A stretch of 64,000 nucleotides of DNA, taken from NCBI GenBank assembly GCA_017642885.1, contig JAEPOM010000019.1, positions 1-64,000 of the forward strand, given 5' to 3'. The position numbers and the translations under genes were made by a program. The notes beneath the pieces are model-generated. The model worked only from the letters and a program-made list of their open reading frames with translations. It was not told the origin of the DNA and did not search any database. The first letter of the stretch is position 1. Each line of letters opens with the position of its first letter. The stretch comes from Henriciella sp. (GTDB taxonomy: Bacteria > Pseudomonadota > Alphaproteobacteria > Caulobacterales > Hyphomonadaceae). Shown one piece after another: positions 1 through 64,000 of the stretch.

Positions 1-270
1 CCCCTCAATAAATCAAGCGGTGGACGTGAGCGGCTTGGGAAGATTACCCGAATGGGAGATCAATATCTAAGGAAGCTTCTCGTCACCGGCATGACCTCAC
101 GCGTCAGAGCTGCCAAGGCGCACCCGGAACGGGCTGATCGGTGGGTTGCCAGTCTGCTGGAACGAAAGCCAGTCCGCCTCGCAACCGTCGCCATGGCCAA
201 CAAGACGGCCCGCATTGTCTGGGCTGTGCTGACACGAAACGAACCCTACCGAAACCTGAGTGCCGCATAG
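1..270 (+). CDS. IS110-family transposase, C-terminal part (cut by window edge)
   Basis: The frame is open from base 1, so the N-terminal DEDD catalytic part lies outside the window. What remains matches the C-terminal half of IS110/IS116/IS902 transposases: an S-G-G-R-E-R-L-G-K-I stretch, then MGDQYLRKLLV, an AAKAHPERADRW segment and the typical closing ANKTARIVWAVL before the stop. These enzymes mobilise the element by a recombinase-like mechanism. IS110 elements lack ordinary terminal inverted repeats, so the element border cannot be set from this end alone. Whether the copy is intact cannot be judged here. Confidence 0.88.
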   Translation, partial: PLNKSSGGRERLGKITRMGDQYLRKLLVTGMTSRVRAAKAHPERADRWVASLLERKPVRLATVAMANKTARIVWAVLTRNEPYRNLSAA

Positions 271-707
271 GCGCCTGACACGAGGAGAAGGACACACGAA
301 CTTGCAAGGACGATGAGACATGATGGCAATCCGGGTCTACCCGGGAACCGAGACACCCCGACTAATGTCAAGGACATCGAATGTCCGCAAAGCAGAATGG
401 GACCAGGTTCGCGGAAACCATCAGGGCCAGCGGCAATTACCCCGCGATCAACAGGCCGGACACAAGACCGTACCAGACCAAGGCATGCCGAAACGTCAAA
501 AAGCCCTTGCAACGCAGGAGCCATCCACACAAGACATTAGGTCGGCTTCAGCTTTTGGCCGCTTCCGGCATTCATCCATCCCAATCCCCCGCTCAAGTCC
601 CTTCCTTCAAAACCGTGTTCCGTCAGCGTTCTATCCGCCAATCTGGACCCTGCTCGCTGGCTCGCCTACACTCCGCCGGGCTCGGGGGAGCAGGAAAGGG
701 ACGCATT
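271..707. other. Non-coding stretch after the IS110 transposase
   Basis: This gap of about 440 bases holds no convincing gene. The frame open from 381 runs into the gene at 708, but its first 109 codons look like read-through of non-coding DNA (rich in R, S, P, no family features) and lack a ribosome site. The first part probably includes the right end of the IS110 element. The last 20 bases hold the ribosome site (GGAAAGGG near 693-700) of the next gene. Confidence 0.5.
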
Positions 708-1178
708 ATGAAACTTCAACTGATCGCAATCGCGGCGCTCGGCGTCGGCGGGACCGCCCTTGCGCGGGATTTGCCGCAGCAGATGCAGCAGCTCGAATTG
801 CCGAAACAGGTCCAGGTGCCGCTCGATAAAGCGCCAGCCCTGAAAGACCTGACGGGGGCGAGCACCGGCCGCGCCGTCGGCTGTATCAAGCATCAGGTCT
901 ACAACATTCAGAGCCTGAGCCGGATCGCGACCATGTTCGTGCTCAAGACCTCTTCGGGCGATCAGCGCTTCAATTTTGAACCCGACGCCATCCGTCACCT
1001 GCCGACCGGGGCGCCTGTGCCCATCGCGTCGACCGGCGAGACCAATCGCTGGGACCGGGTCCTGACCACGCTGGAGCGCGCGGCAGCGGCAGATAAGCCG
1101 CTTCTGATCAATTACAATCTGCCAGGGCGCGAGGTCTACAGCATGCACGTCCAGTGGGAAGGCAATTGCGCGCCTTGA
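708..1178 (+). CDS. Small secreted protein of unknown function
   Basis: I do not recognise this 156-residue protein. It starts with a clear Sec signal peptide (MKLQLIAIAALGVGGTALA, cleavage likely after residue 19), so it should be periplasmic or outer-membrane associated. A QQMQQLELPKQVQVPLDKAP stretch follows, then a compact domain with only two cysteines (one near the middle, VGCIKHQ, one at the C-terminus, GNCAP) that could form a disulphide. The start at 708 is chosen because a purine-rich site, GGAAAGGG, lies 7 bases upstream and the signal peptide begins there; the frame itself is open farther upstream. Confidence 0.7.
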   Translation: MKLQLIAIAALGVGGTALARDLPQQMQQLELPKQVQVPLDKAPALKDLTGASTGRAVGCIKHQVYNIQSLSRIATMFVLKTSSGDQRFNFEPDAIRHLPTGAPVPIASTGETNRWDRVLTTLERAAAADKPLLINYNLPGREVYSMHVQWEGNCAP

Positions 1179-1212
1179 ACTGGGTGAGGCGGTTGGCATA
1201 GCAAACAGAAAA

Positions 1213-1237
1213 CCCCCGCACCGTTCTGGCGCGGGGG
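1213..1237 (-). terminator. Rho-independent terminator between convergent genes
   Basis: A 7-bp GC stem (CCCCCGC, 1213-1219, pairing with GCGGGGG, 1231-1237) closes an 11-base loop. The AAAA at 1209-1212 becomes a U-run when read on the minus strand, so it best serves the beta-barrel gene at 1269-1808; the hairpin may also slow plus-strand transcripts from 708-1178. Confidence 0.75.
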
Positions 1238-1268
1238 CTCGTCTGTCTTCGAAGAGACGTGGGTGAAA

Positions 1269-1808
1269 CTAGAATTTCACGCCAACGCCAATTGTGAAGG
1301 CATCGGCTTCAACATCTTCGATGTCGTAGCGGGTATAGTCGCCGCGAATGTAGATATTCTCGGCAACGTCGACGGTTCCGCCAACGCCGTAACCGGCGCC
1401 GGTTTCACTGTCAGATGCAGAGCCCAGGCCGGTGACTTCGGCTTCGAGTTCTGCCTGGACGATCCCGGCACGGGCGAACAGATTGATGTTTTCCGCGACA
1501 GGTAGCTGGGCCTTACCGTAGGCACCAACCAGATAGTTGAGGCCAAGTGATGCGGTGACACCGCCTTGCGTGGCCTCTTCATCATTGACGCCAAACGCGA
1601 GCTCGCCTTCGACGCCGAAGTTCGGGTGAAAGTCATAGCCGAGACGGCCAGACAACGCTCCGAGATCAATGTCAGCAGAGCCCACTCCGGTGTCTACATC
1701 AGTCGTGATGTGTGTGTAGCCACCATCCGCGTACCAGCCTTCTGCCAGAGCTGCGGGAGATACAGCGATTGCTGCGGTCAACATGAGTGTGGGAAGAAAC
1801 GTTTTCAT
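1269..1808 (-). CDS. Outer-membrane beta-barrel protein (OmpW/OmpA-barrel-like)
   Basis: The 179-residue product begins with a Sec signal peptide (MKTFLPTLMLTAAIAVSPAALA, cleaved about residue 22) and the mature part alternates hydrophobic and polar residues as in an eight-stranded outer-membrane barrel (outer membrane protein beta-barrel domain, OMP_b-brl). It has the glycine- and aromatic-rich strand pattern (GWYADGGYTHI, GYDFHPNFGVEGELAFG, YIRGDYTRYD) and ends in phenylalanine (GVGVKF), the BAM recognition signal. The periplasmic OmpA C-terminal domain is absent, so it is a barrel only. A ribosome site (GGAGAG, minus strand) precedes the start. The precise role, porin-like or structural, is not evident. 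Confidence 0.8.
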   Translation of the reverse strand: MKTFLPTLMLTAAIAVSPAALAEGWYADGGYTHITTDVDTGVGSADIDLGALSGRLGYDFHPNFGVEGELAFGVNDEEATQGGVTASLGLNYLVGAYGKAQLPVAENINLFARAGIVQAELEAEVTGLGSASDSETGAGYGVGGTVDVAENIYIRGDYTRYDIEDVEADAFTIGVGVKF

Positions 1809-2116
1809 TTTTTACTCTCCTGTATGCGCATGACGCGCAGAGGCGAGATCGGCTTCAAATGTGACCAGAATGTGATTTCCGAGCGTTGAGAATTCAAGCC
1901 ATTTCGGCGGTGTGGCAAATCGGCTACAGCGTTGTTAATGAACTGTTTTTAATGAAAAACGAAGCGTTGAAAAATAAGATTCATTCGCAAGGGTTTAGCT
2001 CGGAAAGCTCATCCACCTGCGAGAGGAAAATGAACCGAAGAGTCAATTTCGCGCAGCCTGATTCGTCTGGATAGGAACGGGGCTGTTCCCCGGTCATTCC
2101 GGAGGAGGAAAATCAT
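1809..2116. other. Divergent intergenic region, AT-rich
   Basis: About 300 bases separate two divergent genes and hold both promoters. The centre (about 1905-1985) is markedly AT-richer than its surroundings and contains a short inverted repeat, GTTTTT-AATG-AAAAAC. A strong ribosome site (GGAGGAGGAAA, from 2100) belongs to the gene at 2117. A 62-codon frame at 1886-2074 has no ribosome site or recognisable product and was not called. Confidence 0.5.
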
Positions 2117-2608
2117 ATGACCAAATCAAAACTCGCCGCACTCGGGATTCTATCGGCATCGATCGGACCGGTGACAAATTCGGACGTTACGCCAGACGCG
2201 GCCTTCGCTTACTTTGGGACCTGGAGCGGCCCCTGTGTCGCCCGCGGTCTGGAAGCTACCTGTACATCAATCTGGCGACCGGGACTCAGCACGAACCATG
2301 TCGTGCAAGACTACTCGATTGTGCTTGCGATGGACGGGGTACCCATCTTCGCCGGACGCGGTCTCTACCGGTTCGAAGAGGGGGCGATAGATGGCGTCTG
2401 GGAAGATTCACGAGGCGCGATCCTGGATCTGTCGGGGCGTTATGATGATAATTCTCTGACAATTGTGTGGGTCGATCCGCAGACAGAGATTGGTCGCTCC
2501 GTGTACACGTGGAGCGATGGGGGATTGAAATCGACGGATTTTGTTCTGACCGATGCGGGCTGGCGCGATTTCATGACTGTCGAGTACCCAACGCACAGCC
2601 TGAGATGA
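2117..2608 (+). CDS. Hypothetical protein
   Basis: I do not recognise this 163-residue protein. It starts after a near-ideal ribosome site (GGAGGAGGAAAATCAT). The first 30 residues are mildly hydrophobic (KLAALGILSASIGPVT) and may be a weak or degenerate signal peptide. The rest is rich in beta-forming segments with repeated aromatic-glycine pairs (FGTWSGPC, YRFEEGAIDGVWED, LSGRYDDNSLTIVWVD), which suggests a lipocalin-like or heme-binding-like small barrel; this is inference from pattern only. It ends 31 bases before the VOC gene and could be cotranscribed with it. Confidence 0.6.
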   Translation: MTKSKLAALGILSASIGPVTNSDVTPDAAFAYFGTWSGPCVARGLEATCTSIWRPGLSTNHVVQDYSIVLAMDGVPIFAGRGLYRFEEGAIDGVWEDSRGAILDLSGRYDDNSLTIVWVDPQTEIGRSVYTWSDGGLKSTDFVLTDAGWRDFMTVEYPTHSLR

Positions 2609-2639
2609 CAAAAACTTAAGCAATTGCTACAGCATCGGC

Positions 2640-3050
2640 ATGCCGCCATTTCATCTCGCTTTTCCCGTCCATGATCTAAGCGCCGCGCGTGAGTTCTACG
2701 GGGGGCTGCTGGGCTGCCTTGAGGGGCGATCGAGCGAGCATTGGGTCGACTTCGACTTTTTTGGCCATCAGATTGTTGCGCATCTCGCGCCGAGCGAATG
2801 TGCTGAGGGCCAAAAATCGGACGTCGACGGCAAGCAGGTGCCGGTCCGGCATTTCGGTCTGGTGCTTGATATGGAGACCTGGGCAGGTCTGGCCGAGCGA
2901 TTAACCGACAGGGTCGAGTTTGTGATCGAGCCGTATGTTCGTTTCAAAGGCGAACCCGGCGAGCAGGCGACCATGTTCTTCCGTGATCCGTCCGGCAACG
3001 CGATCGAGTTAAAAGCCTTCGCGGATATGGGGCAACTCTTCGCGGCATGA
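2640..3050 (+). CDS. VOC-family (glyoxalase/extradiol dioxygenase-like) protein
   Basis: The 136-residue product fits the vicinal oxygen chelate fold, with the opening module FHLAFPVHDLSAAREFYGGLLGC and the closing metal-site motif FFRDPSGNAIELKAF. His near residue 4 and Glu in IELK are the expected metal ligands. It resembles the predicted extradiol-dioxygenase subgroup more than glyoxalase I; the substrate is unknown. No strong ribosome site is seen before ATG 2640, so coupling to the upstream gene is possible. The next gene, a membrane protein, begins 22 bases downstream. Confidence 0.8.
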   Translation: MPPFHLAFPVHDLSAAREFYGGLLGCLEGRSSEHWVDFDFFGHQIVAHLAPSECAEGQKSDVDGKQVPVRHFGLVLDMETWAGLAERLTDRVEFVIEPYVRFKGEPGEQATMFFRDPSGNAIELKAFADMGQLFAA

Positions 3051-3072
3051 CATTCAATTGGGGGAGGGAGGA

Positions 3073-3480
3073 ATGGAACTATTCGAGCGATTTTTCGAAG
3101 ACGTACTGACTCGCAGCCCGGAGTGGAAACTCATCCTTCTCCAGGTGCTGGGGGGGACGCTCTCGATTGCGGTTCTGTTCGGTTTGGTTCGCCACGAAGC
3201 CCGCGCCATTGTGTTTGGTACAATGATGGGGCTCGCCATGACATTCGTCGTGTACAGCCAGTTTGGCTTCACCCGCATCATCGGGGTCGGTCAAATTCTG
3301 TTCTGGACGCCGACTCTGTTCTATATGGCGTCACTGCAGGGCACCGTCACAGTGTCCCGGACCTGGTTCGGTCGTTGGCTCTGGATTGCGATTGCCGTGA
3401 TGGGGGTGACGCTCGCGCTGAGTTATGGTGACCTCTTTCGCTACATGATGGGAGACCGGCTGGAAATCGCGGGATTGTGA
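3073..3480 (+). CDS. Small integral membrane protein of unknown function
   Basis: This 135-residue protein has about four hydrophobic segments (around residues 20-36, 44-62, 70-88 and 102-118) joined by short loops, so it is an inner-membrane protein. No family is recognised. ATG 3073 was preferred over an in-frame TTG at 3058 because a GGGGAG ribosome site lies six bases before it. It follows the VOC gene closely and ends only three bases from the convergent SnoaL-like gene. Confidence 0.65.
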   Translation: MELFERFFEDVLTRSPEWKLILLQVLGGTLSIAVLFGLVRHEARAIVFGTMMGLAMTFVVYSQFGFTRIIGVGQILFWTPTLFYMASLQGTVTVSRTWFGRWLWIAIAVMGVTLALSYGDLFRYMMGDRLEIAGL

Positions 3481-3483
3481 GTG

Positions 3484-3942
3484 TCAGTTGAACATTTCCC
3501 AGTGAACCAGCCAAGCATCGTCCACTTTCTTCCAGACAATCACGGATTGCCCTCCGCCAATTGCGTCACCGTCGGAATAGGTCTGGTAGAAATCGTGCGA
3601 GATGATCGTGTCCGGACCGGCGAAGAAGACGGTTTTCTCATCAATGCTGAGGCCATTCATGGTCTCGAATGCCGTTTCCCAATATTCGCGTTGCGCCGAA
3701 CGTCCTTCGACATTGGCACGACCGGGACGGAAAACTGCGTAGTCCTCTGTGTGGAGCGCGATCAAGCTGTCGACATCCTGTTCGGCGACGAGTTGTTCGT
3801 AATATGTATTGCGCGCCTGAACGATCGCCATGGCTTCTGCATCGCTCGGCTGAGTGTTTATTTGGGCGGTTACGTCCGTTGCATTGACGGTCACGCATCC
3901 GGTCAATGACAGGGCAGCCAGCGCTCCGATAATAATTCTCAT
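3484..3942 (-). CDS. SnoaL-like / DUF4440 lipoprotein
   Basis: The 152-residue product carries a lipoprotein signal (MRIIIGALAALSLTGC, lipobox LTGC) and then an NTF2-like fold of the SnoaL/DUF4440 type: an N-terminal helix with YYEQLVAEQDVDSLIALHTEDYAVFRPG, a central REYWETAFETMNG helix and a C-terminal sheet with QSVIVWKKVDDAWLVHWEMFN. Such proteins bind or isomerise small molecules, but the ligand cannot be told. ATG 3942 is preferred to TTG 3954 because GGGGATCGA lies directly before it. It follows fdxA on the same strand after about 80 bases. Confidence 0.75.
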   Translation of the reverse strand: MRIIIGALAALSLTGCVTVNATDVTAQINTQPSDAEAMAIVQARNTYYEQLVAEQDVDSLIALHTEDYAVFRPGRANVEGRSAQREYWETAFETMNGLSIDEKTVFFAGPDTIISHDFYQTYSDGDAIGGGQSVIVWKKVDDAWLVHWEMFN

Positions 3943-4022
3943 TTCGATCCCCAATTACAAGACTTCAAGCGCCAGTGTTCGGGCCTTCCGGTCCGATCGT
4001 CAATGTCCAAGGATTAGAGACG

Positions 4023-4364
4023 CTAGTCGCCCTCGCCGGGATTCGGGCTGAAAAATTCTGCGAGTTTGTTGGTTTTTTGCGCAAATTCTTCACGGTCAGC
4101 CGGGGGTTCTTTCATCCGCGTGATGTTCGGCCACACCTTTGCGTACTCGGTGTTGAGCTTCAACCATTTGGCGTCCGGATCATCCTCAGTGTCTGGCTTG
4201 ATCGCTTCGACCGGGCACTCCGGTTCGCAGACCCCGCAATCGATGCACTCATCAGGGTGAATAACGAGCATGTTTTCACCTTCGTAGAAGCAATCCACTG
4301 GGCAAACTTCTACGCAGTCCATATACTTGCAACGGATGCAGGCATCCAAAACGATATAGGTCAT
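4023..4364 (-). CDS. fdxA: 7Fe ferredoxin FdxA
   Basis: The 113-residue protein is a seven-iron ferredoxin carrying one [3Fe-4S] and one [4Fe-4S] cluster for low-potential electron transfer in the cytoplasm. Cysteines sit at 9, 12, 17, 21 and 25 and at 40, 43, 46 and 50, in the contexts C-I-R-C-K-Y-M-D-C and [12 protein letters not shown]. Length and C-terminal extension ([15 protein letters not shown]) match the alphaproteobacterial FdxA family. It lies downstream of the helicase, S4 and TerB-like genes; in many alphaproteobacteria fdxA follows the S4 gene and precedes carD, which is not seen here. Confidence 0.95.
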
Positions 4365-4436
4365 TCAACAGCTCTGTATTCTTAGTGCAGCGCAGCACAT
4401 GGCTTCGGAGGTCTCACAAGTCAATGCATCTGACTG

Positions 4437-4880
4437 TCACGGAGCGTTTAGTTCTGCTCTCTTCTTTGCGTGCGCACGCGTGACGTCATCCACATGCAAA
4501 AGGCTGGCCACGTGTCGAATGAAGGATTCTTCGTATTTACAGGCCTCTCCATCCGCGAACGAGACGCGATACAGGCCTTCGATCACCCGAGCGCGCTCGG
4601 TTTGGGGCAGCGTTTTGACATGACGGGTCAGAGCGTGAGTGTCCGTAGCCTCTTCGGCGATGAGTTCGCCGCGCTGCAACACTTCGTCCGCCCGATCCGC
4701 TGTCATATCGAGGCTGGTCACGAGAATCTCGGCGATCATATCGCTTTCGAGATTTGCGTATACGCCGTCCACCAAAGCCGCTTCGACGAGTAGCGCCGCG
4801 GCCGCTTCATAAGGATCCAGGTCACGAACCGGGGGTTCAGGGCGTGATCCACCAAATAAACGAGAGAAAAAACCTGCCAT
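4437..4880 (-). CDS. TerB-family (tellurite resistance-like) protein
   Basis: The 147-residue protein has the all-helical TerB domain: an EAAAALLVEAALVDGVYANLESDMIAEIL opening (residues about 25-53) with the acidic metal-binding D-G repeats, and a second half VIEGLYRVSFADGEACKYEESFIRHVASLL that mirrors the first. The N-terminus (MAGFFSRLFGG) is the usual short amphipathic leader. TerB-like proteins are thought to bind divalent metal near the membrane; the real role is unsettled. It begins 8 bases after the S4 gene ends and is very likely in the same transcript. Confidence 0.82.
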   Translation of the reverse strand: MAGFFSRLFGGSRPEPPVRDLDPYEAAAALLVEAALVDGVYANLESDMIAEILVTSLDMTADRADEVLQRGELIAEEATDTHALTRHVKTLPQTERARVIEGLYRVSFADGEACKYEESFIRHVASLLHVDDVTRAHAKKRAELNAP

Positions 4881-4888
4881 GGAAAGTC

Positions 4889-5182
4889 TTATGCGCTGGC
4901 GTCGATCCGTCTGTAAAGAGTTTGCGCTTCGGCGGCGGGTCCGCGCCGTTCGCCAACTTGCAGCACTTCAACCGTTTCGATTGACTTGGCTTTGTAGAAG
5001 GTCAGGACATCGCCGGCGCTCACGCGCTGTCCTGCCTTTCCGGTTTTTCGGGTTTGGCCATTGCGCGTGATGCGTATCCCTTTTCGCGTGACATAGTCCG
5101 TCGCCAGAGCTCGGGTTTTAAAGAAACGCGCGCGCCAGAGCCAGATATCAACGCGAACCTCATCGTTCGCACTCTCACTCAT
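4889..5182 (-). CDS. S4-domain RNA-binding protein (HslR-like)
   Basis: This 97-residue protein is an isolated S4 RNA-binding domain: VRVDIWLWRARFFKTRALATDYVTRKGIRITRNG is the canonical helix-turn-strand module, as in HslR of the heat-shock ribosome-rescue pathway. It overlaps the 3' end of the helicase gene by eight bases, which implies translational coupling and a joint role in RNA or ribosome handling. The fusion of these two genes into a pair is common in alphaproteobacteria. Confidence 0.87.
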   Translation of the reverse strand: MSESANDEVRVDIWLWRARFFKTRALATDYVTRKGIRITRNGQTRKTGKAGQRVSAGDVLTFYKAKSIETVEVLQVGERRGPAAEAQTLYRRIDASA

Positions 5183-7907
5183 TCGTGGCGCTGCCGTCCG
5201 TTACGGGAGCTTCGGAAGGGGGCGCATTTGTTTCCGCTTCAACAGGTTTTGGATCTGGCTTTGGCTTCTTGGGCTTGCGTTTTTTTGGTGGAGATTTTTG
5301 CTTCTCCGGGAGCAAAGCCGCCAATGCTGCGAACGGACTATCGGGATCGGGTTCGCGGCGGGCCGGCCGGCGGTTCTGATTTTGGTGTCGCGGCTTGCCC
5401 GATGTACGTTCCTGTTTCTTGCGCGGTCCACTTTTGCGTTGAGTATTCCGCGCATCCTTGCGTGCGGTCCGGCGCTGCTCCTGAGCTTCGACATGCGCTT
5501 TAGACTGGAACCGCCAGAGGGTTACAGCACCTGTTTCCGGATCTTTCTCAGCAGGCGCAATTCGAAACCCCTTCAGGACGTTGTGAAAATCCTCAAGCGG
5601 GCAAGAGACCATCGAAGCAAGTTCCGGGGGGATTGCAAACTTGGCCTGATCAGCTTCCTTGCGCCGCTTTGAAAGCTCCCATCCGAGGCGTTCAGCGAGG
5701 TCGGCCCGGACAGCGCGCTTGCCGAAACGCAGATATCCTTGCGCCGTCAGATCTTCATCTGGCCAGCTTCCATCGAGTTCGAAGCTGCCAGCACCCTCGG
5801 GGGCGGTCTTGCGCACGCGCCCATCTGAAAGCGACAAGAGGATCGAGATCATTTTTTGTGCCGCAGGCTTTTGCGCATCCGGAATGTGCGCGGCGATGCG
5901 ACCGGAACGAATTCCCGCTTCTTTCAGCTTGGTCCGATCCTCGGGGCCTGGAAGCAACGCGCGGTCTTCACCGCGCAGATCGCAGGCGGCCCCGCTTTCG
6001 ACCAGGCGAAAGGCAAGCCCGCGGGCGAGCCCGTCAAGGGTGGAGTCGTCAGTCGAGAATTTGAGCTTGAAATGCGTCGGCAGACGTTTCTCGATTTCTG
6101 TGCCCAACCATTCATTGACGCGCGTCGTTGCGGCATCCTGCTGGTGCTGCTCTGCATCTTGTCCGCCGATCAGCTTTGCCGATGGAGCCAGCCAATGGGG
6201 TCCGGCGTTTACCTGAGCGATAGGCGCGGTGTCCCAGACGATTTGAGAGGCGTCATTTATCGACAGGGCGGTTTCTGGCGCTCCGGCGATAGCTTTGAGA
6301 CGATCGGCGATCACGGGTTCGAGCGCTTGCATTGCTGCATGGCGAAGTGTTTTGCCTTCAAGCTCTGATGCGCTGGCGTCAGGCTCAAAGGTCAGTCCAA
6401 CCAGTTTGCCAACTACGTGGCCTTCAATCGTCACTTCTCCGGTGTCGGATACGTCGGTGCTCAAGAGGTCTTCCCTTTTCAGCCCAGCAATCAGGGCGGT
6501 TGTTCTGCGATCGACAAATCGCTGCGTGAGGGCGTCGTGTAGCGCATCAGACAAGCGATCTTCAATATCCCGCGTTCTTTCGCGCCAATATTCAGGATTT
6601 TCAAGCCAATCATGTCTGAAACTTGCGTAAGTCCAAGTGCGAATCATTGCCAGGCGCTGCTGTAACAGACCAATGTCACCGATCGTAACATCCAGTGCTT
6701 TCAGGCGCTCATCCATCGCCGTATCGCCAAGACGCGCATCCGGATCCGACAGGGTCTCAGCGAGTCCCAGCACGAGCCGGCCATGTCCTTCATGACCCGC
6801 TTTTCGAAAATCGGGAAGACGGGCAAGATCCCACAAGCGTCTCACATTGCGGTCGCCGCGAACCTCAGGCCCAATCGCGCCGTCTTCAGCCATTCTGCGG
6901 AGCACCCATTCGTCTAACCCGTAAGGATTCTGACGCAAGCATTCACGCGGGCTCGGGCGTGCCAGGCTGGCAATCAGGGTTTTGATCGAGCGATAATCGA
7001 GATTGCTGTTGCGCCACATAAGGTCGGTAACCGGGTCATAGCGATGATCTTCGATGGCGCGTATGAGCTCGTCCTCAAAGGGCGGACAATCATTGCTCTC
7101 TCCGAACGCGCCATCATCTCGAAATCGGCCCGCACGACCTGCGATCTGGCCCATTTCTGCGTTGCTTAGCCAACGATGGCGCCGGCCGTCGAATTTGGAC
7201 CGTCCTGCGAATGCGATCCGGTCGACATCGAGATTCAGTCCCATCCCAATCGCATCGGTGGCAACGAGGTGGTCCACCTCTCCGGATTGATACAGCTCCA
7301 CCTGGGCATTTCGTGTGCGGGGGCTAAGGCCGCCCATCACCACCGCGCAACCTCCCTTCTGTCGCCGTAGCACTTCGGCAATCGCGTATACTTTATCTGC
7401 ACTGAAAGCGACGATGGCTGATCGTTTTGGGAGTTTTGTGATCTTCTTCTGACCGGCATAAGTCAGGGTCGAGAAACGTTCTCTGACATCAGTTGCAATG
7501 TCGAAATCGAGCTCGCGTAATACTTCGCGCATGGTTTCGGCGCCGAGGAGCAGTGTTTCCTGTGTGCCGCGCGCATGCAGGATGCGATCAGTGAATACGT
7601 GCCCGCGATCTTGGTCTTCAGCGATCTGGATTTCATCGACCGCCAGAAACTCTACCGAAACATCTACTGGCATGGACTCGACAGTGCATATCCAATAGCG
7701 GGCTTTGTCCGGAACAATGCGTTCCTCGCCGGTGATCAGCGCGACGGCCCGCTCACCTTTCATCTCGACCACCCGGTCATACACCTCACGTGCGAGCAGG
7801 CGCAGGGGTAGGCCGATCATACCGGTCGTGTGCCCCAGCATGCGATCAAGCGCGTAATGGGTCTTACCCGTATTCGTCGGGCCGAGAATGGCTTTGAGAA
7901 TGGCCAT
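5175..7907 (-). CDS. SUV3-like DExH RNA helicase
   Basis: The 910-residue protein is a superfamily 2 helicase of the mitochondrial SUV3 type. It shows the Walker A motif GPTNTGKT (residues 9-16), a DExH-like box VDEIQIAED, motif III region LLLGAETM and motif VI IAGRAGRFRDDG. A long C-terminal extension ends in a basic, low-complexity tail (RRTARKDARNTQRKSGPRK, then a KKRKPKKPKPDPKP block) likely to contact RNA. By homology it unwinds structured RNA, perhaps with a degradosome exonuclease. It heads a coupled set with the S4 gene and begins about 38 bases after the glycosyltransferase gene ends. Confidence 0.9.
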   Translation of the reverse strand: MAILKAILGPTNTGKTHYALDRMLGHTTGMIGLPLRLLAREVYDRVVEMKGERAVALITGEERIVPDKARYWICTVESMPVDVSVEFLAVDEIQIAEDQDRGHVFTDRILHARGTQETLLLGAETMREVLRELDFDIATDVRERFSTLTYAGQKKITKLPKRSAIVAFSADKVYAIAEVLRRQKGGCAVVMGGLSPRTRNAQVELYQSGEVDHLVATDAIGMGLNLDVDRIAFAGRSKFDGRRHRWLSNAEMGQIAGRAGRFRDDGAFGESNDCPPFEDELIRAIEDHRYDPVTDLMWRNSNLDYRSIKTLIASLARPSPRECLRQNPYGLDEWVLRRMAEDGAIGPEVRGDRNVRRLWDLARLPDFRKAGHEGHGRLVLGLAETLSDPDARLGDTAMDERLKALDVTIGDIGLLQQRLAMIRTWTYASFRHDWLENPEYWRERTRDIEDRLSDALHDALTQRFVDRRTTALIAGLKREDLLSTDVSDTGEVTIEGHVVGKLVGLTFEPDASASELEGKTLRHAAMQALEPVIADRLKAIAGAPETALSINDASQIVWDTAPIAQVNAGPHWLAPSAKLIGGQDAEQHQQDAATTRVNEWLGTEIEKRLPTHFKLKFSTDDSTLDGLARGLAFRLVESGAACDLRGEDRALLPGPEDRTKLKEAGIRSGRIAAHIPDAQKPAAQKMISILLSLSDGRVRKTAPEGAGSFELDGSWPDEDLTAQGYLRFGKRAVRADLAERLGWELSKRRKEADQAKFAIPPELASMVSCPLEDFHNVLKGFRIAPAEKDPETGAVTLWRFQSKAHVEAQEQRRTARKDARNTQRKSGPRKKQERTSGKPRHQNQNRRPARREPDPDSPFAALAALLPEKQKSPPKKRKPKKPKPDPKPVEAETNAPPSEAPVTDGSATNE

Positions 7908-7945
7908 GAGGGGAGCTTATGGAGTCCGTTCGGAGGGAAGACCAG

Positions 7946-9565
7946 CTATTTGGGGCAGCGTTCGGGGCGGTCAATATGACGGTCGACAAGAATTCCGTCG
8001 CCGTCATCGGTTTTGAACGCGTGCGTCCATTCTGCTGTGCGTGGTAGGGGATCATAATCACCCGCGAGGTACAGTCTGAGCTCGCGCTGGATCGGGCAAC
8101 CATTTGACCGGTGGCCGAGATCGACGGAGACGGCGCCTTCTGGTTGCCAGGTCGCGAAATCGGCTTGAATGGGTGGACGAAGGTTCGATCGGTAACTCGC
8201 AACGAGGACGCGATTGGACTCCAGATCTGCAAGGTCCACGCCTTCTGCGAAACTCTTCGGGCTCGGATTATAGCGCCACATGATCAACGGCACGTCGAGC
8301 TGGTCTTTGAGATAATAATCAAGCCCATGCCAAACCTCACGCTCATCGACCAGAATGGCGCTCGGCTGTAACCGTTCCACTTCGAGTTTCAGTTGCTCTG
8401 ACAAGTCCTGCCAGCCCCGTACGCGTTTCAAGTCATTGTCCCGGCCCATCGCAGCCGTCCAGCTTTGAGGCCCCAGAGCGAGAACTGTTGCGAGAACCCC
8501 CACAATGCCTTGAAAAGCGAGGCCTGACCAAAAAGCCGGTCGCCAACCTTTTGAGCGCAACAGAAACCCGCCGATCCAAACGCTTGCAGCCGGGTATGCG
8601 GTGGCTGCCCAGTTCGCGTGGGCGCGCGAAAGTACGGCTTGGAACGCGATGATCAGGAGGACCGGAATAATGAAACACGCAAGCCAGGTTTCTTTTGTGC
8701 GCTGTGCATGCGCAGCGTCGCCAAGATCGGCTAGAACGCGACGCGGACGCAGAAATGCCAGCCCTGCAATGAGCGCAACAAAGCTAACCGGACCAAACAC
8801 GCCCATCTGGTCGCCGAGAAACTTGGGCAGATTTTCAAGATTGAACAGCTGCCCGCCCAGATTGGCATTATCGACCGTATGACTGACGGTCTTGAAATCA
8901 TTTGCCGCGTTCCAAAGCAGATGTGGCGCGAACACCGCCGCAGCGATGAGTAGCGCTACGATCCCTTTCCGGCTTAGTAGAGCGGTCCTGGTATCGCGAT
9001 CGAAAACACTTGTGAGTGCGATGCCAATCGCGAAATAGAGCATGGCGTATTTCGAAAGAAACCCGGCTCCAATGGCGAGCCCGAGCGCGGCCACACCTAC
9101 CCAACCCAGGTCTTCTTCCCGTAAGCGCCAGAATAAGTAGAGCGCACCGCACCAGAAGGGGAACAAGACCCCGTCCGTCGAAATGACGCCCGATGACAGA
9201 ACGATCCCAGGCATGAAAAGATAGGTCAGGACAGTAATGAGGCCTGCCCAACTATTGAACATGCGCCGCGATAAGAGAAACAAGAAGAGCGCCGCGATGG
9301 CGTGAAAGACCGGTGCCAGAATCCGAATCGCTGCTTCCGAATCGCCGAACAGAGCGGTCGATAGGTGGATCACCCAGGCGATCATTGGCGGTTTCGAGTA
9401 ATAACCCCATTCGAGGCTTTGTCCCCATCGCCAATACTGTGCCTCATCTGCGTAAAGCTCGAGCGGCGACCAGACCACCAGCAATAACCGCATGGCCAGA
9501 AGTCCCGCGATTATTGCGATTGCGAGCTTTGACTGGGTGTCTGAGAGGAGGGCTTTTTGCGACAT
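7946..9565 (-). CDS. ArnT-like glycosyltransferase (GT39/GT83 family, membrane)
   Basis: The 539-residue protein is a polytopic membrane glycosyltransferase of the PMT/ArnT superfamily. After the first membrane helix (residues about 13-31) comes the catalytic first periplasmic loop LELYADEAQYWRWGQSLEWGYYSKPPMIAWVI, with the D-E acid pair and the K-P-P motif. About ten further hydrophobic segments follow, then a soluble C-terminal region. Such enzymes move a sugar from a polyprenyl-phosphate donor to a lipid or protein. It is transcribed divergently from the TonB-dependent receptor, sharing a 206-base intergenic region with a Pho-box-like array. Substrate unknown. Confidence 0.85.
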   Translation of the reverse strand: MSQKALLSDTQSKLAIAIIAGLLAMRLLLVVWSPLELYADEAQYWRWGQSLEWGYYSKPPMIAWVIHLSTALFGDSEAAIRILAPVFHAIAALFLFLLSRRMFNSWAGLITVLTYLFMPGIVLSSGVISTDGVLFPFWCGALYLFWRLREEDLGWVGVAALGLAIGAGFLSKYAMLYFAIGIALTSVFDRDTRTALLSRKGIVALLIAAAVFAPHLLWNAANDFKTVSHTVDNANLGGQLFNLENLPKFLGDQMGVFGPVSFVALIAGLAFLRPRRVLADLGDAAHAQRTKETWLACFIIPVLLIIAFQAVLSRAHANWAATAYPAASVWIGGFLLRSKGWRPAFWSGLAFQGIVGVLATVLALGPQSWTAAMGRDNDLKRVRGWQDLSEQLKLEVERLQPSAILVDEREVWHGLDYYLKDQLDVPLIMWRYNPSPKSFAEGVDLADLESNRVLVASYRSNLRPPIQADFATWQPEGAVSVDLGHRSNGCPIQRELRLYLAGDYDPLPRTAEWTHAFKTDDGDGILVDRHIDRPERCPK

Positions 9566-9652
9566 GAGGTTCCATTAAGCTGCCATGGCGAAGACATAAA
9601 CCCTTCGCCGCATGTGTGGCTTATTTGCAATGCCAACTGTCTGATTCAGCAA

Positions 9653-9691
9653 TGTCACAGGAGTCTAACATGACTGTCACATTTCTGTAAT
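9653..9691 (+). promoter_or_regulatory. Tandem Pho-box-like array upstream of the TonB-dependent receptor
   Basis: CTGTCAC-ATTT-CTGTAAT at 9674-9691 matches the PhoB consensus of two 7-bp repeats separated by four bases. Two further half-sites keep the same 11-base step upstream (TGTCAC from 9653, the weaker TCTAAC from 9664), so four helical turns are marked at 9653, 9664, 9675 and 9686. The array ends about 80 bases before the receptor start, the right place to replace a -35 element. PhoB control is inference. Confidence 0.72.
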
Positions 9692-9771
9692 GGCGCGCAA
9701 ATAGTGGGACGCTCAGTAGTCCTCTGAGCATCCCGCTCAGCCTGCTTTAGTGACAAATTGAGGGGAAACTC

Positions 9772-12700
9772 ATGTCCAACTGGAAACTCCTATCAGGTGT
9801 TGCCGCCGCCTCTATCATGACCGCAGCTATCGTTGCTCCGGCTGAGGCGCAGGTTACGACCTCTAGTATTCGTGGCAATGTCACGACCGACGCTGGGGCC
9901 GTTGTGCCGAATGCTGCGGTTACGATCACTCACACGCCTTCAGGTACCGTGTCATTGGCTACGACGAATGCAAGTGGTGCCTTTTCGGCGCGCGGTCTTC
10001 GTGTTGGCGGTCCTTACACCGTGGCGATCAGCGGCGGCGAGTTTGCGCCAGTCGAGATTACCGATGTGTACCTGACGCTCGATAACACGCTGAGCCTTCC
10101 AGTAACTGTTACTGGCGCGCGCACAATGGACACCGTTGTCGTTACCGGAACACGCGCTCTCGCAGGCTTCTCAAACGAGGGGCTCAGCACAAGCCTCGGT
10201 TTGGAAGCACTGAACGAAATCACATCAATCGACCGCGACATCACGGATGCAGCGCAACTTGACCCGTTTGCAAGCGTAAATGCCCAGACCGGAGGCGCAA
10301 AAGAACTGAGTATTGCTGGTGCAAACAACCGCTTTAACTCTTTGACCATCGACGGCGTTGCGCTGAACGACCGGTTTGGTCTGAACGCCAATGGGTATCC
10401 GACCCAGCGGTCGCCGATTTCCTACGACGCGATCGAGTCGCTGTCGATCCAGACCGCACCTTACGATGTTGAGTTTAACGGTTTTACCGGCGGAACCATC
10501 AATGCTGTTACTAAATCCGGCACCAATGAATTCCATGGCTCGCTCGCTTACTACAAGACGGACGATTCACTGATCGGTGACAAAAACCAGGAAGACGATT
10601 TCGACTTCACGTTCGAAGAAGAAACTATTGTTGCAACGCTCGGCGGTCCAATCATCAAGGACAAGCTTTTCTTCTTTGTTGCCTATGACAAGTATGAAGA
10701 AGTTGCGCCATTGCTCAACGGACCTGCAGGATCCGGTGCCCTCAATACATTCGATGACATTTTGCAGTCAGACGTCGATGAAGTTAGCCAGATCGTTCAA
10801 AACGTCTGGGGCTTTGATATTGGCGGATTTAGCAAGGGTCCTGCTGAGGACGAGAAGATCCTCGCCAATTTCGACTGGAACATCAACGATAATCACCGCG
10901 CGAAATTTACCTACATCCGAACGGAAGGTAACACCATTCGCGAGCAGAACGGTAACAACTTCCTGGCGTCGGATAATATTCTCGGTGCGTCGTCTGCATG
11001 GTATGATCGCTCGGAAAAAGTCGAGAGCTATATCGGCCACTTGTTCTCGGATTGGACACCAAACCTCTCCACTCAATTCAAGATCGCGAGCACTACTCAA
11101 GCAACCGGTCAGGATTCTTTGAATGGTGCTGATTTCCCATCATTTGCGGTATTCCTTCGGACCGGAGCGGACGGTGATGAAAATTATCTGGTCACCGGCC
11201 CAGACCGCTTCCGGCATGGTAACCAGCTCGATCAGGACTTTTTCCAGATCAAAGGGGTTGTCGAATATAGCAATGGCGATCACCTGCTCAAAGTTGGATT
11301 CGAGCGTGAAGAAGTCGATGTAAACAACTTGTTTGCTCAGAATTCTGAAGGCTCCTACGTTTTTGACAGTGTCGCCGACCTGCAAAACGCAACGGCGTCA
11401 GGCTTGCTCTATAACAACGCTGTGACCAATGACGAAAATGATCTGCGCGCGATTTGGGGCTATGACTATACCTCGTTTTATGTGCAAGACACTTGGTCTC
11501 CCGGTCCAAATCTGACCTTTGATGCAGGTCTTCGGTACGATGTTTACGGTTCGGACGGTGAGATCCGTGAGAACCAGAACTTCATTAATCGATATGGCTT
11601 TTCGAACGCGGGCGACATTGATGGCTTGGATGTAATTCTGCCGCGTTTGTCGTTTGATTGGCAGCCAACTTCTGACCTCACCATCCGTGGTGGCGTCGGA
11701 CGCTTCTCCGGCGGATCACCAGGCGTTTGGATCTCCAACAGCTATTCTAACGATGGCGTGATTTCGGACAGTTCGAACGCGTTTGGTGTAGTGAATGTTC
11801 CTACGACACCGGACTCTGCAACCGGCCAGTATATTCCGGCGAGCGTCCTGACTGCCCTGTCAAGCAACGCTCCAGACGGATCTGTCAATGCTCTGGCCCC
11901 GGATTTCGAGATTCCAACCACTTGGAAATTGAGCTTGGGCGCCGCCTATAGCGCTGACCTTCCATTGCTCGGCGAAGACTGGTTGCTATCAGTTGACTTC
12001 CTTCACAATCAGCTGGACGGCTCGAGTTATTGGTACAATCAAACTTGTGAAAATCCGGTCGCTACTGCACCAGATGGACGCGGCATCTACGATTGCGGCC
12101 GTCCCGAAGCGATTGTCCTCGGTTCTTCCACCGCCGATGCTGACAGCACATTGCTAGCGGTATCTGCGTCAAAAGATTGGGAAACGAATTGGGGCGATAT
12201 CGACTTCTTCACCAGCTACACCCACGCGGATGTAGACGATATTGGTTACGGCACATCATCGACAGCGACGTCTAACTATTCAGACTTCGCCGCTTTTGAC
12301 CGCCAGAGGCCAACCATCGGAACGTCGAACTTTCAGGTCGAGCATTTGTGGAAAATGCGCGCGAGCTGGAAAAAAGAGTTCTTTGAGGGATATGCAACGA
12401 AAGCGTCGCTCTTCGCGACACGTCGCTCTGGTCAGCCTTACAGCTATACCTTCAGCGAAAACAATACCTGTGTATTCGACCTCGATTCAGACACGACGAA
12501 CGCGTATCTCACCGGAGACCGCTGTGCGCGCGAAAGCCGCAATGATGATGCCGGACATCTGCTTTATGTGCCGTTTGGCGCAACAGATCCGCTATTTGCG
12601 GCGACATCATTTGGTGGAGATGCAACCGAGCAGCAAGCTTTCTTTGACTATATCAATAGTTCGGAGTTGGCTCAGTATGCTGGCGGTATCGCACCACGGA

Positions 12701-13008
12701 ATGGTGACAATTCTCGTTGGTCGACAATTATTGATCTGCGATTGCAGCAAGAATTTCCGGGCGTAATGGAAGATCATAGAACATTTGTCTTCCTGGACAT
12801 CGAAAATCTGGGCAACCTTCTCAATTCGGATTGGGGGCGCATTGAGCGCACCCGCTATGAATACGAACGGGATGTGGTTTCTGCACGGATCACCAATAAC
12901 GGTCAGTACGAGTATTCCAATCTGAATAGCGACGGCAGCATCAAGAACCTTGAAGTGTTGTCTCAGTCAGTCTGGCAAGTTCAGTTCGGTATCAAGTACG
13001 AGTTCTAG
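9772..13008 (+). CDS. Oar-like TonB-dependent outer-membrane receptor
   Basis: The 1078-residue protein is an outer-membrane receptor energised by TonB. It has a Sec signal peptide (residues 1-26, ending PAEAQ), a carboxypeptidase-regulatory-like beta-sandwich (about 29-112; SIRGNVTTDAGAVVPNAAVTI, ASGAFSARGL), a plug domain (about 120-245) and a long barrel ending in aromatic KYEF. The layout is that of Oar-like receptors, larger than siderophore receptors. Receptors of this type in related marine bacteria have been linked to phosphate limitation, which fits the Pho-box-like array upstream. Ligand unknown. A ribosome site (GAGGGGAAA) precedes ATG 9772. No transducer-type FecR/FecI neighbour is present. 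Confidence 0.92.
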   Translation: MSNWKLLSGVAAASIMTAAIVAPAEAQVTTSSIRGNVTTDAGAVVPNAAVTITHTPSGTVSLATTNASGAFSARGLRVGGPYTVAISGGEFAPVEITDVYLTLDNTLSLPVTVTGARTMDTVVVTGTRALAGFSNEGLSTSLGLEALNEITSIDRDITDAAQLDPFASVNAQTGGAKELSIAGANNRFNSLTIDGVALNDRFGLNANGYPTQRSPISYDAIESLSIQTAPYDVEFNGFTGGTINAVTKSGTNEFHGSLAYYKTDDSLIGDKNQEDDFDFTFEEETIVATLGGPIIKDKLFFFVAYDKYEEVAPLLNGPAGSGALNTFDDILQSDVDEVSQIVQNVWGFDIGGFSKGPAEDEKILANFDWNINDNHRAKFTYIRTEGNTIREQNGNNFLASDNILGASSAWYDRSEKVESYIGHLFSDWTPNLSTQFKIASTTQATGQDSLNGADFPSFAVFLRTGADGDENYLVTGPDRFRHGNQLDQDFFQIKGVVEYSNGDHLLKVGFEREEVDVNNLFAQNSEGSYVFDSVADLQNATASGLLYNNAVTNDENDLRAIWGYDYTSFYVQDTWSPGPNLTFDAGLRYDVYGSDGEIRENQNFINRYGFSNAGDIDGLDVILPRLSFDWQPTSDLTIRGGVGRFSGGSPGVWISNSYSNDGVISDSSNAFGVVNVPTTPDSATGQYIPASVLTALSSNAPDGSVNALAPDFEIPTTWKLSLGAAYSADLPLLGEDWLLSVDFLHNQLDGSSYWYNQTCENPVATAPDGRGIYDCGRPEAIVLGSSTADADSTLLAVSASKDWETNWGDIDFFTSYTHADVDDIGYGTSSTATSNYSDFAAFDRQRPTIGTSNFQVEHLWKMRASWKKEFFEGYATKASLFATRRSGQPYSYTFSENNTCVFDLDSDTTNAYLTGDRCARESRNDDAGHLLYVPFGATDPLFAATSFGGDATEQQAFFDYINSSELAQYAGGIAPRNGDNSRWSTIIDLRLQQEFPGVMEDHRTFVFLDIENLGNLLNSDWGRIERTRYEYERDVVSARITNNGQYEYSNLNSDGSIKNLEVLSQSVWQVQFGIKYEF

Positions 13009-13031
13009 GCTTCGGCTAAATACAATCTTGG

Positions 13032-13063
13032 AAGGGCGGCTCTTTTTGGGCCGCCCTTTTTCT
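13032..13063 (+). terminator. Rho-independent terminator after the TonB-dependent receptor
   Basis: AAGGGCGGC (13032-13040) pairs with GCCGCCCTT (13050-13058) around a nine-base loop and is followed by a run of T residues. It lies 24 bases after the receptor stop and isolates the receptor from aguA. Confidence 0.9.
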
Positions 13064-13099
13064 TTGAACTTGGTAACAAGCTATGGCACACGCGCCGCG

Positions 13100-14116
13100 A
13101 TGAGTTTGGATCACACATATGTACCGCCGGAATGGGCGCCTCAATCGGCTGTTTGGGTCGGTTGGCCGCACCTGCGCGGAGAGTGGGGTGATGCGTTCGA
13201 CGGCGCGAGGCGAGAGATCGCCGCCTTTGTACGTTCCCTGAGCGAGACCACACCCGTTCGCATCGCGTGTGGATCACGAGAGGCGTATACCAGCGCCTGG
13301 CTCGCTCTGGATGACCTCATAGAGACTGGGCAGGTTCAGCTCCATACGATTTTGGCCGGGGATATCTGGTTGCGCGACACCGGCCCTGTATTGGCGCGCG
13401 GCGAAGGCGAGCTGACCGCGCTCCGGTTCCGGTTCAATGGCTGGGGCGGAAAGTACGTTATGCCGGGAGACACCGAAACGGCGCAAGCGATTGCATCTGT
13501 TGAGCAGGCCTGCCTTCGTAACTTCGATTTCGTATTGGAGGGTGGAGCTGTCGATCTTGATGGCGCCGGGCGATTGCTGACGACACGCCAATGCGTGCTC
13601 AATCGGAACCGCAACACGGATTGGACACAGGACGTCGCCGAGCGGGCATTGAAGCAAGCGTTCGGCGTGGATCAGGTGATCTGGCTGGATGAGGGTTTGC
13701 TAAGTGATCACACGGATGGTCACGTCGACAATATTGCGCGTTTTATCGGGCCCGGCCGCGTCGTCTGCCAACAACCCACCGGCGGGAATGACCCTAATCG
13801 AGATGTGCTACAGCGTATTCAACGCTCGCTCCTGAACGCTGGCCTCGAAGTGCTGACAATCCCTTCACCCGGACTGATTTCAGACGGTGACGGCGCTGTA
13901 TTGCCTGCCAGTCATATGAATTTCCTGATCAGTAACGAGGTTGTTTATCTTCCCGTCTACGAAACGCGTTTTGCATCTGAAGCGGTCGCCGCGCTTGAAC
14001 AAGTAATGCCGGATCACAAAGTGATTGCTCTTCCTGCGGGCAATATTCTATCCGGCGGTGGGGCTTTTCATTGTATGACGCAGCAGGTGCCCCGGTTTGA
14101 GGATTTCACATCATGA
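13100..14116 (+). CDS. aguA: Agmatine deiminase
   Basis: The 338-residue enzyme hydrolyses agmatine to N-carbamoylputrescine and ammonia, the first step of the arginine-decarboxylase route to putrescine. The guanidine-modifying fold is marked by DIWLRDTGP (residues 88-96), FNGWGGKY, SDHTDGHVD with His208, and the nucleophile Cys325 in the C-terminal GGGAFHCMTQQ motif. Length is slightly below the usual 340-370. ATG 13100 is chosen because the protein aligns with the family from MSLDHTYVPPEWAPQSAVWVGWPH; no good ribosome site is seen, and the open frame upstream crosses the receptor terminator. It overlaps aguB by four bases. Confidence 0.93.
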   Translation: MSLDHTYVPPEWAPQSAVWVGWPHLRGEWGDAFDGARREIAAFVRSLSETTPVRIACGSREAYTSAWLALDDLIETGQVQLHTILAGDIWLRDTGPVLARGEGELTALRFRFNGWGGKYVMPGDTETAQAIASVEQACLRNFDFVLEGGAVDLDGAGRLLTTRQCVLNRNRNTDWTQDVAERALKQAFGVDQVIWLDEGLLSDHTDGHVDNIARFIGPGRVVCQQPTGGNDPNRDVLQRIQRSLLNAGLEVLTIPSPGLISDGDGAVLPASHMNFLISNEVVYLPVYETRFASEAVAALEQVMPDHKVIALPAGNILSGGGAFHCMTQQVPRFEDFTS

Positions 14117-14958
14117 CCCGAACGCTTAATGTTGCCGCTCTTCAATTGTCTTTTGCGAAGGGCGATCTTGCGGAGAACATTTCGCGCGTCGCGGCCGCAG
14201 TCCGCAACGCAGCGGCGCAGGGTGCAGAGATTATCCTGCCGTCAGAATTGTTCTGCGATCACTATTTCTGCAAATCTCAGGAAGAACACCATTTCGCTGC
14301 CGCCACCGCGTGGCGAGACCATCCAGCGGTCACGAAAATGCAAGACCTGGCACGAGAGCTGGGCGTGGTCATTCCGGTTTCAATTTTTGAGAAGGACGGA
14401 CCAGAATACTACAACTCGGTGGTTGTGATTGATGCCGATGGTAAGGCTCTTGGCGTTTACAGGAAGAGCCACATCCCAGATGGCCCCGGCTATCAGGAGA
14501 AGTTCTACTTCCGCCCTGGCAATACCGGTTTCAAAGTCTGGAACACTCAAAAAGGTCGGATTGGTGTCGGTATCTGCTGGGACCAATGGTTCCCCGAAGC
14601 TGCGCGTGCAATGGCCCTGATGGGGGCAGATGTCTTGCTCTATCCAACAGCGATTGGAGCCGAACCGCAGGACGATTCTCTGGACACTGCAGCGCGTTGG
14701 CGTCGGGCCATGCAAGGTCACGCTGTCAGCAATGTCATCCCCGTGGTTGCGGCCAACCGCGTCGGCGACGAAGAGGGGCAGGTCTTTTACGGCACGAGCT
14801 TTATTTGCGACCATGTCGGTGAAGTCGTGAGCGACTTGGATCGCACCGAACAAGGCTTTGTTGCCGCGACCTTTGCGTTGGACGAAATCGACCGCGAACG
14901 GGCGGCCTGGGGCTTTTTCAGAGATCGGCGTCCGGATCTCTATGGCGACCTGGTTTGA
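14113..14958 (+). CDS. aguB: N-carbamoylputrescine amidase
   Basis: The 281-residue enzyme is a nitrilase-superfamily amidohydrolase that converts N-carbamoylputrescine to putrescine, CO2 and ammonia. The catalytic triad is visible: Glu45 (ILPSELFC), Lys118 (YRKSHIPDG) and Cys155 (GVGICWDQWFPE). The substrate-family signatures DGPGYQEKFYF and YPTAIGAEP fit AguB. It overlaps aguA by ATGA, so the two enzymes are translationally coupled and complete the agmatine-to-putrescine pathway. Confidence 0.95.
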   Translation: MTRTLNVAALQLSFAKGDLAENISRVAAAVRNAAAQGAEIILPSELFCDHYFCKSQEEHHFAAATAWRDHPAVTKMQDLARELGVVIPVSIFEKDGPEYYNSVVVIDADGKALGVYRKSHIPDGPGYQEKFYFRPGNTGFKVWNTQKGRIGVGICWDQWFPEAARAMALMGADVLLYPTAIGAEPQDDSLDTAARWRRAMQGHAVSNVIPVVAANRVGDEEGQVFYGTSFICDHVGEVVSDLDRTEQGFVAATFALDEIDRERAAWGFFRDRRPDLYGDLV

Positions 14959-15003
14959 GAAAAACCTGATGCATCCCTGCGCGGGATATACTAGGGCGTT
15001 GTT

Positions 15004-15627
15004 ATGGAACAAATGCTAACCACTCCGGTGACGTCATTGCTGATCGCGGGGAATGTGATCGCCAGTTTGATTGCCCTCTCCAATCCGTCCTTCATGGCTA
15101 AAAACCTATTCCATGTAGGGCCGATCCTGCAGCAAAAAGAGTGGCACCGCATGGTGACTAGCGGGTTCCTGCATGGCGGAATTCTGCACCTTTTGGTAAA
15201 TATGTATGTCCTCTTCATGTTCGGTGGATTTGTGGAACGTGTCGTGGGGCCGGTCGCCTATTTGATCATCTATTTTGCTGCTCTGCTTGGCGGCAACGCG
15301 TGGGCGCTTTTAGAGAACAAGGCTAAGCCGTCTTATCGCGCGCTGGGCGCTTCGGGCGCGACATCGGGCATCGTGATGAGTTTCATTCTGTTCCGCCCGT
15401 TCGAGCCGTTGATGATTTTTCCAATCCCGTTCTTCATGCCTGCAGTGGTTCTCGGAATCGTGTTCTTGGTCGGCAGCGCGATCTTGTCGCAAAGAGACAA
15501 TAAAAGGATTGGGCACGAAGCACATTTGGGCGGCGCGCTTGCAGGCATCCTAGTGACGATTGCCGTCCAGCCAGCTGCGCTATCCAATTTCTCACAGCAG
15601 GTTGCCAGGGCGCTTGGGGGGAGCTGA
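15004..15627 (+). CDS. Rhomboid-family intramembrane serine protease
   Basis: The 207-residue membrane protein has six likely helices and the rhomboid catalytic dyad: Ser117 in GASGATSG and His175 in GHEAHLGGALAG. The upstream loop has the expected W-R-M-V-T-S-G-F-L-H-G-G and LLVNMYVLFMFG helix with the N residue of the oxyanion site. It cleaves transmembrane segments of other proteins; its substrate is unknown. It follows aguB after 45 bases and sits 2 bases before zapE. Confidence 0.9.
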   Translation: MEQMLTTPVTSLLIAGNVIASLIALSNPSFMAKNLFHVGPILQQKEWHRMVTSGFLHGGILHLLVNMYVLFMFGGFVERVVGPVAYLIIYFAALLGGNAWALLENKAKPSYRALGASGATSGIVMSFILFRPFEPLMIFPIPFFMPAVVLGIVFLVGSAILSQRDNKRIGHEAHLGGALAGILVTIAVQPAALSNFSQQVARALGGS

Positions 15628-15629
15628 GC

Positions 15630-16712
15630 TTGGGGTCGATTACTGAAACGCTGAACGCGCGCATCAATGCAGGTACCCTCAGCCCTGACCCCGCTCAAAT
15701 GGAAGCGGCGGAGAAGCTGGATGAGCTACTCCAACGATTGCAACGTTCTGGAAAAGGCGGATTATTCTCGAAGCCAAAACCGGCGCGCGGGCTGTATCTT
15801 TGGGGCGGCGTTGGGCGCGGGAAGTCCATGCTGATGGATCTGTTCTACGCGCAGGCGCCGGTCAAAGCTATGCGCGTCCATTTTCACGAATTCATGGGCC
15901 GGGTGCAGGATCGCCTCAATTCCGCGCGAAAACGCAAGGACGTTTCGAATCCGATCTTCCCGGTCGCAAAACAATTTGCATCCGAGGCAAGGCTCATTTG
16001 TTTTGACGAGTTTCAGGTCACGCAAATTGCCGACGCTATGATCCTGGCGGGCTTGTTCGAGGAGCTGTTCAAGCGTGGTGTGTCGGTTGTGGCGACGTCG
16101 AACCGCCACCCGGATGAGCTCTATAAAGACGGCCTCAATCGCCACCTGTTCCTACCGTTTATAGACCTTTTGAAACAACAAACTGAGGTATTTGAACTCG
16201 CCTCAGATCGAGATTATCGTCTGGAACGCCTGACCGAGGCGCCCGTCTGGTATCCTATTGGCGAGGGCTCTAAGGCGCTCGACCAAGCCTTTGACCGACT
16301 GACGCTTGGTGCCGCTCCGCAAAGCTGCATGCTGACAATCAAGGGGCGTAAACTTCCGGTGGAGAGGGAGGCTGCTGGAGTCGCGCGCTTCACATTTGAT
16401 GAGCTCTGCGCACGTCCGCTTTGGGCTGAAGACTACAGAGCGATTGCTGCGACTTTTCACACCATCCTGCTGCAGGACATCCCAACGCTAAGCCCAGCCA
16501 AACGTAACGAAGCGGCCCGTTTTGTGGCATTGATCGACACTCTGTATGAAGCCAAAGTCAAACTCGTCGCCAGCGCAGCAGCTGAGCCGGAAAGTTTGTA
16601 CCCGGAGGGCGACGGCAGTTTTGAATTTCAGCGCACGGCAAGTCGGCTGCATGAAATGAGGTCCATCGAATATATGGCCGAAGCGCATATCATTCCGATG
16701 GACCAGAAGTGA
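15630..16712 (+). CDS. zapE: Cell division protein ZapE (AFG1-like ATPase)
   Basis: The 360-residue ATPase has the Walker A motif GGVGRGKS (residues 59-66) within GLYLWGGVGRGKSMLMDLFY, Walker B LICFDEFQVTQIADAM and sensor ATSNRHPDELYKDGL, all typical of the AFG1/ZapE family. In E. coli ZapE associates with the Z ring under stress; in mitochondria the homologue helps protein turnover. The start is TTG 15630, two bases after the rhomboid stop, with a GGGGGGAG site upstream. Length matches the family. Confidence 0.92.
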   Translation: MGSITETLNARINAGTLSPDPAQMEAAEKLDELLQRLQRSGKGGLFSKPKPARGLYLWGGVGRGKSMLMDLFYAQAPVKAMRVHFHEFMGRVQDRLNSARKRKDVSNPIFPVAKQFASEARLICFDEFQVTQIADAMILAGLFEELFKRGVSVVATSNRHPDELYKDGLNRHLFLPFIDLLKQQTEVFELASDRDYRLERLTEAPVWYPIGEGSKALDQAFDRLTLGAAPQSCMLTIKGRKLPVEREAAGVARFTFDELCARPLWAEDYRAIAATFHTILLQDIPTLSPAKRNEAARFVALIDTLYEAKVKLVASAAAEPESLYPEGDGSFEFQRTASRLHEMRSIEYMAEAHIIPMDQK

Positions 16713-16891
16713 GTTGCCAGGCCAGCAAAAACTGGGAGGGAGGAAACGTTTTGACCGACCTCAGCAACGAGAGATTACGCTCTCTGATAAGGCTTACGCG
16801 CACTTAATCTCATTGGATCAAACTTTTTTTCTGGTGAAAGCGTCCGTCAGCCCCAATTTGCGAAACTGAAGATAATTTGGAGAACACCACT

Positions 16892-17395
16892 ATGGGCGAC
16901 ACTATCTCATTCATGCTGAAATCAGCGACCGGACAGATCCTGCCTGCCATGGCCAGCACACTTATAAAGGGCCGCAACTATGCGATCGACAAAGGGGTCG
17001 AAGAGACCGTGCTTCTATCCGCGCGTCTTTATCCGGACATGCTGCCGCTATTGAACCAATACCAGATGGCAGCTGAGACACCGGCCCGTGCAGCTGCGCG
17101 CATTGCCGGGCTCGAAATGCCGAGTTTTCCTGATACTGAAACCACTGTCGATGAGCTTTTGGAGCGCATCGAAAAGTGCAACCAGTTCGTCCAGAGCATC
17201 GAAGATGAAGACCTCAATGCCGGAGAGCGGACCGTTATGGAGATCCCGCTTGGACAGATGACTGTGAACTGGGAGGGGCGCCAATACCTGTCGACTTTTG
17301 TCCTTCCAAATATGCACTTCCACGCTTCGATCGCATTTGCGCTGCTTCGCCACCAGGGTGTGGAGATTGGCAAACGTGATTTCCTGATGGCATAA
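16892..17395 (+). CDS. DUF1993-family protein
   Basis: The 167-residue protein is a helical DinB/YfiT-like member of the DUF1993 family. Signs are the N-terminal helix IKGRNYAIDKGVEETVLLSARLYPDMLPLLNQYQMA, the ARIAGLEMPSFPDTE loop and the C-terminal NMHFHASIAFALLRHQGVEIGKRDFL helix. The histidines in HFH are the candidate metal ligands. Function unknown. ATG 16892 is chosen over TTG 16877 because GGAG lies nine bases before it. A TTGACC -35-like box is seen near 16751. Confidence 0.8.
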   Translation: MGDTISFMLKSATGQILPAMASTLIKGRNYAIDKGVEETVLLSARLYPDMLPLLNQYQMAAETPARAAARIAGLEMPSFPDTETTVDELLERIEKCNQFVQSIEDEDLNAGERTVMEIPLGQMTVNWEGRQYLSTFVLPNMHFHASIAFALLRHQGVEIGKRDFLMA

Positions 17396-17456
17396 GCTTA
17401 GGGCAACCATTGGTGCCTAGAAGCGGGGACCTAACGAATGTTCCGGGGTGAGAAAC

Positions 17457-18416
17457 ATGGTCCATCATAAATTGACCGCGAGTGCCTTTTTTGCGGTTAG
17501 TCTAGCTGCGTGCTCTGGCGAGACGCTCTATCAGCCAAACCATTTCGAAGCCGCTCCTGCGATCGACTTGCTTGAAGCCCTGAGTACAGACGAAATGAAG
17601 GGCCGAAAGGTCGGGACGGAAGAAAATGCCAAAGCCCGCGACATGATTATCGAGCGGTTTCAAGCGCTTGGGGTCGTCCCCGGTGCGGGTGGATATGAGC
17701 TGCCGTTCGCCTATGGACCTTTCGAGGACGCGAGCACCGCAAAAAGTGGAATCAACATTCTCGGCCATATTGAAGGCACCGCTGATAGCGACATCTCAAT
17801 GATCATCACTGCGCACTATGATCATGTCGGTGAGATCGACGGCGAGATTTATAATGGCGCGGACGATAACGCATCAGGCGTCGTTGGCTTGGTCGCAGCT
17901 GCCGAGTACTTCGCCGCGAACCCTCCTAAGCATGACATTACCTTCTTGGCGTTCGATGCTGAGGAAGATGGTCTAGGTGGCTCCATCGCTTATGTCGCTA
18001 ATCCGCCTACGCCATTGGGTGATGTTGCGCTGAACATCAATTTCGACATGCTGTCGAGAGGTGACAATGGCAAGCTTTGGGCGTCAGGGACTGCACACTG
18101 GCCAGACATGAAACCAATCGTGTCGCGTGTCGCTGAGAGCGCTCCCGTGCAAATCGAAATGGGATTTGATCAAGGTGAGGCACGAGAGGACTGGACGCTG
18201 CTCTCCGATCATGCGGCCTTCTTCAGGGCCGGCATTCCGCACGTCTATTTTGGGGTTGAGGATCACGCGGATTATCACAAGCCGAGCGATGATTTCGAGA
18301 ACATCAACCAGGACTGGTTCCTGAAATCCGTTGATAGTGTGGTCATGATGGCGATCGCGATGGATGCGCAGCTGGATGAAATTTACGATATGCGGCAAGC
18401 CGCATTGGGCGAGTAG
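17457..18416 (+). CDS. M28-family zinc peptidase, lipoprotein
   Basis: The 319-residue protein begins with a lipoprotein signal (lipobox SLAAC, Cys19), so it is probably tethered to the outer membrane and works in the periplasm. The M28 aminopeptidase core is present: TAHYDHVG (His120, Asp122), NGADDNASG (Asp136), FDAEEDGLGGS (Glu169, Glu170) and the final GIPHVYFGVEDHADYHKPSD. It likely trims peptides from their N-terminus. ATG 17457 was chosen because the signal peptide starts there after GGGGTGAG; a GTG at 17448 would add three residues. Confidence 0.87.
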   Translation: MVHHKLTASAFFAVSLAACSGETLYQPNHFEAAPAIDLLEALSTDEMKGRKVGTEENAKARDMIIERFQALGVVPGAGGYELPFAYGPFEDASTAKSGINILGHIEGTADSDISMIITAHYDHVGEIDGEIYNGADDNASGVVGLVAAAEYFAANPPKHDITFLAFDAEEDGLGGSIAYVANPPTPLGDVALNINFDMLSRGDNGKLWASGTAHWPDMKPIVSRVAESAPVQIEMGFDQGEAREDWTLLSDHAAFFRAGIPHVYFGVEDHADYHKPSDDFENINQDWFLKSVDSVVMMAIAMDAQLDEIYDMRQAALGE

Positions 18417-18518
18417 AGCGCTGCTTAGGTCCCGGATTTCTTTGACCAATTCCTCCACCGCAATATGAGACTGATTTTCAGTCGCCTTGCAAATGCTTCG
18501 CACTATCATAGTCAATTG

Positions 18519-18535
18519 ATTTTATTGAATAAAAT
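18519..18535. promoter_or_regulatory. Palindrome in the bacterioferritin promoter region
   Basis: ATTTTAT-TGA-ATAAAAT is a perfect 7-bp inverted repeat with a 3-base spacer, extended by CAATTG on the left and TTGTTG on the right. It lies 61 bases before the bfr start. Iron-responsive regulators (Fur, Irr, RirA) control bacterioferritin in alphaproteobacteria, so an operator is plausible. The sequence does not match a consensus I could name with certainty. Confidence 0.5.
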
Positions 18536-18595
18536 TGTTGAAATGTGCCGACTCAAGGCTATCTAGGGTCATAGGTAGTTTTACGGAGTGGTCCC

Positions 18596-19075
18596 ATGAA
18601 AGGCGACGCGAAGGTCATCGAATTTCTCAACAAGGCGCTCAAAAATGAGCTGACAGCCATCAACCAGTATTTCCTACATTCCCGGATGCTGAAGGACTGG
18701 GGCGTTAGCAAGTTGGGTGATTATGAATACAAGGAATCCATCGAAGAAATGAATCATGCCGATTGGCTGATCGAGCGGATTCTCTTCCTGGGCGGTCTGC
18801 CCAACCTGCAAGACCTCGGCAAGCTCCGCATCGGCGAGAGCGTCGAGGAGATTCTCGGTTGTGATCTTAAGCTTGAAGAAGACGCGATTCCGCTTCTTCG
18901 AGATGCGATGGAGCATTGTGAGAAAGTCCGCGACTATGTCAGTCGCGATCTGTTCGGCAAGATCCTCCATAACGAGGAAGAACATGTCGATTACATTGAA
19001 ACACAGTTTGAGCTGATCGAGCGGATCGGAATCCAGAGCTATATTCAACTTCAATCTGAGGCGAATGCGCATTGA
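18596..19075 (+). CDS. bfr: Bacterioferritin
   Basis: The 159-residue protein forms a 24-subunit heme-containing iron-storage shell and oxidises Fe(II) at a di-iron centre. Ferroxidase ligands are in place (Glu18, Glu51, His54 in EEMNHADW, and a later E-E-E-H), and Met52 is the axial heme ligand at the subunit interface. The sequence is full length. It is followed after 24 bases by a CDGSH/Fer4 protein, so the pair may share a transcript tied to iron homeostasis. A 17-bp palindrome precedes it. Confidence 0.96.
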
Positions 19076-19099
19076 TTGAGTAAAAAAGCGGGACGCGCC

Positions 19100-19756
19100 A
19101 TGTCGAAAACAACCATCTTCGAATACAAAGGTGACAGTCAGACGGTCACCTGGGATCGCCGGTTGTGCATCCACGTTGGAGAATGCGGTCGCGCGAAGGG
19201 CGATTTGTTTGAGACTGGCCGAGATCCCTGGTGCGATCCGAACCATTCAAACCAGGATGATGTCGGGAATGTCGTCGCACGGTGCCCAACGGGTGCGCTT
19301 GCGGTCAAAGATGCGGCGGGCGCCCTCCAGACCGAAGCGGTCCCGGCAAGCAACGAAATCCACGTGTCCAATGATGGTCCGCTTTACGCGTCAGGTGACC
19401 TCTCGATTGATGGCGCAAGCGAAGACATGCATTCGGTCAAACGCCGGGCCGCACTGTGCCGGTGCGGGGCGTCCAAAAACAAACCATTTTGTGACAACTC
19501 ACACCGCGAACTCGGGTTCCAGGATGCGGGCGCGGTTGGAGATACGGGGCTGCCGGAAATCGAAAACGGTGGACCGCTGACCGTTAAGCGAATTCCGGAT
19601 GGTCCGCTCGAAGTATCCGGCAATTTCACCCTCCGCGCGGGATCGGGACGCGTCGCCTGGTCGGGGCGCAAAGCATATCTCTGTCGCTGTGGTCGATCCG
19701 CAAACAAACCGTTCTGCGATGGGGCTCATAAAGAAGCCGGTTTCAAAGCCGACTAA
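19100..19756 (+). CDS. CDGSH iron-sulphur protein with a divergent Fer4 domain
   Basis: The 218-residue protein joins three iron-sulphur modules. First is a divergent mono-cluster ferredoxin domain (Fer4_19-like) with Cys23, Cys29, Cys45 and Cys62 (RLCIHVGECG, WCDPNH, RCPTGAL). Two CDGSH zinc-finger-like domains follow, each with the 3-Cys/1-His ligand set of a [2Fe-2S] cluster: C120-R-C122 with C131 and H135, and C195-R-C197 with C206 and H210. Redox or cluster-transfer roles are proposed for this family. ATG 19100 is preferred over TTG 19076. It follows bfr. Confidence 0.88.
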   Translation: MSKTTIFEYKGDSQTVTWDRRLCIHVGECGRAKGDLFETGRDPWCDPNHSNQDDVGNVVARCPTGALAVKDAAGALQTEAVPASNEIHVSNDGPLYASGDLSIDGASEDMHSVKRRAALCRCGASKNKPFCDNSHRELGFQDAGAVGDTGLPEIENGGPLTVKRIPDGPLEVSGNFTLRAGSGRVAWSGRKAYLCRCGRSANKPFCDGAHKEAGFKAD

Positions 19757-19764
19757 CCGTCGAT

Positions 19765-20712
19765 TTAGATTCCGGCGCGTTCGAGCATACGGTCAAACCC
19801 AGCCCAATACTCGGCGCGCTTGTCGGGCTTTTCCATCAGGATTTCGTGCATCGCGTTGTCTACGATGATGTGCTCGCAATTGGGCAGGTGGCTCGCAGTA
19901 TGAGCGTGCGAGCGGTTGTCGACTAACTTCTCGTCCGCAGCGCTGGCGACGAAGATGGGAATGTCGATAGCCCGCAAAGTTTCGGGTTTGTTGATCCGGC
20001 CGACGATATCGAGCGAAGCGCCGAGCCAGCCCCAGGTGACGGGCCCAAGCGAGAGCTCCGGCGCCGCGTCCGTCAGATCCTTGTTCAATTGCCAATGGCG
20101 CTCGTCATGGGTGACCACATTGTCCTCAAAGCGCTCTGGCGGCCCAGGCTTCTGGGCAAAATCGTCTGATCGTCCCATGATGCGCATGGCCCAGATAAAG
20201 TAGCGTTGAACCCTCCCGAGAGGGAGCCCCCACATGGGTGCGCAGAATGCTGCCGCTTCTACTTTGACCAATCCTTGCCCAATCGCCGCTAGCGCGATCG
20301 CGCCGCCCATGGAGTGAGCGAGCGAGACATACGGTCTCGGCAATTCCTCAAACGCATCGAGTCCATTGCGAAGCGCGCCCATGAAGGTTTCAAATCGATC
20401 GATATGCCCTTTCTGAGGGTCATCGAGGAGTCGCTGCGACAGGCCTTGTCCCGGCCAATCAATGATCAAAACCGCGAAGCCGCGATCCTGAAGTTCCCGC
20501 GCGACCTCAAAATACTTTTCGATAAATTCGGTTCGGCCCGGACAAACAATGCAAGTGCCGCGCGGTGTTTCGGCGGTTGCAGGCGCGAGGCAAGCGCGCA
20601 AGCGGCGCCCGCCGACCCCTTCAAACCACACAATCCGTGCGCCGTCTGGCCGAGGATTGCCCGGCACGTCGACGATACGGTCAGTCTTGTTTTCAGTCAT
20701 CAATGTGTCCAC
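19765..20712 (-). CDS. Alpha/beta hydrolase (monoacylglycerol lipase-like)
   Basis: The 315-residue protein is a serine hydrolase of the alpha/beta fold (Hydrolase_4, lysophospholipase/monoacylglycerol lipase group). The nucleophile Ser134 sits in LAHSMGGAIA, an A-H-S-M-G variant of G-x-S-x-G. The charge relay is completed by Asp in ASAADEKLVDN and His in IVDNAMHEILME. It lacks a signal peptide, so it is cytoplasmic. An internal ATG four codons in (MTEN) is an equally good start. It converges on the CDGSH gene. Confidence 0.85.
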   Translation of the reverse strand: MDTLMTENKTDRIVDVPGNPRPDGARIVWFEGVGGRRLRACLAPATAETPRGTCIVCPGRTEFIEKYFEVARELQDRGFAVLIIDWPGQGLSQRLLDDPQKGHIDRFETFMGALRNGLDAFEELPRPYVSLAHSMGGAIALAAIGQGLVKVEAAAFCAPMWGLPLGRVQRYFIWAMRIMGRSDDFAQKPGPPERFEDNVVTHDERHWQLNKDLTDAAPELSLGPVTWGWLGASLDIVGRINKPETLRAIDIPIFVASAADEKLVDNRSHAHTASHLPNCEHIIVDNAMHEILMEKPDKRAEYWAGFDRMLERAGI

Positions 20713-20718
20713 GCCTAT

Positions 20719-20757
20719 GAAAAAGCCTCATCCCGCGTTTAGGCCGGATGAGGCTTT
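20719..20757 (-). terminator. Rho-independent terminator of the SCP2-like gene
   Basis: AAAGCCTCATCC (20722-20733) is perfectly complementary to GGATGAGGCTTT (20746-20757). The A-run at 20719-20724 gives a U-tract on the minus strand, so transcripts from 20782-21087 stop here, before the hydrolase gene. Confidence 0.88.
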
Positions 20758-20781
20758 CGATCAAATCACTGAGCTGTCAGC

Positions 20782-21087
20782 TTAGCCGAGCTTGCTCATG
20801 ATGGTTTGCAGCTGCATCGCAACAGACATGTCGCCGAGGACTTTCAGTTTGCCCTGCATGAATGCCATGGTCGGGTCCATCTGGCCTGCTGCCAGCTTGC
20901 CGAAATCTTCCCAATCAACTTTGACAGTCGCGTCTGCGTCAGCGTCGTCATTGTTCGCGACGCCATTCGCGCCGTCGATGAAGAGTTTGCCAACGTCGCC
21001 GAAGTCGAACTTAACTTTTTTGGAAAAACCGCTATCGCCACCAGCAACTGCTGCGGCGGCTTTGGTTGTGAGTTCTGCGAGATCCAT
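20782..21087 (-). CDS. SCP2 sterol-binding-domain protein
   Basis: The 101-residue protein is a free-standing SCP-2 lipid-binding domain: KVKFDFGDVGKLFIDGANGVANNDD, DATVKVDWEDFGKLAAGQMDPTMAFMQGKLKVLGDMSVAMQLQTIM. The FMQGKLKVxGD motif is diagnostic. Such proteins bind fatty acyl or isoprenoid lipids in the cytoplasm. The start at 21087 follows GGGAGG and fits the family length; the frame is open farther upstream but that part has no homology features. It is divergent from the acyl-CoA carboxylase gene, which suggests a lipid-metabolism theme. Confidence 0.88.
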   Translation of the reverse strand: MDLAELTTKAAAAVAGGDSGFSKKVKFDFGDVGKLFIDGANGVANNDDADADATVKVDWEDFGKLAAGQMDPTMAFMQGKLKVLGDMSVAMQLQTIMSKLG

Positions 21088-21250
21088 GAGGAAGCCTCCC
21101 TGTAAAATGCTCCTGCTGCTGATAAAGCAGGCGAAACGGTTCGCGGCAAGGGTGCCGCTTACGTAAACTGCAGCAAGTTGAATGACGGTTCTAACCGCCA
21201 GGCAGATTTTTGCCTTGACCGACCGCTGCGTAAGGTTTCGAAACAGAGCC

Positions 21251-22798
21251 ATGTCCTGGGATAAATCGATCGAAGAATTGCGCCGCCGCGAACGCCTGGC
21301 GGAGGAAATGGGTGGCGATGAGCCGGTCTCGCGCCAAAAGGGTCGAGGTAAACTGACCGTGCGCGAGCGCGTCGCGTTTCTGGCCGACCCCGGCAGTTTT
21401 CACGAGATCGGCAAGATTGCCGGCGTGGCGCGCTATAATGACAATGAAGAACTTGAGCACTTCATGGCGTCCAATTCAGTGATGGGCCGGGCGACCTTGA
21501 ACGACCGACCCGTCTTCATACTTGGCGACGACTTCACGGTCCGCGGCGGAGCGGCAGACGCTTCGATCCGCGGTAAGTTGCTACAATCGCTGAAGCAGAG
21601 CCAGGAATACCGAATGCCGCTGGTTCAACTGATTGACGGTACGGGCGGCGGCGGATCGATCAAGATGTTCGAGAAAGACCCGCGGACATATATTCCGGAA
21701 ACCCCAGGCTGGGAATATATCGTGTCCGGCATGGCCGAAGTGCCTTATGTCTCGCTCGGGCTCGGTCCATGTGCCGGAATGGGGGCGGGCCGCCTGGCCG
21801 CCAGTCATTTTTCTGTCCTTGTCAAAGAGCTCTCTCAAGTCTTCGTCGCTGGCCCGCCTGTGACCCGAGCGCTTGGCGAAGATGTCACCAAGGAAGAATT
21901 GGGCGGCTGGCAGATTCAAGCCCGCAATGGAACCGTTGACGCCGTCGTTGATAGTGAGGCCGACGCGTTCGAAGCGGCCCGGCAATTTCTCTCTTACCTT
22001 CCCTCCTCGGTGCATGACCGCCCGCCCGTTCAGGCTGCGTCCGACGACCCGAACCGGCGGGAGGAAGAGCTTCTCTCGATTGTTCCGACCGATGGCAAAA
22101 CGCCGTACAAGCCGCGCAAGATCATCGCGGCGACGGTCGACACAGATAGCTTCTTTGAAATCGGCGAGCAGTGGGGCCGGGGCATTGTGACCGGGTTTGC
22201 CCGGATTGATGGCCATCCTGTCGGCATCCTGGCGGGCGATCCATTTTTCCTCGACGGTGCGTGGACGGCTGACGTTTGCGACAAGGTCACGCGTCACATG
22301 GATCTCTGTTCCACTTTTCATCTCCCCGTCATTCACTTCGTCGACTGCCCCGGCTTTGCCTGCGGCGTGAAGCATGAGACGGCGGGCGTGACGCGCAAAG
22401 GCGTGCGGGCCATGGCGGCGGTTTACCAGGCGACCGTTCCGATTTGCGCTGTGGTTATCCGCAAAGCCTATGGCCTGGCGGGCAGCGCGATGTTCAATCC
22501 CAGCAAAGCGAAATGGCGCTATTGCTGGCCAAGTGGCGACTGGGGCTCTCTCCCGATGGCGGGCGGCATAGAGGCCGCCTACCGCAAGGAAATCCTCGAG
22601 GCTGAAGACAAAGAGGCCTATCTCAAAAGTCTCTACAAACGCTTCGACGCCATCGCCTCACCGTTCCGAACGGCGGAGGCATTTTACGCCGAAGAGATCA
22701 TCGATCCTCGAGACACACGGCCATTGCTTGTCGATTTCGTCCATCATGCCTGGCGCACCCTTGAGGGCGGACGCACAAGTTTCGGCCCACGACCCTAG
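21251..22798 (+). CDS. Acyl-CoA carboxylase, carboxyltransferase (beta) subunit
   Basis: The 515-residue protein is a carboxyltransferase subunit of a biotin-dependent acyl-CoA carboxylase (propionyl-/methylcrotonyl-CoA carboxylase family). It has the two crotonase-like halves; visible are GRGKLTVRERVAFLADPGSFHEIG at the N-terminus, IDGTGGGGS, LGPCAGMGAGRLAASHFSVLV in the first half and VDCPGFACGVKHE, VIRKAYGLAGSAMFNP and WPSGDWGSLPMAGG in the second. No biotin carboxylase partner lies next to it, so the holoenzyme is encoded elsewhere and the acyl substrate is unclear. ATG 21251 fits the family start. Confidence 0.88.
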   Translation: MSWDKSIEELRRRERLAEEMGGDEPVSRQKGRGKLTVRERVAFLADPGSFHEIGKIAGVARYNDNEELEHFMASNSVMGRATLNDRPVFILGDDFTVRGGAADASIRGKLLQSLKQSQEYRMPLVQLIDGTGGGGSIKMFEKDPRTYIPETPGWEYIVSGMAEVPYVSLGLGPCAGMGAGRLAASHFSVLVKELSQVFVAGPPVTRALGEDVTKEELGGWQIQARNGTVDAVVDSEADAFEAARQFLSYLPSSVHDRPPVQAASDDPNRREEELLSIVPTDGKTPYKPRKIIAATVDTDSFFEIGEQWGRGIVTGFARIDGHPVGILAGDPFFLDGAWTADVCDKVTRHMDLCSTFHLPVIHFVDCPGFACGVKHETAGVTRKGVRAMAAVYQATVPICAVVIRKAYGLAGSAMFNPSKAKWRYCWPSGDWGSLPMAGGIEAAYRKEILEAEDKEAYLKSLYKRFDAIASPFRTAEAFYAEEIIDPRDTRPLLVDFVHHAWRTLEGGRTSFGPRP

Positions 22799-22929
22799 CG
22801 TCTGTCGCTCACCATAACTTGATCACAGCTCAGGCGATTATCATTGAGCTTGTCCACAACTCCCCCTAGTTTCCGCGCCTTGGGCCTGGGATCTGATGTC
22901 GTGGGCCGTTTGCATGAAGGACTCACGCT

Positions 22930-23544
22930 ATGGATCTCTCGCACAGCCGTACCGTCAAAATTCTCGCCATCCTGTTGCTCCTGGCAGCGGTGACCCAGCC
23001 GATTTACACTGCGCTCTATCTTGGAGCGCCTGAGGTCGACCGGCAATTCCTCTGGGGCTTTGAAGGCCTGCTCTTCGTCGTCACGGCAGCGTTTGCCGGG
23101 TCTGCCCTGGTCATGGCCAAGCGCTATACGCTGGGCTTTTCGGCAATAGCCTTTGCCGCGGTGCTGAACGTTGTCCAGGTTGGCGTTGGCCTCACGCAGT
23201 TTGGTCCGTTCCGCGAAGCGGCTGAGGCCAATCCAGAGCTTGGCGGCGTTGCCTTCGCCGTCGTTGCGTATTCTTTCTTTGGCTATAATGCCGCGAAGAT
23301 CCTGCTCGGTCTCGCCGCGCTGGAGTTCGGCATGGCCAAGATGAAAGCCGGCGGCAAGGCGTTGGGCGGCCTGACCGCACTGGTCGGCGCGGTGGCTTTT
23401 GTCGCCAACACGCTGGTCATGATGTTCGGCCTGAACGGCTTTGTGCCATCGCCGATCGCGGGCGGCTCCGGCGTCCTCGCGACGCTGCTCCTGGCGTTCT
23501 GCCTGTTTGGGGTCAGTGGCGAAAGTGAGAGCGACGCGGCGTAA
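22930..23544 (+). CDS. Integral membrane protein of unknown function
   Basis: The 204-residue protein shows about six hydrophobic segments (around residues 9-30, 40-62, 68-90, 105-128, 143-165 and 175-195). I do not recognise the family. The hydrophilic tail is short (SGESESDAA). A GGA site precedes ATG 22930. It is on the same strand as the carboxylase gene (131 bases upstream) and the GST gene (100 bases downstream), without evident coupling. Confidence 0.65.
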   Translation: MDLSHSRTVKILAILLLLAAVTQPIYTALYLGAPEVDRQFLWGFEGLLFVVTAAFAGSALVMAKRYTLGFSAIAFAAVLNVVQVGVGLTQFGPFREAAEANPELGGVAFAVVAYSFFGYNAAKILLGLAALEFGMAKMKAGGKALGGLTALVGAVAFVANTLVMMFGLNGFVPSPIAGGSGVLATLLLAFCLFGVSGESESDAA

Positions 23545-23644
23545 CGTCGGAACACGCCCAAACGTCGCATCGCGATGTCCAATTGACTCCCGGACCGTTT
23601 CGTCGCTTCTGCTCTGCTCATCAAGACAGGGCAGAGGCGACGAT

Positions 23645-24304
23645 ATGATCAAACTCCACGGGTTTCCCGCATCGAACTATTTCAACATGGTCAAGCTGGC
23701 GCTGCTCGAGAAAGGCGTGCCGTACGAGGATGTGCGCGTCTATACTGGGCAGAGCGAGGACATGCTGGCCAAAAGCGCCATGGGGAAAGTGCCGTTCCTG
23801 GAAACCGAGCAGGGCTTTGTCAGCGAGACGGCGGTCATCCTGGATTATATTGACGAGACCCAGGGCGGCCCATCCTTCTACCCGGCGGATCCGTTCGGCA
23901 AGGCGCGTGTGCGTGAGCTGATCAAGTATACCGAGCTGTATCTGGAGCTCGCCGCGCGCCGCTGTTACGGCGAAGCCTTCTTCGGCAGCGGGCCAACGCC
24001 AGACCAGACCAAAGCCGAGGTTCGGACCATCCTGGAGCGCGGCGTTGCGGCGCTGAGACGACAGGCGAGCTTTGCGCCCTACCTCGCCGGAGAGGCGATC
24101 ACCTATGCCGACTTCGTGTTCCTCTACACCTATCCGATGGCCAAGAATGTCGCGAAAATCGTCTTCGACTGGGACCTGTCGGCAGAGCTTCCCGGCGCCG
24201 ATGCGCTGGTCGAGACGCTGAAGACGCGCGACGCGGTCAAAACCGTCGATGAAGACGCCCGCATCGGGCAGCAGGAATTCCGCGCCCATTACGGGATCAA
24301 ATAG
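23645..24304 (+). CDS. Glutathione S-transferase
   Basis: The 219-residue protein has the thioredoxin-fold N-terminal domain (KLHGFPASNYFNMVKLALLEKGVPYEDVRVY) with the cis-proline at MGKVPFLE and the glutathione-binding S-E-T-A motif, followed by an all-helical C-terminal domain containing YLAGEAITYADFVFLYTYP. Ser or Asn in ASNYFN could be the catalytic residue. Substrate unknown. ATG 23645 is chosen after GGGCAGAGGCGA; the frame upstream overlaps the previous gene without support. Confidence 0.9.
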   Translation: MIKLHGFPASNYFNMVKLALLEKGVPYEDVRVYTGQSEDMLAKSAMGKVPFLETEQGFVSETAVILDYIDETQGGPSFYPADPFGKARVRELIKYTELYLELAARRCYGEAFFGSGPTPDQTKAEVRTILERGVAALRRQASFAPYLAGEAITYADFVFLYTYPMAKNVAKIVFDWDLSAELPGADALVETLKTRDAVKTVDEDARIGQQEFRAHYGIK

Positions 24305-24828
24305 CGCAAAGCACGAAACCCCTCACGCGCGCTTGCGGCGGCATGTTTTTCAGGATTTAGGGCGTGGCCACCTGGGCCAGACACCGCCGGGCGAGGCTCT
24401 GTCTTACGTTCATTCGTAGCCTGAATCCGTTGGGACCAGGATTTTGACACTGACCCGGCGCGTTACCGGGGACGGGCTCAGATCCCAATCCTCAGCGACG
24501 CGACCACCGCTCTCCCCTCCTGCCAAGCTGTTCCGGACAAGCCCTTCATCGAGGGAAGATAGCCCGGAGACTATCACGGTTTTGAAGGGTGGGGATTGAG
24601 GGGGGATTCACCTGTATTCGGCAGATGCGCGCGGTTGGAAAATTTGCCTTATATGAAGATGAGCTGTCATGTGTATGAACAAAATTTCAGAACTGATGAA
24701 TCTGTATTAAGTTTGGACTTGAAGGCCTATTAGTATTAGGCCTTGTAAGTACTTTCCGATTCGTCGTTATGAACTTGCATTTCGATCAGTTTTGTTCTAG
24801 AGACGTTACGTGAACAAATGTGGGGATT
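24305..24828. other. Gene-poor stretch at the left side of the TIR islet
   Basis: This 524-base gap contains a GC-rich half (to about 24600) and an AT-rich half. The GC-rich half can fold into several hairpins (for example TGGCC-ACCTG-GGCCA near 24366, CCCGG-CGCGTTA-CCGGG near 24454) and holds a minus-strand frame described separately. The AT-rich half (from about 24640) probably holds the promoter of the TIR gene. I saw no tRNA, tmRNA tag or attachment repeat. Confidence 0.45.
24410..24577 (-). pseudogene. Possible remnant or small orphan ORF
   Basis: On the minus strand a GTG-started frame of 55 codons ends at 24410; the open frame reaches back to about 24648 without an ATG. Its conceptual product ends ...AEDWDLSPSPVTRRVSVKIL and then six to eight more residues. 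The composition looks protein-like but there is no clear ribosome site and no family I can name. It may be a decayed gene end, a chance frame across a structured RNA, or a small gene. Confidence 0.2.
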
Positions 24829-25782
24829 ATGAAAGCGTTTATCTCATATGCGCACGAAGACGAACGCTATGTCGAGCGACTTCGGAAACACATGGCCGCG
24901 TTAGAGCGAGAGGGCTCCGTAACGAGTTTTTATGACCGTCTGATCACTGCGGGGTCTTTGTTAGACGACACTATTCTCGCAGAACTCGATAGCGCACAGC
25001 TTTTCTTGTGTGTGGTCAGTCCCGACTTTATTGCATCAGGTTATTGCTACGACAAAGAACTCCAGCATGCGTTCGCGCTTCAAGAAGCTGGAAACCTGCA
25101 GATAGTCTCGGTGATCGTGGAGCCCTGCGAGTGGCTGGAAACACCATTATCAAGGTTCATGGTTACGCCACGAGATGGAATGGCGGTCGCGCTCTGGGAT
25201 AACGAGAACATGGCGTTTTTGAACGTCATTTCCGAGCTTCGGCGGATAACCAGCGACCACGGCAGTAAGCAACCTGGGAATGATTCAGGAGCCCCAGTCT
25301 CTTCTTCACCGATTGCTTCTGAATCGCCAAAATATATAGCCAAACGCTCTTTCGACGAAATCGATAAAATTAAGTTCAGAGAACAAGGGTATGCCGAGAT
25401 CTTTCAGTATTTCGAGCGAAGCTGTAGAGAGTTGTCCCAAACCAGTGGACTTAGCGCGACGTTCCGTAAGTTAAATGAGTATTCGTTTACCTGCACAGTG
25501 ATGAATGAGTCATTTGGTCGAGGAATCGCTCATATTACTGTCAGAATGGGAAGCTCTGGAGCCGCGAGTTTCGGTGATCTTTCGTGGTCAAACCAAGAAA
25601 ATGCGGCCGACGGCAGCTCCAATGGCTGGTGTTCCATAGGTCATACTGACTATTCTCTTTACTTCGAAGTCCATGGTGGTCCGCTATTTGGGACTAGCAG
25701 AAAAGAACAACTTTCGCCCGATGGTGTCGCAAAATTCTTGTGGGACTCACTCCTGGAACAGGCGGGCATCAGTTATGCCTAG
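24829..25782 (+). CDS. TIR-domain protein with unknown C-terminal domain
   Basis: The 317-residue protein opens with a bacterial TIR domain (TIR_2, about 1-140): MKAFISYAHEDERYVERLRK, the LLDDTILAELDSAQLFLCVVSPDFIASGYC segment and the candidate NADase glutamate Glu77 in CYDKELQHA. A Ser/Pro-rich linker (about 143-168) leads to a C-terminal domain (170-317) I do not recognise, possibly the trigger sensor. Bacterial TIR proteins often act in phage defence by cleaving NAD+ or making signalling nucleotides. ATG 24829 is taken as start because the TIR fold begins at once; GTG 24820 would add three residues. It overlaps the next gene by eight bases. Confidence 0.85.
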   Translation: MKAFISYAHEDERYVERLRKHMAALEREGSVTSFYDRLITAGSLLDDTILAELDSAQLFLCVVSPDFIASGYCYDKELQHAFALQEAGNLQIVSVIVEPCEWLETPLSRFMVTPRDGMAVALWDNENMAFLNVISELRRITSDHGSKQPGNDSGAPVSSSPIASESPKYIAKRSFDEIDKIKFREQGYAEIFQYFERSCRELSQTSGLSATFRKLNEYSFTCTVMNESFGRGIAHITVRMGSSGAASFGDLSWSNQENAADGSSNGWCSIGHTDYSLYFEVHGGPLFGTSRKEQLSPDGVAKFLWDSLLEQAGISYA

Positions 25783-25939
25783 TTCTGCGAAAATGAGATG
25801 TAACAATTGCGGCCATCGCTTTGAGGCGCAGGTCTTAACCCGCGAAGAAGAGCGACGAGCGAGAGACGAGAAAAAGCCAACGTTCGCGATTCATTGTCCG
25901 AAGTGTAATCGAACAGATCTGCGAAACGGCTGGGAGTAA
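25775..25939 (+). CDS. Small zinc-ribbon protein in the TIR cassette
   Basis: The 54-residue product has two CxxC knuckles, Cys9/Cys12 (CNNCGH) and Cys41/Cys44 (CPKCNR), separated by a charged stretch (TREEERRARDEKK). It would bind one zinc and may contact nucleic acid or protein. It begins inside the end of the TIR gene (8-base overlap), which implies coupled translation, and ends 7 bases before the next gene. Too short for a family call. Confidence 0.7.
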   Translation: MPSSAKMRCNNCGHRFEAQVLTREEERRARDEKKPTFAIHCPKCNRTDLRNGWE

Positions 25940-25946
25940 CTATTTG

Positions 25947-26459
25947 ATGAAGTACGGCCGCACCTCACGATTGTCGAAAATGCGCCCCGGTGAAGTTGGG
26001 GCCATTGAAACGCCTCGCAATGAGCGCAGATTGATTGTTTGCTTCGATCCGTCGGACGAAAGAATAGCGGATGAAAATGGCATTTGTGTCGCGGGAATTG
26101 ACGTCTCAGCTCAGCAGCCGAGATTGGTTCATATGGACACTGCTCACAATGACTATTTCCCGGTTCGCGTATTTCCCGATGACGTTGAATTCGTGCCAGT
26201 TGAGAAAACTCGTAGCACTTTCGCCCACATTAATACTGATGGCACAGGAGCCATTTTTTTGGGATCAGCCGGAAAACTATGGTGGACAAACCGAACAGGC
26301 ACTTTTTTCGATTTAACGTCGTTCAAGGCGCAAACAAACTCGCCCTTTGAAAATGGGACCGCGTTTGGGTTTTGCGGCTGGCGTGTCGAACGATTCTATC
26401 GCAACAAGGTCGATCCTTGGTGGAAGTTTGAGTACTCCGAGCAAATTATCTCACCCTAA
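25947..26459 (+). CDS. Hypothetical protein, third gene of the TIR cassette
   Basis: I do not recognise this 170-residue protein. It lacks signal peptide and membrane segments; it is rich in beta-forming stretches (RRLIVCFDPSD, GICVAGIDVSA, DYFPVRVFPDDVEFVPV) and aromatic residues near the C-terminus (GWRVERFYRNK, PWWKFEYSEQ). GGGAG at 25932-25936 serves ATG 25947 or TTG 25944. It is tightly spaced with the zinc-ribbon gene and converges with the metallo-hydrolase gene, overlapping it by nine bases. The base composition is AT-richer than the surrounding core genes. Confidence 0.6.
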   Translation: MKYGRTSRLSKMRPGEVGAIETPRNERRLIVCFDPSDERIADENGICVAGIDVSAQQPRLVHMDTAHNDYFPVRVFPDDVEFVPVEKTRSTFAHINTDGTGAIFLGSAGKLWWTNRTGTFFDLTSFKAQTNSPFENGTAFGFCGWRVERFYRNKVDPWWKFEYSEQIISP

Positions 26460-27146
26460 CACAGCATCTGCCACGAACGGATTGTCCTTCCGCTCCTGGC
26501 CGAATGTGCTCATGGGGCCGTGGCCGGGGACGAAGCGCATGCCGTCGCCAAGGGGCCAGAGGTTCTGGACGATGCTGTCAATCAGCTGCTGGTGATTGCC
26601 TTTCGGAAAGTCTGTGCGGCCGATTGAGCCTCTGAACAGAACGTCGCCAACGAAAGCGAGCTGGCCGGTCTCGTGATAGATCACAACATGGCCGGGCGTG
26701 TGGCCGGGGCAGTGGGTGACGCCGAAGGTCTGGTCGCCCAGGGTCAGCGTGTCGCCTTCGTCCAGGTAGCGCGTCGGGACGACATTCTTGCCGTCGGCAA
26801 TGCCATATTTCGCGCCCTGGGCCTCGATCTCGTCGAGCAGCCACTGGTCATCCTTGTGTGGGCCAATGATCGGGCAGCCGGTGCGTTCACTCACGGCAGT
26901 CGCGGCGCCGGCATGGTCGAGATGGCCATGGGTCAGCCAGACGGCGACGATCTTGACGCCGAACTGCTCCGCTGCCGCCATCAGACGATCAGTCTCGCCG
27001 CCCGGATCGACGAAGACGCCTTCCATCGTGTCGCGATGCCAGACCAGCGAGGTGTTCTGCTGCAACGGCGTGACGGGGATGATGCGAATATCGAGCTTGG
27101 GCTCTGGCGCTTGTGCGGGGGCTTGGTCAGATGTCTGTTCGGTCAT
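26451..27146 (-). CDS. MBL-fold metallo-hydrolase (glyoxalase II-like)
   Basis: The 231-residue protein has the metallo-beta-lactamase fold with the metal motif HGHLDH (His73, His75, Asp77, His78), the later H in GHTPGHV and D in FVGDVLF. These residues support a binuclear metal site as in hydroxyacylglutathione hydrolase-like enzymes. An acidic, Pro/Ala-rich N-terminus (MTEQTSDQAPAQAPEPKL) precedes the fold. Likely a thioester hydrolase; substrate not determined. It lies 17 bases after the pqiA-like gene. Confidence 0.9.
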   Translation of the reverse strand: MTEQTSDQAPAQAPEPKLDIRIIPVTPLQQNTSLVWHRDTMEGVFVDPGGETDRLMAAAEQFGVKIVAVWLTHGHLDHAGAATAVSERTGCPIIGPHKDDQWLLDEIEAQGAKYGIADGKNVVPTRYLDEGDTLTLGDQTFGVTHCPGHTPGHVVIYHETGQLAFVGDVLFRGSIGRTDFPKGNHQQLIDSIVQNLWPLGDGMRFVPGHGPMSTFGQERKDNPFVADAVLG

Positions 27147-27163
27147 GGCAGGTCAGATAAGGA

Positions 27164-27727
27164 TTATTTGAACCGCGTAAAGGTAAGCCGCATCGTGGCG
27201 GCATTGTTCAGCAGCACGCCCAGGGCGAAATAATACAGGCCGGCGCGGGTCTCGAAGCCGATATAGATGCTGATCTGGCTGATCCCGATCAGTAAAGCGG
27301 CGAGGAAAACGTCCAGCATCGACCACTTGCCGAGCAGGTTGAGCAGGCTGGCCAGTTTCGGGCTCGGATGCGCGCCCTGGCGGAAAATGATCGCCGCAGT
27401 GATCGTCTTGGCCAGCGGGAAGATCCCGGAAAAGAAGATCACGACCAGGCCCAGAAACGGCAGGCCGCTCTCGAACAGGGTCTGCACGATGCCGTAGAGA
27501 TTATATTCCTGCCCGCCAAAGCCGAAACTGTTCGGCTTCCAGATTGAGGGCAGGACGAGTCCAGTAATGATCAGCGCGGTGGAGGCATAAAGCGCCATTT
27601 CGCTGAGCACGTCCCAAATCGGCAGGGCGCGCTGTGGCTCGATGACTGCGGATGTAGACCGGGTCATAGCCGAAGCCTCAGCTGAGGTTTCAGGCGAAGT
27701 CTCAGGCGGGGTAGGGGTCTCGCTCAT
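27164..27727 (-). CDS. Paraquat-inducible protein A (PqiA)-like membrane protein
   Basis: The 187-residue protein has an N-terminal cytoplasmic segment rich in Thr, Pro and Ser and then four hydrophobic helices (about residues 45-65, 92-115, 128-150 and 158-178) that match PqiA domain features (LPFLGLVVIFFSGIFPLAKTI, LLNLLGKWSMLDVFL). PqiA works with Mce-type PqiB in lipid transport in E. coli; no pqiB is present here. The frame extends far upstream across an antisense of the M48 gene, but that part is a shadow; ATG 27727 starts the family-like product. Confidence 0.82.
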   Translation of the reverse strand: MSETPTPPETSPETSAEASAMTRSTSAVIEPQRALPIWDVLSEMALYASTALIITGLVLPSIWKPNSFGFGGQEYNLYGIVQTLFESGLPFLGLVVIFFSGIFPLAKTITAAIIFRQGAHPSPKLASLLNLLGKWSMLDVFLAALLIGISQISIYIGFETRAGLYYFALGVLLNNAATMRLTFTRFK

Positions 27728-27823
27728 ATGTGCAGTGTTGCCGGGTGCGATTGTGTGGGTCAACGCCTTTCCTGCGCCCAGCCAGTGGGGTAAGGCAGGG
27801 TTAACGGGATATGGAGACGCGCA

Positions 27824-28741
27824 ATGCCGGGTGGACGCTTTAGCATCATCATTATCGGCCTGATCGGGCTGGTCGTGTATTATATGTCCAATCAGGAAGT
27901 GAACCCGTATTCGGGCAAGACCGAGTTCAACACGATCTCGATCGACCAGGCGAGCAAGCTCGGCGCGCAATCCTATGTCCAGATGCTGCGTCAGGAAGGC
28001 GGCAATGTGATCTGCGGTAGCGGCGCTGCGAGCTGTGATCTGGCCGGGCGGAGGGTCTACAATACCGTCAACGAGATCGGCGAGCGCCTGCGCGTTGCTG
28101 CGATCGAGATGGAGCGTGACTATCTGGCTGCCGGTTATGAATTTGAGCCGGTCGCAAAGGAGTTCGACTGGACGTTCAACGTGATCCAGTCCGAGCAACC
28201 GAATGCATTCTGCCTGCCCGGCGGCTATGTCGCCATCTATACCGGCATTCTCGACATTACCGGCAATTACGATCAGCGCGTGACGCTGGAAGACATTGCC
28301 GATGTCGACAAGTTGGCTGTGGTCATGGGGCACGAGATTGGCCACGCCCTGGCGCATCACGGCGCCAAGCGGATGAGTAATACCCGCCTCGCACAGATGG
28401 GCACGATGGCGGTTGGTCTCGGTCTCGGCGACATGGATCCAGGCCAGGCGCAAATGGTCCAGCAAGCCCTCGGCATGGCGGCGCGGGGCGGGCTGATGGC
28501 CTTCTCTCGAGAGCATGAAACGGAGGCCGACAAGATCGGGCTCGAGCTGCTGGTCCGCGCTTGCTACGACCCGCGCGAAGCGCCCGAGCTGTGGCAACGC
28601 ATGGGCCAGATTGGCGGCGGCCAGCGTCCCCCGGAATGGATGAGCACACACCCGGCGTCAGAGACCCGCGCGAGCAATTTCCGTCAGTGGATGCCGTCCG
28701 CGATTGAGATGTATGAGAGCCGCTGCGGGGCGCTGGATTAG
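27824..28741 (+). CDS. M48-family metalloprotease
   Basis: The 305-residue protein has one N-terminal membrane anchor (about residues 6-22) and an M48 zinc protease domain in the periplasm or cytoplasmic face. HEIGH (His170, Glu171, His174) is the metal/catalytic motif and the third ligand is in REHETEADKIGL. AFCLPGGYVAIYTGIL before it is the conserved substrate-cleft strand. It is close to BepA/LoiP-like envelope quality-control proteases. Start at ATG 27824 after GGAGACG. Confidence 0.88.
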   Translation: MPGGRFSIIIIGLIGLVVYYMSNQEVNPYSGKTEFNTISIDQASKLGAQSYVQMLRQEGGNVICGSGAASCDLAGRRVYNTVNEIGERLRVAAIEMERDYLAAGYEFEPVAKEFDWTFNVIQSEQPNAFCLPGGYVAIYTGILDITGNYDQRVTLEDIADVDKLAVVMGHEIGHALAHHGAKRMSNTRLAQMGTMAVGLGLGDMDPGQAQMVQQALGMAARGGLMAFSREHETEADKIGLELLVRACYDPREAPELWQRMGQIGGGQRPPEWMSTHPASETRASNFRQWMPSAIEMYESRCGALD

Positions 28742-28906
28742 GGGCTGGAGCGATTGATCCGACTCGCAGGCAGCTATGATCGTATGCGGGTAACAAAACC
28801 GAATTAAATATAGACTTAATATTTGATAATCTCTGTCTATTGCACTGAATAGTGTTACAATATAAGTGTATGACGAGTCTAGGGACATCCTGATGAAGGA
28901 TTCTCT

Positions 28907-29326
28907 ATGCCAATTACAACACGAACTGCAACGCACGATCATCAATACACACCGGCGAGTGCGCTGAATGGGTTCCGACTGATCCTAAAGGTGGACTGCA
29001 GTGTTGATACCGATGATCCCTGTAAAATTCTTGGGTTCAACAATTTGCGGATCAAGTTTCACAATCCCGGTCCGGGTTGGCGACTTCTGAGCAGCACCAC
29101 CAACCATAGCTACAATCTCCGACCGATGCCTGATTGCGTGAGTCGACTGGGTTTGAAGGGGTTTCAGGATGAGTTGTATGTTCGGGGTGCGGTCAATGCG
29201 GAATGGGTGACCCCTGGTATTCCGACTCCTTGGGGGAGTATTGGAAGCCTTACCATCGATACGGCTCAAATCGAGCTGCACATGATCGTTCGGGCCGATG
29301 GCTCAACCCAGAAGAGCGTGACCTGA
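28907..29326 (+). CDS. Orphan hypothetical protein in an AT-rich islet
   Basis: I do not recognise this 139-residue protein. It has no signal peptide or membrane helix; it is rich in beta segments with polar spacing (GFRLILKVDCSV, LYVRGAVNAEWV, IGSLTIDTAQIELHMIV) and three cysteines. AAGGA sits six bases before ATG 28907. Flanking DNA on both sides is AT-rich compared with neighbours and nothing else is coded nearby. It may be a recently acquired or fast-evolving gene. Confidence 0.6.
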   Translation: MPITTRTATHDHQYTPASALNGFRLILKVDCSVDTDDPCKILGFNNLRIKFHNPGPGWRLLSSTTNHSYNLRPMPDCVSRLGLKGFQDELYVRGAVNAEWVTPGIPTPWGSIGSLTIDTAQIELHMIVRADGSTQKSVT

Positions 29327-29552
29327 TCCTCCACGAAAAGAAGTCCCTTACAGGCACTGAGGCACGAGTCTTAGCGCACCCGAACGGCCATTCGCGGATG
29401 AGTTGTGCGCGTGCGGCGCCTCACTCGGTATAGTTAAAACCTCTAGGGGCTAGTACTATTATTAATTGGATTTATGCCCCTTGGCGCGGTAGGCCAGCAC
29501 CATAGTTGGGTAATCCTACCTGACGCCCACTCAAAACATGACAGGAGATTCC

Positions 29553-31754
29553 ATGGCTGATGACATGAAGTGCCCAATGCGCGGCGGTTTCAAATCCGGT
29601 GACCTTGCCAATAAAAGCTGGTGGCCTGAGCAACTCAACTTGAAGATGCTCAACCAGAATGCCCCGCAGGTGAGCCCTCTGGAAGATGATTTTGACTATG
29701 CCAAGGAATTTGAGTCGCTCGATTATGACGCGCTGAAAAAAGATCTCGCCGCACTGGTTACGGAAAGCCAGGAATGGTGGCCAGCTGACTATGGCAACTA
29801 TACAGGCTTCTTCGTTCGCATGGCCTGGCACAGCGCCGGGACGTATCGCACCTATGATGGTCGCGGCGGCGCGAATTCCGGTTCGCAGCGCTTTGCGCCC
29901 CTGAATAGCTGGCCAGACAATGGCAACCTCGACAAGGCCCGCCGCCTGCTTTGGCCGATCAAGCAAAAGTACGGCAACAAGATTTCCTGGGCCGACCTGA
30001 TGATCCTTGCCGCCAATGTCGGCATGGAAACATGTGGCCTGAAGACGTTCGGCTTTTCCGGCGGCCGTGCGGACTGGTTTGAGCCTGAAGAAGACATTTA
30101 CTGGGGTCCTGAAGCGGATTGGCTGCTTTCCTCCGGCAATGAGAAGAGCCGCTATGCTGGTCAACGCGACTACAAAGCCTCAGACGCAGACGCAGCGAAG
30201 CTCGATACGCCGCTTGGCGCGGTGATGATGGGCCTGATCTATGTGAACCCAGAAGGCCCGGATGCGGTTCCGGATCCAATTGCTGAAGCGCACGATATCC
30301 GCGTGACTTTCGCCCGCATGGCGATGAATGACGAAGAGACCGTTGCGCTGGTTGCCGGTGGTCACACGTTCGGGAAAGGCCACGGCGCTGGACCAGAAGA
30401 CCTGGTTGGCGTTGAGCCAGAAGGCGCACCAATGCAGAATATGGGCTTTGGCTGGATGAACAGCCACGGCTCCGGTAAAGGCGACGACACCACGACGGCT
30501 GGCTTTGAAGGTCCATGGACCCCAACGCCAGACACGTGGGACATGACCTATTTCGAGAACCTGCTGAAATATGAGTGGGAACAGGTAAAGAGCCCGGCTG
30601 GACACGTTCAGTGGCAGCCAAAGCCAGGCCAAGGAGCTCCTGAAGCCCCGATGGCGCATGACCCGTCCAAAACTCAACCTCTGATGATGACGACGGCAGA
30701 CATGTCTCTGAAAATGTTCCCGGACTATGCAAAAATCTCAGCCGACTTCCTGGCCAACCCAGACAAGTTTGCTGACGCATATGCCCGCGCCTGGTTCAAG
30801 CTGACCCACCGCGATATGGGACCAAAGTCTCGCTATGTCGGCCCGGAAGTTCCAGCGGAAGATCTGATCTGGCAGGATCCGATCCCAGCAGCGTCTGGCC
30901 CGGCTATCAGTGACGCAGACATTGCCGATCTGAAAGCGCAAATCCTCGGCTCTGGCCTGAGCGTGTCTCAATTGGTCAACACAGCCTGGGCATCCGCTTC
31001 AACCTTCCGCGACTCTGATAAGCGCGGTGGCGCGAACGGTGCACGGATCGCTCTGGCGCCGCAAAAAGACTGGGCCATCAATGTCTCATCTGGCGTGCCA
31101 GAAGTGGTCGCGAAACTGAAAGAGATCCAGACTTCTTTCAATGCCAGCGGCTCGCAAGTCTCTCTGGCTGACCTGATCGTCCTCGGCGGCTGCGCAGCCA
31201 TCGAGAAAGCATCAGGCGCGTCTGTGCCGTTTACCCCAGGCCGCGGTGACGCGACTCAGGAATGGACGGATGCAGATTCGTTCGAAGCGCTAGAGCCAAA
31301 GGTCGATGGCTTCCGCAATTACAGCGACACCGAAGATCCACGTGCGACCGAAGAACTACTGGTCGACAAAGCCGCTCTGCTGAAACTGAGCGCGCCGGAG
31401 ATGACCGTTCTGGTCGGCGGCCTCCGCGTTCTTGGCGCGAATGCTGCGGGATCGAACCATGGTGTTTTCACCGACAATGTCGGCACGCTCAGCAATGACT
31501 TCTTCGTCAACGTCCTCGACATGGCGAATGAGTGGGTTGCCGATCCATCCGAGGAACTGTTCGAAGGACGCGATCGCAAGACGGGCGCTGTGAAGTTCAC
31601 CGGAACACGCGCCGACCTGGTGTTCGGTTCGAACTCCATCCTGCGCTCGATTTCGGAAGTCTACGCTCAGAACGATTCCAAAGAGCGCTTCACCCGTGAC
31701 TTCATCAAAGCCTGGAACAAGGTGATGATGCTCGACCGGTTCGACGTGAATTAG
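29553..31754 (+). CDS. katG: Catalase-peroxidase KatG
   Basis: The 733-residue bifunctional heme enzyme destroys hydrogen peroxide by catalase and peroxidase activity. The distal heme motif [11 protein letters not shown] has Arg89, Trp92 and His93, the proximal [10 protein letters not shown] and the N-P-E-G-P-D segment with the crosslinking Tyr upstream fit KatG, and two tandem peroxidase-like halves are present (second half begins about residue 420). ATG 29553 is chosen because AGGAG lies six bases before it; ATG 29538 would add five residues. KatG is usually OxyR-controlled; I saw no certain OxyR site. No promoter partner gene is adjacent. Confidence 0.97.
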
Positions 31755-31778
31755 GCTTCGGTTTCAATCGATTTGAAG

Positions 31779-31810
31779 AAGGCGGTCCCAATCGGGGTCG
31801 CCTTTTTTAT
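31779..31810 (+). terminator. Rho-independent terminator after katG
   Basis: AAGGCGGTCCC (31779-31789) pairs with GGGGTCGCCTT (31794-31804) with two G-U pairs, closing the four-base loop AATC, and is followed by TTTTT. It lies 25 bases after the katG stop. Confidence 0.9.
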
Positions 31811-31875
31811 GACGCTACGGCATGGCCCCAATGCCGCCGATACGTGTTCGGGACCCGCGCGCGGCAAGACACGGT

Positions 31876-32262
31876 CTATTTCGGCTCGATCAGATCCCAG
31901 AGATTGCCCCATGGATCCTGAAAAACAGCGACGCTGCCATAATCCTCATGTCGCGGTTCTTCCTTGAAAACCACGCCCTTGGCTTTCATGGCCTGATAGT
32001 CGCGCTCGAAATTATCCGTGTGCAAGAAAAATCCAACCCGCCCGCCGGTCTGATTGCCGATCGCGGCGGTTTGTGCCGGGCCATCGGCCTTGGCGAGCAG
32101 GATCGCGGTCTCAGCCCCCGGAGGCGCAACGCGGATCCAACGCTTGGTCGGCCCCCGCGGGGTATCCTCGAGAAGCTCGAAACCAAGCGCGCTCACGTAG
32201 AAATCGATCCCGGCATCATAGTCCGGGACGACGATTGTGAAGATGGCGATGGATCGGCTCAA
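31876..32262 (-). CDS. VOC-family protein, end of the methionine operon
   Basis: The 128-residue protein is a vicinal oxygen chelate-fold protein (glyoxalase/bleomycin resistance group). The first module [28 protein letters not shown] and the second with [18 protein letters not shown] are clear. It overlaps the end of metH part 2 by four bases (ATGA) and so is translated with it, but its substrate is unknown; I see no link to methionine chemistry beyond position. Confidence 0.85.
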
Positions 32263-34892
32263 GCCGCCTCAACCTCAGCTTCGCCCGGATCATAGTTAAG
32301 GATCGGGCCGAGCCAGCGTTCTGCGGTTCGCAGCTTCATGCCTTTGCGGCGGGCATAGTCTTCAACCTGGTCGCGTTCGATGCGGCCAACGGCGAAATAG
32401 ACGCTTTCCGGGTGCGCCATGTAGAGGCCTGAGACCGAGGCTGCGGGGGTCATCGCGTAGGAACTGGTGAGCTCCATGCCAATCCGGCCCGCATCGAGGA
32501 GCTTAAACAGTGTCTCTTTTTCAGTGTGGTCCGGCTGGCAGGGATAGCCCGGCGCCGGGCGGATGCCGGAATAGGCTTCCTTGACCAGATCAGCCTGATC
32601 GAAGGCCTCGTCGGCGGCGTAGCCCCAATGGATCTTGCGGACCTGCTCGTGCATATATTCCGCCATAGCCTCGGCGAAGCGGTCGGCGAGGGCTTTGACC
32701 ATGATGGCGGAATAATCGTCCGCGTCGGCTTCGAACTTTTTGGCGATTTGTTCGGCTTCCGGGCCAGATGTGACGGCGAAGCCGCCAATATGATCGCCTT
32801 GCTCAGCGAGAAAGTCAGACAGCGCGAAATTGGCGCGGCTATTGTCTTTGACCATTTGCTGGCGAAGCGTGTGGAATGTGTCGCCAGTCTCCAGCTTAAT
32901 GTCATCGCCGTAGCGCTCAGCGCCCCAGAATCCGATCACGGCTTTCGGCTTGAACCAGTCCTGACCGAGGATTTGTTGCATCATGTTTTCAGTATCGCGC
33001 CAGAGGTCGCGGGCGGCCTCGCCGACAATGTCATCCTCAAGGATTTGCGGGAACCGGCCGGCCAGGTTCCAGCTCGAGAAATAGGGCGTCCAGTCAATGT
33101 AGCGAGCGACTTCAGAGAGGTCGAAATCCTCGAACACTCTGGTGCCGGAAAAGCTTGGCGCAGGCGGCGTTGGCTCTTCCAGTTTGTGGGCATGCGAGCG
33201 CGCGACACCGATCGGATGTCGCGGCTTAGGCGGCCCGCCGGCACGGCTGTCGCGCATACGTTGATATTTGGCCTGCGCCGTTTCGACAAAGAGCGGGCGA
33301 TCCTCATCCGATAGAAGCGCCGAGACGACGCCGACAGCGCGGCTGGCATCGGTGACGTGAATGGTCGGGCCATTGTCGCGGGCCGGATCGATCTTCACCG
33401 CGGTGTGCGCCGGGGACGTCGTCGCCCCGCCAATCAGCAGCGGCTGTTTCATGCCGGTGCGCTGCATCTCGCGTGCGACATAGACCATCTCGTCCAGGCT
33501 TGGCGTGATCAGGCCAGAGAGACCGATTATGTCGGCGTTTTCTTCCTTGGCTTTGGCGAGAATATCCTCGCATGGGACCATGACGCCCATATCGACAATC
33601 TCGTAGCCATTACAGGCGAGCACGACGCCGACAATGTTCTTGCCGATATCGTGGACGTCGCCTTTGACCGTCGCCATCAGGACTTTGCCGTTTGAGACGT
33701 CGACGGTGCCGAGTTCTTCCTTCTCGGCTTCCATGAACGGGTCGAGATAGGCGACAGCCGCTTTCATCACGCGCGCCGATTTCACCACTTGTGGAAGAAA
33801 CATTTTACCCGAACCGAACAAGTCGCCGACCACGTTCATACCATCCATTAGCGGGCCTTCGATGACGTGCAGCGGGCGCGTCGCTGCGGCGCGGGCTTCT
33901 TCAGTGTCTTCCTCGATGAATTCGGTAATGCCGTTGACCAGCGCGTGTTCGAGCCGCTTGTTCACATCGGCTTCGCGCCAGGACATGTCCTTTTCAGCGC
34001 TCTTGCCTTTTTGGCCGCGGAACTGTTCGGCATAGTCAACCAGCGCCTCGGTCGCGTCGTTGTTACGGTTGAGGATGACGTCTTCTACCAGCTCGCGCAG
34101 CTTCGGTTCGATCTCGTCATAAATATCGAGCTGGCCAGCATTCACGATGCCCATATCCATCCCAGCGGGGATCGCGTAGTACAGGAAAACCGAGTGCATG
34201 GCGCGGCGCACCGGCTCATTGCCCCGGAAGGAGAATGAGACGTTGGAGAGCCCGCCCGAAATGTGACAGCCCGGACACGTCTCGCGGATCACCTTTGTCG
34301 CTTCGATAAAGTCGACGGCATAATTATTGTGCTCTTCGATCCCTGTCGCGACGGCGAATACGTTAGGGTCGAAAATGATGTCTTCAGCCGGGAAGCCGAC
34401 CTCTTCGGTGAGGATTTTGAAGGCGCGCTGACAGATCTCAACCTTGCGCGGTGCGGTGTCGGCCTGACCAACTTCATCAAACGCCATGACCACGACCGCG
34501 GCACCATAAGACAGACATTTACGAGCCTGTTCGCGGAATTGATCTTCGCCTTCTTTCATCGAGATCGAGTTGACCACGGCCTTGCCCTGCACGCATTTGA
34601 GACCCGCCTCGATGACCTCCCACTTGGAGCTGTCAATCATGACCGGGACACGGGCAATATCCGGTTCCGCCGCGATGAGATTGAGGAACGTGGTCATCGC
34701 CTCGGCGCCGTCCAGCATACCCTCATCCATGTTCACATCGATGATCTGCGCACCGTTCTCGACTTGCTGGCGCGCGACTTCAACGGCGGCGGCATAATCA
34801 CCATTGGCGATCAGCTTCCGGAACCGGGCGGAGCCGGTAACATTGGTACGCTCGCCAATATTGACGAAACTCTGGGAGGCGGAAATGGTCAT
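32259..34892 (-). CDS. metH: Methionine synthase, folate/cobalamin/activation part (split MetH)
   Basis: The 877-residue protein carries the MetH domains after the homocysteine domain: pterin-binding domain (about 1-260; [11 protein letters not shown] start, [12 protein letters not shown]), cobalamin cap and Rossmann B12 domain with the DxHxxG motif (Asp412, His414, Gly417) and the C-terminal activation (AdoMet-binding) domain with [12 protein letters not shown]. Together with the upstream part it equals one MetH. It transfers a methyl group from methyl-THF via cobalamin to homocysteine held by the separate subunit. It overlaps the VOC gene by four bases and starts 124 bases after DUF1428. 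Confidence 0.95.
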
Positions 34893-35016
34893 GTTCGCAG
34901 TCTTGCTTTTCTCAATGTCAGCCAGGAAATCGCGTGAGCGATTCTCCGGGAGCCAGTCTCTTTTTCGCGTTGGACCCCGGATCCACGCCCGGGATAACAG
35001 CGGCTAATTCTCGTCT

Positions 35017-35367
35017 CTAAACTTCCAAAATGTTCTCAAAGCTGCCGATCAGCATGCGGGCGCCGTCAAAGGGCATGGGCAGGTCGCTATTGAAGATCGG
35101 GTCGGCCATGCATTGCTCCATGCCTTCGTCGCGGGCCTGTTTGGACGGCCATTCGATCCAGGAGAAGACGATCACTTCGCCCGGCTTGGCTTTCACCGCC
35201 AGTGGGAAAGACGTAACCTCGCCCTGCGGCACCTCATCGCCCCAATTGTCCATGATCCGCAAGGCACCATACTTCTTGAAGACCGGGCCGGTGACGCGCG
35301 CGTGCTCGAGATACGCCTCTTTGTTTTCAGCCGGTACGGCCGCGACAAAGCCATCAACATACGTCAT
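35017..35367 (-). CDS. DUF1428 protein (YbaA-like)
   Basis: The 116-residue protein matches DUF1428 with VDGFVAAVPAENKEAYLEHARVTGPVFKKYGALRIMDNWGDEVPQGEVTSF and FSWIEWPSKQARDEGM; it folds as a dimeric alpha-beta barrel. Function unknown. It shares one base with the upstream PNPOx-like gene end (35367), so the two are coupled, and it precedes metH part 2 by 124 bases. Confidence 0.88.
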   Translation of the reverse strand: MTYVDGFVAAVPAENKEAYLEHARVTGPVFKKYGALRIMDNWGDEVPQGEVTSFPLAVKAKPGEVIVFSWIEWPSKQARDEGMEQCMADPIFNSDLPMPFDGARMLIGSFENILEV

Positions 35368-35918
35368 CAGGTCTTCTCCCGGACGAGGCCTGTGAGGCCA
35401 TCAATGCTCTCAGCGTTCTTCTGGTAGCGGCTCTCCACCCATTCCTCGGTCGACTTATTGTCGACATATCGGGTCAGCTGATCCCGCTCGCCTTTAAACT
35501 CATAGAACGGTACGCCCCAGCCGCAGCTATCCTGGATGCGGTTGAGTTTGACTTTGAACACACCGCGGGCCCGCTCGAAGCCGGGGAAAAGGCTGAGCAT
35601 CTCATCCCATTCCGCGTGGTGTGGATTGACCACTTCGCCGGTGCCGAACAGGCGCAAAATGTTGGCGGGGCCCTCAAAGGCGCAAAACATTATGGTGATC
35701 CGGCCATTCTCTTGCACATGGGCCTGCGTCTCAATGCCGGAGCCGCCAAGATCGAGCCAGGCGACCGTGGTGTCATCAATCACTTTGAACGCGTCATAGC
35801 CCTTTGGTGACAGGTTGATGTGCCCGTCTCCGGACAGCGGCGCGGACGCCACGAAGAACATCTTTTGCTTTTCGATGAAGCTGATGATGCGGTCGTCGAG
35901 TTTGTCATAGACTTTCAT
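35367..35918 (-). CDS. Pyridoxamine 5'-phosphate oxidase-family protein
   Basis: The 183-residue protein has the split-barrel flavin-binding fold of the PNPOx-like family (FFVASAPLSGDGHINLSPKGYDAFKVID, TVAWLDLGGSGIETQAHVQENGRITIMFCAFEGPANILRLFGTG). It is not PdxH itself (too short and lacking the PLP-site C-terminus). It may bind FMN or F420; activity unknown. Ribosome site GGAGACC precedes ATG 35918. It lies 27 bases after metH part 1, inside the methionine operon. Confidence 0.86.
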   Translation of the reverse strand: MKVYDKLDDRIISFIEKQKMFFVASAPLSGDGHINLSPKGYDAFKVIDDTTVAWLDLGGSGIETQAHVQENGRITIMFCAFEGPANILRLFGTGEVVNPHHAEWDEMLSLFPGFERARGVFKVKLNRIQDSCGWGVPFYEFKGERDQLTRYVDNKSTEEWVESRYQKNAESIDGLTGLVREKT

Positions 35919-35945
35919 GGGCGGTCTCCTTGTGCGCGATGCGCC

Positions 35946-37022
35946 TTAAGATGCCAGTTCAAAGGGTTCGAGGCCAGACAGGCGCATGGTGTTTTCGCTG
36001 GCGGCGGGATCGCGCGGCTTTACGCCTTCAATTGACTTGGCGATGGCAGCAATATGTTCTGGCGTGGTGCCACAGCAACCACCGAGAATGTTCACAATAC
36101 CGTCCTGCGCCCACTGGCTCACTTCGCCAGCGGTCTCATGTGGTTCTTCATCATATTGGCCCATTTCATTCGGCAGGCCGGCATTCGGATAGGCTGCAAC
36201 CAGCGTATCCGCGACCCGCGAAATAGCAGCAATGTGCGGCCGCATCAGATCGGCGCCGAGCGCGCAATTGAAGCCCACAGCAAAAGGCTTCGCGTGGCGG
36301 ACGGAATTCCAGAACGCTTCGACCGTCTGACCGGACAAGGTGCGCCCCGAGCGATCGGTGATCGTGCCCGAGATCCATATGGGCAATTTTTCAAGTCCCT
36401 CGGCTTCGAGATCCATGATCGCTTTGATCGCTGCTTTGCAGTTCAGCGTGTCGGTGATGGTCTCGATCATGTAGAGGTCAACACCGCCTTTGTTCAGCGC
36501 TTCGATTTGCTCGCGATAGGCCTGATAGACCTGATCAAAAGTCACTTCGCGGGCGCCGGGATCGTTCACGTCTGAGCTCATCGAGAGCATCTTGTTCAGC
36601 GGCCCGATCGAGCCCGCAGCAAAGCGTGGCTTATGCGGTTCTTTTTCCGTCCAACGGTCGGCCGCAGCACGGGCGAGCTTTGCGCCTTCGAAATTGATGT
36701 CGATCACCGATTGCAGGTCGAGGCTGTAATCATCCTGCGCGATGGTCGTGGCGGAGAACGTATTGGTCTCGGAAATATCCGCGCCCGCGCCGAAATAGGC
36801 GTCGTGCAGCTCGGTGACGCGATCCGGACGGGTCAGGCAGAGAATATCATTATTGCCCTTCATTTGGCCGGGATATTTGTCCGTTGTGAAACGGTCGCCG
36901 CGATAGTCGTCCTCTTCCAGGCCCATGCGCTGGAACATCACACCCCAGGAACCATCAAGCATAAGAACACGCTCTTTCGAAGCGGCGTGGAGCTGGGCGA
37001 TGCGGTCAGATCTATTGGTCAT
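35946..37022 (-). CDS. metH: Methionine synthase, homocysteine-binding part (split MetH)
   Basis: The 358-residue protein is the homocysteine methyltransferase domain of MetH. Zinc ligands are Cys253 (FNCALGAD) and Cys316-Cys317 (GGCCGTTPEHI). It needs the 877-residue partner downstream for folate and cobalamin functions. ATG 37022 starts MTNRSDRIAQLHAASKERVLMLDGSWGVMFQ and overlaps metF by four bases (ATGA); the earlier start of the open frame falls within metF. The split between the homocysteine and pterin domains leaves a normal total length. Confidence 0.94.
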   Translation of the reverse strand: MTNRSDRIAQLHAASKERVLMLDGSWGVMFQRMGLEEDDYRGDRFTTDKYPGQMKGNNDILCLTRPDRVTELHDAYFGAGADISETNTFSATTIAQDDYSLDLQSVIDINFEGAKLARAAADRWTEKEPHKPRFAAGSIGPLNKMLSMSSDVNDPGAREVTFDQVYQAYREQIEALNKGGVDLYMIETITDTLNCKAAIKAIMDLEAEGLEKLPIWISGTITDRSGRTLSGQTVEAFWNSVRHAKPFAVGFNCALGADLMRPHIAAISRVADTLVAAYPNAGLPNEMGQYDEEPHETAGEVSQWAQDGIVNILGGCCGTTPEHIAAIAKSIEGVKPRDPAASENTMRLSGLEPFELAS

Positions 37023-37930
37023 GCGGAAATCGCTTTCGGTTTCAAGCCAAGCAGGCGGCATGTCGAGATGGCCAGGCTGGCGCGGTTCAGCGTGTAGAAG
37101 TGGAAATCATTGACGCCCTGCTCGGACAATTTCTGGCAGAGTTCGGTCGCGACATTGGCGGTGATCAGCTCGCGGGCTTCCGGGTCGTCTTCGGTGCCCT
37201 CATAAACATCATGAAGCCATTGCGGGACGCTCGCCTGGACGACTTTTGCCATCCGCGCGAGCCCCTTGAAGTTTGGCTGCAGCATGATGCCCGGCACAAT
37301 CGGCATGGTCACACCGCCGGCGCGGGCGCGTTCGAGGAAGTTCAAGTAGACATCCGGCTCAAAGAAGAATTGCGTAATGGCGCGGTCTGCACCTGCATCC
37401 TGCTTGGCCTTCAGGAACGCAATGTCCTTGTCCCAGCCCTGGCTGTCGGGATGCGGCTCAGGATAGCAGGAAACGCTGATCTCGAAGCGCGCGCCGAGGG
37501 CGATGTCAAAATCGCGAATGCCCTGGATCAGATCGACGCTATCGCGGAAGCCGCCAGGGTGCTGCTCAAAGCGCGCGCCCATGCCTTCTGGTGGATCACC
37601 GCGCAGGGCAACCAGATGGCGCACGCCGGCCTTCCAGAAATCCGTCGCGACTTGCAGGACTTCTTCCTTGGTGGCGCCAACGCAGGTCAGGTGAGCGGCT
37701 GGCGCGAGTGGAGTGTCCTGAGCGATCTTGGCGACCGTCTTCTGTGTGCGATCGCGGGTCGAGCCGCCCGCGCCATAAGTTACGGAAACAAATTTGGGGG
37801 CCATGGGCGACAGCCGGGCGACGGATTCCCATAGCTTGGCCTCCATCTTGTCCGTCTTTGGCGGAAAGAATTCGAACGACACGTTCGGGGCGGGGCTGGC
37901 CTGTTGGGCGGCGACGGAAAGCGTATTCAT
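37019..37930 (-). CDS. metF: Methylenetetrahydrofolate reductase
   Basis: The 303-residue flavoprotein reduces 5,10-methylene-THF to 5-methyl-THF, the methyl source for MetH. The barrel shows VSFEFFPPKT, the FVSVTYGAGGSTRDRT flavin loop, HLVALRGDPPEG and the DAGADRAITQFFFEPDVYLNFL strand. Length is normal for bacterial MetF. It overlaps both neighbours by ATGA (regulator upstream, metH part 1 downstream), a tightly coupled set that delivers methyl-THF to methionine synthase. Confidence 0.96.
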   Translation of the reverse strand: MNTLSVAAQQASPAPNVSFEFFPPKTDKMEAKLWESVARLSPMAPKFVSVTYGAGGSTRDRTQKTVAKIAQDTPLAPAAHLTCVGATKEEVLQVATDFWKAGVRHLVALRGDPPEGMGARFEQHPGGFRDSVDLIQGIRDFDIALGARFEISVSCYPEPHPDSQGWDKDIAFLKAKQDAGADRAITQFFFEPDVYLNFLERARAGGVTMPIVPGIMLQPNFKGLARMAKVVQASVPQWLHDVYEGTEDDPEARELITANVATELCQKLSEQGVNDFHFYTLNRASLAISTCRLLGLKPKAISA

Positions 37931-38904
37931 GCGGCGGCTTCTTGTTGATTGGCGGGGCGCGTTGCGGTCCAGATCAAGACACTGAGGCCTTGCTCGAGCG
38001 ACGCGGGAGGATCAAAGGAAAGGGGGTCTTGCAGCGCGAGTCCGGCAGTATCGGCCCATTCGCTCATGTCTTCCTGGCGGATGCCGAGGCGGCGATGGCC
38101 TTGCGCCTCGCGCAGGAATTCCAGATCGTGCGGGGCAAAATCGACCAATAGCAGACGGCCACCCGGTCGCAGAATGCGCGCGGCCTCGGCGATGACGCCT
38201 TCAGGGTTTTCCAGATAGTGCAGAACCTGATGCACGATGACCAGGTCGGCGCTTCTATCTTCGAACGGCGTGTGCGTGACATCGCCTTGCCTGACTCGCG
38301 CGTTTCTGACCTCGGCGCGGTTGAGATTGGCGCGCGCGACGGTCAACATGTGATGTGAGAAATCGAGCCCTTCGGCCTCTTTCGCGTGCGGGGCCAGCAA
38401 GGTCAGCATCCGCCCTGTACCAGTACCGAGATCGACGACGCGATCAAAGGTCTGGCCTTCGACTTCTTGCAGGATGGCGCGCTCGATATCGGCTTCAGGA
38501 TAATGCAGCGCTCGCAACTGATCCCAGCTGTCGGCAATCTCGGAAAAGTAGGTTTCAGCCGACTGCGCGCGGGCCTGGCGTACTTTTGTCAGGGCGATGC
38601 GATCCTCTGCATAGGGTGCGGCATCCGTGTCGATTTCTTCGAAAATTGCCTGCAAGAGCCGTCCGGCCCAGTCTTTAGACCGGGCACGGTAGAATACCCA
38701 GGCACCTTCCGGCAGTCGCTCTACCAGACCAGCGGTGGTCAGTGTTTTCAAATGGTGCGACAGGCGCGGCTGGCTTTGATCCAGGATCTGAACGAGTTCT
38801 CCGACCGCCAGATCGCCGCGTCGCAAAAGCGCAAGGATCCGCAAGCGAGTGGGCTCGCCGGCTGCCTTCAGAGCGTCTATGATAAGATCGGGATCGGATG
38901 CCAT
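37927..38904 (-). CDS. ArsR-family regulator fused to a SAM-dependent methyltransferase
   Basis: The 325-residue protein joins an ArsR-type winged helix (about 1-90; recognition helix QPRLSHHLKTL, 45-55) to a class I SAM methyltransferase fold (about 110-300) with motif I VVDLGTGTGRML (157-168) and motif IV-like LVIVHQVLHYLEN. No cysteine metal site typical of ArsR is evident, so SAM or SAH binding in the second domain is the likely signal. SahR-type ArsR regulators control methionine recycling in Proteobacteria; this fusion at the head of metF-metH fits that group. ATG 38904 lies one base from a 12-bp palindrome. Confidence 0.88.
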   Translation of the reverse strand: MASDPDLIIDALKAAGEPTRLRILALLRRGDLAVGELVQILDQSQPRLSHHLKTLTTAGLVERLPEGAWVFYRARSKDWAGRLLQAIFEEIDTDAAPYAEDRIALTKVRQARAQSAETYFSEIADSWDQLRALHYPEADIERAILQEVEGQTFDRVVDLGTGTGRMLTLLAPHAKEAEGLDFSHHMLTVARANLNRAEVRNARVRQGDVTHTPFEDRSADLVIVHQVLHYLENPEGVIAEAARILRPGGRLLLVDFAPHDLEFLREAQGHRRLGIRQEDMSEWADTAGLALQDPLSFDPPASLEQGLSVLIWTATRPANQQEAAA

Positions 38905-38934
38905 AAATCATATAAACGATCTTTTATATGATTT
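38905..38934. promoter_or_regulatory. Perfect 12-bp inverted repeat, operator of the methionine operon
   Basis: AAATCATATAAA (38905-38916) is the exact reverse complement of TTTATATGATTT (38923-38934) with a 6-base spacer CGATCT. It abuts the start codon of the ArsR-methyltransferase fusion and covers its ribosome-site position, so binding there would block the promoter or leader. Autoregulation by the ArsR protein is the simplest reading. Confidence 0.85.
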
Positions 38935-39082
38935 GCAAGCGTTGAATTCTTCTGATTGCCAAAGGGTCTCGTGTGGCCTGCGTGCCACAATTTCGACGTC
39001 TGTCTGAATATTCACGTTAGGTTTATTTGATTTAGCTCATAGAGCACCACATATCGCTTCGCGCGAAGAAGGACGAATATCA

Positions 39083-39856
39083 ATGCGATTAGGCTTAGTC
39101 TTGGCGGGCTCGATGGTAGCTCTATCCGCCTGTGCGACCACAGGCGAGGACACGTCTTCCTCAGCCGTTTACGATCCGCTGGAAGGCTGGAATCGCGGCG
39201 TGTTCGCGTTCAATGAAGGCGTCGATAAAGCCGTTCTCGAACCGACGGCCAAGGGCTATCGTGCGGTGACAAATGAGCCGGTTCGCGATGGTGTGTCGAA
39301 CTTCCTGACCAATCTCAACCAGCCCGTCGTATTTGCGAACACGATTCTGCAAGGCAAACCTGTCGCCGCTGTAGACACAGCCGCACGCTTTGTGCTGAAT
39401 TCGACCGTTGGAATAGCGGGAATTTTCGATCTGGCGACGCGGATCGACATTCCGGAACATCGAGAAGACTTCGGACAAACGCTTGGCGTCTGGGGGGTTG
39501 CAAACGGACCGTACCTGATGCTTCCTTTCATGGGCCCAACCAATCTTCGGGACCTCGGCGGCCGCGGAGTCGATGTGGCCTTTAATCCATTGAATTATGC
39601 AGAGTTTGAAGGCGACACGGAGTTTCGTGTCGCAACCGGCGTGGTTGGCGTGATTTCAGCGCGCGAGAGCCTGATCGAGCAGTTTGATGTGCTCCGCGAC
39701 CAGCCTGAACCCTATATCGCTTTGAGACGTACTTATACGCAACAAAGAGCCGCCGCGATCCGCGATGGCCGAGAGCAAGAAGACCCGTTCAAAGATTTGC
39801 CTGATTTCGATGATTATGATTTCGGCGATGAAGAAGAGTTCGAGTCACAGGAATAA
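39083..39856 (+). CDS. mlaA: MlaA (VacJ) outer-membrane lipoprotein
   Basis: The 257-residue lipoprotein has the lipobox LSAC (near residue 15) and the VacJ/MlaA fold: YDPLEGWNRGVFAFNEGVDKAVLEPTAKGYR, NFLTNLNQPV, AARFVLNSTVGIAGIFDLA, EDFGQTLGVWGVANGPYLMLPFMGPTN. MlaA removes mislocated phospholipid from the outer leaflet and hands it to MlaC. The C-terminal tail is acidic (DFDDYDFGDEEEFESQE). It is 4 bases before the mlaC gene, so they form one unit; the MlaFEDB transporter is not in the window. Confidence 0.93.
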   Translation: MRLGLVLAGSMVALSACATTGEDTSSSAVYDPLEGWNRGVFAFNEGVDKAVLEPTAKGYRAVTNEPVRDGVSNFLTNLNQPVVFANTILQGKPVAAVDTAARFVLNSTVGIAGIFDLATRIDIPEHREDFGQTLGVWGVANGPYLMLPFMGPTNLRDLGGRGVDVAFNPLNYAEFEGDTEFRVATGVVGVISARESLIEQFDVLRDQPEPYIALRRTYTQQRAAAIRDGREQEDPFKDLPDFDDYDFGDEEEFESQE

Positions 39857-39860
39857 AATC

Positions 39861-40493
39861 ATGACCTCCAGAAAGTGGATTCTCTCCGCGGCTATGTTGG
39901 CCCTTACTGCGTTGCCAGCGTTCGCGGACACACAAACTGAAGAATATGTGCGGACCAATGCCAACGACGTCCTGGCCTCGCTGAATGAGCCAGGCCTGGA
40001 TGGCGGTGAACGCCGTGCCAAGTTCCAGAATTACATGGATGAGTTCACGAATCTCGACGCCGTTGCGAAGTTCGTGATCGGCAAGTACTCGAAACGGTTC
40101 ACGCCAGAGGAAATGGACGCCTATTTGACGACATTCCGCTCCTATGCGCTTGCCGTCTATGAGTTCTATTTCCACGAATATCGCGGTCGTGACGTGAAAG
40201 TCACCGGATCCACCGATCGCAATGCACGTGATTCGATTGTTGATACGGAAATCGTTCGCGCCGATGGTCAGGAACTTGAGGTTCGCTGGCGTGTCCTTAA
40301 TCGCGGCGGAAAATATCAGGTCGTCGATGTCGCCCTGAACGCGGACGGAAATCTGATCTGGCTGGCGATTGAGCAACAGGCGCAATTCCTGTCCATCCTG
40401 GATCAGAATAATGGTTCTGTAGATGCGTTGATCAACAAGATCGAAAGCATGACTGACGATCTGGTCGCGCAGCGCCCGCAAGACGTTAGCTAA
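39861..40493 (+). CDS. mlaC: MlaC-family periplasmic phospholipid-binding protein
   Basis: The 210-residue protein starts with a signal peptide (MTSRKWILSAAMLALTALPAFA) and has the MlaC/Tol_Tol_Ttg2 fold (FVIGKYSKRFTPEEMDAYLTTFRSYALAVYEFYFHEYRG, RWRVLNRGGKYQVVDVALNADGNLIWLAIEQQAQFLSIL). It ferries phospholipid between MlaA and the inner membrane. ATG 39861 follows CACAGGAATAAAATC and gives a proper signal peptide; it is 4 bases after mlaA. Length is normal. Confidence 0.92.
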   Translation: MTSRKWILSAAMLALTALPAFADTQTEEYVRTNANDVLASLNEPGLDGGERRAKFQNYMDEFTNLDAVAKFVIGKYSKRFTPEEMDAYLTTFRSYALAVYEFYFHEYRGRDVKVTGSTDRNARDSIVDTEIVRADGQELEVRWRVLNRGGKYQVVDVALNADGNLIWLAIEQQAQFLSILDQNNGSVDALINKIESMTDDLVAQRPQDVS

Positions 40494-40514
40494 CAGGCAG
40501 ACACCCCGGCAGCG

Positions 40515-41408
40515 TTACGGCATCGCTTCGCCGCGATACGCTTCAACGATATCGTAGAAGTCGCGGGCCGAGAGATCGATCTCGGCCGCCTTGGCGGAGT
40601 CCATGATTCTCGCCAGATTTTGCGTTCCAATAATCGGGATAATTTTCGCCTGATGCTTCAGCGTGAACGCGAGGGCGATATTGGAGACGCTTGCACTACG
40701 GGCTTCTGCGATCTTTTGCAGGCAAGCGATCACGTCAGCGCCGCGCGGATGACCTGAGCTCAGGCGCGGGATATCGCCGCCTGCGAGCGGCGACCAGGCC
40801 AGCGCCGTCGCGCCAGTTTCGCTGCACCAATCAAGCGTTCCGTCTACGATTGGGTCCTGACGCAGCGCCGAGAATTCTGGCTGGGTTGAAACAAGCGGCG
40901 CATCCAGATGTGCCTGCAATGCGCGGGTCTGCGGAACGGTATAGTTCGACACTCCGATGAAACGCGCTTTTCCGGACCTCACCATATCGTTCAAGGCCCG
41001 CGCCGTTTCTTCGACGGGTGCGGTCAGATCTGGGCGGTGGATTTGGTAAAGGTCGACGCTGTCCGTCTTCAATCGGGAGAGCGAGGCGTCCATCGCCTTT
41101 GTCAGGTAGTCATAACTACTATCGTAGGGTCGCGGCGGTGTGATGCCGCCTTTGGTCGCCAGGATCATGCGCGAGCGAAGCGCCGGATCGCGCGCCAATA
41201 CATCGCCAAGAACCGCTTCTGCGCCGCCAAAGCCGCGCGGTTCCCCAAGCCCGTAAATGTCGGCCGTGTCGATCAGGCTCATCCCGGCATCCAGAGCGGT
41301 GCGAATCTTCGTATCGGCATCCTCCACGGAGGATTCGGCAAAGCGCCAGCATCCGTACGCGATGGCCCCAACCTCGACTTGTGTTTTTCCGATTGCGGTC
41401 TGTCTCAT
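40515..41408 (-). CDS. Aldo/keto reductase
   Basis: The 297-residue protein is an NADPH-dependent aldo/keto reductase barrel. The catalytic tetrad is visible: Asp and Tyr in DTADIYGLGE, Lys in LATKGGITPP, His in YQIHRPDL. It lacks a signal peptide. The closing cofactor region (IIPIIGTQNLARIMDSA) is of the COG4989 type. Substrate unknown. It converges with mlaC and is followed upstream by no partner. Confidence 0.9.
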   Translation of the reverse strand: MRQTAIGKTQVEVGAIAYGCWRFAESSVEDADTKIRTALDAGMSLIDTADIYGLGEPRGFGGAEAVLGDVLARDPALRSRMILATKGGITPPRPYDSSYDYLTKAMDASLSRLKTDSVDLYQIHRPDLTAPVEETARALNDMVRSGKARFIGVSNYTVPQTRALQAHLDAPLVSTQPEFSALRQDPIVDGTLDWCSETGATALAWSPLAGGDIPRLSSGHPRGADVIACLQKIAEARSASVSNIALAFTLKHQAKIIPIIGTQNLARIMDSAKAAEIDLSARDFYDIVEAYRGEAMP

Positions 41409-41515
41409 GATGTTTATCCACGGTTGAGAGGGGAGTGTTTATCGAGTGCGAGCGCAATGTCTATCTATGGCCTGACCCGGACCCAGAGCGGTGAACTTCT
41501 CGTCCGAGGGTTCGC

Positions 41516-42247
41516 GTGAGCGAATCCTACCGAACCCCCTTGGCGCTCGGGCGGGATCCGCTGGTGGCGCTGTTTTGGGTCATCTTTGCGCCAGTCCTGT
41601 TCCTGCAAAGCTCTGGCTTAATCGCAGCGATGTTTCTGACGCCGTTCGAAACAGGAACCGAGGCTGAGATAAAGGCGTATCAGTTCCTATGGCGGGTCAA
41701 TTGTGTGGTGATGTTCTTCTGGTTCGCGCTCCTCAGCTATTGGAGCAACTGGATCGGAGCGAGCCCATTTGCTGGTCGTATTCGCGTCGACATGCGCTGG
41801 CTGGTGGTGGGGATCATGCTCGGTCCGGCGCTGATCCTGTTGCCGAGCTTCGTCGTCGGCAGCCTGATGCCCGAAGGCGAATGGCGGTATCGAGAGAGCT
41901 TCAACACCGACATTTTCGCCCCGCATAATTGGACGCTGGCTTATGTCTTCATGGCAGTGGTCATGGCACCCGTGGTCGAGGAAGTTACGTTCCGCGGCGT
42001 CGCGCTCGGCGCTTTGATCTCACGCGATATCGGTCCGGTAGCGGCGGTCATCCTTTCCAGTGCAGCTTTCGCGCTGATTCACATGCAGTACTCTCCAGCG
42101 GCCATGCTCGTGGTGTTTCTCAGCGGGGTGGGGTTCGCGATCCTGCGCCTTGTCAGTGGCACGGTAAGTGTTCCGATTGTCGCGCATGCGGTGGCGAATG
42201 CCGATGTCCTGGTGTTGCAATGGCTCGCCGCAAATCCCCCAGCGTGA
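41516..42247 (+). CDS. CPBP-family intramembrane metalloprotease
   Basis: The 243-residue membrane protein has about six hydrophobic segments and the CPBP (Abi/CAAX-like) motifs: EEVTFRG (Glu155, Glu156, Arg160), HM with His189 in [11 protein letters not shown] and the last motif HAVANAD (His224, Asn228). Such proteases cleave or process membrane proteins, sometimes linked to bacteriocin immunity. Start is GTG 41516 after CGAGGGTTC. It is followed by a thioesterase and a hydrolase on the same strand. Confidence 0.86.
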
Positions 42248-42275
42248 GGGGTTGCCTGAGGGCGTGAGACCGGCC

Positions 42276-42722
42276 ATGTCGGGCGACATGAGTGACGATT
42301 TAACCCGAGAACAGATCTATGACGTGCCAGCGGGCTATCAGCCGCTGCCATGGCATCGCGGTTTTGGGCGTCAGGTCGGGCCGCTGTTTGAAAAGCGCGA
42401 CGAGTACGGTCTGACCCGAGCGTTCCGCGTCGGTGAGCACCACACCAATGGCATGATGAATGCGCATGGCGGAATGGTCATGACTTTCGCCGACATGGCC
42501 TGGGGCGCAGCGGTTGAAAAAGACGACGACACCTGGTGGGTCACCATCCGCCTGGTCTGCGATTTTCTCTCTGGAGCGAAACACGGCTCCTGGGTCGAGG
42601 GACGCGGCGAAGTCCTGTCCATCATCGACAATATTTATACAGTCGAAGGCCGGATCTGGTGCGGCGAGAAAACGCTGATGACCGGAACCGGGATCTTCAA
42701 GATTATTGAAAAGCGAGTTTAA
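42276..42722 (+). CDS. PaaI-like hotdog-fold thioesterase
   Basis: The 148-residue protein is a hotdog thioesterase of the PaaI/4HBT group: [26 protein letters not shown] carries the catalytic H-G-G and Asp helix, and [17 protein letters not shown] the second strand pair. It hydrolyses acyl-CoA or aryl-CoA thioesters in the cytoplasm. ATG 42276 and ATG 42288 are both possible; neither has a strong ribosome site. It starts after the CPBP stop and is 3 bases before the hydrolase gene, so they are likely coupled. Confidence 0.86.
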
Positions 42723-42725
42723 CCT

Positions 42726-43676
42726 GTGGCCGACGATATCAAAGAATTAAGCCCACAAGAGGCGAACCTGCTGGCCAAGTATCAAGGCGCAAAACCAGAC
42801 GCGCCATCCTGGTTCGAAGAGGCGGTTGCCACTCCATATGAAGAACATTTTGTCGAACTGGATGGCATCCGGATTCGATACCAGGCCTATGGTGATCCGA
42901 GCTTGCCTGGCCTGCTGCTCTGCCACGGTAATGGCGCACATGCGCACTGGTATGACTTCATCGCGCCGTCTTTTGCGATCTCCTACCGGGTCATTTCCAT
43001 GTCGTTCTCGGGCATGGGTGAAAGCAGCTGGCGCGACAGCTATAATTTCGACCGCTTCAGCGAAGAGCAAATCGTGGTTTGTGAACATGCGGGACTGTTT
43101 GAAGGCGGGCGCAAACCGGTGATCGTCGCACACTCATTCGGTGGCTTCATCACCATGAACACCGCTTCCAAGCATTCGGACAAGTTTGCCGGCGTGATGA
43201 TCGTCGATAGCGGTATTCGCCCACCGGAGGATGAGTGGTCCGGGCCACCCGTTCGATCGACACGTAACCGGGTCTATGCCTCGCTCGAAGCGGCGCTGGC
43301 GCGGTTTCGGCTGGCGCCGGCTCAGCCGTGCGAAAACCACTATATCGTCGACTATATCGCCCGCCACAGCCTCAAAGAAGTTCAGAACGAGGCCGGGCAA
43401 ATCGGCTGGACCTGGAAGTTTGATCCGGGCGTGTTCGTGAAGTTCGAATTCGACAAGATGTCGACCAACCTGCTCGCGGGAATAACCTGCCGCGTGTCGA
43501 TGATGAGGGGCGCTGACTCGGTCCTCGTCTCTGACCGGATCTGGGACTACATGCGCGGCTTGCGGGACAATATGGACATGGTCTCGATCCCGGATGCCCA
43601 ACATCATGTCATGCTAGATCAGCCGCTGGCCTTCATCGAGGCCGTCAAAGATCAACTCGGCGTCTGGTCCTACTAA
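42726..43676 (+). CDS. Alpha/beta hydrolase
   Basis: The 316-residue enzyme shows the alpha/beta hydrolase fold: LLCHGNGAHAHWYDFIAPSFA oxyanion region, nucleophile in VAHSFGGFITM and the final His in PDAQHHVMLDQP. Start is GTG 42726. The N-terminal helical region (residues 1-35) is not part of the catalytic fold. The substrate is not evident; the neighbouring thioesterase suggests ester or thioester metabolism. The next gene, a GNAT, is 45 bases downstream. Confidence 0.86.
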   Translation: MADDIKELSPQEANLLAKYQGAKPDAPSWFEEAVATPYEEHFVELDGIRIRYQAYGDPSLPGLLLCHGNGAHAHWYDFIAPSFAISYRVISMSFSGMGESSWRDSYNFDRFSEEQIVVCEHAGLFEGGRKPVIVAHSFGGFITMNTASKHSDKFAGVMIVDSGIRPPEDEWSGPPVRSTRNRVYASLEAALARFRLAPAQPCENHYIVDYIARHSLKEVQNEAGQIGWTWKFDPGVFVKFEFDKMSTNLLAGITCRVSMMRGADSVLVSDRIWDYMRGLRDNMDMVSIPDAQHHVMLDQPLAFIEAVKDQLGVWSY

Positions 43677-43721
43677 GTTTCGCGTTGCGTTTTGAGAGCG
43701 AACGGTTAAACACCGCGCGCC

Positions 43722-44213
43722 ATGATCGAAATTGTTGCAGAAATCCCCGACCAGCATGCCGAAGCCATTGAGGCTTTGTATGATCGCACATTCGGGCCTG
43801 GCCACTTCGCCAAGACCGCTGAACGGTTGCGCGAGGGCAATCAGTCGCGCCCGGATCTAACGCGCGTTGCGGTGTCGGATGGTGCGGTAATCGGCGTCTG
43901 CCGGATCTGGCCAATCGTCGTGGGTGAGCCGCGTATACCTGCCGTCTTTGTCGGCCCGGTCGCCGTGGATCCGGGCTTTCAAGGCCAGCGTCTCGGGCTC
44001 TCTGTCACCGGAGAAGCGCTGGAGGCCTCTACCAAGGCCGGGTGTGGGGCGGCGGTGATCATCGGATCCCCGATCTATTTCGGCGAGCTCGGCTTCACTT
44101 TGGTGGCACCGGATCGGTTCAGCTTTCCCGGGCCGCAGGACATGTCACGCGTTATGGTCCGCGATTTGAGCGGTAGCGCTGATGATCTGTCTGGCGCAAT
44201 TCGCGCTTTTTAG
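43722..44213 (+). CDS. GNAT-family N-acetyltransferase
   Basis: The 163-residue protein has the GNAT fold: LTRVAVSDGAVIGVCRIWPIVVG, then VGPVAVDPGFQGQRLGLSVTGEAL with the acetyl-CoA phosphate loop Q-G-Q-R-L-G. The C-terminal half (VIIGSPIYFGELGFTLVAPDRF) is as in YhbS-like enzymes. Substrate unknown. It converges on, and overlaps by four bases, the last gene of the MoxR operon. Confidence 0.88.
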   Translation: MIEIVAEIPDQHAEAIEALYDRTFGPGHFAKTAERLREGNQSRPDLTRVAVSDGAVIGVCRIWPIVVGEPRIPAVFVGPVAVDPGFQGQRLGLSVTGEALEASTKAGCGAAVIIGSPIYFGELGFTLVAPDRFSFPGPQDMSRVMVRDLSGSADDLSGAIRAF

Positions 44214-46246
44214 CGCCCTTCGCGTCGCCACGCGGCGAGCAGCGCCAGCAAGATAAGTCCGATGGCCAGCAGTCCTGGCAAAAGGGGCAGGCTGGTTGAG
44301 CTGCGCACAGCAAATGCCCCGCGTTCCCTTAGTCCGATCCAGTTGCCGCCGCTCGCATCTGCGCGCCGGCCGACCATCCGAATATCGGGCACCTGACCCG
44401 TGCGGGAGATCGAGTAGATCCCGCCGCCAGAGCTTTCGCTGAGCGGACGAAGCACTTCGCCTGTGGCTTCGAGCGCCGCAAACTCACGCGGATTTGCCGG
44501 CCCATTGAGGGCGACGGCTTCAAGGCCGCCCGATTGCGCCCGATACAGGCCGAGCTGATCGACGGGGACCTCTGCGCTATAGCTGCCCGGTCCTTCTTCG
44601 CGCCAGCTTGGCTCGAGGAAGCTGCCATCCGGTGTTTCGATAACCAGCGGCGCGGCGCGGTCGGCCAGCGTCCGAAGGTTGGCGCGCACCGTGTCGCCTT
44701 GTGTAATCAATTGCAGCTGACGCTCATCGAGCTCAGGTTCTTTCATCAGCCAGTGCACGGTTCGGCGGATCAGGTCTGCAAAAGGGCCGCCGCCATCATA
44801 ACCGCGCGCCCAGAGCCAGATCTGGTCAGACAGGAGCTGTGCCACCCGCCCGTCTCCGACCCGGTCAACTGCGAGCAGTGGCTCACCTGTTGGTGTGCGC
44901 ATCAGGACGTCGCCGGTCTCGTCAAACGCTTCGATGAACCGCAGCCACTTGCCCCAGGTTTGCCCGGTAAAATCTTCTGTAATCGTGTGACGCATGCCTT
45001 CTTCGGAGAGTTCCGGGACGATATCGCGGGTGACAATCTCGCCGGTCGGTAATGCAGGTAAGATCTGCGCAAGCGGGGTGCGGGCGAGACTGGCGGGCCC
45101 GGCAAAGCTCTCGCCTGCGACCACCAGCAAAGCGCCGCCTTCGTCGACATAGCGCGCGACATCGGCGAGATATCCCATCGTGATCACGCCGCGCCGTTCG
45201 TACTGATCGAAAATGATCAAATCGAAGCCATCCAGCTTGTCTTCGAACAATTCTTCGGTCGGAAACGCGATCAGAGCCATTTCCTCGAGCGGCGTGATGT
45301 CCTGCTTGTAAGGCGGGCGCAGGATGGTGAAATGGACGAGATCGACCGATGGATCTGACTTCAGCAAATCGCGCCAGACCCGGCCTGAGGCGTTTGGACG
45401 CCCGGTCACCAGCAAGACGCGCAGACCGTCGCGAACCCCCGAAATCGTCGCCGCGGTGCGATTGTTTGCGAGCGTAAGCTCCTGCGTCCCTTCCGGCGTT
45501 GCAAACACGACGATATTGTCGCCGCGACGCTCCACCTCGATGAACAGGCTGGTGTCTTCGCCCGCTTCAATAAAGGCGCTCTCATTGCGTCCACCATTAA
45601 TCGCATAGGTGACAGGAACCGTGCCGCCTTCAGGATCATCGACGCGGATGATGAATTCTGCCTCGTCACCGACAATGTCAAAATTCGGGGCCTGGACGAG
45701 TGTAATTCGCCGATCGCTGGCATCTGGATCGCCGGTGATCAGACCATGGACGGGACCGAGGTCACGGATTCGCGAAAGATTCTCCGGCATGTCGTGGATC
45801 TGACCGTCGGTGATCAGGATCGCACCTGCAATGCGGTCACGCGGGACATCCGCCATCAGGCCTTCCAGCGCGCCCATCAGCCGCGTGCCATCGCCTTCTG
45901 TTTCGGTTTCGACAACGCGCAGATCGATAGAAGGATTGGCCTCGAGCTCCGTGCGCAGGGCATCGTAGACTTCACTCGCAATCTCTGTTCGCGCCCCGAA
46001 CCGCATACTGTCTGAGCGATCGACGACAATCGCAGCGACAGACGGCAAGGGTTCGCGTTCTTCTTCGACAATGGCGGGATTGGAGAGTGCCAGCAGCCCC
46101 AGAGCTGCGGCGAGGCTGCGCGTCAGCCAGGCCCGTCGAAAGGCAAATGTGTAAATCGCCAGCGCGAGCACGGTTAAGACAACCAGTCCCCAGAAAAACG
46201 GCCAGCTCACCAGCGGATCAAAGGACAGGCGGGAGACTTCCATCAT
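44210..46246 (-). CDS. VWA-like membrane protein of the MoxR operon
   Basis: The 678-residue protein has two N-terminal membrane helices (about residues 15-35 and 40-57), a von Willebrand A-like domain with a MIDAS-type D-x-S-x-S (Asp76, Ser78, Ser80) and ILITDGQ, a glutamine amidotransferase-like region in the middle (about 275-480) and a C-terminal anchor (LPLLPGLLAIGLILLALLAAW). It resembles the large unnamed membrane protein that follows DUF4159 proteins in alphaproteobacteria. It starts inside the end of the DUF4159 gene (4-base overlap), so the two are made together. Role inferred: assembly partner of the MoxR ATPase. Confidence 0.8.
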   Translation of the reverse strand: MMEVSRLSFDPLVSWPFFWGLVVLTVLALAIYTFAFRRAWLTRSLAAALGLLALSNPAIVEEEREPLPSVAAIVVDRSDSMRFGARTEIASEVYDALRTELEANPSIDLRVVETETEGDGTRLMGALEGLMADVPRDRIAGAILITDGQIHDMPENLSRIRDLGPVHGLITGDPDASDRRITLVQAPNFDIVGDEAEFIIRVDDPEGGTVPVTYAINGGRNESAFIEAGEDTSLFIEVERRGDNIVVFATPEGTQELTLANNRTAATISGVRDGLRVLLVTGRPNASGRVWRDLLKSDPSVDLVHFTILRPPYKQDITPLEEMALIAFPTEELFEDKLDGFDLIIFDQYERRGVITMGYLADVARYVDEGGALLVVAGESFAGPASLARTPLAQILPALPTGEIVTRDIVPELSEEGMRHTITEDFTGQTWGKWLRFIEAFDETGDVLMRTPTGEPLLAVDRVGDGRVAQLLSDQIWLWARGYDGGGPFADLIRRTVHWLMKEPELDERQLQLITQGDTVRANLRTLADRAAPLVIETPDGSFLEPSWREEGPGSYSAEVPVDQLGLYRAQSGGLEAVALNGPANPREFAALEATGEVLRPLSESSGGGIYSISRTGQVPDIRMVGRRADASGGNWIGLRERGAFAVRSSTSLPLLPGLLAIGLILLALLAAWRREGR

Positions 46247-49044
46247 GGGATGACCTCACCGTCCGGGCCATCCGGATCAGAATCGAAATCTCCGACGCCG
46301 TCATCTTCCCCCAAGCGTTCGAGCAGTGCCGGGATGTGAACCTGATCCTCTTTGTAATTTCCGGTCAGGATGTACATGATCAGGTTGATGCCAAACCGGA
46401 TCGACATTTCGCGCTCCAGATCACCGCCATCAACAGAGTAGATCGGACGCCCGCGATCATCGACGGCCCAGGCCGCCAGATAATCGGCATCACCGACAAA
46501 AAGGCGGCTTACGCCATCGCCGCGACGTTCGGTCTTGTCGGCTGCGCCCGTCGCCTCAATCCAGAGATTGCGGTTGGAGTAGCGGCCAGGAAAGGACTGC
46601 AGCAGATAATAGGACCGGGTCAGTACATGGTCTTCAGGCACCGGCGCGAGCGGCGGCGTATCGAGACCCGCCAGCACCGTTTCGAGCCCCTCGAAACTAT
46701 TTCCCGCCCCCACGTTTCCGCCGCGCCGTGTGTCGATGAACAAGGCGCCGCCATTGCGCATATAGGCATTCAACCGCGAGACAGCGGCTTCGCTGAACGG
46801 CTCCGGTGTATCTGGCAGCGCCAGGAACAGAACAGGATAAACGTCGAGCGCGTCGGTCTCGAGGTCGACCGAATGTGGCGCGGCTGGTTCAACGCTGGAC
46901 CGGCGGAAGAGCACGTTGCGCAAACCGTCCAGACCGGCCTTGGTGGCCCGGTCGGTTCGTTCATCGCCGGTCTCGATATAGGCGAACCGCATGTCCAGAG
47001 CGGCTGCGGTTTCCTTGTCGAGATCCGCTTCATCCTCGAACGTGCTGAACTGTGCCAAACTCTCACCTGGCAGTGTGAGCGCGCCTCCAATGACCGTGAT
47101 CGCAATCACAGCCGCACCTCGTCGCAGAGCGGGTAGTCGTCCAGCCAGCGCCAGGGCGACAATCAGGTCTATGCAAAGCACAATGAGCGCTGCCGACAGC
47201 AGCAGTCCGCCCAATCTGAACGTGCGCGCATCCGTGTCCCCAAGAAGGGTTGCGGCGGCGGGCCAATTGGTGACCGGGATCGCGCGATACTCTGATGCAA
47301 CGTTCAATGCCCGCGTGCCAGCCGGGCCCTGATAGAGGCCAGGCGGATGCTCTTCGGACGGCGCGACCACGCCAAAATCGCCGGCGCGAAGCGGTGTCGC
47401 TCCGGCGCTGGGCTGCGTCAGTTGTCCGGCCCCATTGAGAGTGAGGCTGGGAGAATAAAGGCCTTCCTCGTCACTGATCGCTTCACCGCGACCGGCGGCT
47501 ATGGACCGGCGCAGCATATCCACGAATACTCCAGCATAGGGCAGGTCAGACCAGTCCGGCCCCGCCGTTACGTGGAACAAGACGAGCGTGCCCTCGCCCC
47601 GACGATCAGCAGTGACGAGCGGGCTGCCATCTGCGAGACGCGCCCAGGTCCGCCGTGCCAGTTCCGGTCCGGGCCGAGCCAGTACTTGCTGGCGAACGCG
47701 AATATCGCCGGGCGGCGTGAGGCCTGCAAAAGGCGAGGCATCTGGAAATGCGCCAAGCGGCTGCGGTTCTTCCCAAGTGAGGGTCCCGCCAATTGCGCGC
47801 GATGAGCGGCGCAGCGGCGCCGGGACGAGTGTATCGCCAGTCTCGCCAGCTTGAGGGCCAGCCATGCGCGGTCCCGCAAACCGTATGAGCGCGCCGCCAT
47901 CCTCAATCCAATCGTTGAGCGCGGTTGCTGTCACGCCGTCGATCTGGCCAATATCGGTCAAGATGATCGCGTCGGGGTTTTCGTCGATCAGATCGATCAG
48001 CTCGCCTTCAGAGATCGTCGCGAACGGCTCGAGCGCTTTGCGGACATAATGGATATCCGAGAGCAGCGGCTGCGCGGTGCTGTCGCCGCTGGCGAGGCCC
48101 ACCCGTCTCGTGCGGTCGGCGCTGTCCCATAGCCAGACGGTGCCCGGTGTCGCCGACCCTGTGACCTGGAAGCGGGCGATCCGCGATAGAGCTGCGGGGG
48201 GAAGTGAAAAGCTCGCGGTCGCTGCGTCCTGCCCGGTTTCAAACGCCAGGTCTGTCGTTGCCAGCGCGGCACCGTCCAACGTCAGCGCGGACATGAAATG
48301 CGTGGACGGGTCGGAACTGCCTGCGCGGACGGCGGAGAGCTGGACGCCAGTTGCATCTGAGCTGAGCCGCGTGACGGCCACTGGTCCGCGGGTCCGCGCG
48401 GCATAGATGCTCAGCGGGGCCTTCTGGATCAGTGCCTGCGCAAATGGACCCGCGCTTTCCGGGTCGAGCCCGTCGGTCAGCCAGAGAATGCGGCCGGGCT
48501 GTAACCGGCTCTCGTCCAGGCGCTCCAGTGCAGCCGCGCGGTCGATGCCCCAGGCCTGAGGCTCCAGTGATCTTATACGGGCTTCGAACGCGACGCGATC
48601 AAGCCGCTCGGCAGGATCTGCTTCGATGGCCCTTGGAGCTGTGAGCAAAATGTGGGCGGCGGTGTCGCGCGATTCTCCGTCCATCGCAGAGAGCGCGGCA
48701 GAGCGTATCTCTCCCCACCGTGCAGCGCTGGTCCAGCCATCATCCACGATGACTAGAACAGGCCCGCTTGCGTCGTCGCCGCTCTGCGCACCCGGCGCAT
48801 AAATCGGCATGGCGAGCCCGAGGATCGCGAGCGCGGCCGCTCCGAGGCGCAGCAGCAGCACCCACCAAGGGGTGCGCGCCGGGGTTTCTTCTCTCGGATC
48901 AACGCCTTCGAGCAATCGAAGGCTGGGGAGTTGTTCTTGTTTAGGCGTCGGCGGCGTCGCTCGCAGAATGTACCAGATGACGGGGAGCGCGATCAGACCC
49001 AATAAGGTGAGAGGTGCCATGAACAGGAAGGGCCCAAGCGTCAT
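46243..49044 (-). CDS. DUF4159-containing membrane protein with BatA-like N-terminus
   Basis: The 933-residue protein begins with the BatA N-terminal double-helix module (GPFLFMAPLTLLGLIALPVIWYIL, then WWVLLLRLGAAALAILGLAMPIYA), followed by a VWA-like region whose MIDAS is degenerate (VDDGWTS), a membrane helix near residue 630, and the C-terminal DUF4159 domain (about 705-905; RFAYIETGDERTDRATKAGLDGL, GGALFIDTR). It is inner-membrane bound with a large periplasmic part. It overlaps DUF58 and the downstream VWA-like protein by four bases each. Members of this operon type support envelope or stress tolerance. Confidence 0.86.
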   Translation of the reverse strand: MTLGPFLFMAPLTLLGLIALPVIWYILRATPPTPKQEQLPSLRLLEGVDPREETPARTPWWVLLLRLGAAALAILGLAMPIYAPGAQSGDDASGPVLVIVDDGWTSAARWGEIRSAALSAMDGESRDTAAHILLTAPRAIEADPAERLDRVAFEARIRSLEPQAWGIDRAAALERLDESRLQPGRILWLTDGLDPESAGPFAQALIQKAPLSIYAARTRGPVAVTRLSSDATGVQLSAVRAGSSDPSTHFMSALTLDGAALATTDLAFETGQDAATASFSLPPAALSRIARFQVTGSATPGTVWLWDSADRTRRVGLASGDSTAQPLLSDIHYVRKALEPFATISEGELIDLIDENPDAIILTDIGQIDGVTATALNDWIEDGGALIRFAGPRMAGPQAGETGDTLVPAPLRRSSRAIGGTLTWEEPQPLGAFPDASPFAGLTPPGDIRVRQQVLARPGPELARRTWARLADGSPLVTADRRGEGTLVLFHVTAGPDWSDLPYAGVFVDMLRRSIAAGRGEAISDEEGLYSPSLTLNGAGQLTQPSAGATPLRAGDFGVVAPSEEHPPGLYQGPAGTRALNVASEYRAIPVTNWPAAATLLGDTDARTFRLGGLLLSAALIVLCIDLIVALALAGRLPALRRGAAVIAITVIGGALTLPGESLAQFSTFEDEADLDKETAAALDMRFAYIETGDERTDRATKAGLDGLRNVLFRRSSVEPAAPHSVDLETDALDVYPVLFLALPDTPEPFSEAAVSRLNAYMRNGGALFIDTRRGGNVGAGNSFEGLETVLAGLDTPPLAPVPEDHVLTRSYYLLQSFPGRYSNRNLWIEATGAADKTERRGDGVSRLFVGDADYLAAWAVDDRGRPIYSVDGGDLEREMSIRFGINLIMYILTGNYKEDQVHIPALLERLGEDDGVGDFDSDPDGPDGEVIP

Positions 49045-49949
49045 GCCTTGCCTCCCAACATTTCAAGGGCAGCAAATAGCGCCGCCGCGCCGCGCAAGGC
49101 GGTCTGGTCAGTGCGATGGCGCACCAGGGTCCATCCCATGCTCACCGCGAGTTTTTGAAGCTGCTCTTCATGCGCGGCGAGCTTCTCAAGATACGTATCT
49201 CGCACCGTCTCTGCGCGCCCGAATAAGCGGTCCAGCGCCGTTCCAGGACGGCTGAACCGGGTCCGGCCGACAAAAGGAAACTCATGTTCGATCGGGTCGC
49301 TGACGGCCAGCAAAACGCCGCTGCGACAGGTGCTCGCCAGGGGCGCAATGCGCGCTCGCCAGGCATCGACGCCGTCATAGAAATCGCTCGCAATAACCGC
49401 AAGGGCTTGAGATCGAGGAGGCGCGAGATCGCCGCTTTGCGTCGCGACGAGATCTTCCGCCAGCTTGTCAGGAGCCGATTTGCCGAGGCTTGGCGCGCGG
49501 CTTCCGGCAATCATGCCGATCCGCTCGCCATCCTTGGCGAGTGTGATGCCCAGCGCGAGCATGATGGTGCGAGCTCGGTCTGCCTTGGTTTCGCGTCCAG
49601 GATCTCCGGCCCAGTCGAACCCGGCATGCGGATCATTCCAGAACAGGATCGTTCGGGCGGTTTCCAACTCGGTCTCGCGGACGAAAAACTCGTCGCCCCG
49701 GGCGCTGCGCCGCCAGTCGATGCGGTCGGCGGCATCGGTCTGAGCGTAACGTCTATATTGCCAGAACTGCTCGCCTGAGCCCGCGCGCTTGCGACCCGCT
49801 GCGCCCGGATGCACCAGGTCAGCGGCAGCGGCCTGCAGCGAGACATCCGGCAACTGGCGAGCCAGCGCTTCAGCTTCAGCACGGAGCGTGGTGAGAGAAA
49901 TCACGCGGTCATTTGCCTCCGGGCTAGGCCGCCTTTCGAACAAGCTCAT
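49041..49949 (-). CDS. DUF58-family protein
   Basis: The 302-residue protein is of the DUF58 type with the family signature YRRYAQTDAADRIDWRRSARGDEFFVRETE. DUF58 proteins pair with MoxR ATPases and carry a VWA-like fold that may act in protein maturation. It overlaps moxR by 26 bases and DUF4159 by four, so all are co-expressed. No signal peptide. Confidence 0.9.
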   Translation of the reverse strand: MSLFERRPSPEANDRVISLTTLRAEAEALARQLPDVSLQAAAADLVHPGAAGRKRAGSGEQFWQYRRYAQTDAADRIDWRRSARGDEFFVRETELETARTILFWNDPHAGFDWAGDPGRETKADRARTIMLALGITLAKDGERIGMIAGSRAPSLGKSAPDKLAEDLVATQSGDLAPPRSQALAVIASDFYDGVDAWRARIAPLASTCRSGVLLAVSDPIEHEFPFVGRTRFSRPGTALDRLFGRAETVRDTYLEKLAAHEEQLQKLAVSMGWTLVRHRTDQTALRGAAALFAALEMLGGKA

Positions 49950-50913
49950 CGATGAGCTTGTTCAGTCCGGGCGCTTCGCCGGTTGGGTCGTAGCGCATGC
50001 CCATGCGGTGGGCGAGGCAGGGTTCGGCCAAGGCTTCAACATCCTCGATGCTTGGCGCAAGACGGCCGCGCAGCAGCGCGCGGGCCCGGCAGGCCAGCAT
50101 CAGAGCTTGTCCGGCGCGCGGGCTTGGACCCCAATCGACAAATCGGCGGACGCGGTCATCTTCGCTTTGCTCGGGCCGGGCGTCCCGGACGAGGGCAAGG
50201 ATCGCGTTCAGAACGCTTTCCCCGACCGGCATCTTGCGAACCAGGGCCTGCAGCCCAATCAGCGTTTCAGCCGACAAGGCTGTTTCAACGGTTTGCTCAC
50301 CGCTACCGGTCGTTTCAATCAGGATTTTCCGCTCTGTATCGAGATCGGGATAGGTGACGTCAATCTTCAGCAGGAAACGGTCGAGCTGGGCTTCCGGAAG
50401 TGGATATGTGCCTTCTTGCTCGATCGGGTTTTGCGTCGCGAGCACATGGAATGGCGGTGGCAGGTCGTAGCGGACACCAGCGACCGTCACGTGCTTTTCC
50501 TGCATAGCCTGCAGCAGCGCAGACTGGGTACGGGGCGAGGCGCGGTTGATCTCATCGGCCATGAGCAGCGACGTAAAGATCGGGCCCTTGATGAAGCGGA
50601 AGGCGCGGCTGCCATCGGCGCCTTCATCGAGCACTTCCGAGCCAAGAATATCGCCCGGCATAAGGTCGGGTGTGAACTGGATGCGGGCATTGTTCAGGCC
50701 GAGCGCAGTGCCAATCGCTTCCACCAGGCGCGTCTTCGCGAGCCCGGGTGCCCCGATCAACAAAGCGTGCCCTCCAGCAAGGATGGCCGACAGCGCGAGT
50801 TCGATCACGCGTTCTTGTCCGAACACGGCTTTGCCGATCTCGGACTTCACGTTTGCAAGGGTTTCACCGGCGGCCTCCGCCTCCGCCACGATGGCTGGAT
50901 TGTCGTCTGCCAT
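49924..50913 (-). CDS. MoxR-family AAA+ ATPase
   Basis: The 329-residue ATPase has Walker A GAPGLAKT (residues 54-61), Walker B MADEINRASPRTQSALLQAMQE and sensor ATQNPIEQEGTYPLPEAQLDRF, the MoxR hallmark. MoxR ATPases act as chaperones that mature VWA-containing partners, here the downstream DUF58, DUF4159 and VWA proteins. ATG 50913 starts MADDNPAIVA; upstream codons in frame are weak. It heads the operon and is divergent from the DUF1285 gene with about 50 bases between. Confidence 0.94.
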   Translation of the reverse strand: MADDNPAIVAEAEAAGETLANVKSEIGKAVFGQERVIELALSAILAGGHALLIGAPGLAKTRLVEAIGTALGLNNARIQFTPDLMPGDILGSEVLDEGADGSRAFRFIKGPIFTSLLMADEINRASPRTQSALLQAMQEKHVTVAGVRYDLPPPFHVLATQNPIEQEGTYPLPEAQLDRFLLKIDVTYPDLDTERKILIETTGSGEQTVETALSAETLIGLQALVRKMPVGESVLNAILALVRDARPEQSEDDRVRRFVDWGPSPRAGQALMLACRARALLRGRLAPSIEDVEALAEPCLAHRMGMRYDPTGEAPGLNKLIDELVRKAA

Positions 50914-50965
50914 GAGCACTCCGTCTTCACTATCTACACTAGTCGCACTAGGTCTAGGCGAGAAC

Positions 50966-51565
50966 ATGGCGGAGCACCACATGAAATCGGATGGAAAATC
51001 AGTGATCTCACTCGATGAGGTTCTGGCCGCGATCGCGCCGGACGGAATCGATGGACCGCTGCCGCCGGTTCACCTGTGGACTCCGGAGCGCTCGGCCGAC
51101 ATTCAGATGGAAATCCGCGCTGATGGCAGCTGGTGGCATGAAGGCAGCCGGATCAAGCGAGAACGCCTGGTCAAATTGTTTTCCCGAATTTTGCGCAAGG
51201 ATCCGGACGGGCAGATCTATCTGGTCACGCCGTATGAGAAAGTCATCGTTCATGTCGAGGACGCGCCTTTCATAGCGGTGCGCGTTGACCGGGTTGGCGA
51301 ACCTGGACGCGCGCAGGGACTGGCCTTTACGACCAATCTCGGAGACGTCGTGCTTGCTGGCGACGCGCATCCTATTCGCGTTGAGACAGATCCGGAAGCA
51401 CTGGAGCCGAGCCCGTACGTCCTCGTACGTGACGGGCTTGAAGCCAAGCTGTCCAGGCCAGTCTTTTACGAGCTTGCAGAAATGGCCGAAGCCTATGAAG
51501 GCTCTGCCGAACAGCTCGGCGTCTGGTCGCAAGAGCAGTTTTTTGAGTTGGGACCTGCAGCCTGA
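50966..51565 (+). CDS. DUF1285 protein
   Basis: The 199-residue protein matches DUF1285: PVHLWTPERSADIQMEIRADGSWWHEGSRIKRERLVKLFSRILRKDPDGQIYLVTPYEKV. Its structures are beta-rich; function unknown. ATG 50966 is taken; ATG 50981 is equally possible because GGAG at 50971 lies six bases before it. The stop shares a base with the CoA pyrophosphatase start, so the two are coupled. It is divergent from moxR. Confidence 0.87.
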   Translation: MAEHHMKSDGKSVISLDEVLAAIAPDGIDGPLPPVHLWTPERSADIQMEIRADGSWWHEGSRIKRERLVKLFSRILRKDPDGQIYLVTPYEKVIVHVEDAPFIAVRVDRVGEPGRAQGLAFTTNLGDVVLAGDAHPIRVETDPEALEPSPYVLVRDGLEAKLSRPVFYELAEMAEAYEGSAEQLGVWSQEQFFELGPAA

Positions 51566-52185
51566 TGAGTTTCACAACACTGGACGATTTCCTGACGCGG
51601 GCGAGTGACCGCCTGGACCCGATCTCGGGCGCGTCGAGCATGGCGGAAGTCGGCGATCTGGATCTTGTTGACCGCGAAAGCCTGACATCGATCCGCGCGG
51701 CAGCCGTCCTCATTCCCGTGATCCCGCGTCCGGAAGGGCCAACGGCGTTGTTGACCCAGAGGCCGGATACGATGGCGTCGCATCCCGGTCAGGTGGCGTT
51801 TCCAGGCGGCAAAGTCGATCAGGGCGACGCCGACGAGGTGGCTGCGGCACTGCGCGAAGCCGAAGAAGAAGTCGGTGTGATCCCCGATACGGTCGAGCTG
51901 ATCGCCCGCTCGGCGCCTTATGTCACCGGAACCGCCTTTCGAATCACGCCCGTAATCGGCGTGTTGCCACCTGATTTCCAGGCGCGGCCCGATCCGACCG
52001 AAGTTGCGGATGTATTTGAGGCGCCGCTCGATTTTCTGTTTAATACGACCAATCACCAAACCGGGCAGGCCTATTGGAAAGGCAAGCATCGGCGCTATGT
52101 TGAAATGCCCTGGCAAGGCTTTCGCATCTGGGGTGTGACGGCTGGGATCATTCGTGATCTATATGCCAATCTGTACGAGACCTGA
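51565..52185 (+). CDS. CoA pyrophosphatase (Nudix)
   Basis: The 206-residue enzyme is a Nudix hydrolase of the CoA diphosphatase (NudL/Pcd1-like) group. The Nudix box is GGKVDQGDADEVAAALREAEEEVG, with the family signature LLTQRPDTMASHPGQVAFPGGK just before it. It hydrolyses CoA and derivatives to phosphopantetheine and 3',5'-ADP. It overlaps the DUF1285 stop by one base (TGATG). Downstream lies DUF6111. Confidence 0.93.
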   Translation: MSFTTLDDFLTRASDRLDPISGASSMAEVGDLDLVDRESLTSIRAAAVLIPVIPRPEGPTALLTQRPDTMASHPGQVAFPGGKVDQGDADEVAAALREAEEEVGVIPDTVELIARSAPYVTGTAFRITPVIGVLPPDFQARPDPTEVADVFEAPLDFLFNTTNHQTGQAYWKGKHRRYVEMPWQGFRIWGVTAGIIRDLYANLYET

Positions 52186-52197
52186 GGAGCAAGAGGT

Positions 52198-52605
52198 TTG
52201 GGCGCACGTATTCTATTCCAGTTGGTACTGTTTCTGCTGCCATTCATCCTGTTTGGGGTGTATCGGATCGCGATTGCAGAAGCTGAGCAGGACGGGCGCA
52301 AGCCCTGGCCGATCCGGTTGCTGTTCGGTGTCGGGCTCGGCCTGGCTGTCGGCTCTTGGCTGATCTTCATCTTCCTGGATCGCGGCGGTCGCGAAGAGTG
52401 TTATCGCCCGACGCAAATCGTCGATGGCGTCGTCGTTCCGGGTGAGCGATATCCGTGTGAGAAAGACCTCGGATCGATTGGTCAACCGAAAACCGAAGAT
52501 CCAGGCGGGCGCGCCGATGGCGTGGGTGAGCGTCGCAACTTTGACGGGGACCGCATCGAAATCGACGAAGATACGGCAGAGAGCCTTGAAGACCCTGAAC
52601 GCTGA
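52198..52605 (+). CDS. DUF6111-family small membrane protein
   Basis: The 135-residue protein has two membrane helices (about residues 5-24 and 41-60) and a polar, acidic tail; the spacing and the REECYRPTQIVDGVVVPGERYPC segment match alphaproteobacterial DUF6111. Start is TTG 52198, after AAGAGG. Function unknown. It lies between the Nudix and CCA-transferase genes and overlaps the likely start of the latter. Confidence 0.8.
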   Translation: MGARILFQLVLFLLPFILFGVYRIAIAEAEQDGRKPWPIRLLFGVGLGLAVGSWLIFIFLDRGGREECYRPTQIVDGVVVPGERYPCEKDLGSIGQPKTEDPGGRADGVGERRNFDGDRIEIDEDTAESLEDPER

Positions 52606-53782
52606 GTGGCTAGAAGCTGACGACACAAAGCAAGTGATCGCGGCGTTGCAGGCGTCGCGTGCGGATTGTGCGCGGTTCGTCGGCGGCTGTGTGCGTAACA
52701 CGATCATGGGGCGGGATGTCGATGATATCGATATCGCGACGCAACTGACGCCTGAGCAAACGCTTGCGGCGCTTGAAGCGGCCGAAATTCGCGCCATTCC
52801 CACCGGGATCGAGCATGGCACGATCACCGCGATCGTCGACGGGAAACCCTTCGAGATTACCAGCCTCCGCCACGATGTGGAGACCGATGGCCGCCGCGCC
52901 GTTGTCGCCTTCACGGAAGACTGGGCGGAGGATGCGAAGCGCCGCGACTTTCGCCTGAACGCGCTCTATGCCAGCCCCGATGGAAAAGTGTTTGATCCGG
53001 TCGGCGGTGGTTATGACGATGCTGAAGCAGGCCGGGTCATCTTTATCGGAGATGCGAATGAGCGGCTGCGTGAAGACTATTTGCGGATCCTGCGTTTCTT
53101 CCGGTTTAATGCCTGGTATGGCGCGGAGATGGACATGGACGGGCTCGCTGCTTGCGCCCGGCAGCGGGGCGGTCTGGAAAAGATTGCCCGCGAGCGAATC
53201 TGGAAGGAGCTCAAAAAGCTGCTAAGCGCGCCAAACCCCCGCCTGGCGGTCGAAGCGATGGCAGAGAGCGCCGTCCTGGATGTCGTTCTGCCTGAGCATC
53301 GCGGCGCTGAGGGGCTTCACGATCTGGAACTGACCGAGCAATTGACCCGCGTGCAACCCGACCCAATGCTGCGTCTGATGGCGCTGCTGCCGCGATCGGC
53401 GCATGCCGTGCATCAGACCCAGCAGACTCTGCGCCTGTCGAATCAGGAAGCTGAGCGCCTGACGGTTTGGGCGGCGGATAATCTTCCAGAGCCAGTTGGT
53501 ATGAAATCCAGGGAGCTGCGTGCCACTTTGTTTTGGCATGGCAAGCAGGCGGTGGTCGACCGAGCCTTGCTGGCCGGCACCGATGTGCGCGATCTTCTGG
53601 CGGCAGTGCGGTCCTGGCGCGAACCCGAGTTTCCGATCACGGGCGATGATGCGCTGGCGGCAGGACTGGAGGGACGTGCAATCGGTGAGGCGCTGAGCCG
53701 GGTGGCCCGGGTCTGGGTTGAAAGCGACTTTTACCTGGAGCGTGCGGCCTTGCTGCCGCTGCTAGTTAAGGAACAGGATTGA
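52586..53782 (+). CDS. cca: CCA tRNA nucleotidyltransferase
   Basis: The protein (about 398 residues) adds or repairs the 3' CCA of tRNA. The catalytic head has GGCVRN and DVDDIDIAT (the D-x-D pair), RRDFRLNALYASPDG and RFFRFNAWYG; the helical tRNA-binding body follows. The start is uncertain: TTG 52586 overlaps DUF6111 by 20 bases, while ATG 52517 would need a 89-base overlap and adds 23 residues without homology. The G-G-x-V-R-N variant has Asn where many family members have Asp. It converges with the TspO gene, overlapping by 21 bases. Confidence 0.9.
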   Translation: MKTLNAEWLEADDTKQVIAALQASRADCARFVGGCVRNTIMGRDVDDIDIATQLTPEQTLAALEAAEIRAIPTGIEHGTITAIVDGKPFEITSLRHDVETDGRRAVVAFTEDWAEDAKRRDFRLNALYASPDGKVFDPVGGGYDDAEAGRVIFIGDANERLREDYLRILRFFRFNAWYGAEMDMDGLAACARQRGGLEKIARERIWKELKKLLSAPNPRLAVEAMAESAVLDVVLPEHRGAEGLHDLELTEQLTRVQPDPMLRLMALLPRSAHAVHQTQQTLRLSNQEAERLTVWAADNLPEPVGMKSRELRATLFWHGKQAVVDRALLAGTDVRDLLAAVRSWREPEFPITGDDALAAGLEGRAIGEALSRVARVWVESDFYLERAALLPLLVKEQD

Positions 53783-54244
53783 GCCGTTCAGGTACCCGGC
53801 GAAACTGACCCAAACAAGATAGGGTATCATCAGGATCGCCGCTGAAGCCGAGTGTTTCCAGAAGGCCCGCATGGTTGCCAGAATCAAAATCCACAATACC
53901 ACCAGCACAATCATGGCCAGCATGACTTCTTTGAACCCGAAGAACATCCAGCTCCAGGCGAGATTGAAAGCCAGCTGGAAGAAATAGAGGCCCAATGCCC
54001 CGGAACAGGCGGAAAAGGTGCCAGCCTTCACGCGCACCAGGATCGCGGCAAAGGCCATCAAGGTGAACAGGATCGGCCAGACGATCGAGAACACATAGCC
54101 CGGGGGTGTCAGTTCCGGTTTGTCGAGCGCGATGTACCAGATCTCGACGGCCTTGCTGGACACAACTGCACCCAGCCCCGCTGTAGCAGCGGTTACAGTC
54201 GCGATCACAAACGTGATCATCGCAGCCGGTTTGTGATCCTCCAT
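53762..54244 (-). CDS. TspO/MBR-family protein
   Basis: The 160-residue protein is a five-helix tryptophan-rich sensory protein. The family marks WYIALDKPELTPPGYVFSIVWPILF and AFNLAWSWMFFGF are present, and helices are near residues 8-28, 50-70, 80-100, 105-125 and 135-155. TspO binds porphyrins and cholesterol-like molecules in the inner or outer membrane; the adjacent hemF supports a tetrapyrrole link. Convergent with cca. Confidence 0.92.
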   Translation of the reverse strand: MEDHKPAAMITFVIATVTAATAGLGAVVSSKAVEIWYIALDKPELTPPGYVFSIVWPILFTLMAFAAILVRVKAGTFSACSGALGLYFFQLAFNLAWSWMFFGFKEVMLAMIVLVVLWILILATMRAFWKHSASAAILMIPYLVWVSFAGYLNGSILFLN

Positions 54245-54284
54245 GTAGGAGCCGTATCAGGTCACTGGAGATTCGTCACCGGCC

Positions 54285-55163
54285 TTACGGCCATTTCACC
54301 ACAGGTGGCATAGAAGAGAGAATGCTCGTGACGTTGCCACCGGTTTTCAAGCCGAATGTCGTGCCGCGATCATAGAGCAGGTTAAATTCGACATAGCGGC
54401 CGCGGCGGATCAGTTGCTCATCCCGCTCATCATCGGTCCAGCCTTCATTCATGCGGCGGCGGGCAAGTTTTGGATAGATATCGGCGAACTGTTTCCCGAC
54501 TTCCTGAGTGAAGGCGAAATCGCGATCCCAATCGCCGGTGTTGTGGCGATCGAAAAAGATCCCCCCAGTGCCGCGCGGCTCTTCGCGGTGGGGCAGGTAG
54601 AAATACTCGTCGCAGCGCTTCTTGAAATCCGGATACCATGCCTTGTCAAACGGATCGCAGGCAGCTTGCATCGCGGCATGAAAGTCCACGGTGTCTGGGA
54701 AATCGTCGCGGCGCTGATAGTCGAGCAGGGGGGTCAGATCTCCGCCGCCGCCAAACCAGCTTTCGGACGTGACGAGCATTCTTATGTTCATGTGCACCGC
54801 GGGGACACGTGGATTATGCAAATGCGCGATCAAAGAAACACCGCAGGCCCAGAACCGGCCATCGGACTGATCTGCGCCCGGAATCTGCGCCCGGAAGGCT
54901 TCAGAGAATTCACCATAGACTTCAGAAAAATGGACCCCGACTTTCTCGAAGAACTTGCCGCGCATGATCGCCATACGTCCGCCGCCCAGATCTTCGGCGC
55001 CGTTACCGCGGCTCCATTCGGTTTTCTCAAACCGGCCTGCCTCGCCTGAATAGAGCGGGCGGTCCGCTTCATCTTCCAGAGCTTCAAACCGGGCGATGAT
55101 ATCGTCCTGAAGGGATTTGAACCATTCAGAGGCGCGTTGTTTCTGTGTCTCGATTTCGGTCAT
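54285..55163 (-). CDS. hemF: Coproporphyrinogen III oxidase, aerobic
   Basis: The 292-residue enzyme oxidatively decarboxylates coproporphyrinogen III to protoporphyrinogen IX with oxygen. Visible are [33 protein letters not shown], the [14 protein letters not shown] motif and [33 protein letters not shown]. These are diagnostic of HemF rather than HemN. Length is normal. It lies between tspO and petABC, on the opposite strand from the latter. Confidence 0.97.
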
Positions 55164-55329
55164 GACGGGTCCTGTAATTGAGCGAGCGCCAGCGCTAAAT
55201 AGCCATTAGCAGCGACAGTATCGGTAAATGTCCGTATCGGGGGTGGAAATTGTGTCGCACGTCTAGCAGCGGCTGCAGCTTGAAATCATCCGCGAGGCAG
55301 GCTAGGCGGGCGAGGTTAGACGGGGAGGC

Positions 55330-55348
55330 TTGCGGCGCTGCGCCGCAA
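55330..55348. other. Hairpin in the petABC leader region
   Basis: In the 245-base gap before petA, TTGCGGCG (55330-55337) pairs with CGCCGCAA (55341-55348) around a three-base loop. It is about 60 bases before the petA start and followed by CTTTTCC, so it could be a leader structure or weak attenuator. The rest of the gap holds the promoters and no gene. Confidence 0.35.
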
Positions 55349-55408
55349 TGATGCTTTTCCTCAATCTGTGTATTTAGGCTGCAAAGTCATGCCGAAGGAA
55401 GAGAAGAC

Positions 55409-55978
55409 GTGAGCGCATCTGATACGACGGCCCCGGATCATGTCGACGAAGAACGCCGGGATTTTATCCATATTGCCGCAATTTCCGCGACAGTTGGTGG
55501 TGCAGGCCTGGTGGCCTACCCACTTGTGGACCAAATGAACGCGGCGGGCGACACCAAGGCGGCCTCTAGCCTTGAAGTCGACATTTCGAAAGTCCCGCAA
55601 GGGGGCGAAATTCGCGTACTGATCGGCGGTAAGCCTTTCTTCCTACGCCATCGAACACCGGAAGAAATCGCCGCGGCGGTGAATACCGACGCGTCGAAAA
55701 TGCCAGACCCGCAGACCGATGAGGAACGCCTCGTTGCGCTGCCGGATGGCACTTTCAATCCGGCAATTCTGATCACCTCTGGTGCCTGTACGCACCTCGG
55801 TTGTGTGCCGGTTGGACCTGCACAAGGCAACGTTGGTGACTATGGCGGCTGGTACTGCCCATGCCACGGGTCGCACTACGACACGTCAGGCCGGATCCGC
55901 AAAGGTCCTGCCCCGAAGAACCTGCCGGTTCCCGATTATGAGTGGGTGACACCTGCTCTGGTCAAGATTTCACTCTAA
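55409..55978 (+). CDS. petA: Ubiquinol-cytochrome c reductase, Rieske iron-sulphur subunit
   Basis: The 189-residue Rieske protein of the bc1 complex has a Tat-type N-terminal region (twin Arg16-Arg17, RRDFIHIAAISATVG, then one membrane helix) and a [2Fe-2S] domain with CTHLGC (Cys127, His129, Cys132) and CPCHGSHYD (Cys150, His153). It takes electrons from ubiquinol at the Qo site. The start is GTG 55409 after GGAAGAG. It heads petABC. Confidence 0.96.
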   Translation: MSASDTTAPDHVDEERRDFIHIAAISATVGGAGLVAYPLVDQMNAAGDTKAASSLEVDISKVPQGGEIRVLIGGKPFFLRHRTPEEIAAAVNTDASKMPDPQTDEERLVALPDGTFNPAILITSGACTHLGCVPVGPAQGNVGDYGGWYCPCHGSHYDTSGRIRKGPAPKNLPVPDYEWVTPALVKISL

Positions 55979-55996
55979 AGGAAGGACAAGAGACCG

Positions 55997-57439
55997 ATGA
56001 GCGGACACGAGTCCACCTACAAGCCAGAGACAGGCTTCACCAAGTGGCTGGATAGCCGCCTGCCGATTGTCCGGCTGGCGCATGATAGCTTTGTCGATTT
56101 TCCGACCCCCAAGAACCTGAACTACTGGTACACATTCGGCGGAATCCTCGCCGTCTGTCTGGTCATCCAGATCATTACCGGCGTCGTTCTGGCCATGCAC
56201 TACACGGCTGACATCAACCAGGCCTTCGGGTCGGTTGAGCGGATTATGCGCGATGTGCCTTATGGCTGGCTGATCCGGAATATTCACATGGTCGGCGCGT
56301 CGATGTTCTTCCTCGCCGTCTATGTCCACATGTTCCGAGGCCTCTATTACGGGTCTTATAAAGCACCGCGCGAAGTGTTGTGGCTGCTGGGATGTGTGAT
56401 CTATCTCTTGATGATGGCGACCGCCTTCCTCGGCTACATGCTGCCATGGGGACAAATGTCGCTGCACGGCGCGAACGTGATCATCAACCTGTTCGGAGCG
56501 ATTCCGCTGGTTGGTGAGAGCATTCAAAGCTGGCTGATGGGTGGACCTTCGGTCGGCAACCAGACGCTTCAGCGCTTCTTCTCGCTGCACTATTTGCTGC
56601 CATTTATGATTGCTGGCGTTGTGATCCTGCACATCTGGGCGCTGCACGTACCTGGCAATAACAACCCGACAGGTGTTGAAGTTCAGGATACGAAAAAGGA
56701 CACGATTCCGTTCCACCCGTATTACACGGTCAAGGATGGCTTCGCGATTGTTGTTTTCCTGATCATCTTCGCGGTTTTTGTCTTCTATGCGCCAAACGTT
56801 CTTGGCCACGCAGACAATTATATCGAAGCCAACCCGCTCGTGACCCCAGCGAACATTGTGCCTGAATGGTACCTGTTGCCATTCTACGCGATTCTGCGGG
56901 CGATTACGTTCAATATTGGCCCGATGGATGCGAAGCTGCTCGGCGTTATCGCCATGTTCGGATCGATTGCGGTTCTGTTCCTGCTGCCTTGGCTCGACAC
57001 GTCAAAAGTAAAATCCATGCGCTATCGCCCAGTGGCGAAGCAGTTCTTCATGGTCTTTGTTGTGGTCTGCCTGCTGCTTGGCTGGTGCGGCGCGTCTAAT
57101 CCGGACAATGCGGTTATCGCGATGGGTAAAGACAAGCTGGTGGTCAATTACACTGACTCTGCCGGACTTGAAGGTAGCCGCGTCTTTGAAGAGTTTGCCC
57201 CAGCTGCGCAGTTCCGCGATGAACAGCGTGACAGCGGCGGCGTTGCCTCCATGGCGATTGAGAAGGCACCGGCCTTCACGTTCAAGACTCTGTCTCAGAT
57301 CCTGACTGCTTACTATTTCGCCTTCTTCCTGATCATCCTGCCAGTTCTGGGCCTCCGCGAGCGTCCAAAGGGTGAGCCGGACTCTATTCACCAGTCCATA
57401 CTTGGACATGATGCGCCGGCAGCGGCGCCAGCCGAATAA
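55997..57439 (+). CDS. petB: Ubiquinol-cytochrome c reductase, cytochrome b
   Basis: The 480-residue protein is full-length cytochrome b with eight membrane helices and the two hemes. Seen are [56 protein letters not shown], the Qo motif [15 protein letters not shown] and heme histidines in HIWALHVPG. The last helices and C-terminal tail are somewhat longer than in mitochondria. It lies 18 bases after petA and 12 before petC. Confidence 0.97.
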
Positions 57440-57451
57440 GGAATCACGGAT

Positions 57452-58396
57452 ATGAAACTTTTCCGTCCTCTCCTCGCAGGTCTTGGCGCACTCGCTCTCG
57501 GCCTGACAGCCCATGCCGCTGGCGGCGCGAAACACGCGCACGCTCCGGAAGATGGCTGGAAGTTCGCTAAGGTCCCTGCCGGCAAGCTCGACAAGGACAG
57601 CGTCCAGCGCGGCTTCCAAGTCTATCAGGAAGTCTGTGCGTCCTGCCACGGGATGAAGCTGCTGTCTTACCGTAATCTCGGTGAAAAAGGTGGTCCGTTC
57701 TATAGCTCGGATTATTCCAACGCGAACGACAATCCACTGGTCAAAGCGATCGCGGCTGAGATTGAAATTCTTGATCCAAACCCGGATGAGAATGGTGACC
57801 CGTTCTATCGTCCGGCGCGACCATCCGATCCGTTCCGCAGCCCATATCCAAACGATCAGGCCGCGATGGCGGCGAATGGCGGGGCCTTGCCACCAGATCT
57901 TTCCGTCATCACCAAAGCGCGTGGTCACGGCAATGAAGGCGATGGCGCCTCTTACGTCTACTCGCTTCTGACCGGCTACCCTGACCCCGAGAAAATCAAG
58001 ACGAAGGCCGGTGAAGACGGTCTCAACGTCAATTATCTCGAGTTCGACAAGGACGAGACAGTCGGTACGCTAACGCAGCCGACGGGCCTCTATTACAACC
58101 CATACTTTGCCGGTGACACCACGCCGCAATGGGACGGCGATCCACGTCACGCGCCTTATGGCGGCTTCCTCGCCATGGCACCGCAGCTTCCAGACGGCCG
58201 CGTCGAGTATATCGACGGCACCGAAGCTACGACGTCTCAAATGGCTAAGGATGTTGCCCAGTTCCTGCATTGGGCGGGCGATCCAAAACAAGGTCAGCGC
58301 AAGTCTCTGGCCCTGCCAACCATGATCTACCTGGTCCTGTTGGCGATCCTGCTTTGGTTCTCGTACAAGCGCATCTGGCGCAATGTGGACCACTAA
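57452..58396 (+). CDS. petC: Ubiquinol-cytochrome c reductase, cytochrome c1
   Basis: The 314-residue protein has a signal peptide (LAGLGALALGLTAHA), the heme c attachment motif CASCH (Cys62, Cys65, His66), a later Met axial region (GGFLAMAPQLPDG) and a C-terminal membrane anchor (TMIYLVLLAILLWFSYKRIWR). It accepts electrons from the Rieske centre and passes them to cytochrome c. It ends the petABC operon, 32 bases before a terminator. Confidence 0.97.
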   Translation: MKLFRPLLAGLGALALGLTAHAAGGAKHAHAPEDGWKFAKVPAGKLDKDSVQRGFQVYQEVCASCHGMKLLSYRNLGEKGGPFYSSDYSNANDNPLVKAIAAEIEILDPNPDENGDPFYRPARPSDPFRSPYPNDQAAMAANGGALPPDLSVITKARGHGNEGDGASYVYSLLTGYPDPEKIKTKAGEDGLNVNYLEFDKDETVGTLTQPTGLYYNPYFAGDTTPQWDGDPRHAPYGGFLAMAPQLPDGRVEYIDGTEATTSQMAKDVAQFLHWAGDPKQGQRKSLALPTMIYLVLLAILLWFSYKRIWRNVDH

Positions 58397-58428
58397 GCAG
58401 AATAGAACACAGTCTAGTGAATTGACGG

Positions 58429-58461
58429 CCCCGCCCTGGATTGCTCCAAGGGCGGGGTTTT
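58429..58461 (+). terminator. Rho-independent terminator after petABC
   Basis: CCCCGCCCT (58429-58437) pairs with AGGGCGGGG (58449-58457) and is followed by TTTT. The next gene, mtnP, starts 19 bases later, so mtnP needs its own promoter or read-through. Confidence 0.88.
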
Positions 58462-58479
58462 CGCATCTGGAGGAAATCT

Positions 58480-59358
58480 ATGTCCAAGTGGGTGATTGGC
58501 GTCATTGGCGGCTCAGGTCTCTATGAGATAGACGGCCTGGAACATGCCGAGCAGGAAAGCGTCGACACGCCTTGGGGCCCGCCTTCGGATGCGCTGGTCA
58601 AAGGCCGGATCGGTGATGTCGAACTGGTCTTCCTGCCGCGTCATGGTAAAGGCCACCGCTTGTCGCCCACAACGGTACCTTACCGCGCCAATATTGATGC
58701 GTTGAAGCGGCTTGGTTGTACGGACATCCTGTCGATTTCCGCCTGTGGTTCCCTACAGGAACAGTACGCCCCAGGTGAATTTGTGATGGTCGATCAGTTC
58801 ATTGACCGGACCTTTGCCCGTGAGAAATCCTATTTCGGGCCTGGCATGGTGGCGCACGTATCCATGGCTGATCCGATCTGCTCGCGCCTTTCAGGTCTTG
58901 CAGGGGATGCCGCTGAGTCGGTCGGAGCGACGGTCCACCGCGGCGGCACTTACCTGACCATGGAGGGCCCGCAATTTTCTTCCCGGGCTGAGAGTCATAT
59001 GTATCGCCAATGGGGATGCGACGTGATCGGCATGACCAATATGCCGGAAGCCAAGCTGGCGCGCGAAGCTGAGCTGCCCTATGCGACGATTGCCATGGTC
59101 ACCGATTATGATTGCTGGCGCGAGGGCGAAGCCGCCGTCGAGGTCACCAATGTTCTGGAGGTCATGGCCGCGAATACGTCAAAGGCCAAAGCTGCGGTCT
59201 CGGCTCTGGCGCAGTCGCTTCAGGAGAAGCCGCGCACGTCGTCGCCGCAGGGGATCGAGACCTGTCTCGATTATGCGATGATCACCGCGCCTGACGCCCG
59301 CGACCCCGCAATCCTGTCAAAACTGGATGCCGTGGCGAGGCGTATTCTTGGCCGTTAA
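58480..59358 (+). CDS. mtnP: S-methyl-5'-thioadenosine phosphorylase
   Basis: The 292-residue enzyme cleaves methylthioadenosine from polyamine or other SAM-using steps to adenine and methylthioribose-1-phosphate, feeding methionine salvage. It shows IGVIGGSGLYEIDGLE, FLPRHGKGHRLSPTTVPYRANIDALK, GGTYLTMEGPQFSSRAES and GMTNMPEAKLAREAELPYATIAMVTDYDCW. The start at ATG 58480 follows GGAGGAAATCT. It is 108 bases before prs, a plausible nucleotide-metabolism neighbour. Confidence 0.95.
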   Translation: MSKWVIGVIGGSGLYEIDGLEHAEQESVDTPWGPPSDALVKGRIGDVELVFLPRHGKGHRLSPTTVPYRANIDALKRLGCTDILSISACGSLQEQYAPGEFVMVDQFIDRTFAREKSYFGPGMVAHVSMADPICSRLSGLAGDAAESVGATVHRGGTYLTMEGPQFSSRAESHMYRQWGCDVIGMTNMPEAKLAREAELPYATIAMVTDYDCWREGEAAVEVTNVLEVMAANTSKAKAAVSALAQSLQEKPRTSSPQGIETCLDYAMITAPDARDPAILSKLDAVARRILGR

Positions 59359-59466
59359 GCCACACCCACTGCCAAAATACCAAGCGCCATAACAGAGTCA
59401 CCTTGCGACTCACCGAGCCTTCGTCTTTAAGCCTTGGACAGGGATACGGGCAAAGGCGGCACCTCC

Positions 59467-60399
59467 ATGAAACTTATTTCCTGTAACGCGAACCGACCAT
59501 TGGCAAATGCGATTGCGGACCATCTCGATTGTCCGCTGACAGATGCCGAAGTGAAGAATTTCGCCGACAATGAAATCTTCGTACGGATCAATGAAAATGT
59601 GCGCGGCGAGGATGTCTTCATCATCCAGTCCACATCAAAGCCCGCCAACGACAATCTGATGGAATTGCTGATCTGCATCGACGCGTTGCGCCGGGCCTCA
59701 GCGGCGCGGATCACGGCCGTCATCCCGTATTTTGGTTATGCTCGTCAGGATCGCAAAACAGATGGTCGAACGCCCATTTCTGCGAAGCTCGTCGCCAATC
59801 TGATTTCCGCTGCCGGTGCCGACCGCGTGCTTACAATGGATCTGCATGCTGGTCAGATCCAGGGCTTCTTCGACATTCCAACCGACAATATGGTCGCCCT
59901 GCCGGTGATGGTGGACGACGTCCAGCGACGCCTCGGCGGAGACAAGATGATGGTCGTTTCGCCGGATACGGGCGGTGTGGTCCGAGCACGCTCTTTTGCC
60001 AAGCGGATCGGCGCTGATCTGGCCATTGTCGACAAGCGTCGGCCCGAAGCTGGCAAATCCGAGGTCATGAATATTATCGGTGACGTAGATGGACGACAGT
60101 GCATTCTGGTCGATGACATTTGCGACTCCGGCGGCACATTGTGCAATGCGGCTGCCGCGCTAAAGGAACAGGGCGCGACTTCGGTCAGTGCCTATATCAC
60201 TCATGGCGTGCTCTCTAACAATGCGGTTACGCGTGTTGAGAAATCCGAAATGGATGAGCTGGTCATTTGCAACACCATCCAGCCGTCTGACGCTGATCTG
60301 AAGTCAAAGAAGCTTCGGGTGCTGTCCGTGGCGCCGCTGCTCGGCGAGGCCATCCGCCGGATTGCCAACAATGAGAGCGTTTCGAAGCTCTTCGACTAA
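59467..60399 (+). CDS. prs: Ribose-phosphate pyrophosphokinase
   Basis: The 310-residue enzyme makes PRPP from ribose-5-phosphate and ATP. The catalytic flexible loop [22 protein letters not shown], the PRPP loop [11 protein letters not shown] and [18 protein letters not shown] are all present. ATG 59467 starts [23 protein letters not shown] 59434 would add 11 residues. A 13-bp hairpin terminates it. Length is normal. Confidence 0.97.
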
Positions 60400-60417
60400 A
60401 TCAACAAGACAAAACTA

Positions 60418-60450
60418 AAAGAGGCTCGGACCAGCGATCCGAGCCTCTTT
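60418..60450. terminator. Bidirectional terminator between prs and the M56 gene
   Basis: AAAGAGGCTCGGA (60418-60430) pairs perfectly with TCCGAGCCTCTTT (60438-60450). Flanking A and T runs allow termination of both prs (plus strand) and the M56/M23 gene (minus strand). Confidence 0.93.
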
Positions 60451-60481
60451 GATGTTTGAAGCTTGGGTGCAATGCCCAGCC

Positions 60482-61879
60482 CTAGGCGTCGCAGCAGCCT
60501 TCATACAGCACCAGCCCTTTGACCTTGAGCGGGTCTTGATGCTCGCCGTCCTTATAGACTTCCAGGTGCAGGTGAGGGCCCGTGGCGCCTTTGCCGGACT
60601 TGCCGACTTTGCCAATTAGCGTGCCCGCTTTGATCTTCTGATCTTCCTCAACCAGGATTTTGGACATCTGCGAGAAGCGCATCTTGCGACCATCTTCAAG
60701 CCAGAGGTCGACGGTGTAGCCATACTCTTCCTTCTTGCCCGCCCAGATCACTTTCGCTTCGGTCGGGCTGTAAATGGGCGTGCCCTCTTTGGCTTTGATA
60801 TCAAGGCCGCTGTGCCACCAGGATTTATCCTCATTTTCATAATAGACCTCGCCAAAGGGCTGGCTGACCTTGGCATAGGAATCCACGAAGATCGCATGTG
60901 TGAAGACATTGCCGCTCACCACCGAAGTGGCTTGAGCGAGAGACAGCGGCGCAAGTATGAGACCTGCGAGCAGCGCAAGGCCCGCGAGACGCTGCCGCGG
61001 TTGGCGCGCATCGCGTTCCAGCAGCTGGGTCAGACGCTTCTTCAACGTCTCATGACGCGGCAGGATAAAGGCGGCTACAGGCAGCGCCTGGATAGGGTGG
61101 GGCCGCGTCACGCGCGCTGTATTGGCGAGCGCGCGAGCATAAGCGAAATTGTCACCCGTCAGGGCTGCAGTCTGCTCGTCACAGGCGGCCTCGCGCCAAT
61201 AATCGAGTTGGCGCCGCATGACCCAGGCAAACGGCGAGAACCAGAAGACATCTGCGACCAGGCGCTCGAACGGTCGAGTAATCAAATCACCGCGTGAGAT
61301 ATGCGTGCACTCGTGCGCCAGAATGATATCGGCGTCGCGCTGATCGGAAATCGCTTCCGGCAAATAAATAGTCCGCTCGCGAATACCAGCCAAAAAGGGT
61401 GAACCATGTGGAATGCTCGCTGTCGCGGGGGAGTGTTTGAGGCCCAGCTTGCGCGCCCACGTATCTGACCGAACTTGCGCGTGCGGTTTGGCGAGTTTCT
61501 TGATATTTTGCAGCCGGACCTGGCACAGGGCGTTCATGCCAAGGCGGGCAAGCCAGCCGCCGATTAACAACGCGATCAGGGCCATGCCAATGACCGGCGC
61601 TGCATTGGAGTCCGTCGCGGCCTGCAAAGCGCCGTTTGCGGACAAGGCTTCTGCCGCGCCCCCAATATAGGGCAGATCCGGGATGGGTGTGGCCATCGGT
61701 GCCGGGATCAGGGCGTAAATACCTGCAATCATCCAGGGCAAGAAGGCGAGGATGGCGGCACCCCGCCAGATGGTGTGTGCGAACCGGGCCGGCACGGGCT
61801 CACGGCTCAAATAATGAGCACCCCCCGCAAGTAACCCCGTCCAGATCAGCGAAAACGCGATGAACCAGAGGGCTGACAT
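60482..61879 (-). CDS. BlaR1-like M56 metallopeptidase fused to an M23 peptidase domain
   Basis: The 465-residue membrane protein has three N-terminal helices (about 2-20, 39-60, 95-115), an M56 zinc protease domain with HECTH (His189, Glu190, His193) and EAACDE (Glu230), and a fourth helix near 300-316. After it comes, where BlaR1 has a penicillin-binding sensor, an M23/LytM peptidoglycan endopeptidase domain with HxxxD (His356, Asp360) and HLH (His436, His438), so all metal ligands are kept. It is 3 bases from a BlaI-type repressor. A cell-wall sensor that proteolyses BlaI is the likely role; the M23 domain may bind or cut wall peptides. Confidence 0.9.
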   Translation of the reverse strand: MSALWFIAFSLIWTGLLAGGAHYLSREPVPARFAHTIWRGAAILAFLPWMIAGIYALIPAPMATPIPDLPYIGGAAEALSANGALQAATDSNAAPVIGMALIALLIGGWLARLGMNALCQVRLQNIKKLAKPHAQVRSDTWARKLGLKHSPATASIPHGSPFLAGIRERTIYLPEAISDQRDADIILAHECTHISRGDLITRPFERLVADVFWFSPFAWVMRRQLDYWREAACDEQTAALTGDNFAYARALANTARVTRPHPIQALPVAAFILPRHETLKKRLTQLLERDARQPRQRLAGLALLAGLILAPLSLAQATSVVSGNVFTHAIFVDSYAKVSQPFGEVYYENEDKSWWHSGLDIKAKEGTPIYSPTEAKVIWAGKKEEYGYTVDLWLEDGRKMRFSQMSKILVEEDQKIKAGTLIGKVGKSGKGATGPHLHLEVYKDGEHQDPLKVKGLVLYEGCCDA

Positions 61880-61882
61880 ACT

Positions 61883-62263
61883 CTACTCTCCGTTTTCTTT
61901 GGCTTCCGCCGCATTGATAATGGAATCGAGCTCGTCGAGCTCATCATTGGATAGGTGAGGACTTTCCGCGAACATGGTGGCTGGAATTGGGCCATCCATA
62001 TCGAGGACCTTGCGGGCAAGATGGCGCACCAGGCTGCCAAGCGTTTCAACTCGGTCGAGCAGCGGCTCAAACGTCACAGGATCGACAGATCCATTGCGCT
62101 GGACCCAGCCTTTGGCTTCCATCCGGCCGAGCACCGTCCGCGTCGTTGAAAGCTGCCAGTCTTGCGAAGGGCCAACGGCTTCATGTAATTGCCGCGCCGT
62201 CTTGGCACCGCTGTTCCAGAGATATTTCAGAATCACAAGTTCTGACGGATTGGGATTGGCCAT
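61883..62263 (-). CDS. BlaI/MecI/CopY-family transcriptional repressor
   Basis: The 126-residue protein has the penicillinase-repressor winged helix: SELVILKYLWNSGAKTARQLHEAVGPSQDWQLSTTRTVLGRMEAKGWVQRNGSVDPVTFEP, followed by a dimerisation helix. Such repressors bind TACA-N2-TGTA dyads and are inactivated by the M56 protease encoded next (3 bases downstream). Two dyads lie 19-42 bases upstream of the start, so it very likely represses its own operon. Confidence 0.93.
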   Translation of the reverse strand: MANPNPSELVILKYLWNSGAKTARQLHEAVGPSQDWQLSTTRTVLGRMEAKGWVQRNGSVDPVTFEPLLDRVETLGSLVRHLARKVLDMDGPIPATMFAESPHLSNDELDELDSIINAAEAKENGE

Positions 62264-62281
62264 TCGCTGCCTCTCTTTCGC

Positions 62282-62305
62282 TACACCTGTAAATCTACGT
62301 CTGTA
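62282..62305. promoter_or_regulatory. Two BlaI-type operator dyads
   Basis: TACACCTGTA (62282-62291) is a perfect TACA-N2-TGTA dyad and TACGTCTGTA (62296-62305) a one-mismatch copy, 14 bases centre to centre, matching the tandem operators of BlaI/MecI-type repressors. They lie just upstream of the repressor start at 62263. Confidence 0.85.
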
Positions 62306-62423
62306 AACGGTGTTTCGTCAAGCTGTCTGCGGCTTCTTGGTTGCAGCGGCGGTTTGTTTCCTGTATGGGCAGCGCCTTAAAGAAAGGGCGGCGCGAGGCC
62401 GTACCTGTCAGGCTGTCACCCAT

Positions 62424-62442
62424 CATGCCAGATCAAGGCATG
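62424..62442 (+). other. Short leader hairpin before the L25 gene
   Basis: CATGCC (62424-62429) pairs with GGCATG (62437-62442) around a seven-base loop, 28 bases before the L25 start. It could be a leader element of the ribosomal protein transcript; the support is only the inverted repeat. Confidence 0.25.
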
Positions 62443-62470
62443 GGCGGACTTCAGGGCGAAAGGAAAAAAC

Positions 62471-63139
62471 ATGTCAAAAGATATCGTATTTAATGTCGAC
62501 GTGCGCGAGCGCATCGGTAAAGGCGGCGCCCGCGAAGCGCGTCGTCAGGGTTTTGTTCCAGGTGTGCTTTACGGCGGCGGTGAAGATCCAGTCGCGCTCA
62601 ACCTGAAGCAAAACGAAGTGGTCAAGGCGATCAATACCGGCCAGTTCCTGTCATCAACCGCGACGCTGGTTCATGACGGCAAGAAGCAGCTGGTGATCCC
62701 GCAAGCCATTCAGATGCATCCGGTCACGGATCAGCCTCAACACGTGGACCTGTACCGCGTGAAGAAAGACCAGATCATTACCGTTGAAGTCGTCGTGAAC
62801 TTCCTGAATGAAGAAGCCTCTCCTGGCCTCAAGAAGGGCGGCGCGCTTAACGTTGTGCGTCACGCAGTTGAGCTGAACGTTCGCGCAGACGCCATTCCGG
62901 ATTCTCTGGACGCTGACCTCACCGATCTCGACATTGGTGACAACGTCAAAATCTCGAACATCGCACTCCCAGACGGCGCAGAGCCGACCATTACCGATCG
63001 CGACTTCACCATCGCGTCGATCGTTGGCCGCGGTATCGCTGCTGATGTTGAAGAGGGTGAAGAGGACGAAGCACCAGAAGCGGGCGAAGTCGAAGCCACC
63101 AAGCAAGGTGGAGATGAAGACGGCGCTGCCGAAGAGTGA
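62471..63139 (+). CDS. rplY: 50S ribosomal protein L25 / general stress protein Ctc
   Basis: The 222-residue protein is the long, two-domain L25/Ctc form that binds 5S rRNA. The N-terminal L25 domain (VRERIGKGGAREARRQGFVPGVLYGGG) is followed by the C-terminal beta domain (LNVVRHAVELNVRADAIPDSL) and an acidic tail typical of alphaproteobacteria. AGGAAAAAA precedes ATG 62471. A hairpin terminator follows before pth, a common alpha gene pair. Confidence 0.97.
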   Translation: MSKDIVFNVDVRERIGKGGAREARRQGFVPGVLYGGGEDPVALNLKQNEVVKAINTGQFLSSTATLVHDGKKQLVIPQAIQMHPVTDQPQHVDLYRVKKDQIITVEVVVNFLNEEASPGLKKGGALNVVRHAVELNVRADAIPDSLDADLTDLDIGDNVKISNIALPDGAEPTITDRDFTIASIVGRGIAADVEEGEEDEAPEAGEVEATKQGGDEDGAAEE

Positions 63140-63160
63140 TCAAATCGCTAATCAATTTGG

Positions 63161-63194
63161 TGGCGGGGTGGCTTCGTGGCCGCCCCGCCATTAT
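63161..63194 (+). terminator. Rho-independent-like hairpin between L25 and pth
   Basis: TGGCGGGGTGG (63161-63171) pairs with CCGCCCCGCCA (63180-63190) with one G-U pair, and TTATT follows. It may end or attenuate the L25 transcript before pth. Confidence 0.72.
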
Positions 63195-63225
63195 TGATTC
63201 AGCCGATGCCTCAAAGGATCCGGTC

Positions 63226-63819
63226 ATGCATATTTTCGTCGGACAAGGAAATCCTGCGCCGAAATATCTGCGCAACAGGCACAATCTTGGCTTCATGGTC
63301 ATGGACGCGATCGCTTCCGAATATGGGTTTAGGCCGTGGCGGAGCAAGTTCCAAAGCCAGGTGTGCGAAGGCAAGATTGGCGGCGAGAAAGTCCTGCTGA
63401 TGAAGCCGGAAACCTATTACAATGAAACTGGCCGTGCGGCGCAGGCAGCGATTCAGTTCTATAAGCTAGCCCCCGAGGACGTGACGGTGTTTCACGACGA
63501 GATCGATCTCGCCCCGGGGCGCACCCGCGTCAAACGCGGCGGCGGTCATTCCGGGAACAATGGCATTCGATCGATGATCGCCAATGTCGGGGCGACCATC
63601 CGACGCGTACGCATGGGGGTCGGGCATCCCGGCGACAAGTCGCGCGTCATGCCTTATGTGCTCGCTGATTTCTCTAAGGCCGATGAGGCTTGGCGTGACG
63701 CACTGATCGAAGCTTGCGCACGGTCTCTGCCGCTCCTGCTATCAGACGGAGATGAGCGATATCAGACCGAAGTGATGCGCTTGGCGCCAGCGCCAAAGCA
63801 TGATCCCAAACAGGTCTAA
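63226..63819 (+). CDS. pth: Peptidyl-tRNA hydrolase
   Basis: The 197-residue enzyme frees tRNA from peptidyl-tRNA released by stalled ribosomes. Its motifs are present: VGQGNPAPKYLRNRHNLGFMVMDAIA with the catalytic His, KPETYYNETG, HDEIDLAPGRTRVKRGGGHSGNNGIRSM and RVRMGVGHPGD. ATG 63226 after AAGGA is chosen; a GTG at 63136 would extend the frame through the hairpin without homology. K-P-x-T-Y-Y-N rather than F-M-N is a mild variation. Confidence 0.96.
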   Translation: MHIFVGQGNPAPKYLRNRHNLGFMVMDAIASEYGFRPWRSKFQSQVCEGKIGGEKVLLMKPETYYNETGRAAQAAIQFYKLAPEDVTVFHDEIDLAPGRTRVKRGGGHSGNNGIRSMIANVGATIRRVRMGVGHPGDKSRVMPYVLADFSKADEAWRDALIEACARSLPLLLSDGDERYQTEVMRLAPAPKHDPKQV

Positions 63820-63824
63820 GCCGC

Positions 63825-64000
63825 TTACTCGTCTTCAGTATCGTCGATGATCGGACCTGGTTCGAGCGGGGCACGGACCGGCGGACTGAGCAGATATGCT
63901 GGGATCTGACCCGCCGGGCATTGCTCCACGAGCCGAACGCCGTTCGCGTCAATCGGGGGTGAGACGATCACATCGGAGCGTAAACCTGCGCTCAGCATCA
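63825..64000 (-). CDS. C-terminal end of a hypothetical protein (cut by window edge)
   Basis: An open minus-strand frame reaches the window edge and stops at 63825 (GAC GAG TAA). About 58 codons are seen, with a readable end: ...VIVSPPIDANGVRLVEQC, then PAYLLSPPVRAPLEP and an acidic DDTEDE tail. Codon use fits a real gene and it converges with pth after five bases. No family can be named. Confidence 0.55.
   Translation of the reverse strand, partial: MLSAGLRSDVIVSPPIDANGVRLVEQCPAGQIPAYLLSPPVRAPLEPGPIIDDTEDE

Follow-up and report, generated by a model that had tools for sequence, protein, structure and literature searches.

The locus studied here raises two linked questions: whether the gene for an Oar-like TonB-dependent receptor of Henriciella sp. 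is switched on by phosphate starvation, and which compound the receptor would bring into the cell. The window, i.e., the whole stretch of 64,000 nucleotides of contig JAEPOM010000019.1 that was analyzed, carries a PhoB-site-like repeat upstream of this gene. Marine bacteria are often phosphorus-limited, and to our knowledge the outer-membrane passage of nucleic-acid fragments too large for porins is not settled. Our analysis makes PhoB-driven expression of an Oar-type TonB-dependent uptake receptor highly probable. Taken singly, PhoB control of the receptor is very likely as judged from the DNA sequence, and uptake of a phosphorus compound by the receptor is likely.

The core of the site, CTGTCACATTTCTGTAAT, differs from the consensus CTGTCAY-N4-CTGTCAY at one of 14 positions, and it ends 80 nt before the receptor ATG (9772). 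Two hundred dinucleotide shuffles of the window promoter region gave a mean score of 9.1 and never reached 13. The site, called a textbook PhoB site in the earlier note on this DNA, is confirmed. The sequence CTGTCACNNNNCTGTAAT has a single exact copy in the 3.66-Mb genome, namely the window site. Like the E. coli PHO box (PMC4415409, PMC10294691, PMC3348028), the window box consists of two 7-nt direct repeats 4 nt apart, in units of 11 nt, and overlaps the -35 position; in contrast to it, it has CTGTAAT instead of CTGTCAT as its second repeat and is followed by a weak predicted -10 element. The features of the locus are collected in Table 1.

Table 1. Features of the receptor gene, its promoter and its divergent neighbor in the window.
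Feature	Position	Strand	Evidence
Core PHO box CTGTCAC-ATTT-CTGTAAT	9674..9691	+	13/14 of the consensus; kept in homologous promoters; no other exact match to the promoter pattern in the genome
Weak third half-site TCTAAC, 11 nt before the core	9664..9669	+	Weak conservation at this position (z 3.3)
Fourth half-site TGTCAC, 22 nt before the core	9653..9658	+	In the window and L035; position hardly conserved (z 1.1)
Predicted -10 element TAGTGG, 10 nt past the box	9702..9707	+	TA at the same gap in 29/41 homologous promoters; same spacing before pstC, and before pstS with a weaker box
Oar-like TonB-dependent receptor, 1078 aa	9772..13008	+	ORF; Pfam CarboxypepD_reg, Plug, OMP_b-brl_4; predicted TonB-transporter fold
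Carboxypeptidase-regulatory-like domain, aa 32-113	9865..10110	+	PF13620, E 9.4e-16
Probable TonB box DTVVVTG, aa 120-126	10129..10149	+	Translation; MDTVVVT in the majority consensus of 11 homologues
Plug domain, aa 154-237	10231..10482	+	PF07715, E 3.9e-6
ArnT-like (PMT_2) glycosyltransferase, divergent neighbor, thought to lie outside the Pho unit	7946..9565	-	PF13231, E 6.1e-31
Conserved element GTGGCTTATTTGCA / GTGKCWTWTTTGCA, ArnT-like side of the box	9616..9629	.	Matching element in 25/102 homologous promoters

The box was conserved on the gene strand of homologous promoters. Matches to the receptor were present in 57 of 61 family genomes, including that of the window, and the homologue set comprised 79 named loci from a wider collection; as these were the best among 585 matching stretches, they do not represent every homologue. 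Promoters with a 40-mer in common were treated as one group, one representative of which was scored for the best consensus match between -200 and -20. This gave 83 groups, the window included, after omission of L015, L029, and L032, which had too little upstream DNA, and of L089, L101, L114, and L115, which had none. At least 12 of 14 positions matched in 33 of the 83 groups on the gene strand and in none on the other strand, and at least 11 matched in 48 and 7, respectively. The reversed-pattern control reached these two thresholds in 4 and 18 groups on the gene strand and in 1 and 6 on the other. Box scores averaged 10.94 over the 83 groups and 8.58 in shuffles. The 35 groups that scored 10 or less include gammaproteobacterial loci with S1/P1-nuclease neighbors (L082, L083, and L107; box scores of 8 or 9). 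Control scoring covered 39 other TonB-receptor genes of 21 genomes in which a homologue is present; with several start codons allowed and with L262 dropped as not being a receptor locus, one reached at least 12 and four reached at least 11. In the genome of the window, 28 TonB-receptor genes with a plug domain were compared, and only the window receptor scored at least 12; two others scored 11.

The distance from the box to the predicted -10 element was also fixed. For this analysis we used the 41 promoter groups whose box scored 11 or more and was located between -140 and -70, the boxes having been chosen without regard to any TA downstream, and took TA as the first bases of the -10 element. 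TA lay exactly 10 nt past the box in 29 of these groups, and the highest count at any other gap from 0 to 24 nt was 10. The -10 element of the E. coli phoA promoter likewise lies 10 nt from its box. A strict spacing between the pho box and the core promoter is expected of PhoB-activated promoters (PMC10294691), and the PhoB sites of the phoA promoter overlap the -35 position (PMC3348028). The window promoter has the fixed spacing of this promoter type and no separate -35 element, and a sigma-70 scan of positions 9540-9800 gave no promoter match.

The earlier note had described the site as a four-step array. Half-sites at an 11-base step are indeed present (TGTCAC at 9653, TCTAAC at 9664, TGTCAC at 9675, and TGTAAT at 9686), but only the pair at 9675 and 9686 is strong, and in the 41 homologous promoters the conserved unit was the core with a loose third repeat and hardly the fourth. 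The mean half-site score (maximum 7) was 3.29 at -11 versus a background of 1.89, and 2.34 at -22; at -33 it was not raised (1.93, z 0.1). The check in orthologous promoters that had been suggested found all four steps in L035 and three recognizable steps in L010, but poor upstream conservation overall. On these scores we rejected the four-step array as the conserved unit, and a functional array that extends past the core and a loose third repeat is not supported. The additional repeats may provide higher affinity in the window and its near kin.

Comparison with the pst promoters, also suggested earlier, revealed the same architecture before the genome's own pstC and, more weakly, before pstS. 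The pattern TGTCAY-N5-TGTNAY-N10-TA has one exact match in the genome, which is the window site. Three places match with one mismatch, among them the pstC promoter, where TGTCAC-N5-TGTCAA is followed by TA at 10 nt, and the places with two mismatches include the region before a PstS-like gene. Since matches with up to two mismatches were not in excess over the reversed control (40 and 34 versus 25 and 41), only the top of this list is informative; weaker PHO-box matches are common across the genome, and inspection of 14 further places with one or two mismatches yielded no additional convincing Pho gene. The genome also encodes the corresponding regulator. Every member of a pstC-pstA-pstB-phoU-phoB locus scored above its NCBIfam cut-off, and the PhoB protein of this locus is the only one in the genome above the PhoB cut-off. 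A PhoR-like kinase ahead in the locus scored 269.9, below the cut-off of 334.2.

A sequence model, R1, was built from 24 homologue promoters with the window left out. In the genome of the window, where 150 of 366 first-look candidates were scored, R1 matched only the window site at E <= 10, and weakly (E 0.18); within the same 150 candidates it returned neither the pstC nor the pstS site. Across 21 genomes of the genus, including this one, with 150 candidates scored per genome, the best match lay before a receptor homologue in 16. Training sequences came from six of these 16 genomes and possibly from one or two others, so that eight to ten were held out. Of the remaining genomes, one (G083) had its best match next to an ArnT-like gene at the end of a contig, another (G084) had it at a place not before a receptor, and three gave no match at E <= 5. 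In G059, the model additionally matched the promoter of a gene that scores above the PstC cut-off (L302), a promoter it had not seen. Because the receptor gene carried the best match in 16 of the 21 genomes, the proposed role of the receptor can be tested in several laboratory strains.

We propose that, when phosphate is scarce, phosphorylated PhoB would bind the tandem core repeat at the -35 position and recruit RNA polymerase to the weak -10 element that follows after 10 nt. Synthesis of the receptor would ensue, and it would import a phosphorus-containing compound, nucleic-acid-derived compounds being the most likely candidates as judged by the genes that adjoin its relatives. The earlier suggestion of an uptake or scavenging system switched on by phosphate starvation is strongly supported with regard to Pho control, by conservation, spacing, and likeness to the pst promoters, and is plausible with regard to uptake. 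The PhoB regulon of Caulobacter crescentus, likewise an alphaproteobacterium, includes various TonB-dependent receptors as well as exonucleases and one nucleotide pyrophosphatase (PMC11208175). Pho-controlled TonB receptors are thus known, and the regulation proposed here is of a known kind. The description of that regulon does not single out Oar-type receptors or name a nucleic-acid cargo for the receptors (PMC11208175). Our literature search, mostly at the level of titles and the beginnings of abstracts, recognized no report that links Pho control to an Oar-like receptor, or nucleic-acid phosphorus to a TonB receptor. What is new is the link of this Oar-like receptor family to nucleic-acid-recycling neighbors, and we propose, by homology only, an import of nucleic-acid-derived phosphorus.

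The protein itself conforms to its earlier description as a 1078-residue Oar-like receptor with a carboxypeptidase-regulatory-like N-terminus, as indicated by the ORF and the three Pfam domains. The segment DTVVVTG between the N-terminal and plug domains is presumably the TonB box. In the AlphaFold model (pLDDT 78.9, pTM 0.78), the nearest PDB folds are TonB-dependent transporters, e.g., 6ofr and 4zgv, the two best matches, 10-11% identical, being YddB and the ferredoxin receptor FusA. Judged by this predicted fold, the window protein is a TonB transporter; the model is silent on the ligand. Searches with the receptor sequence gave no match in the PDB at E <= 0.001 and none in NCBIfam. The receptor is very acidic, with 66 K+R and 144 D+E residues, and simple electrostatic binding of nucleic acid is therefore not favored.

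Evidence on the cargo comes from the neighborhoods of the homologues. In the window, the receptor is flanked by the ArnT-like gene upstream and by genes for an agmatine-deiminase-like protein and an N-carbamoylputrescine amidase downstream. None of these is a nucleotide gene, so the cargo is read from the homologues, many of which are mutually related. Neighbor genes were found by clustering of flanking ORFs, and their families were checked by Pfam. The list of 20 query proteins was drawn up after the homologue loci had been seen, so the following counts are not blind; five queries are not specific to nucleic acids (two PhoD-like proteins, alkaline and acid phosphatase, and phosphonate transport), related loci were counted apart, and L262 was again dropped. 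With self-matches excluded, a nucleic-acid-recycling gene lay within about 3 kb in 25 of the 79 loci, or in 23 when EEP proteins were also left out. Counting phosphatase and phosphonate genes as well raised the number to 29, or to 33 with self-matches. The most frequent neighbors, self-matches included, were uridine kinase (12 of 79), a NupC-type nucleoside transporter (10), and one type of EEP nuclease/phosphatase (6), followed by uracil phosphoribosyltransferase (Upp), S1/P1 nuclease, and 5'-nucleotidase (4 each). AMP nucleosidase, cytidine deaminase, pyrimidine nucleoside phosphorylase, thymidine kinase, adenosine deaminase, nucleoside deoxyribosyltransferase, nucleoside hydrolase, PhoD-like and alkaline phosphatases, and phosphonate transport genes were also found. 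Box and nucleotide neighbors occur together in L094, L096, L103, L112, L122, and L125, but this is not a rule, as the low box scores of L082, L083, and L107 show.

None of the 39 control receptor loci had such a neighbor; they come from 21 of the same genomes, mostly picked because their homologue loci had such neighbors, and their flanks are uneven, some being shorter than 1.5 kb on one side. Among 27 receptor loci of the window's own genome, viewed with shorter flanks of 1.5 kb on each side of the plug and hence with mainly upstream neighbors, one had such a neighbor, a NupC gene beside another receptor. We tentatively consider the cargo to be nucleic-acid-derived, i.e., oligonucleotides, nucleotides, or nucleosides, on the evidence of the homologues' neighbors. 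Being under probable Pho control and repeatedly found next to nuclease, nucleotidase, and nucleoside-transporter genes, the receptor offers a deletable candidate for the entry of nucleic-acid fragments. The other TonB-dependent receptor with the NupC-type neighbor (L174, G000:C66:95716-96036) weighs against our proposal and represents a second candidate nucleoside receptor.

PhoB could also control the receptor while the cargo is another phosphorus compound, such as a phosphonate, phytate, or the head group of a phospholipid, or else a metal complex required in phosphate starvation, a serious possibility that falls somewhat short of probable. Four Robiginitomaculum loci (L116-L118 and L126) have a fused phosphonate-binding/permease protein nearby, the PhoD-like, acid, and alkaline phosphatases among the neighbors are not specific to nucleic acids, and the window itself lacks an adjoining nucleotide gene. 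In contrast, the recurrent neighbors, led by uridine kinase and NupC, are mostly nucleoside and nucleic-acid genes.

The Oar protein of Myxococcus xanthus, also a TonB-dependent transporter, is required for secretion of the protease PopC, and such proteins are grouped by N-terminal domains including CarboxypepD_reg (PMC6434023). The window receptor, which was compared with it by description and domains only, shares the CarboxypepD_reg and Plug kinds of domain, and phosphate starvation might accordingly induce export through an Oar-like secretion protein. We regard this as improbable, since the recurrent neighbors in relatives are catabolic and uptake genes; the M. xanthus protein is described in its PopC role, with no link to phosphate (PMC6434023).

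Returning to PhoB control of an uptake receptor, we considered that the repeat might be used by another regulator of the OmpR/PhoB family, such as ChvI. The ChvGI system of Caulobacter acts on a TonB-dependent receptor through the sRNA ChvR, but the ChvI motif, TTGC-N3-GCAA, is unlike the window repeat (PMC9731502). The repeat and its spacing, moreover, recur before pstC both here and in a relative, and we reject this explanation as very improbable. A chance match, for which one might cite the single control receptor promoter of 39 at 12 of 14 and the common weaker matches in the genome, is rejected as having a negligible probability in view of the one-strand conservation, the fixed TA spacing, and the uniqueness of the site in the genome.

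The history of the family was examined in a FastTree tree of 67 receptors. A clade with support 100 unites the window receptor with others, 38 rows in all; it comprises Hyphomonadaceae, Hellea, and Robiginitomaculum, with 25 gammaproteobacterial rows nested inside. The branch uniting the window's group with the gammaproteobacterial rows has a support of 93, and this nesting suggests transfer of the receptor between classes. Among the 29 rows outside this clade are loci of Henriciella and Hyphomonas, likewise with ArnT-like and agmatine-deiminase-like neighbors. Compared with window positions 9600-13008, L035 has a promoter of close similarity and the same signal peptide, but overall identity of the receptors is only 38%, indicating that the promoter can be kept while the barrel changes. 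It is conceivable, if speculative, that the Oar-type receptors of marine Alpha- and Gammaproteobacteria constitute a PhoB-controlled, TonB-energized entry route for the phosphorus of extracellular nucleic acids (oligonucleotides or nucleotides) that moved between the classes and ended up next to nucleoside-recycling genes.

The opposite side of the intergenic region appears to lie outside this regulation. The ArnT-like gene had been thought able to respond too, but the best box match on its strand in the window intergenic region is 10 of 14. As all 83 groups, of which only some have the ArnT-like neighbor, lacked an opposite-strand match of at least 12, we discarded Pho control of this gene. 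The conserved element GTGKCWTWTTTGCA may be part of the ArnT-like gene's promoter. In three homologous promoters (L020, L021, and L034), the sequence TTGC-N3-GCAC is found just upstream of the box and resembles the Caulobacter ChvI motif. Farther along the window, positions 15004-15627 encode a Rhomboid-family protein with a sub-cut-off match to the rhombosortase model.
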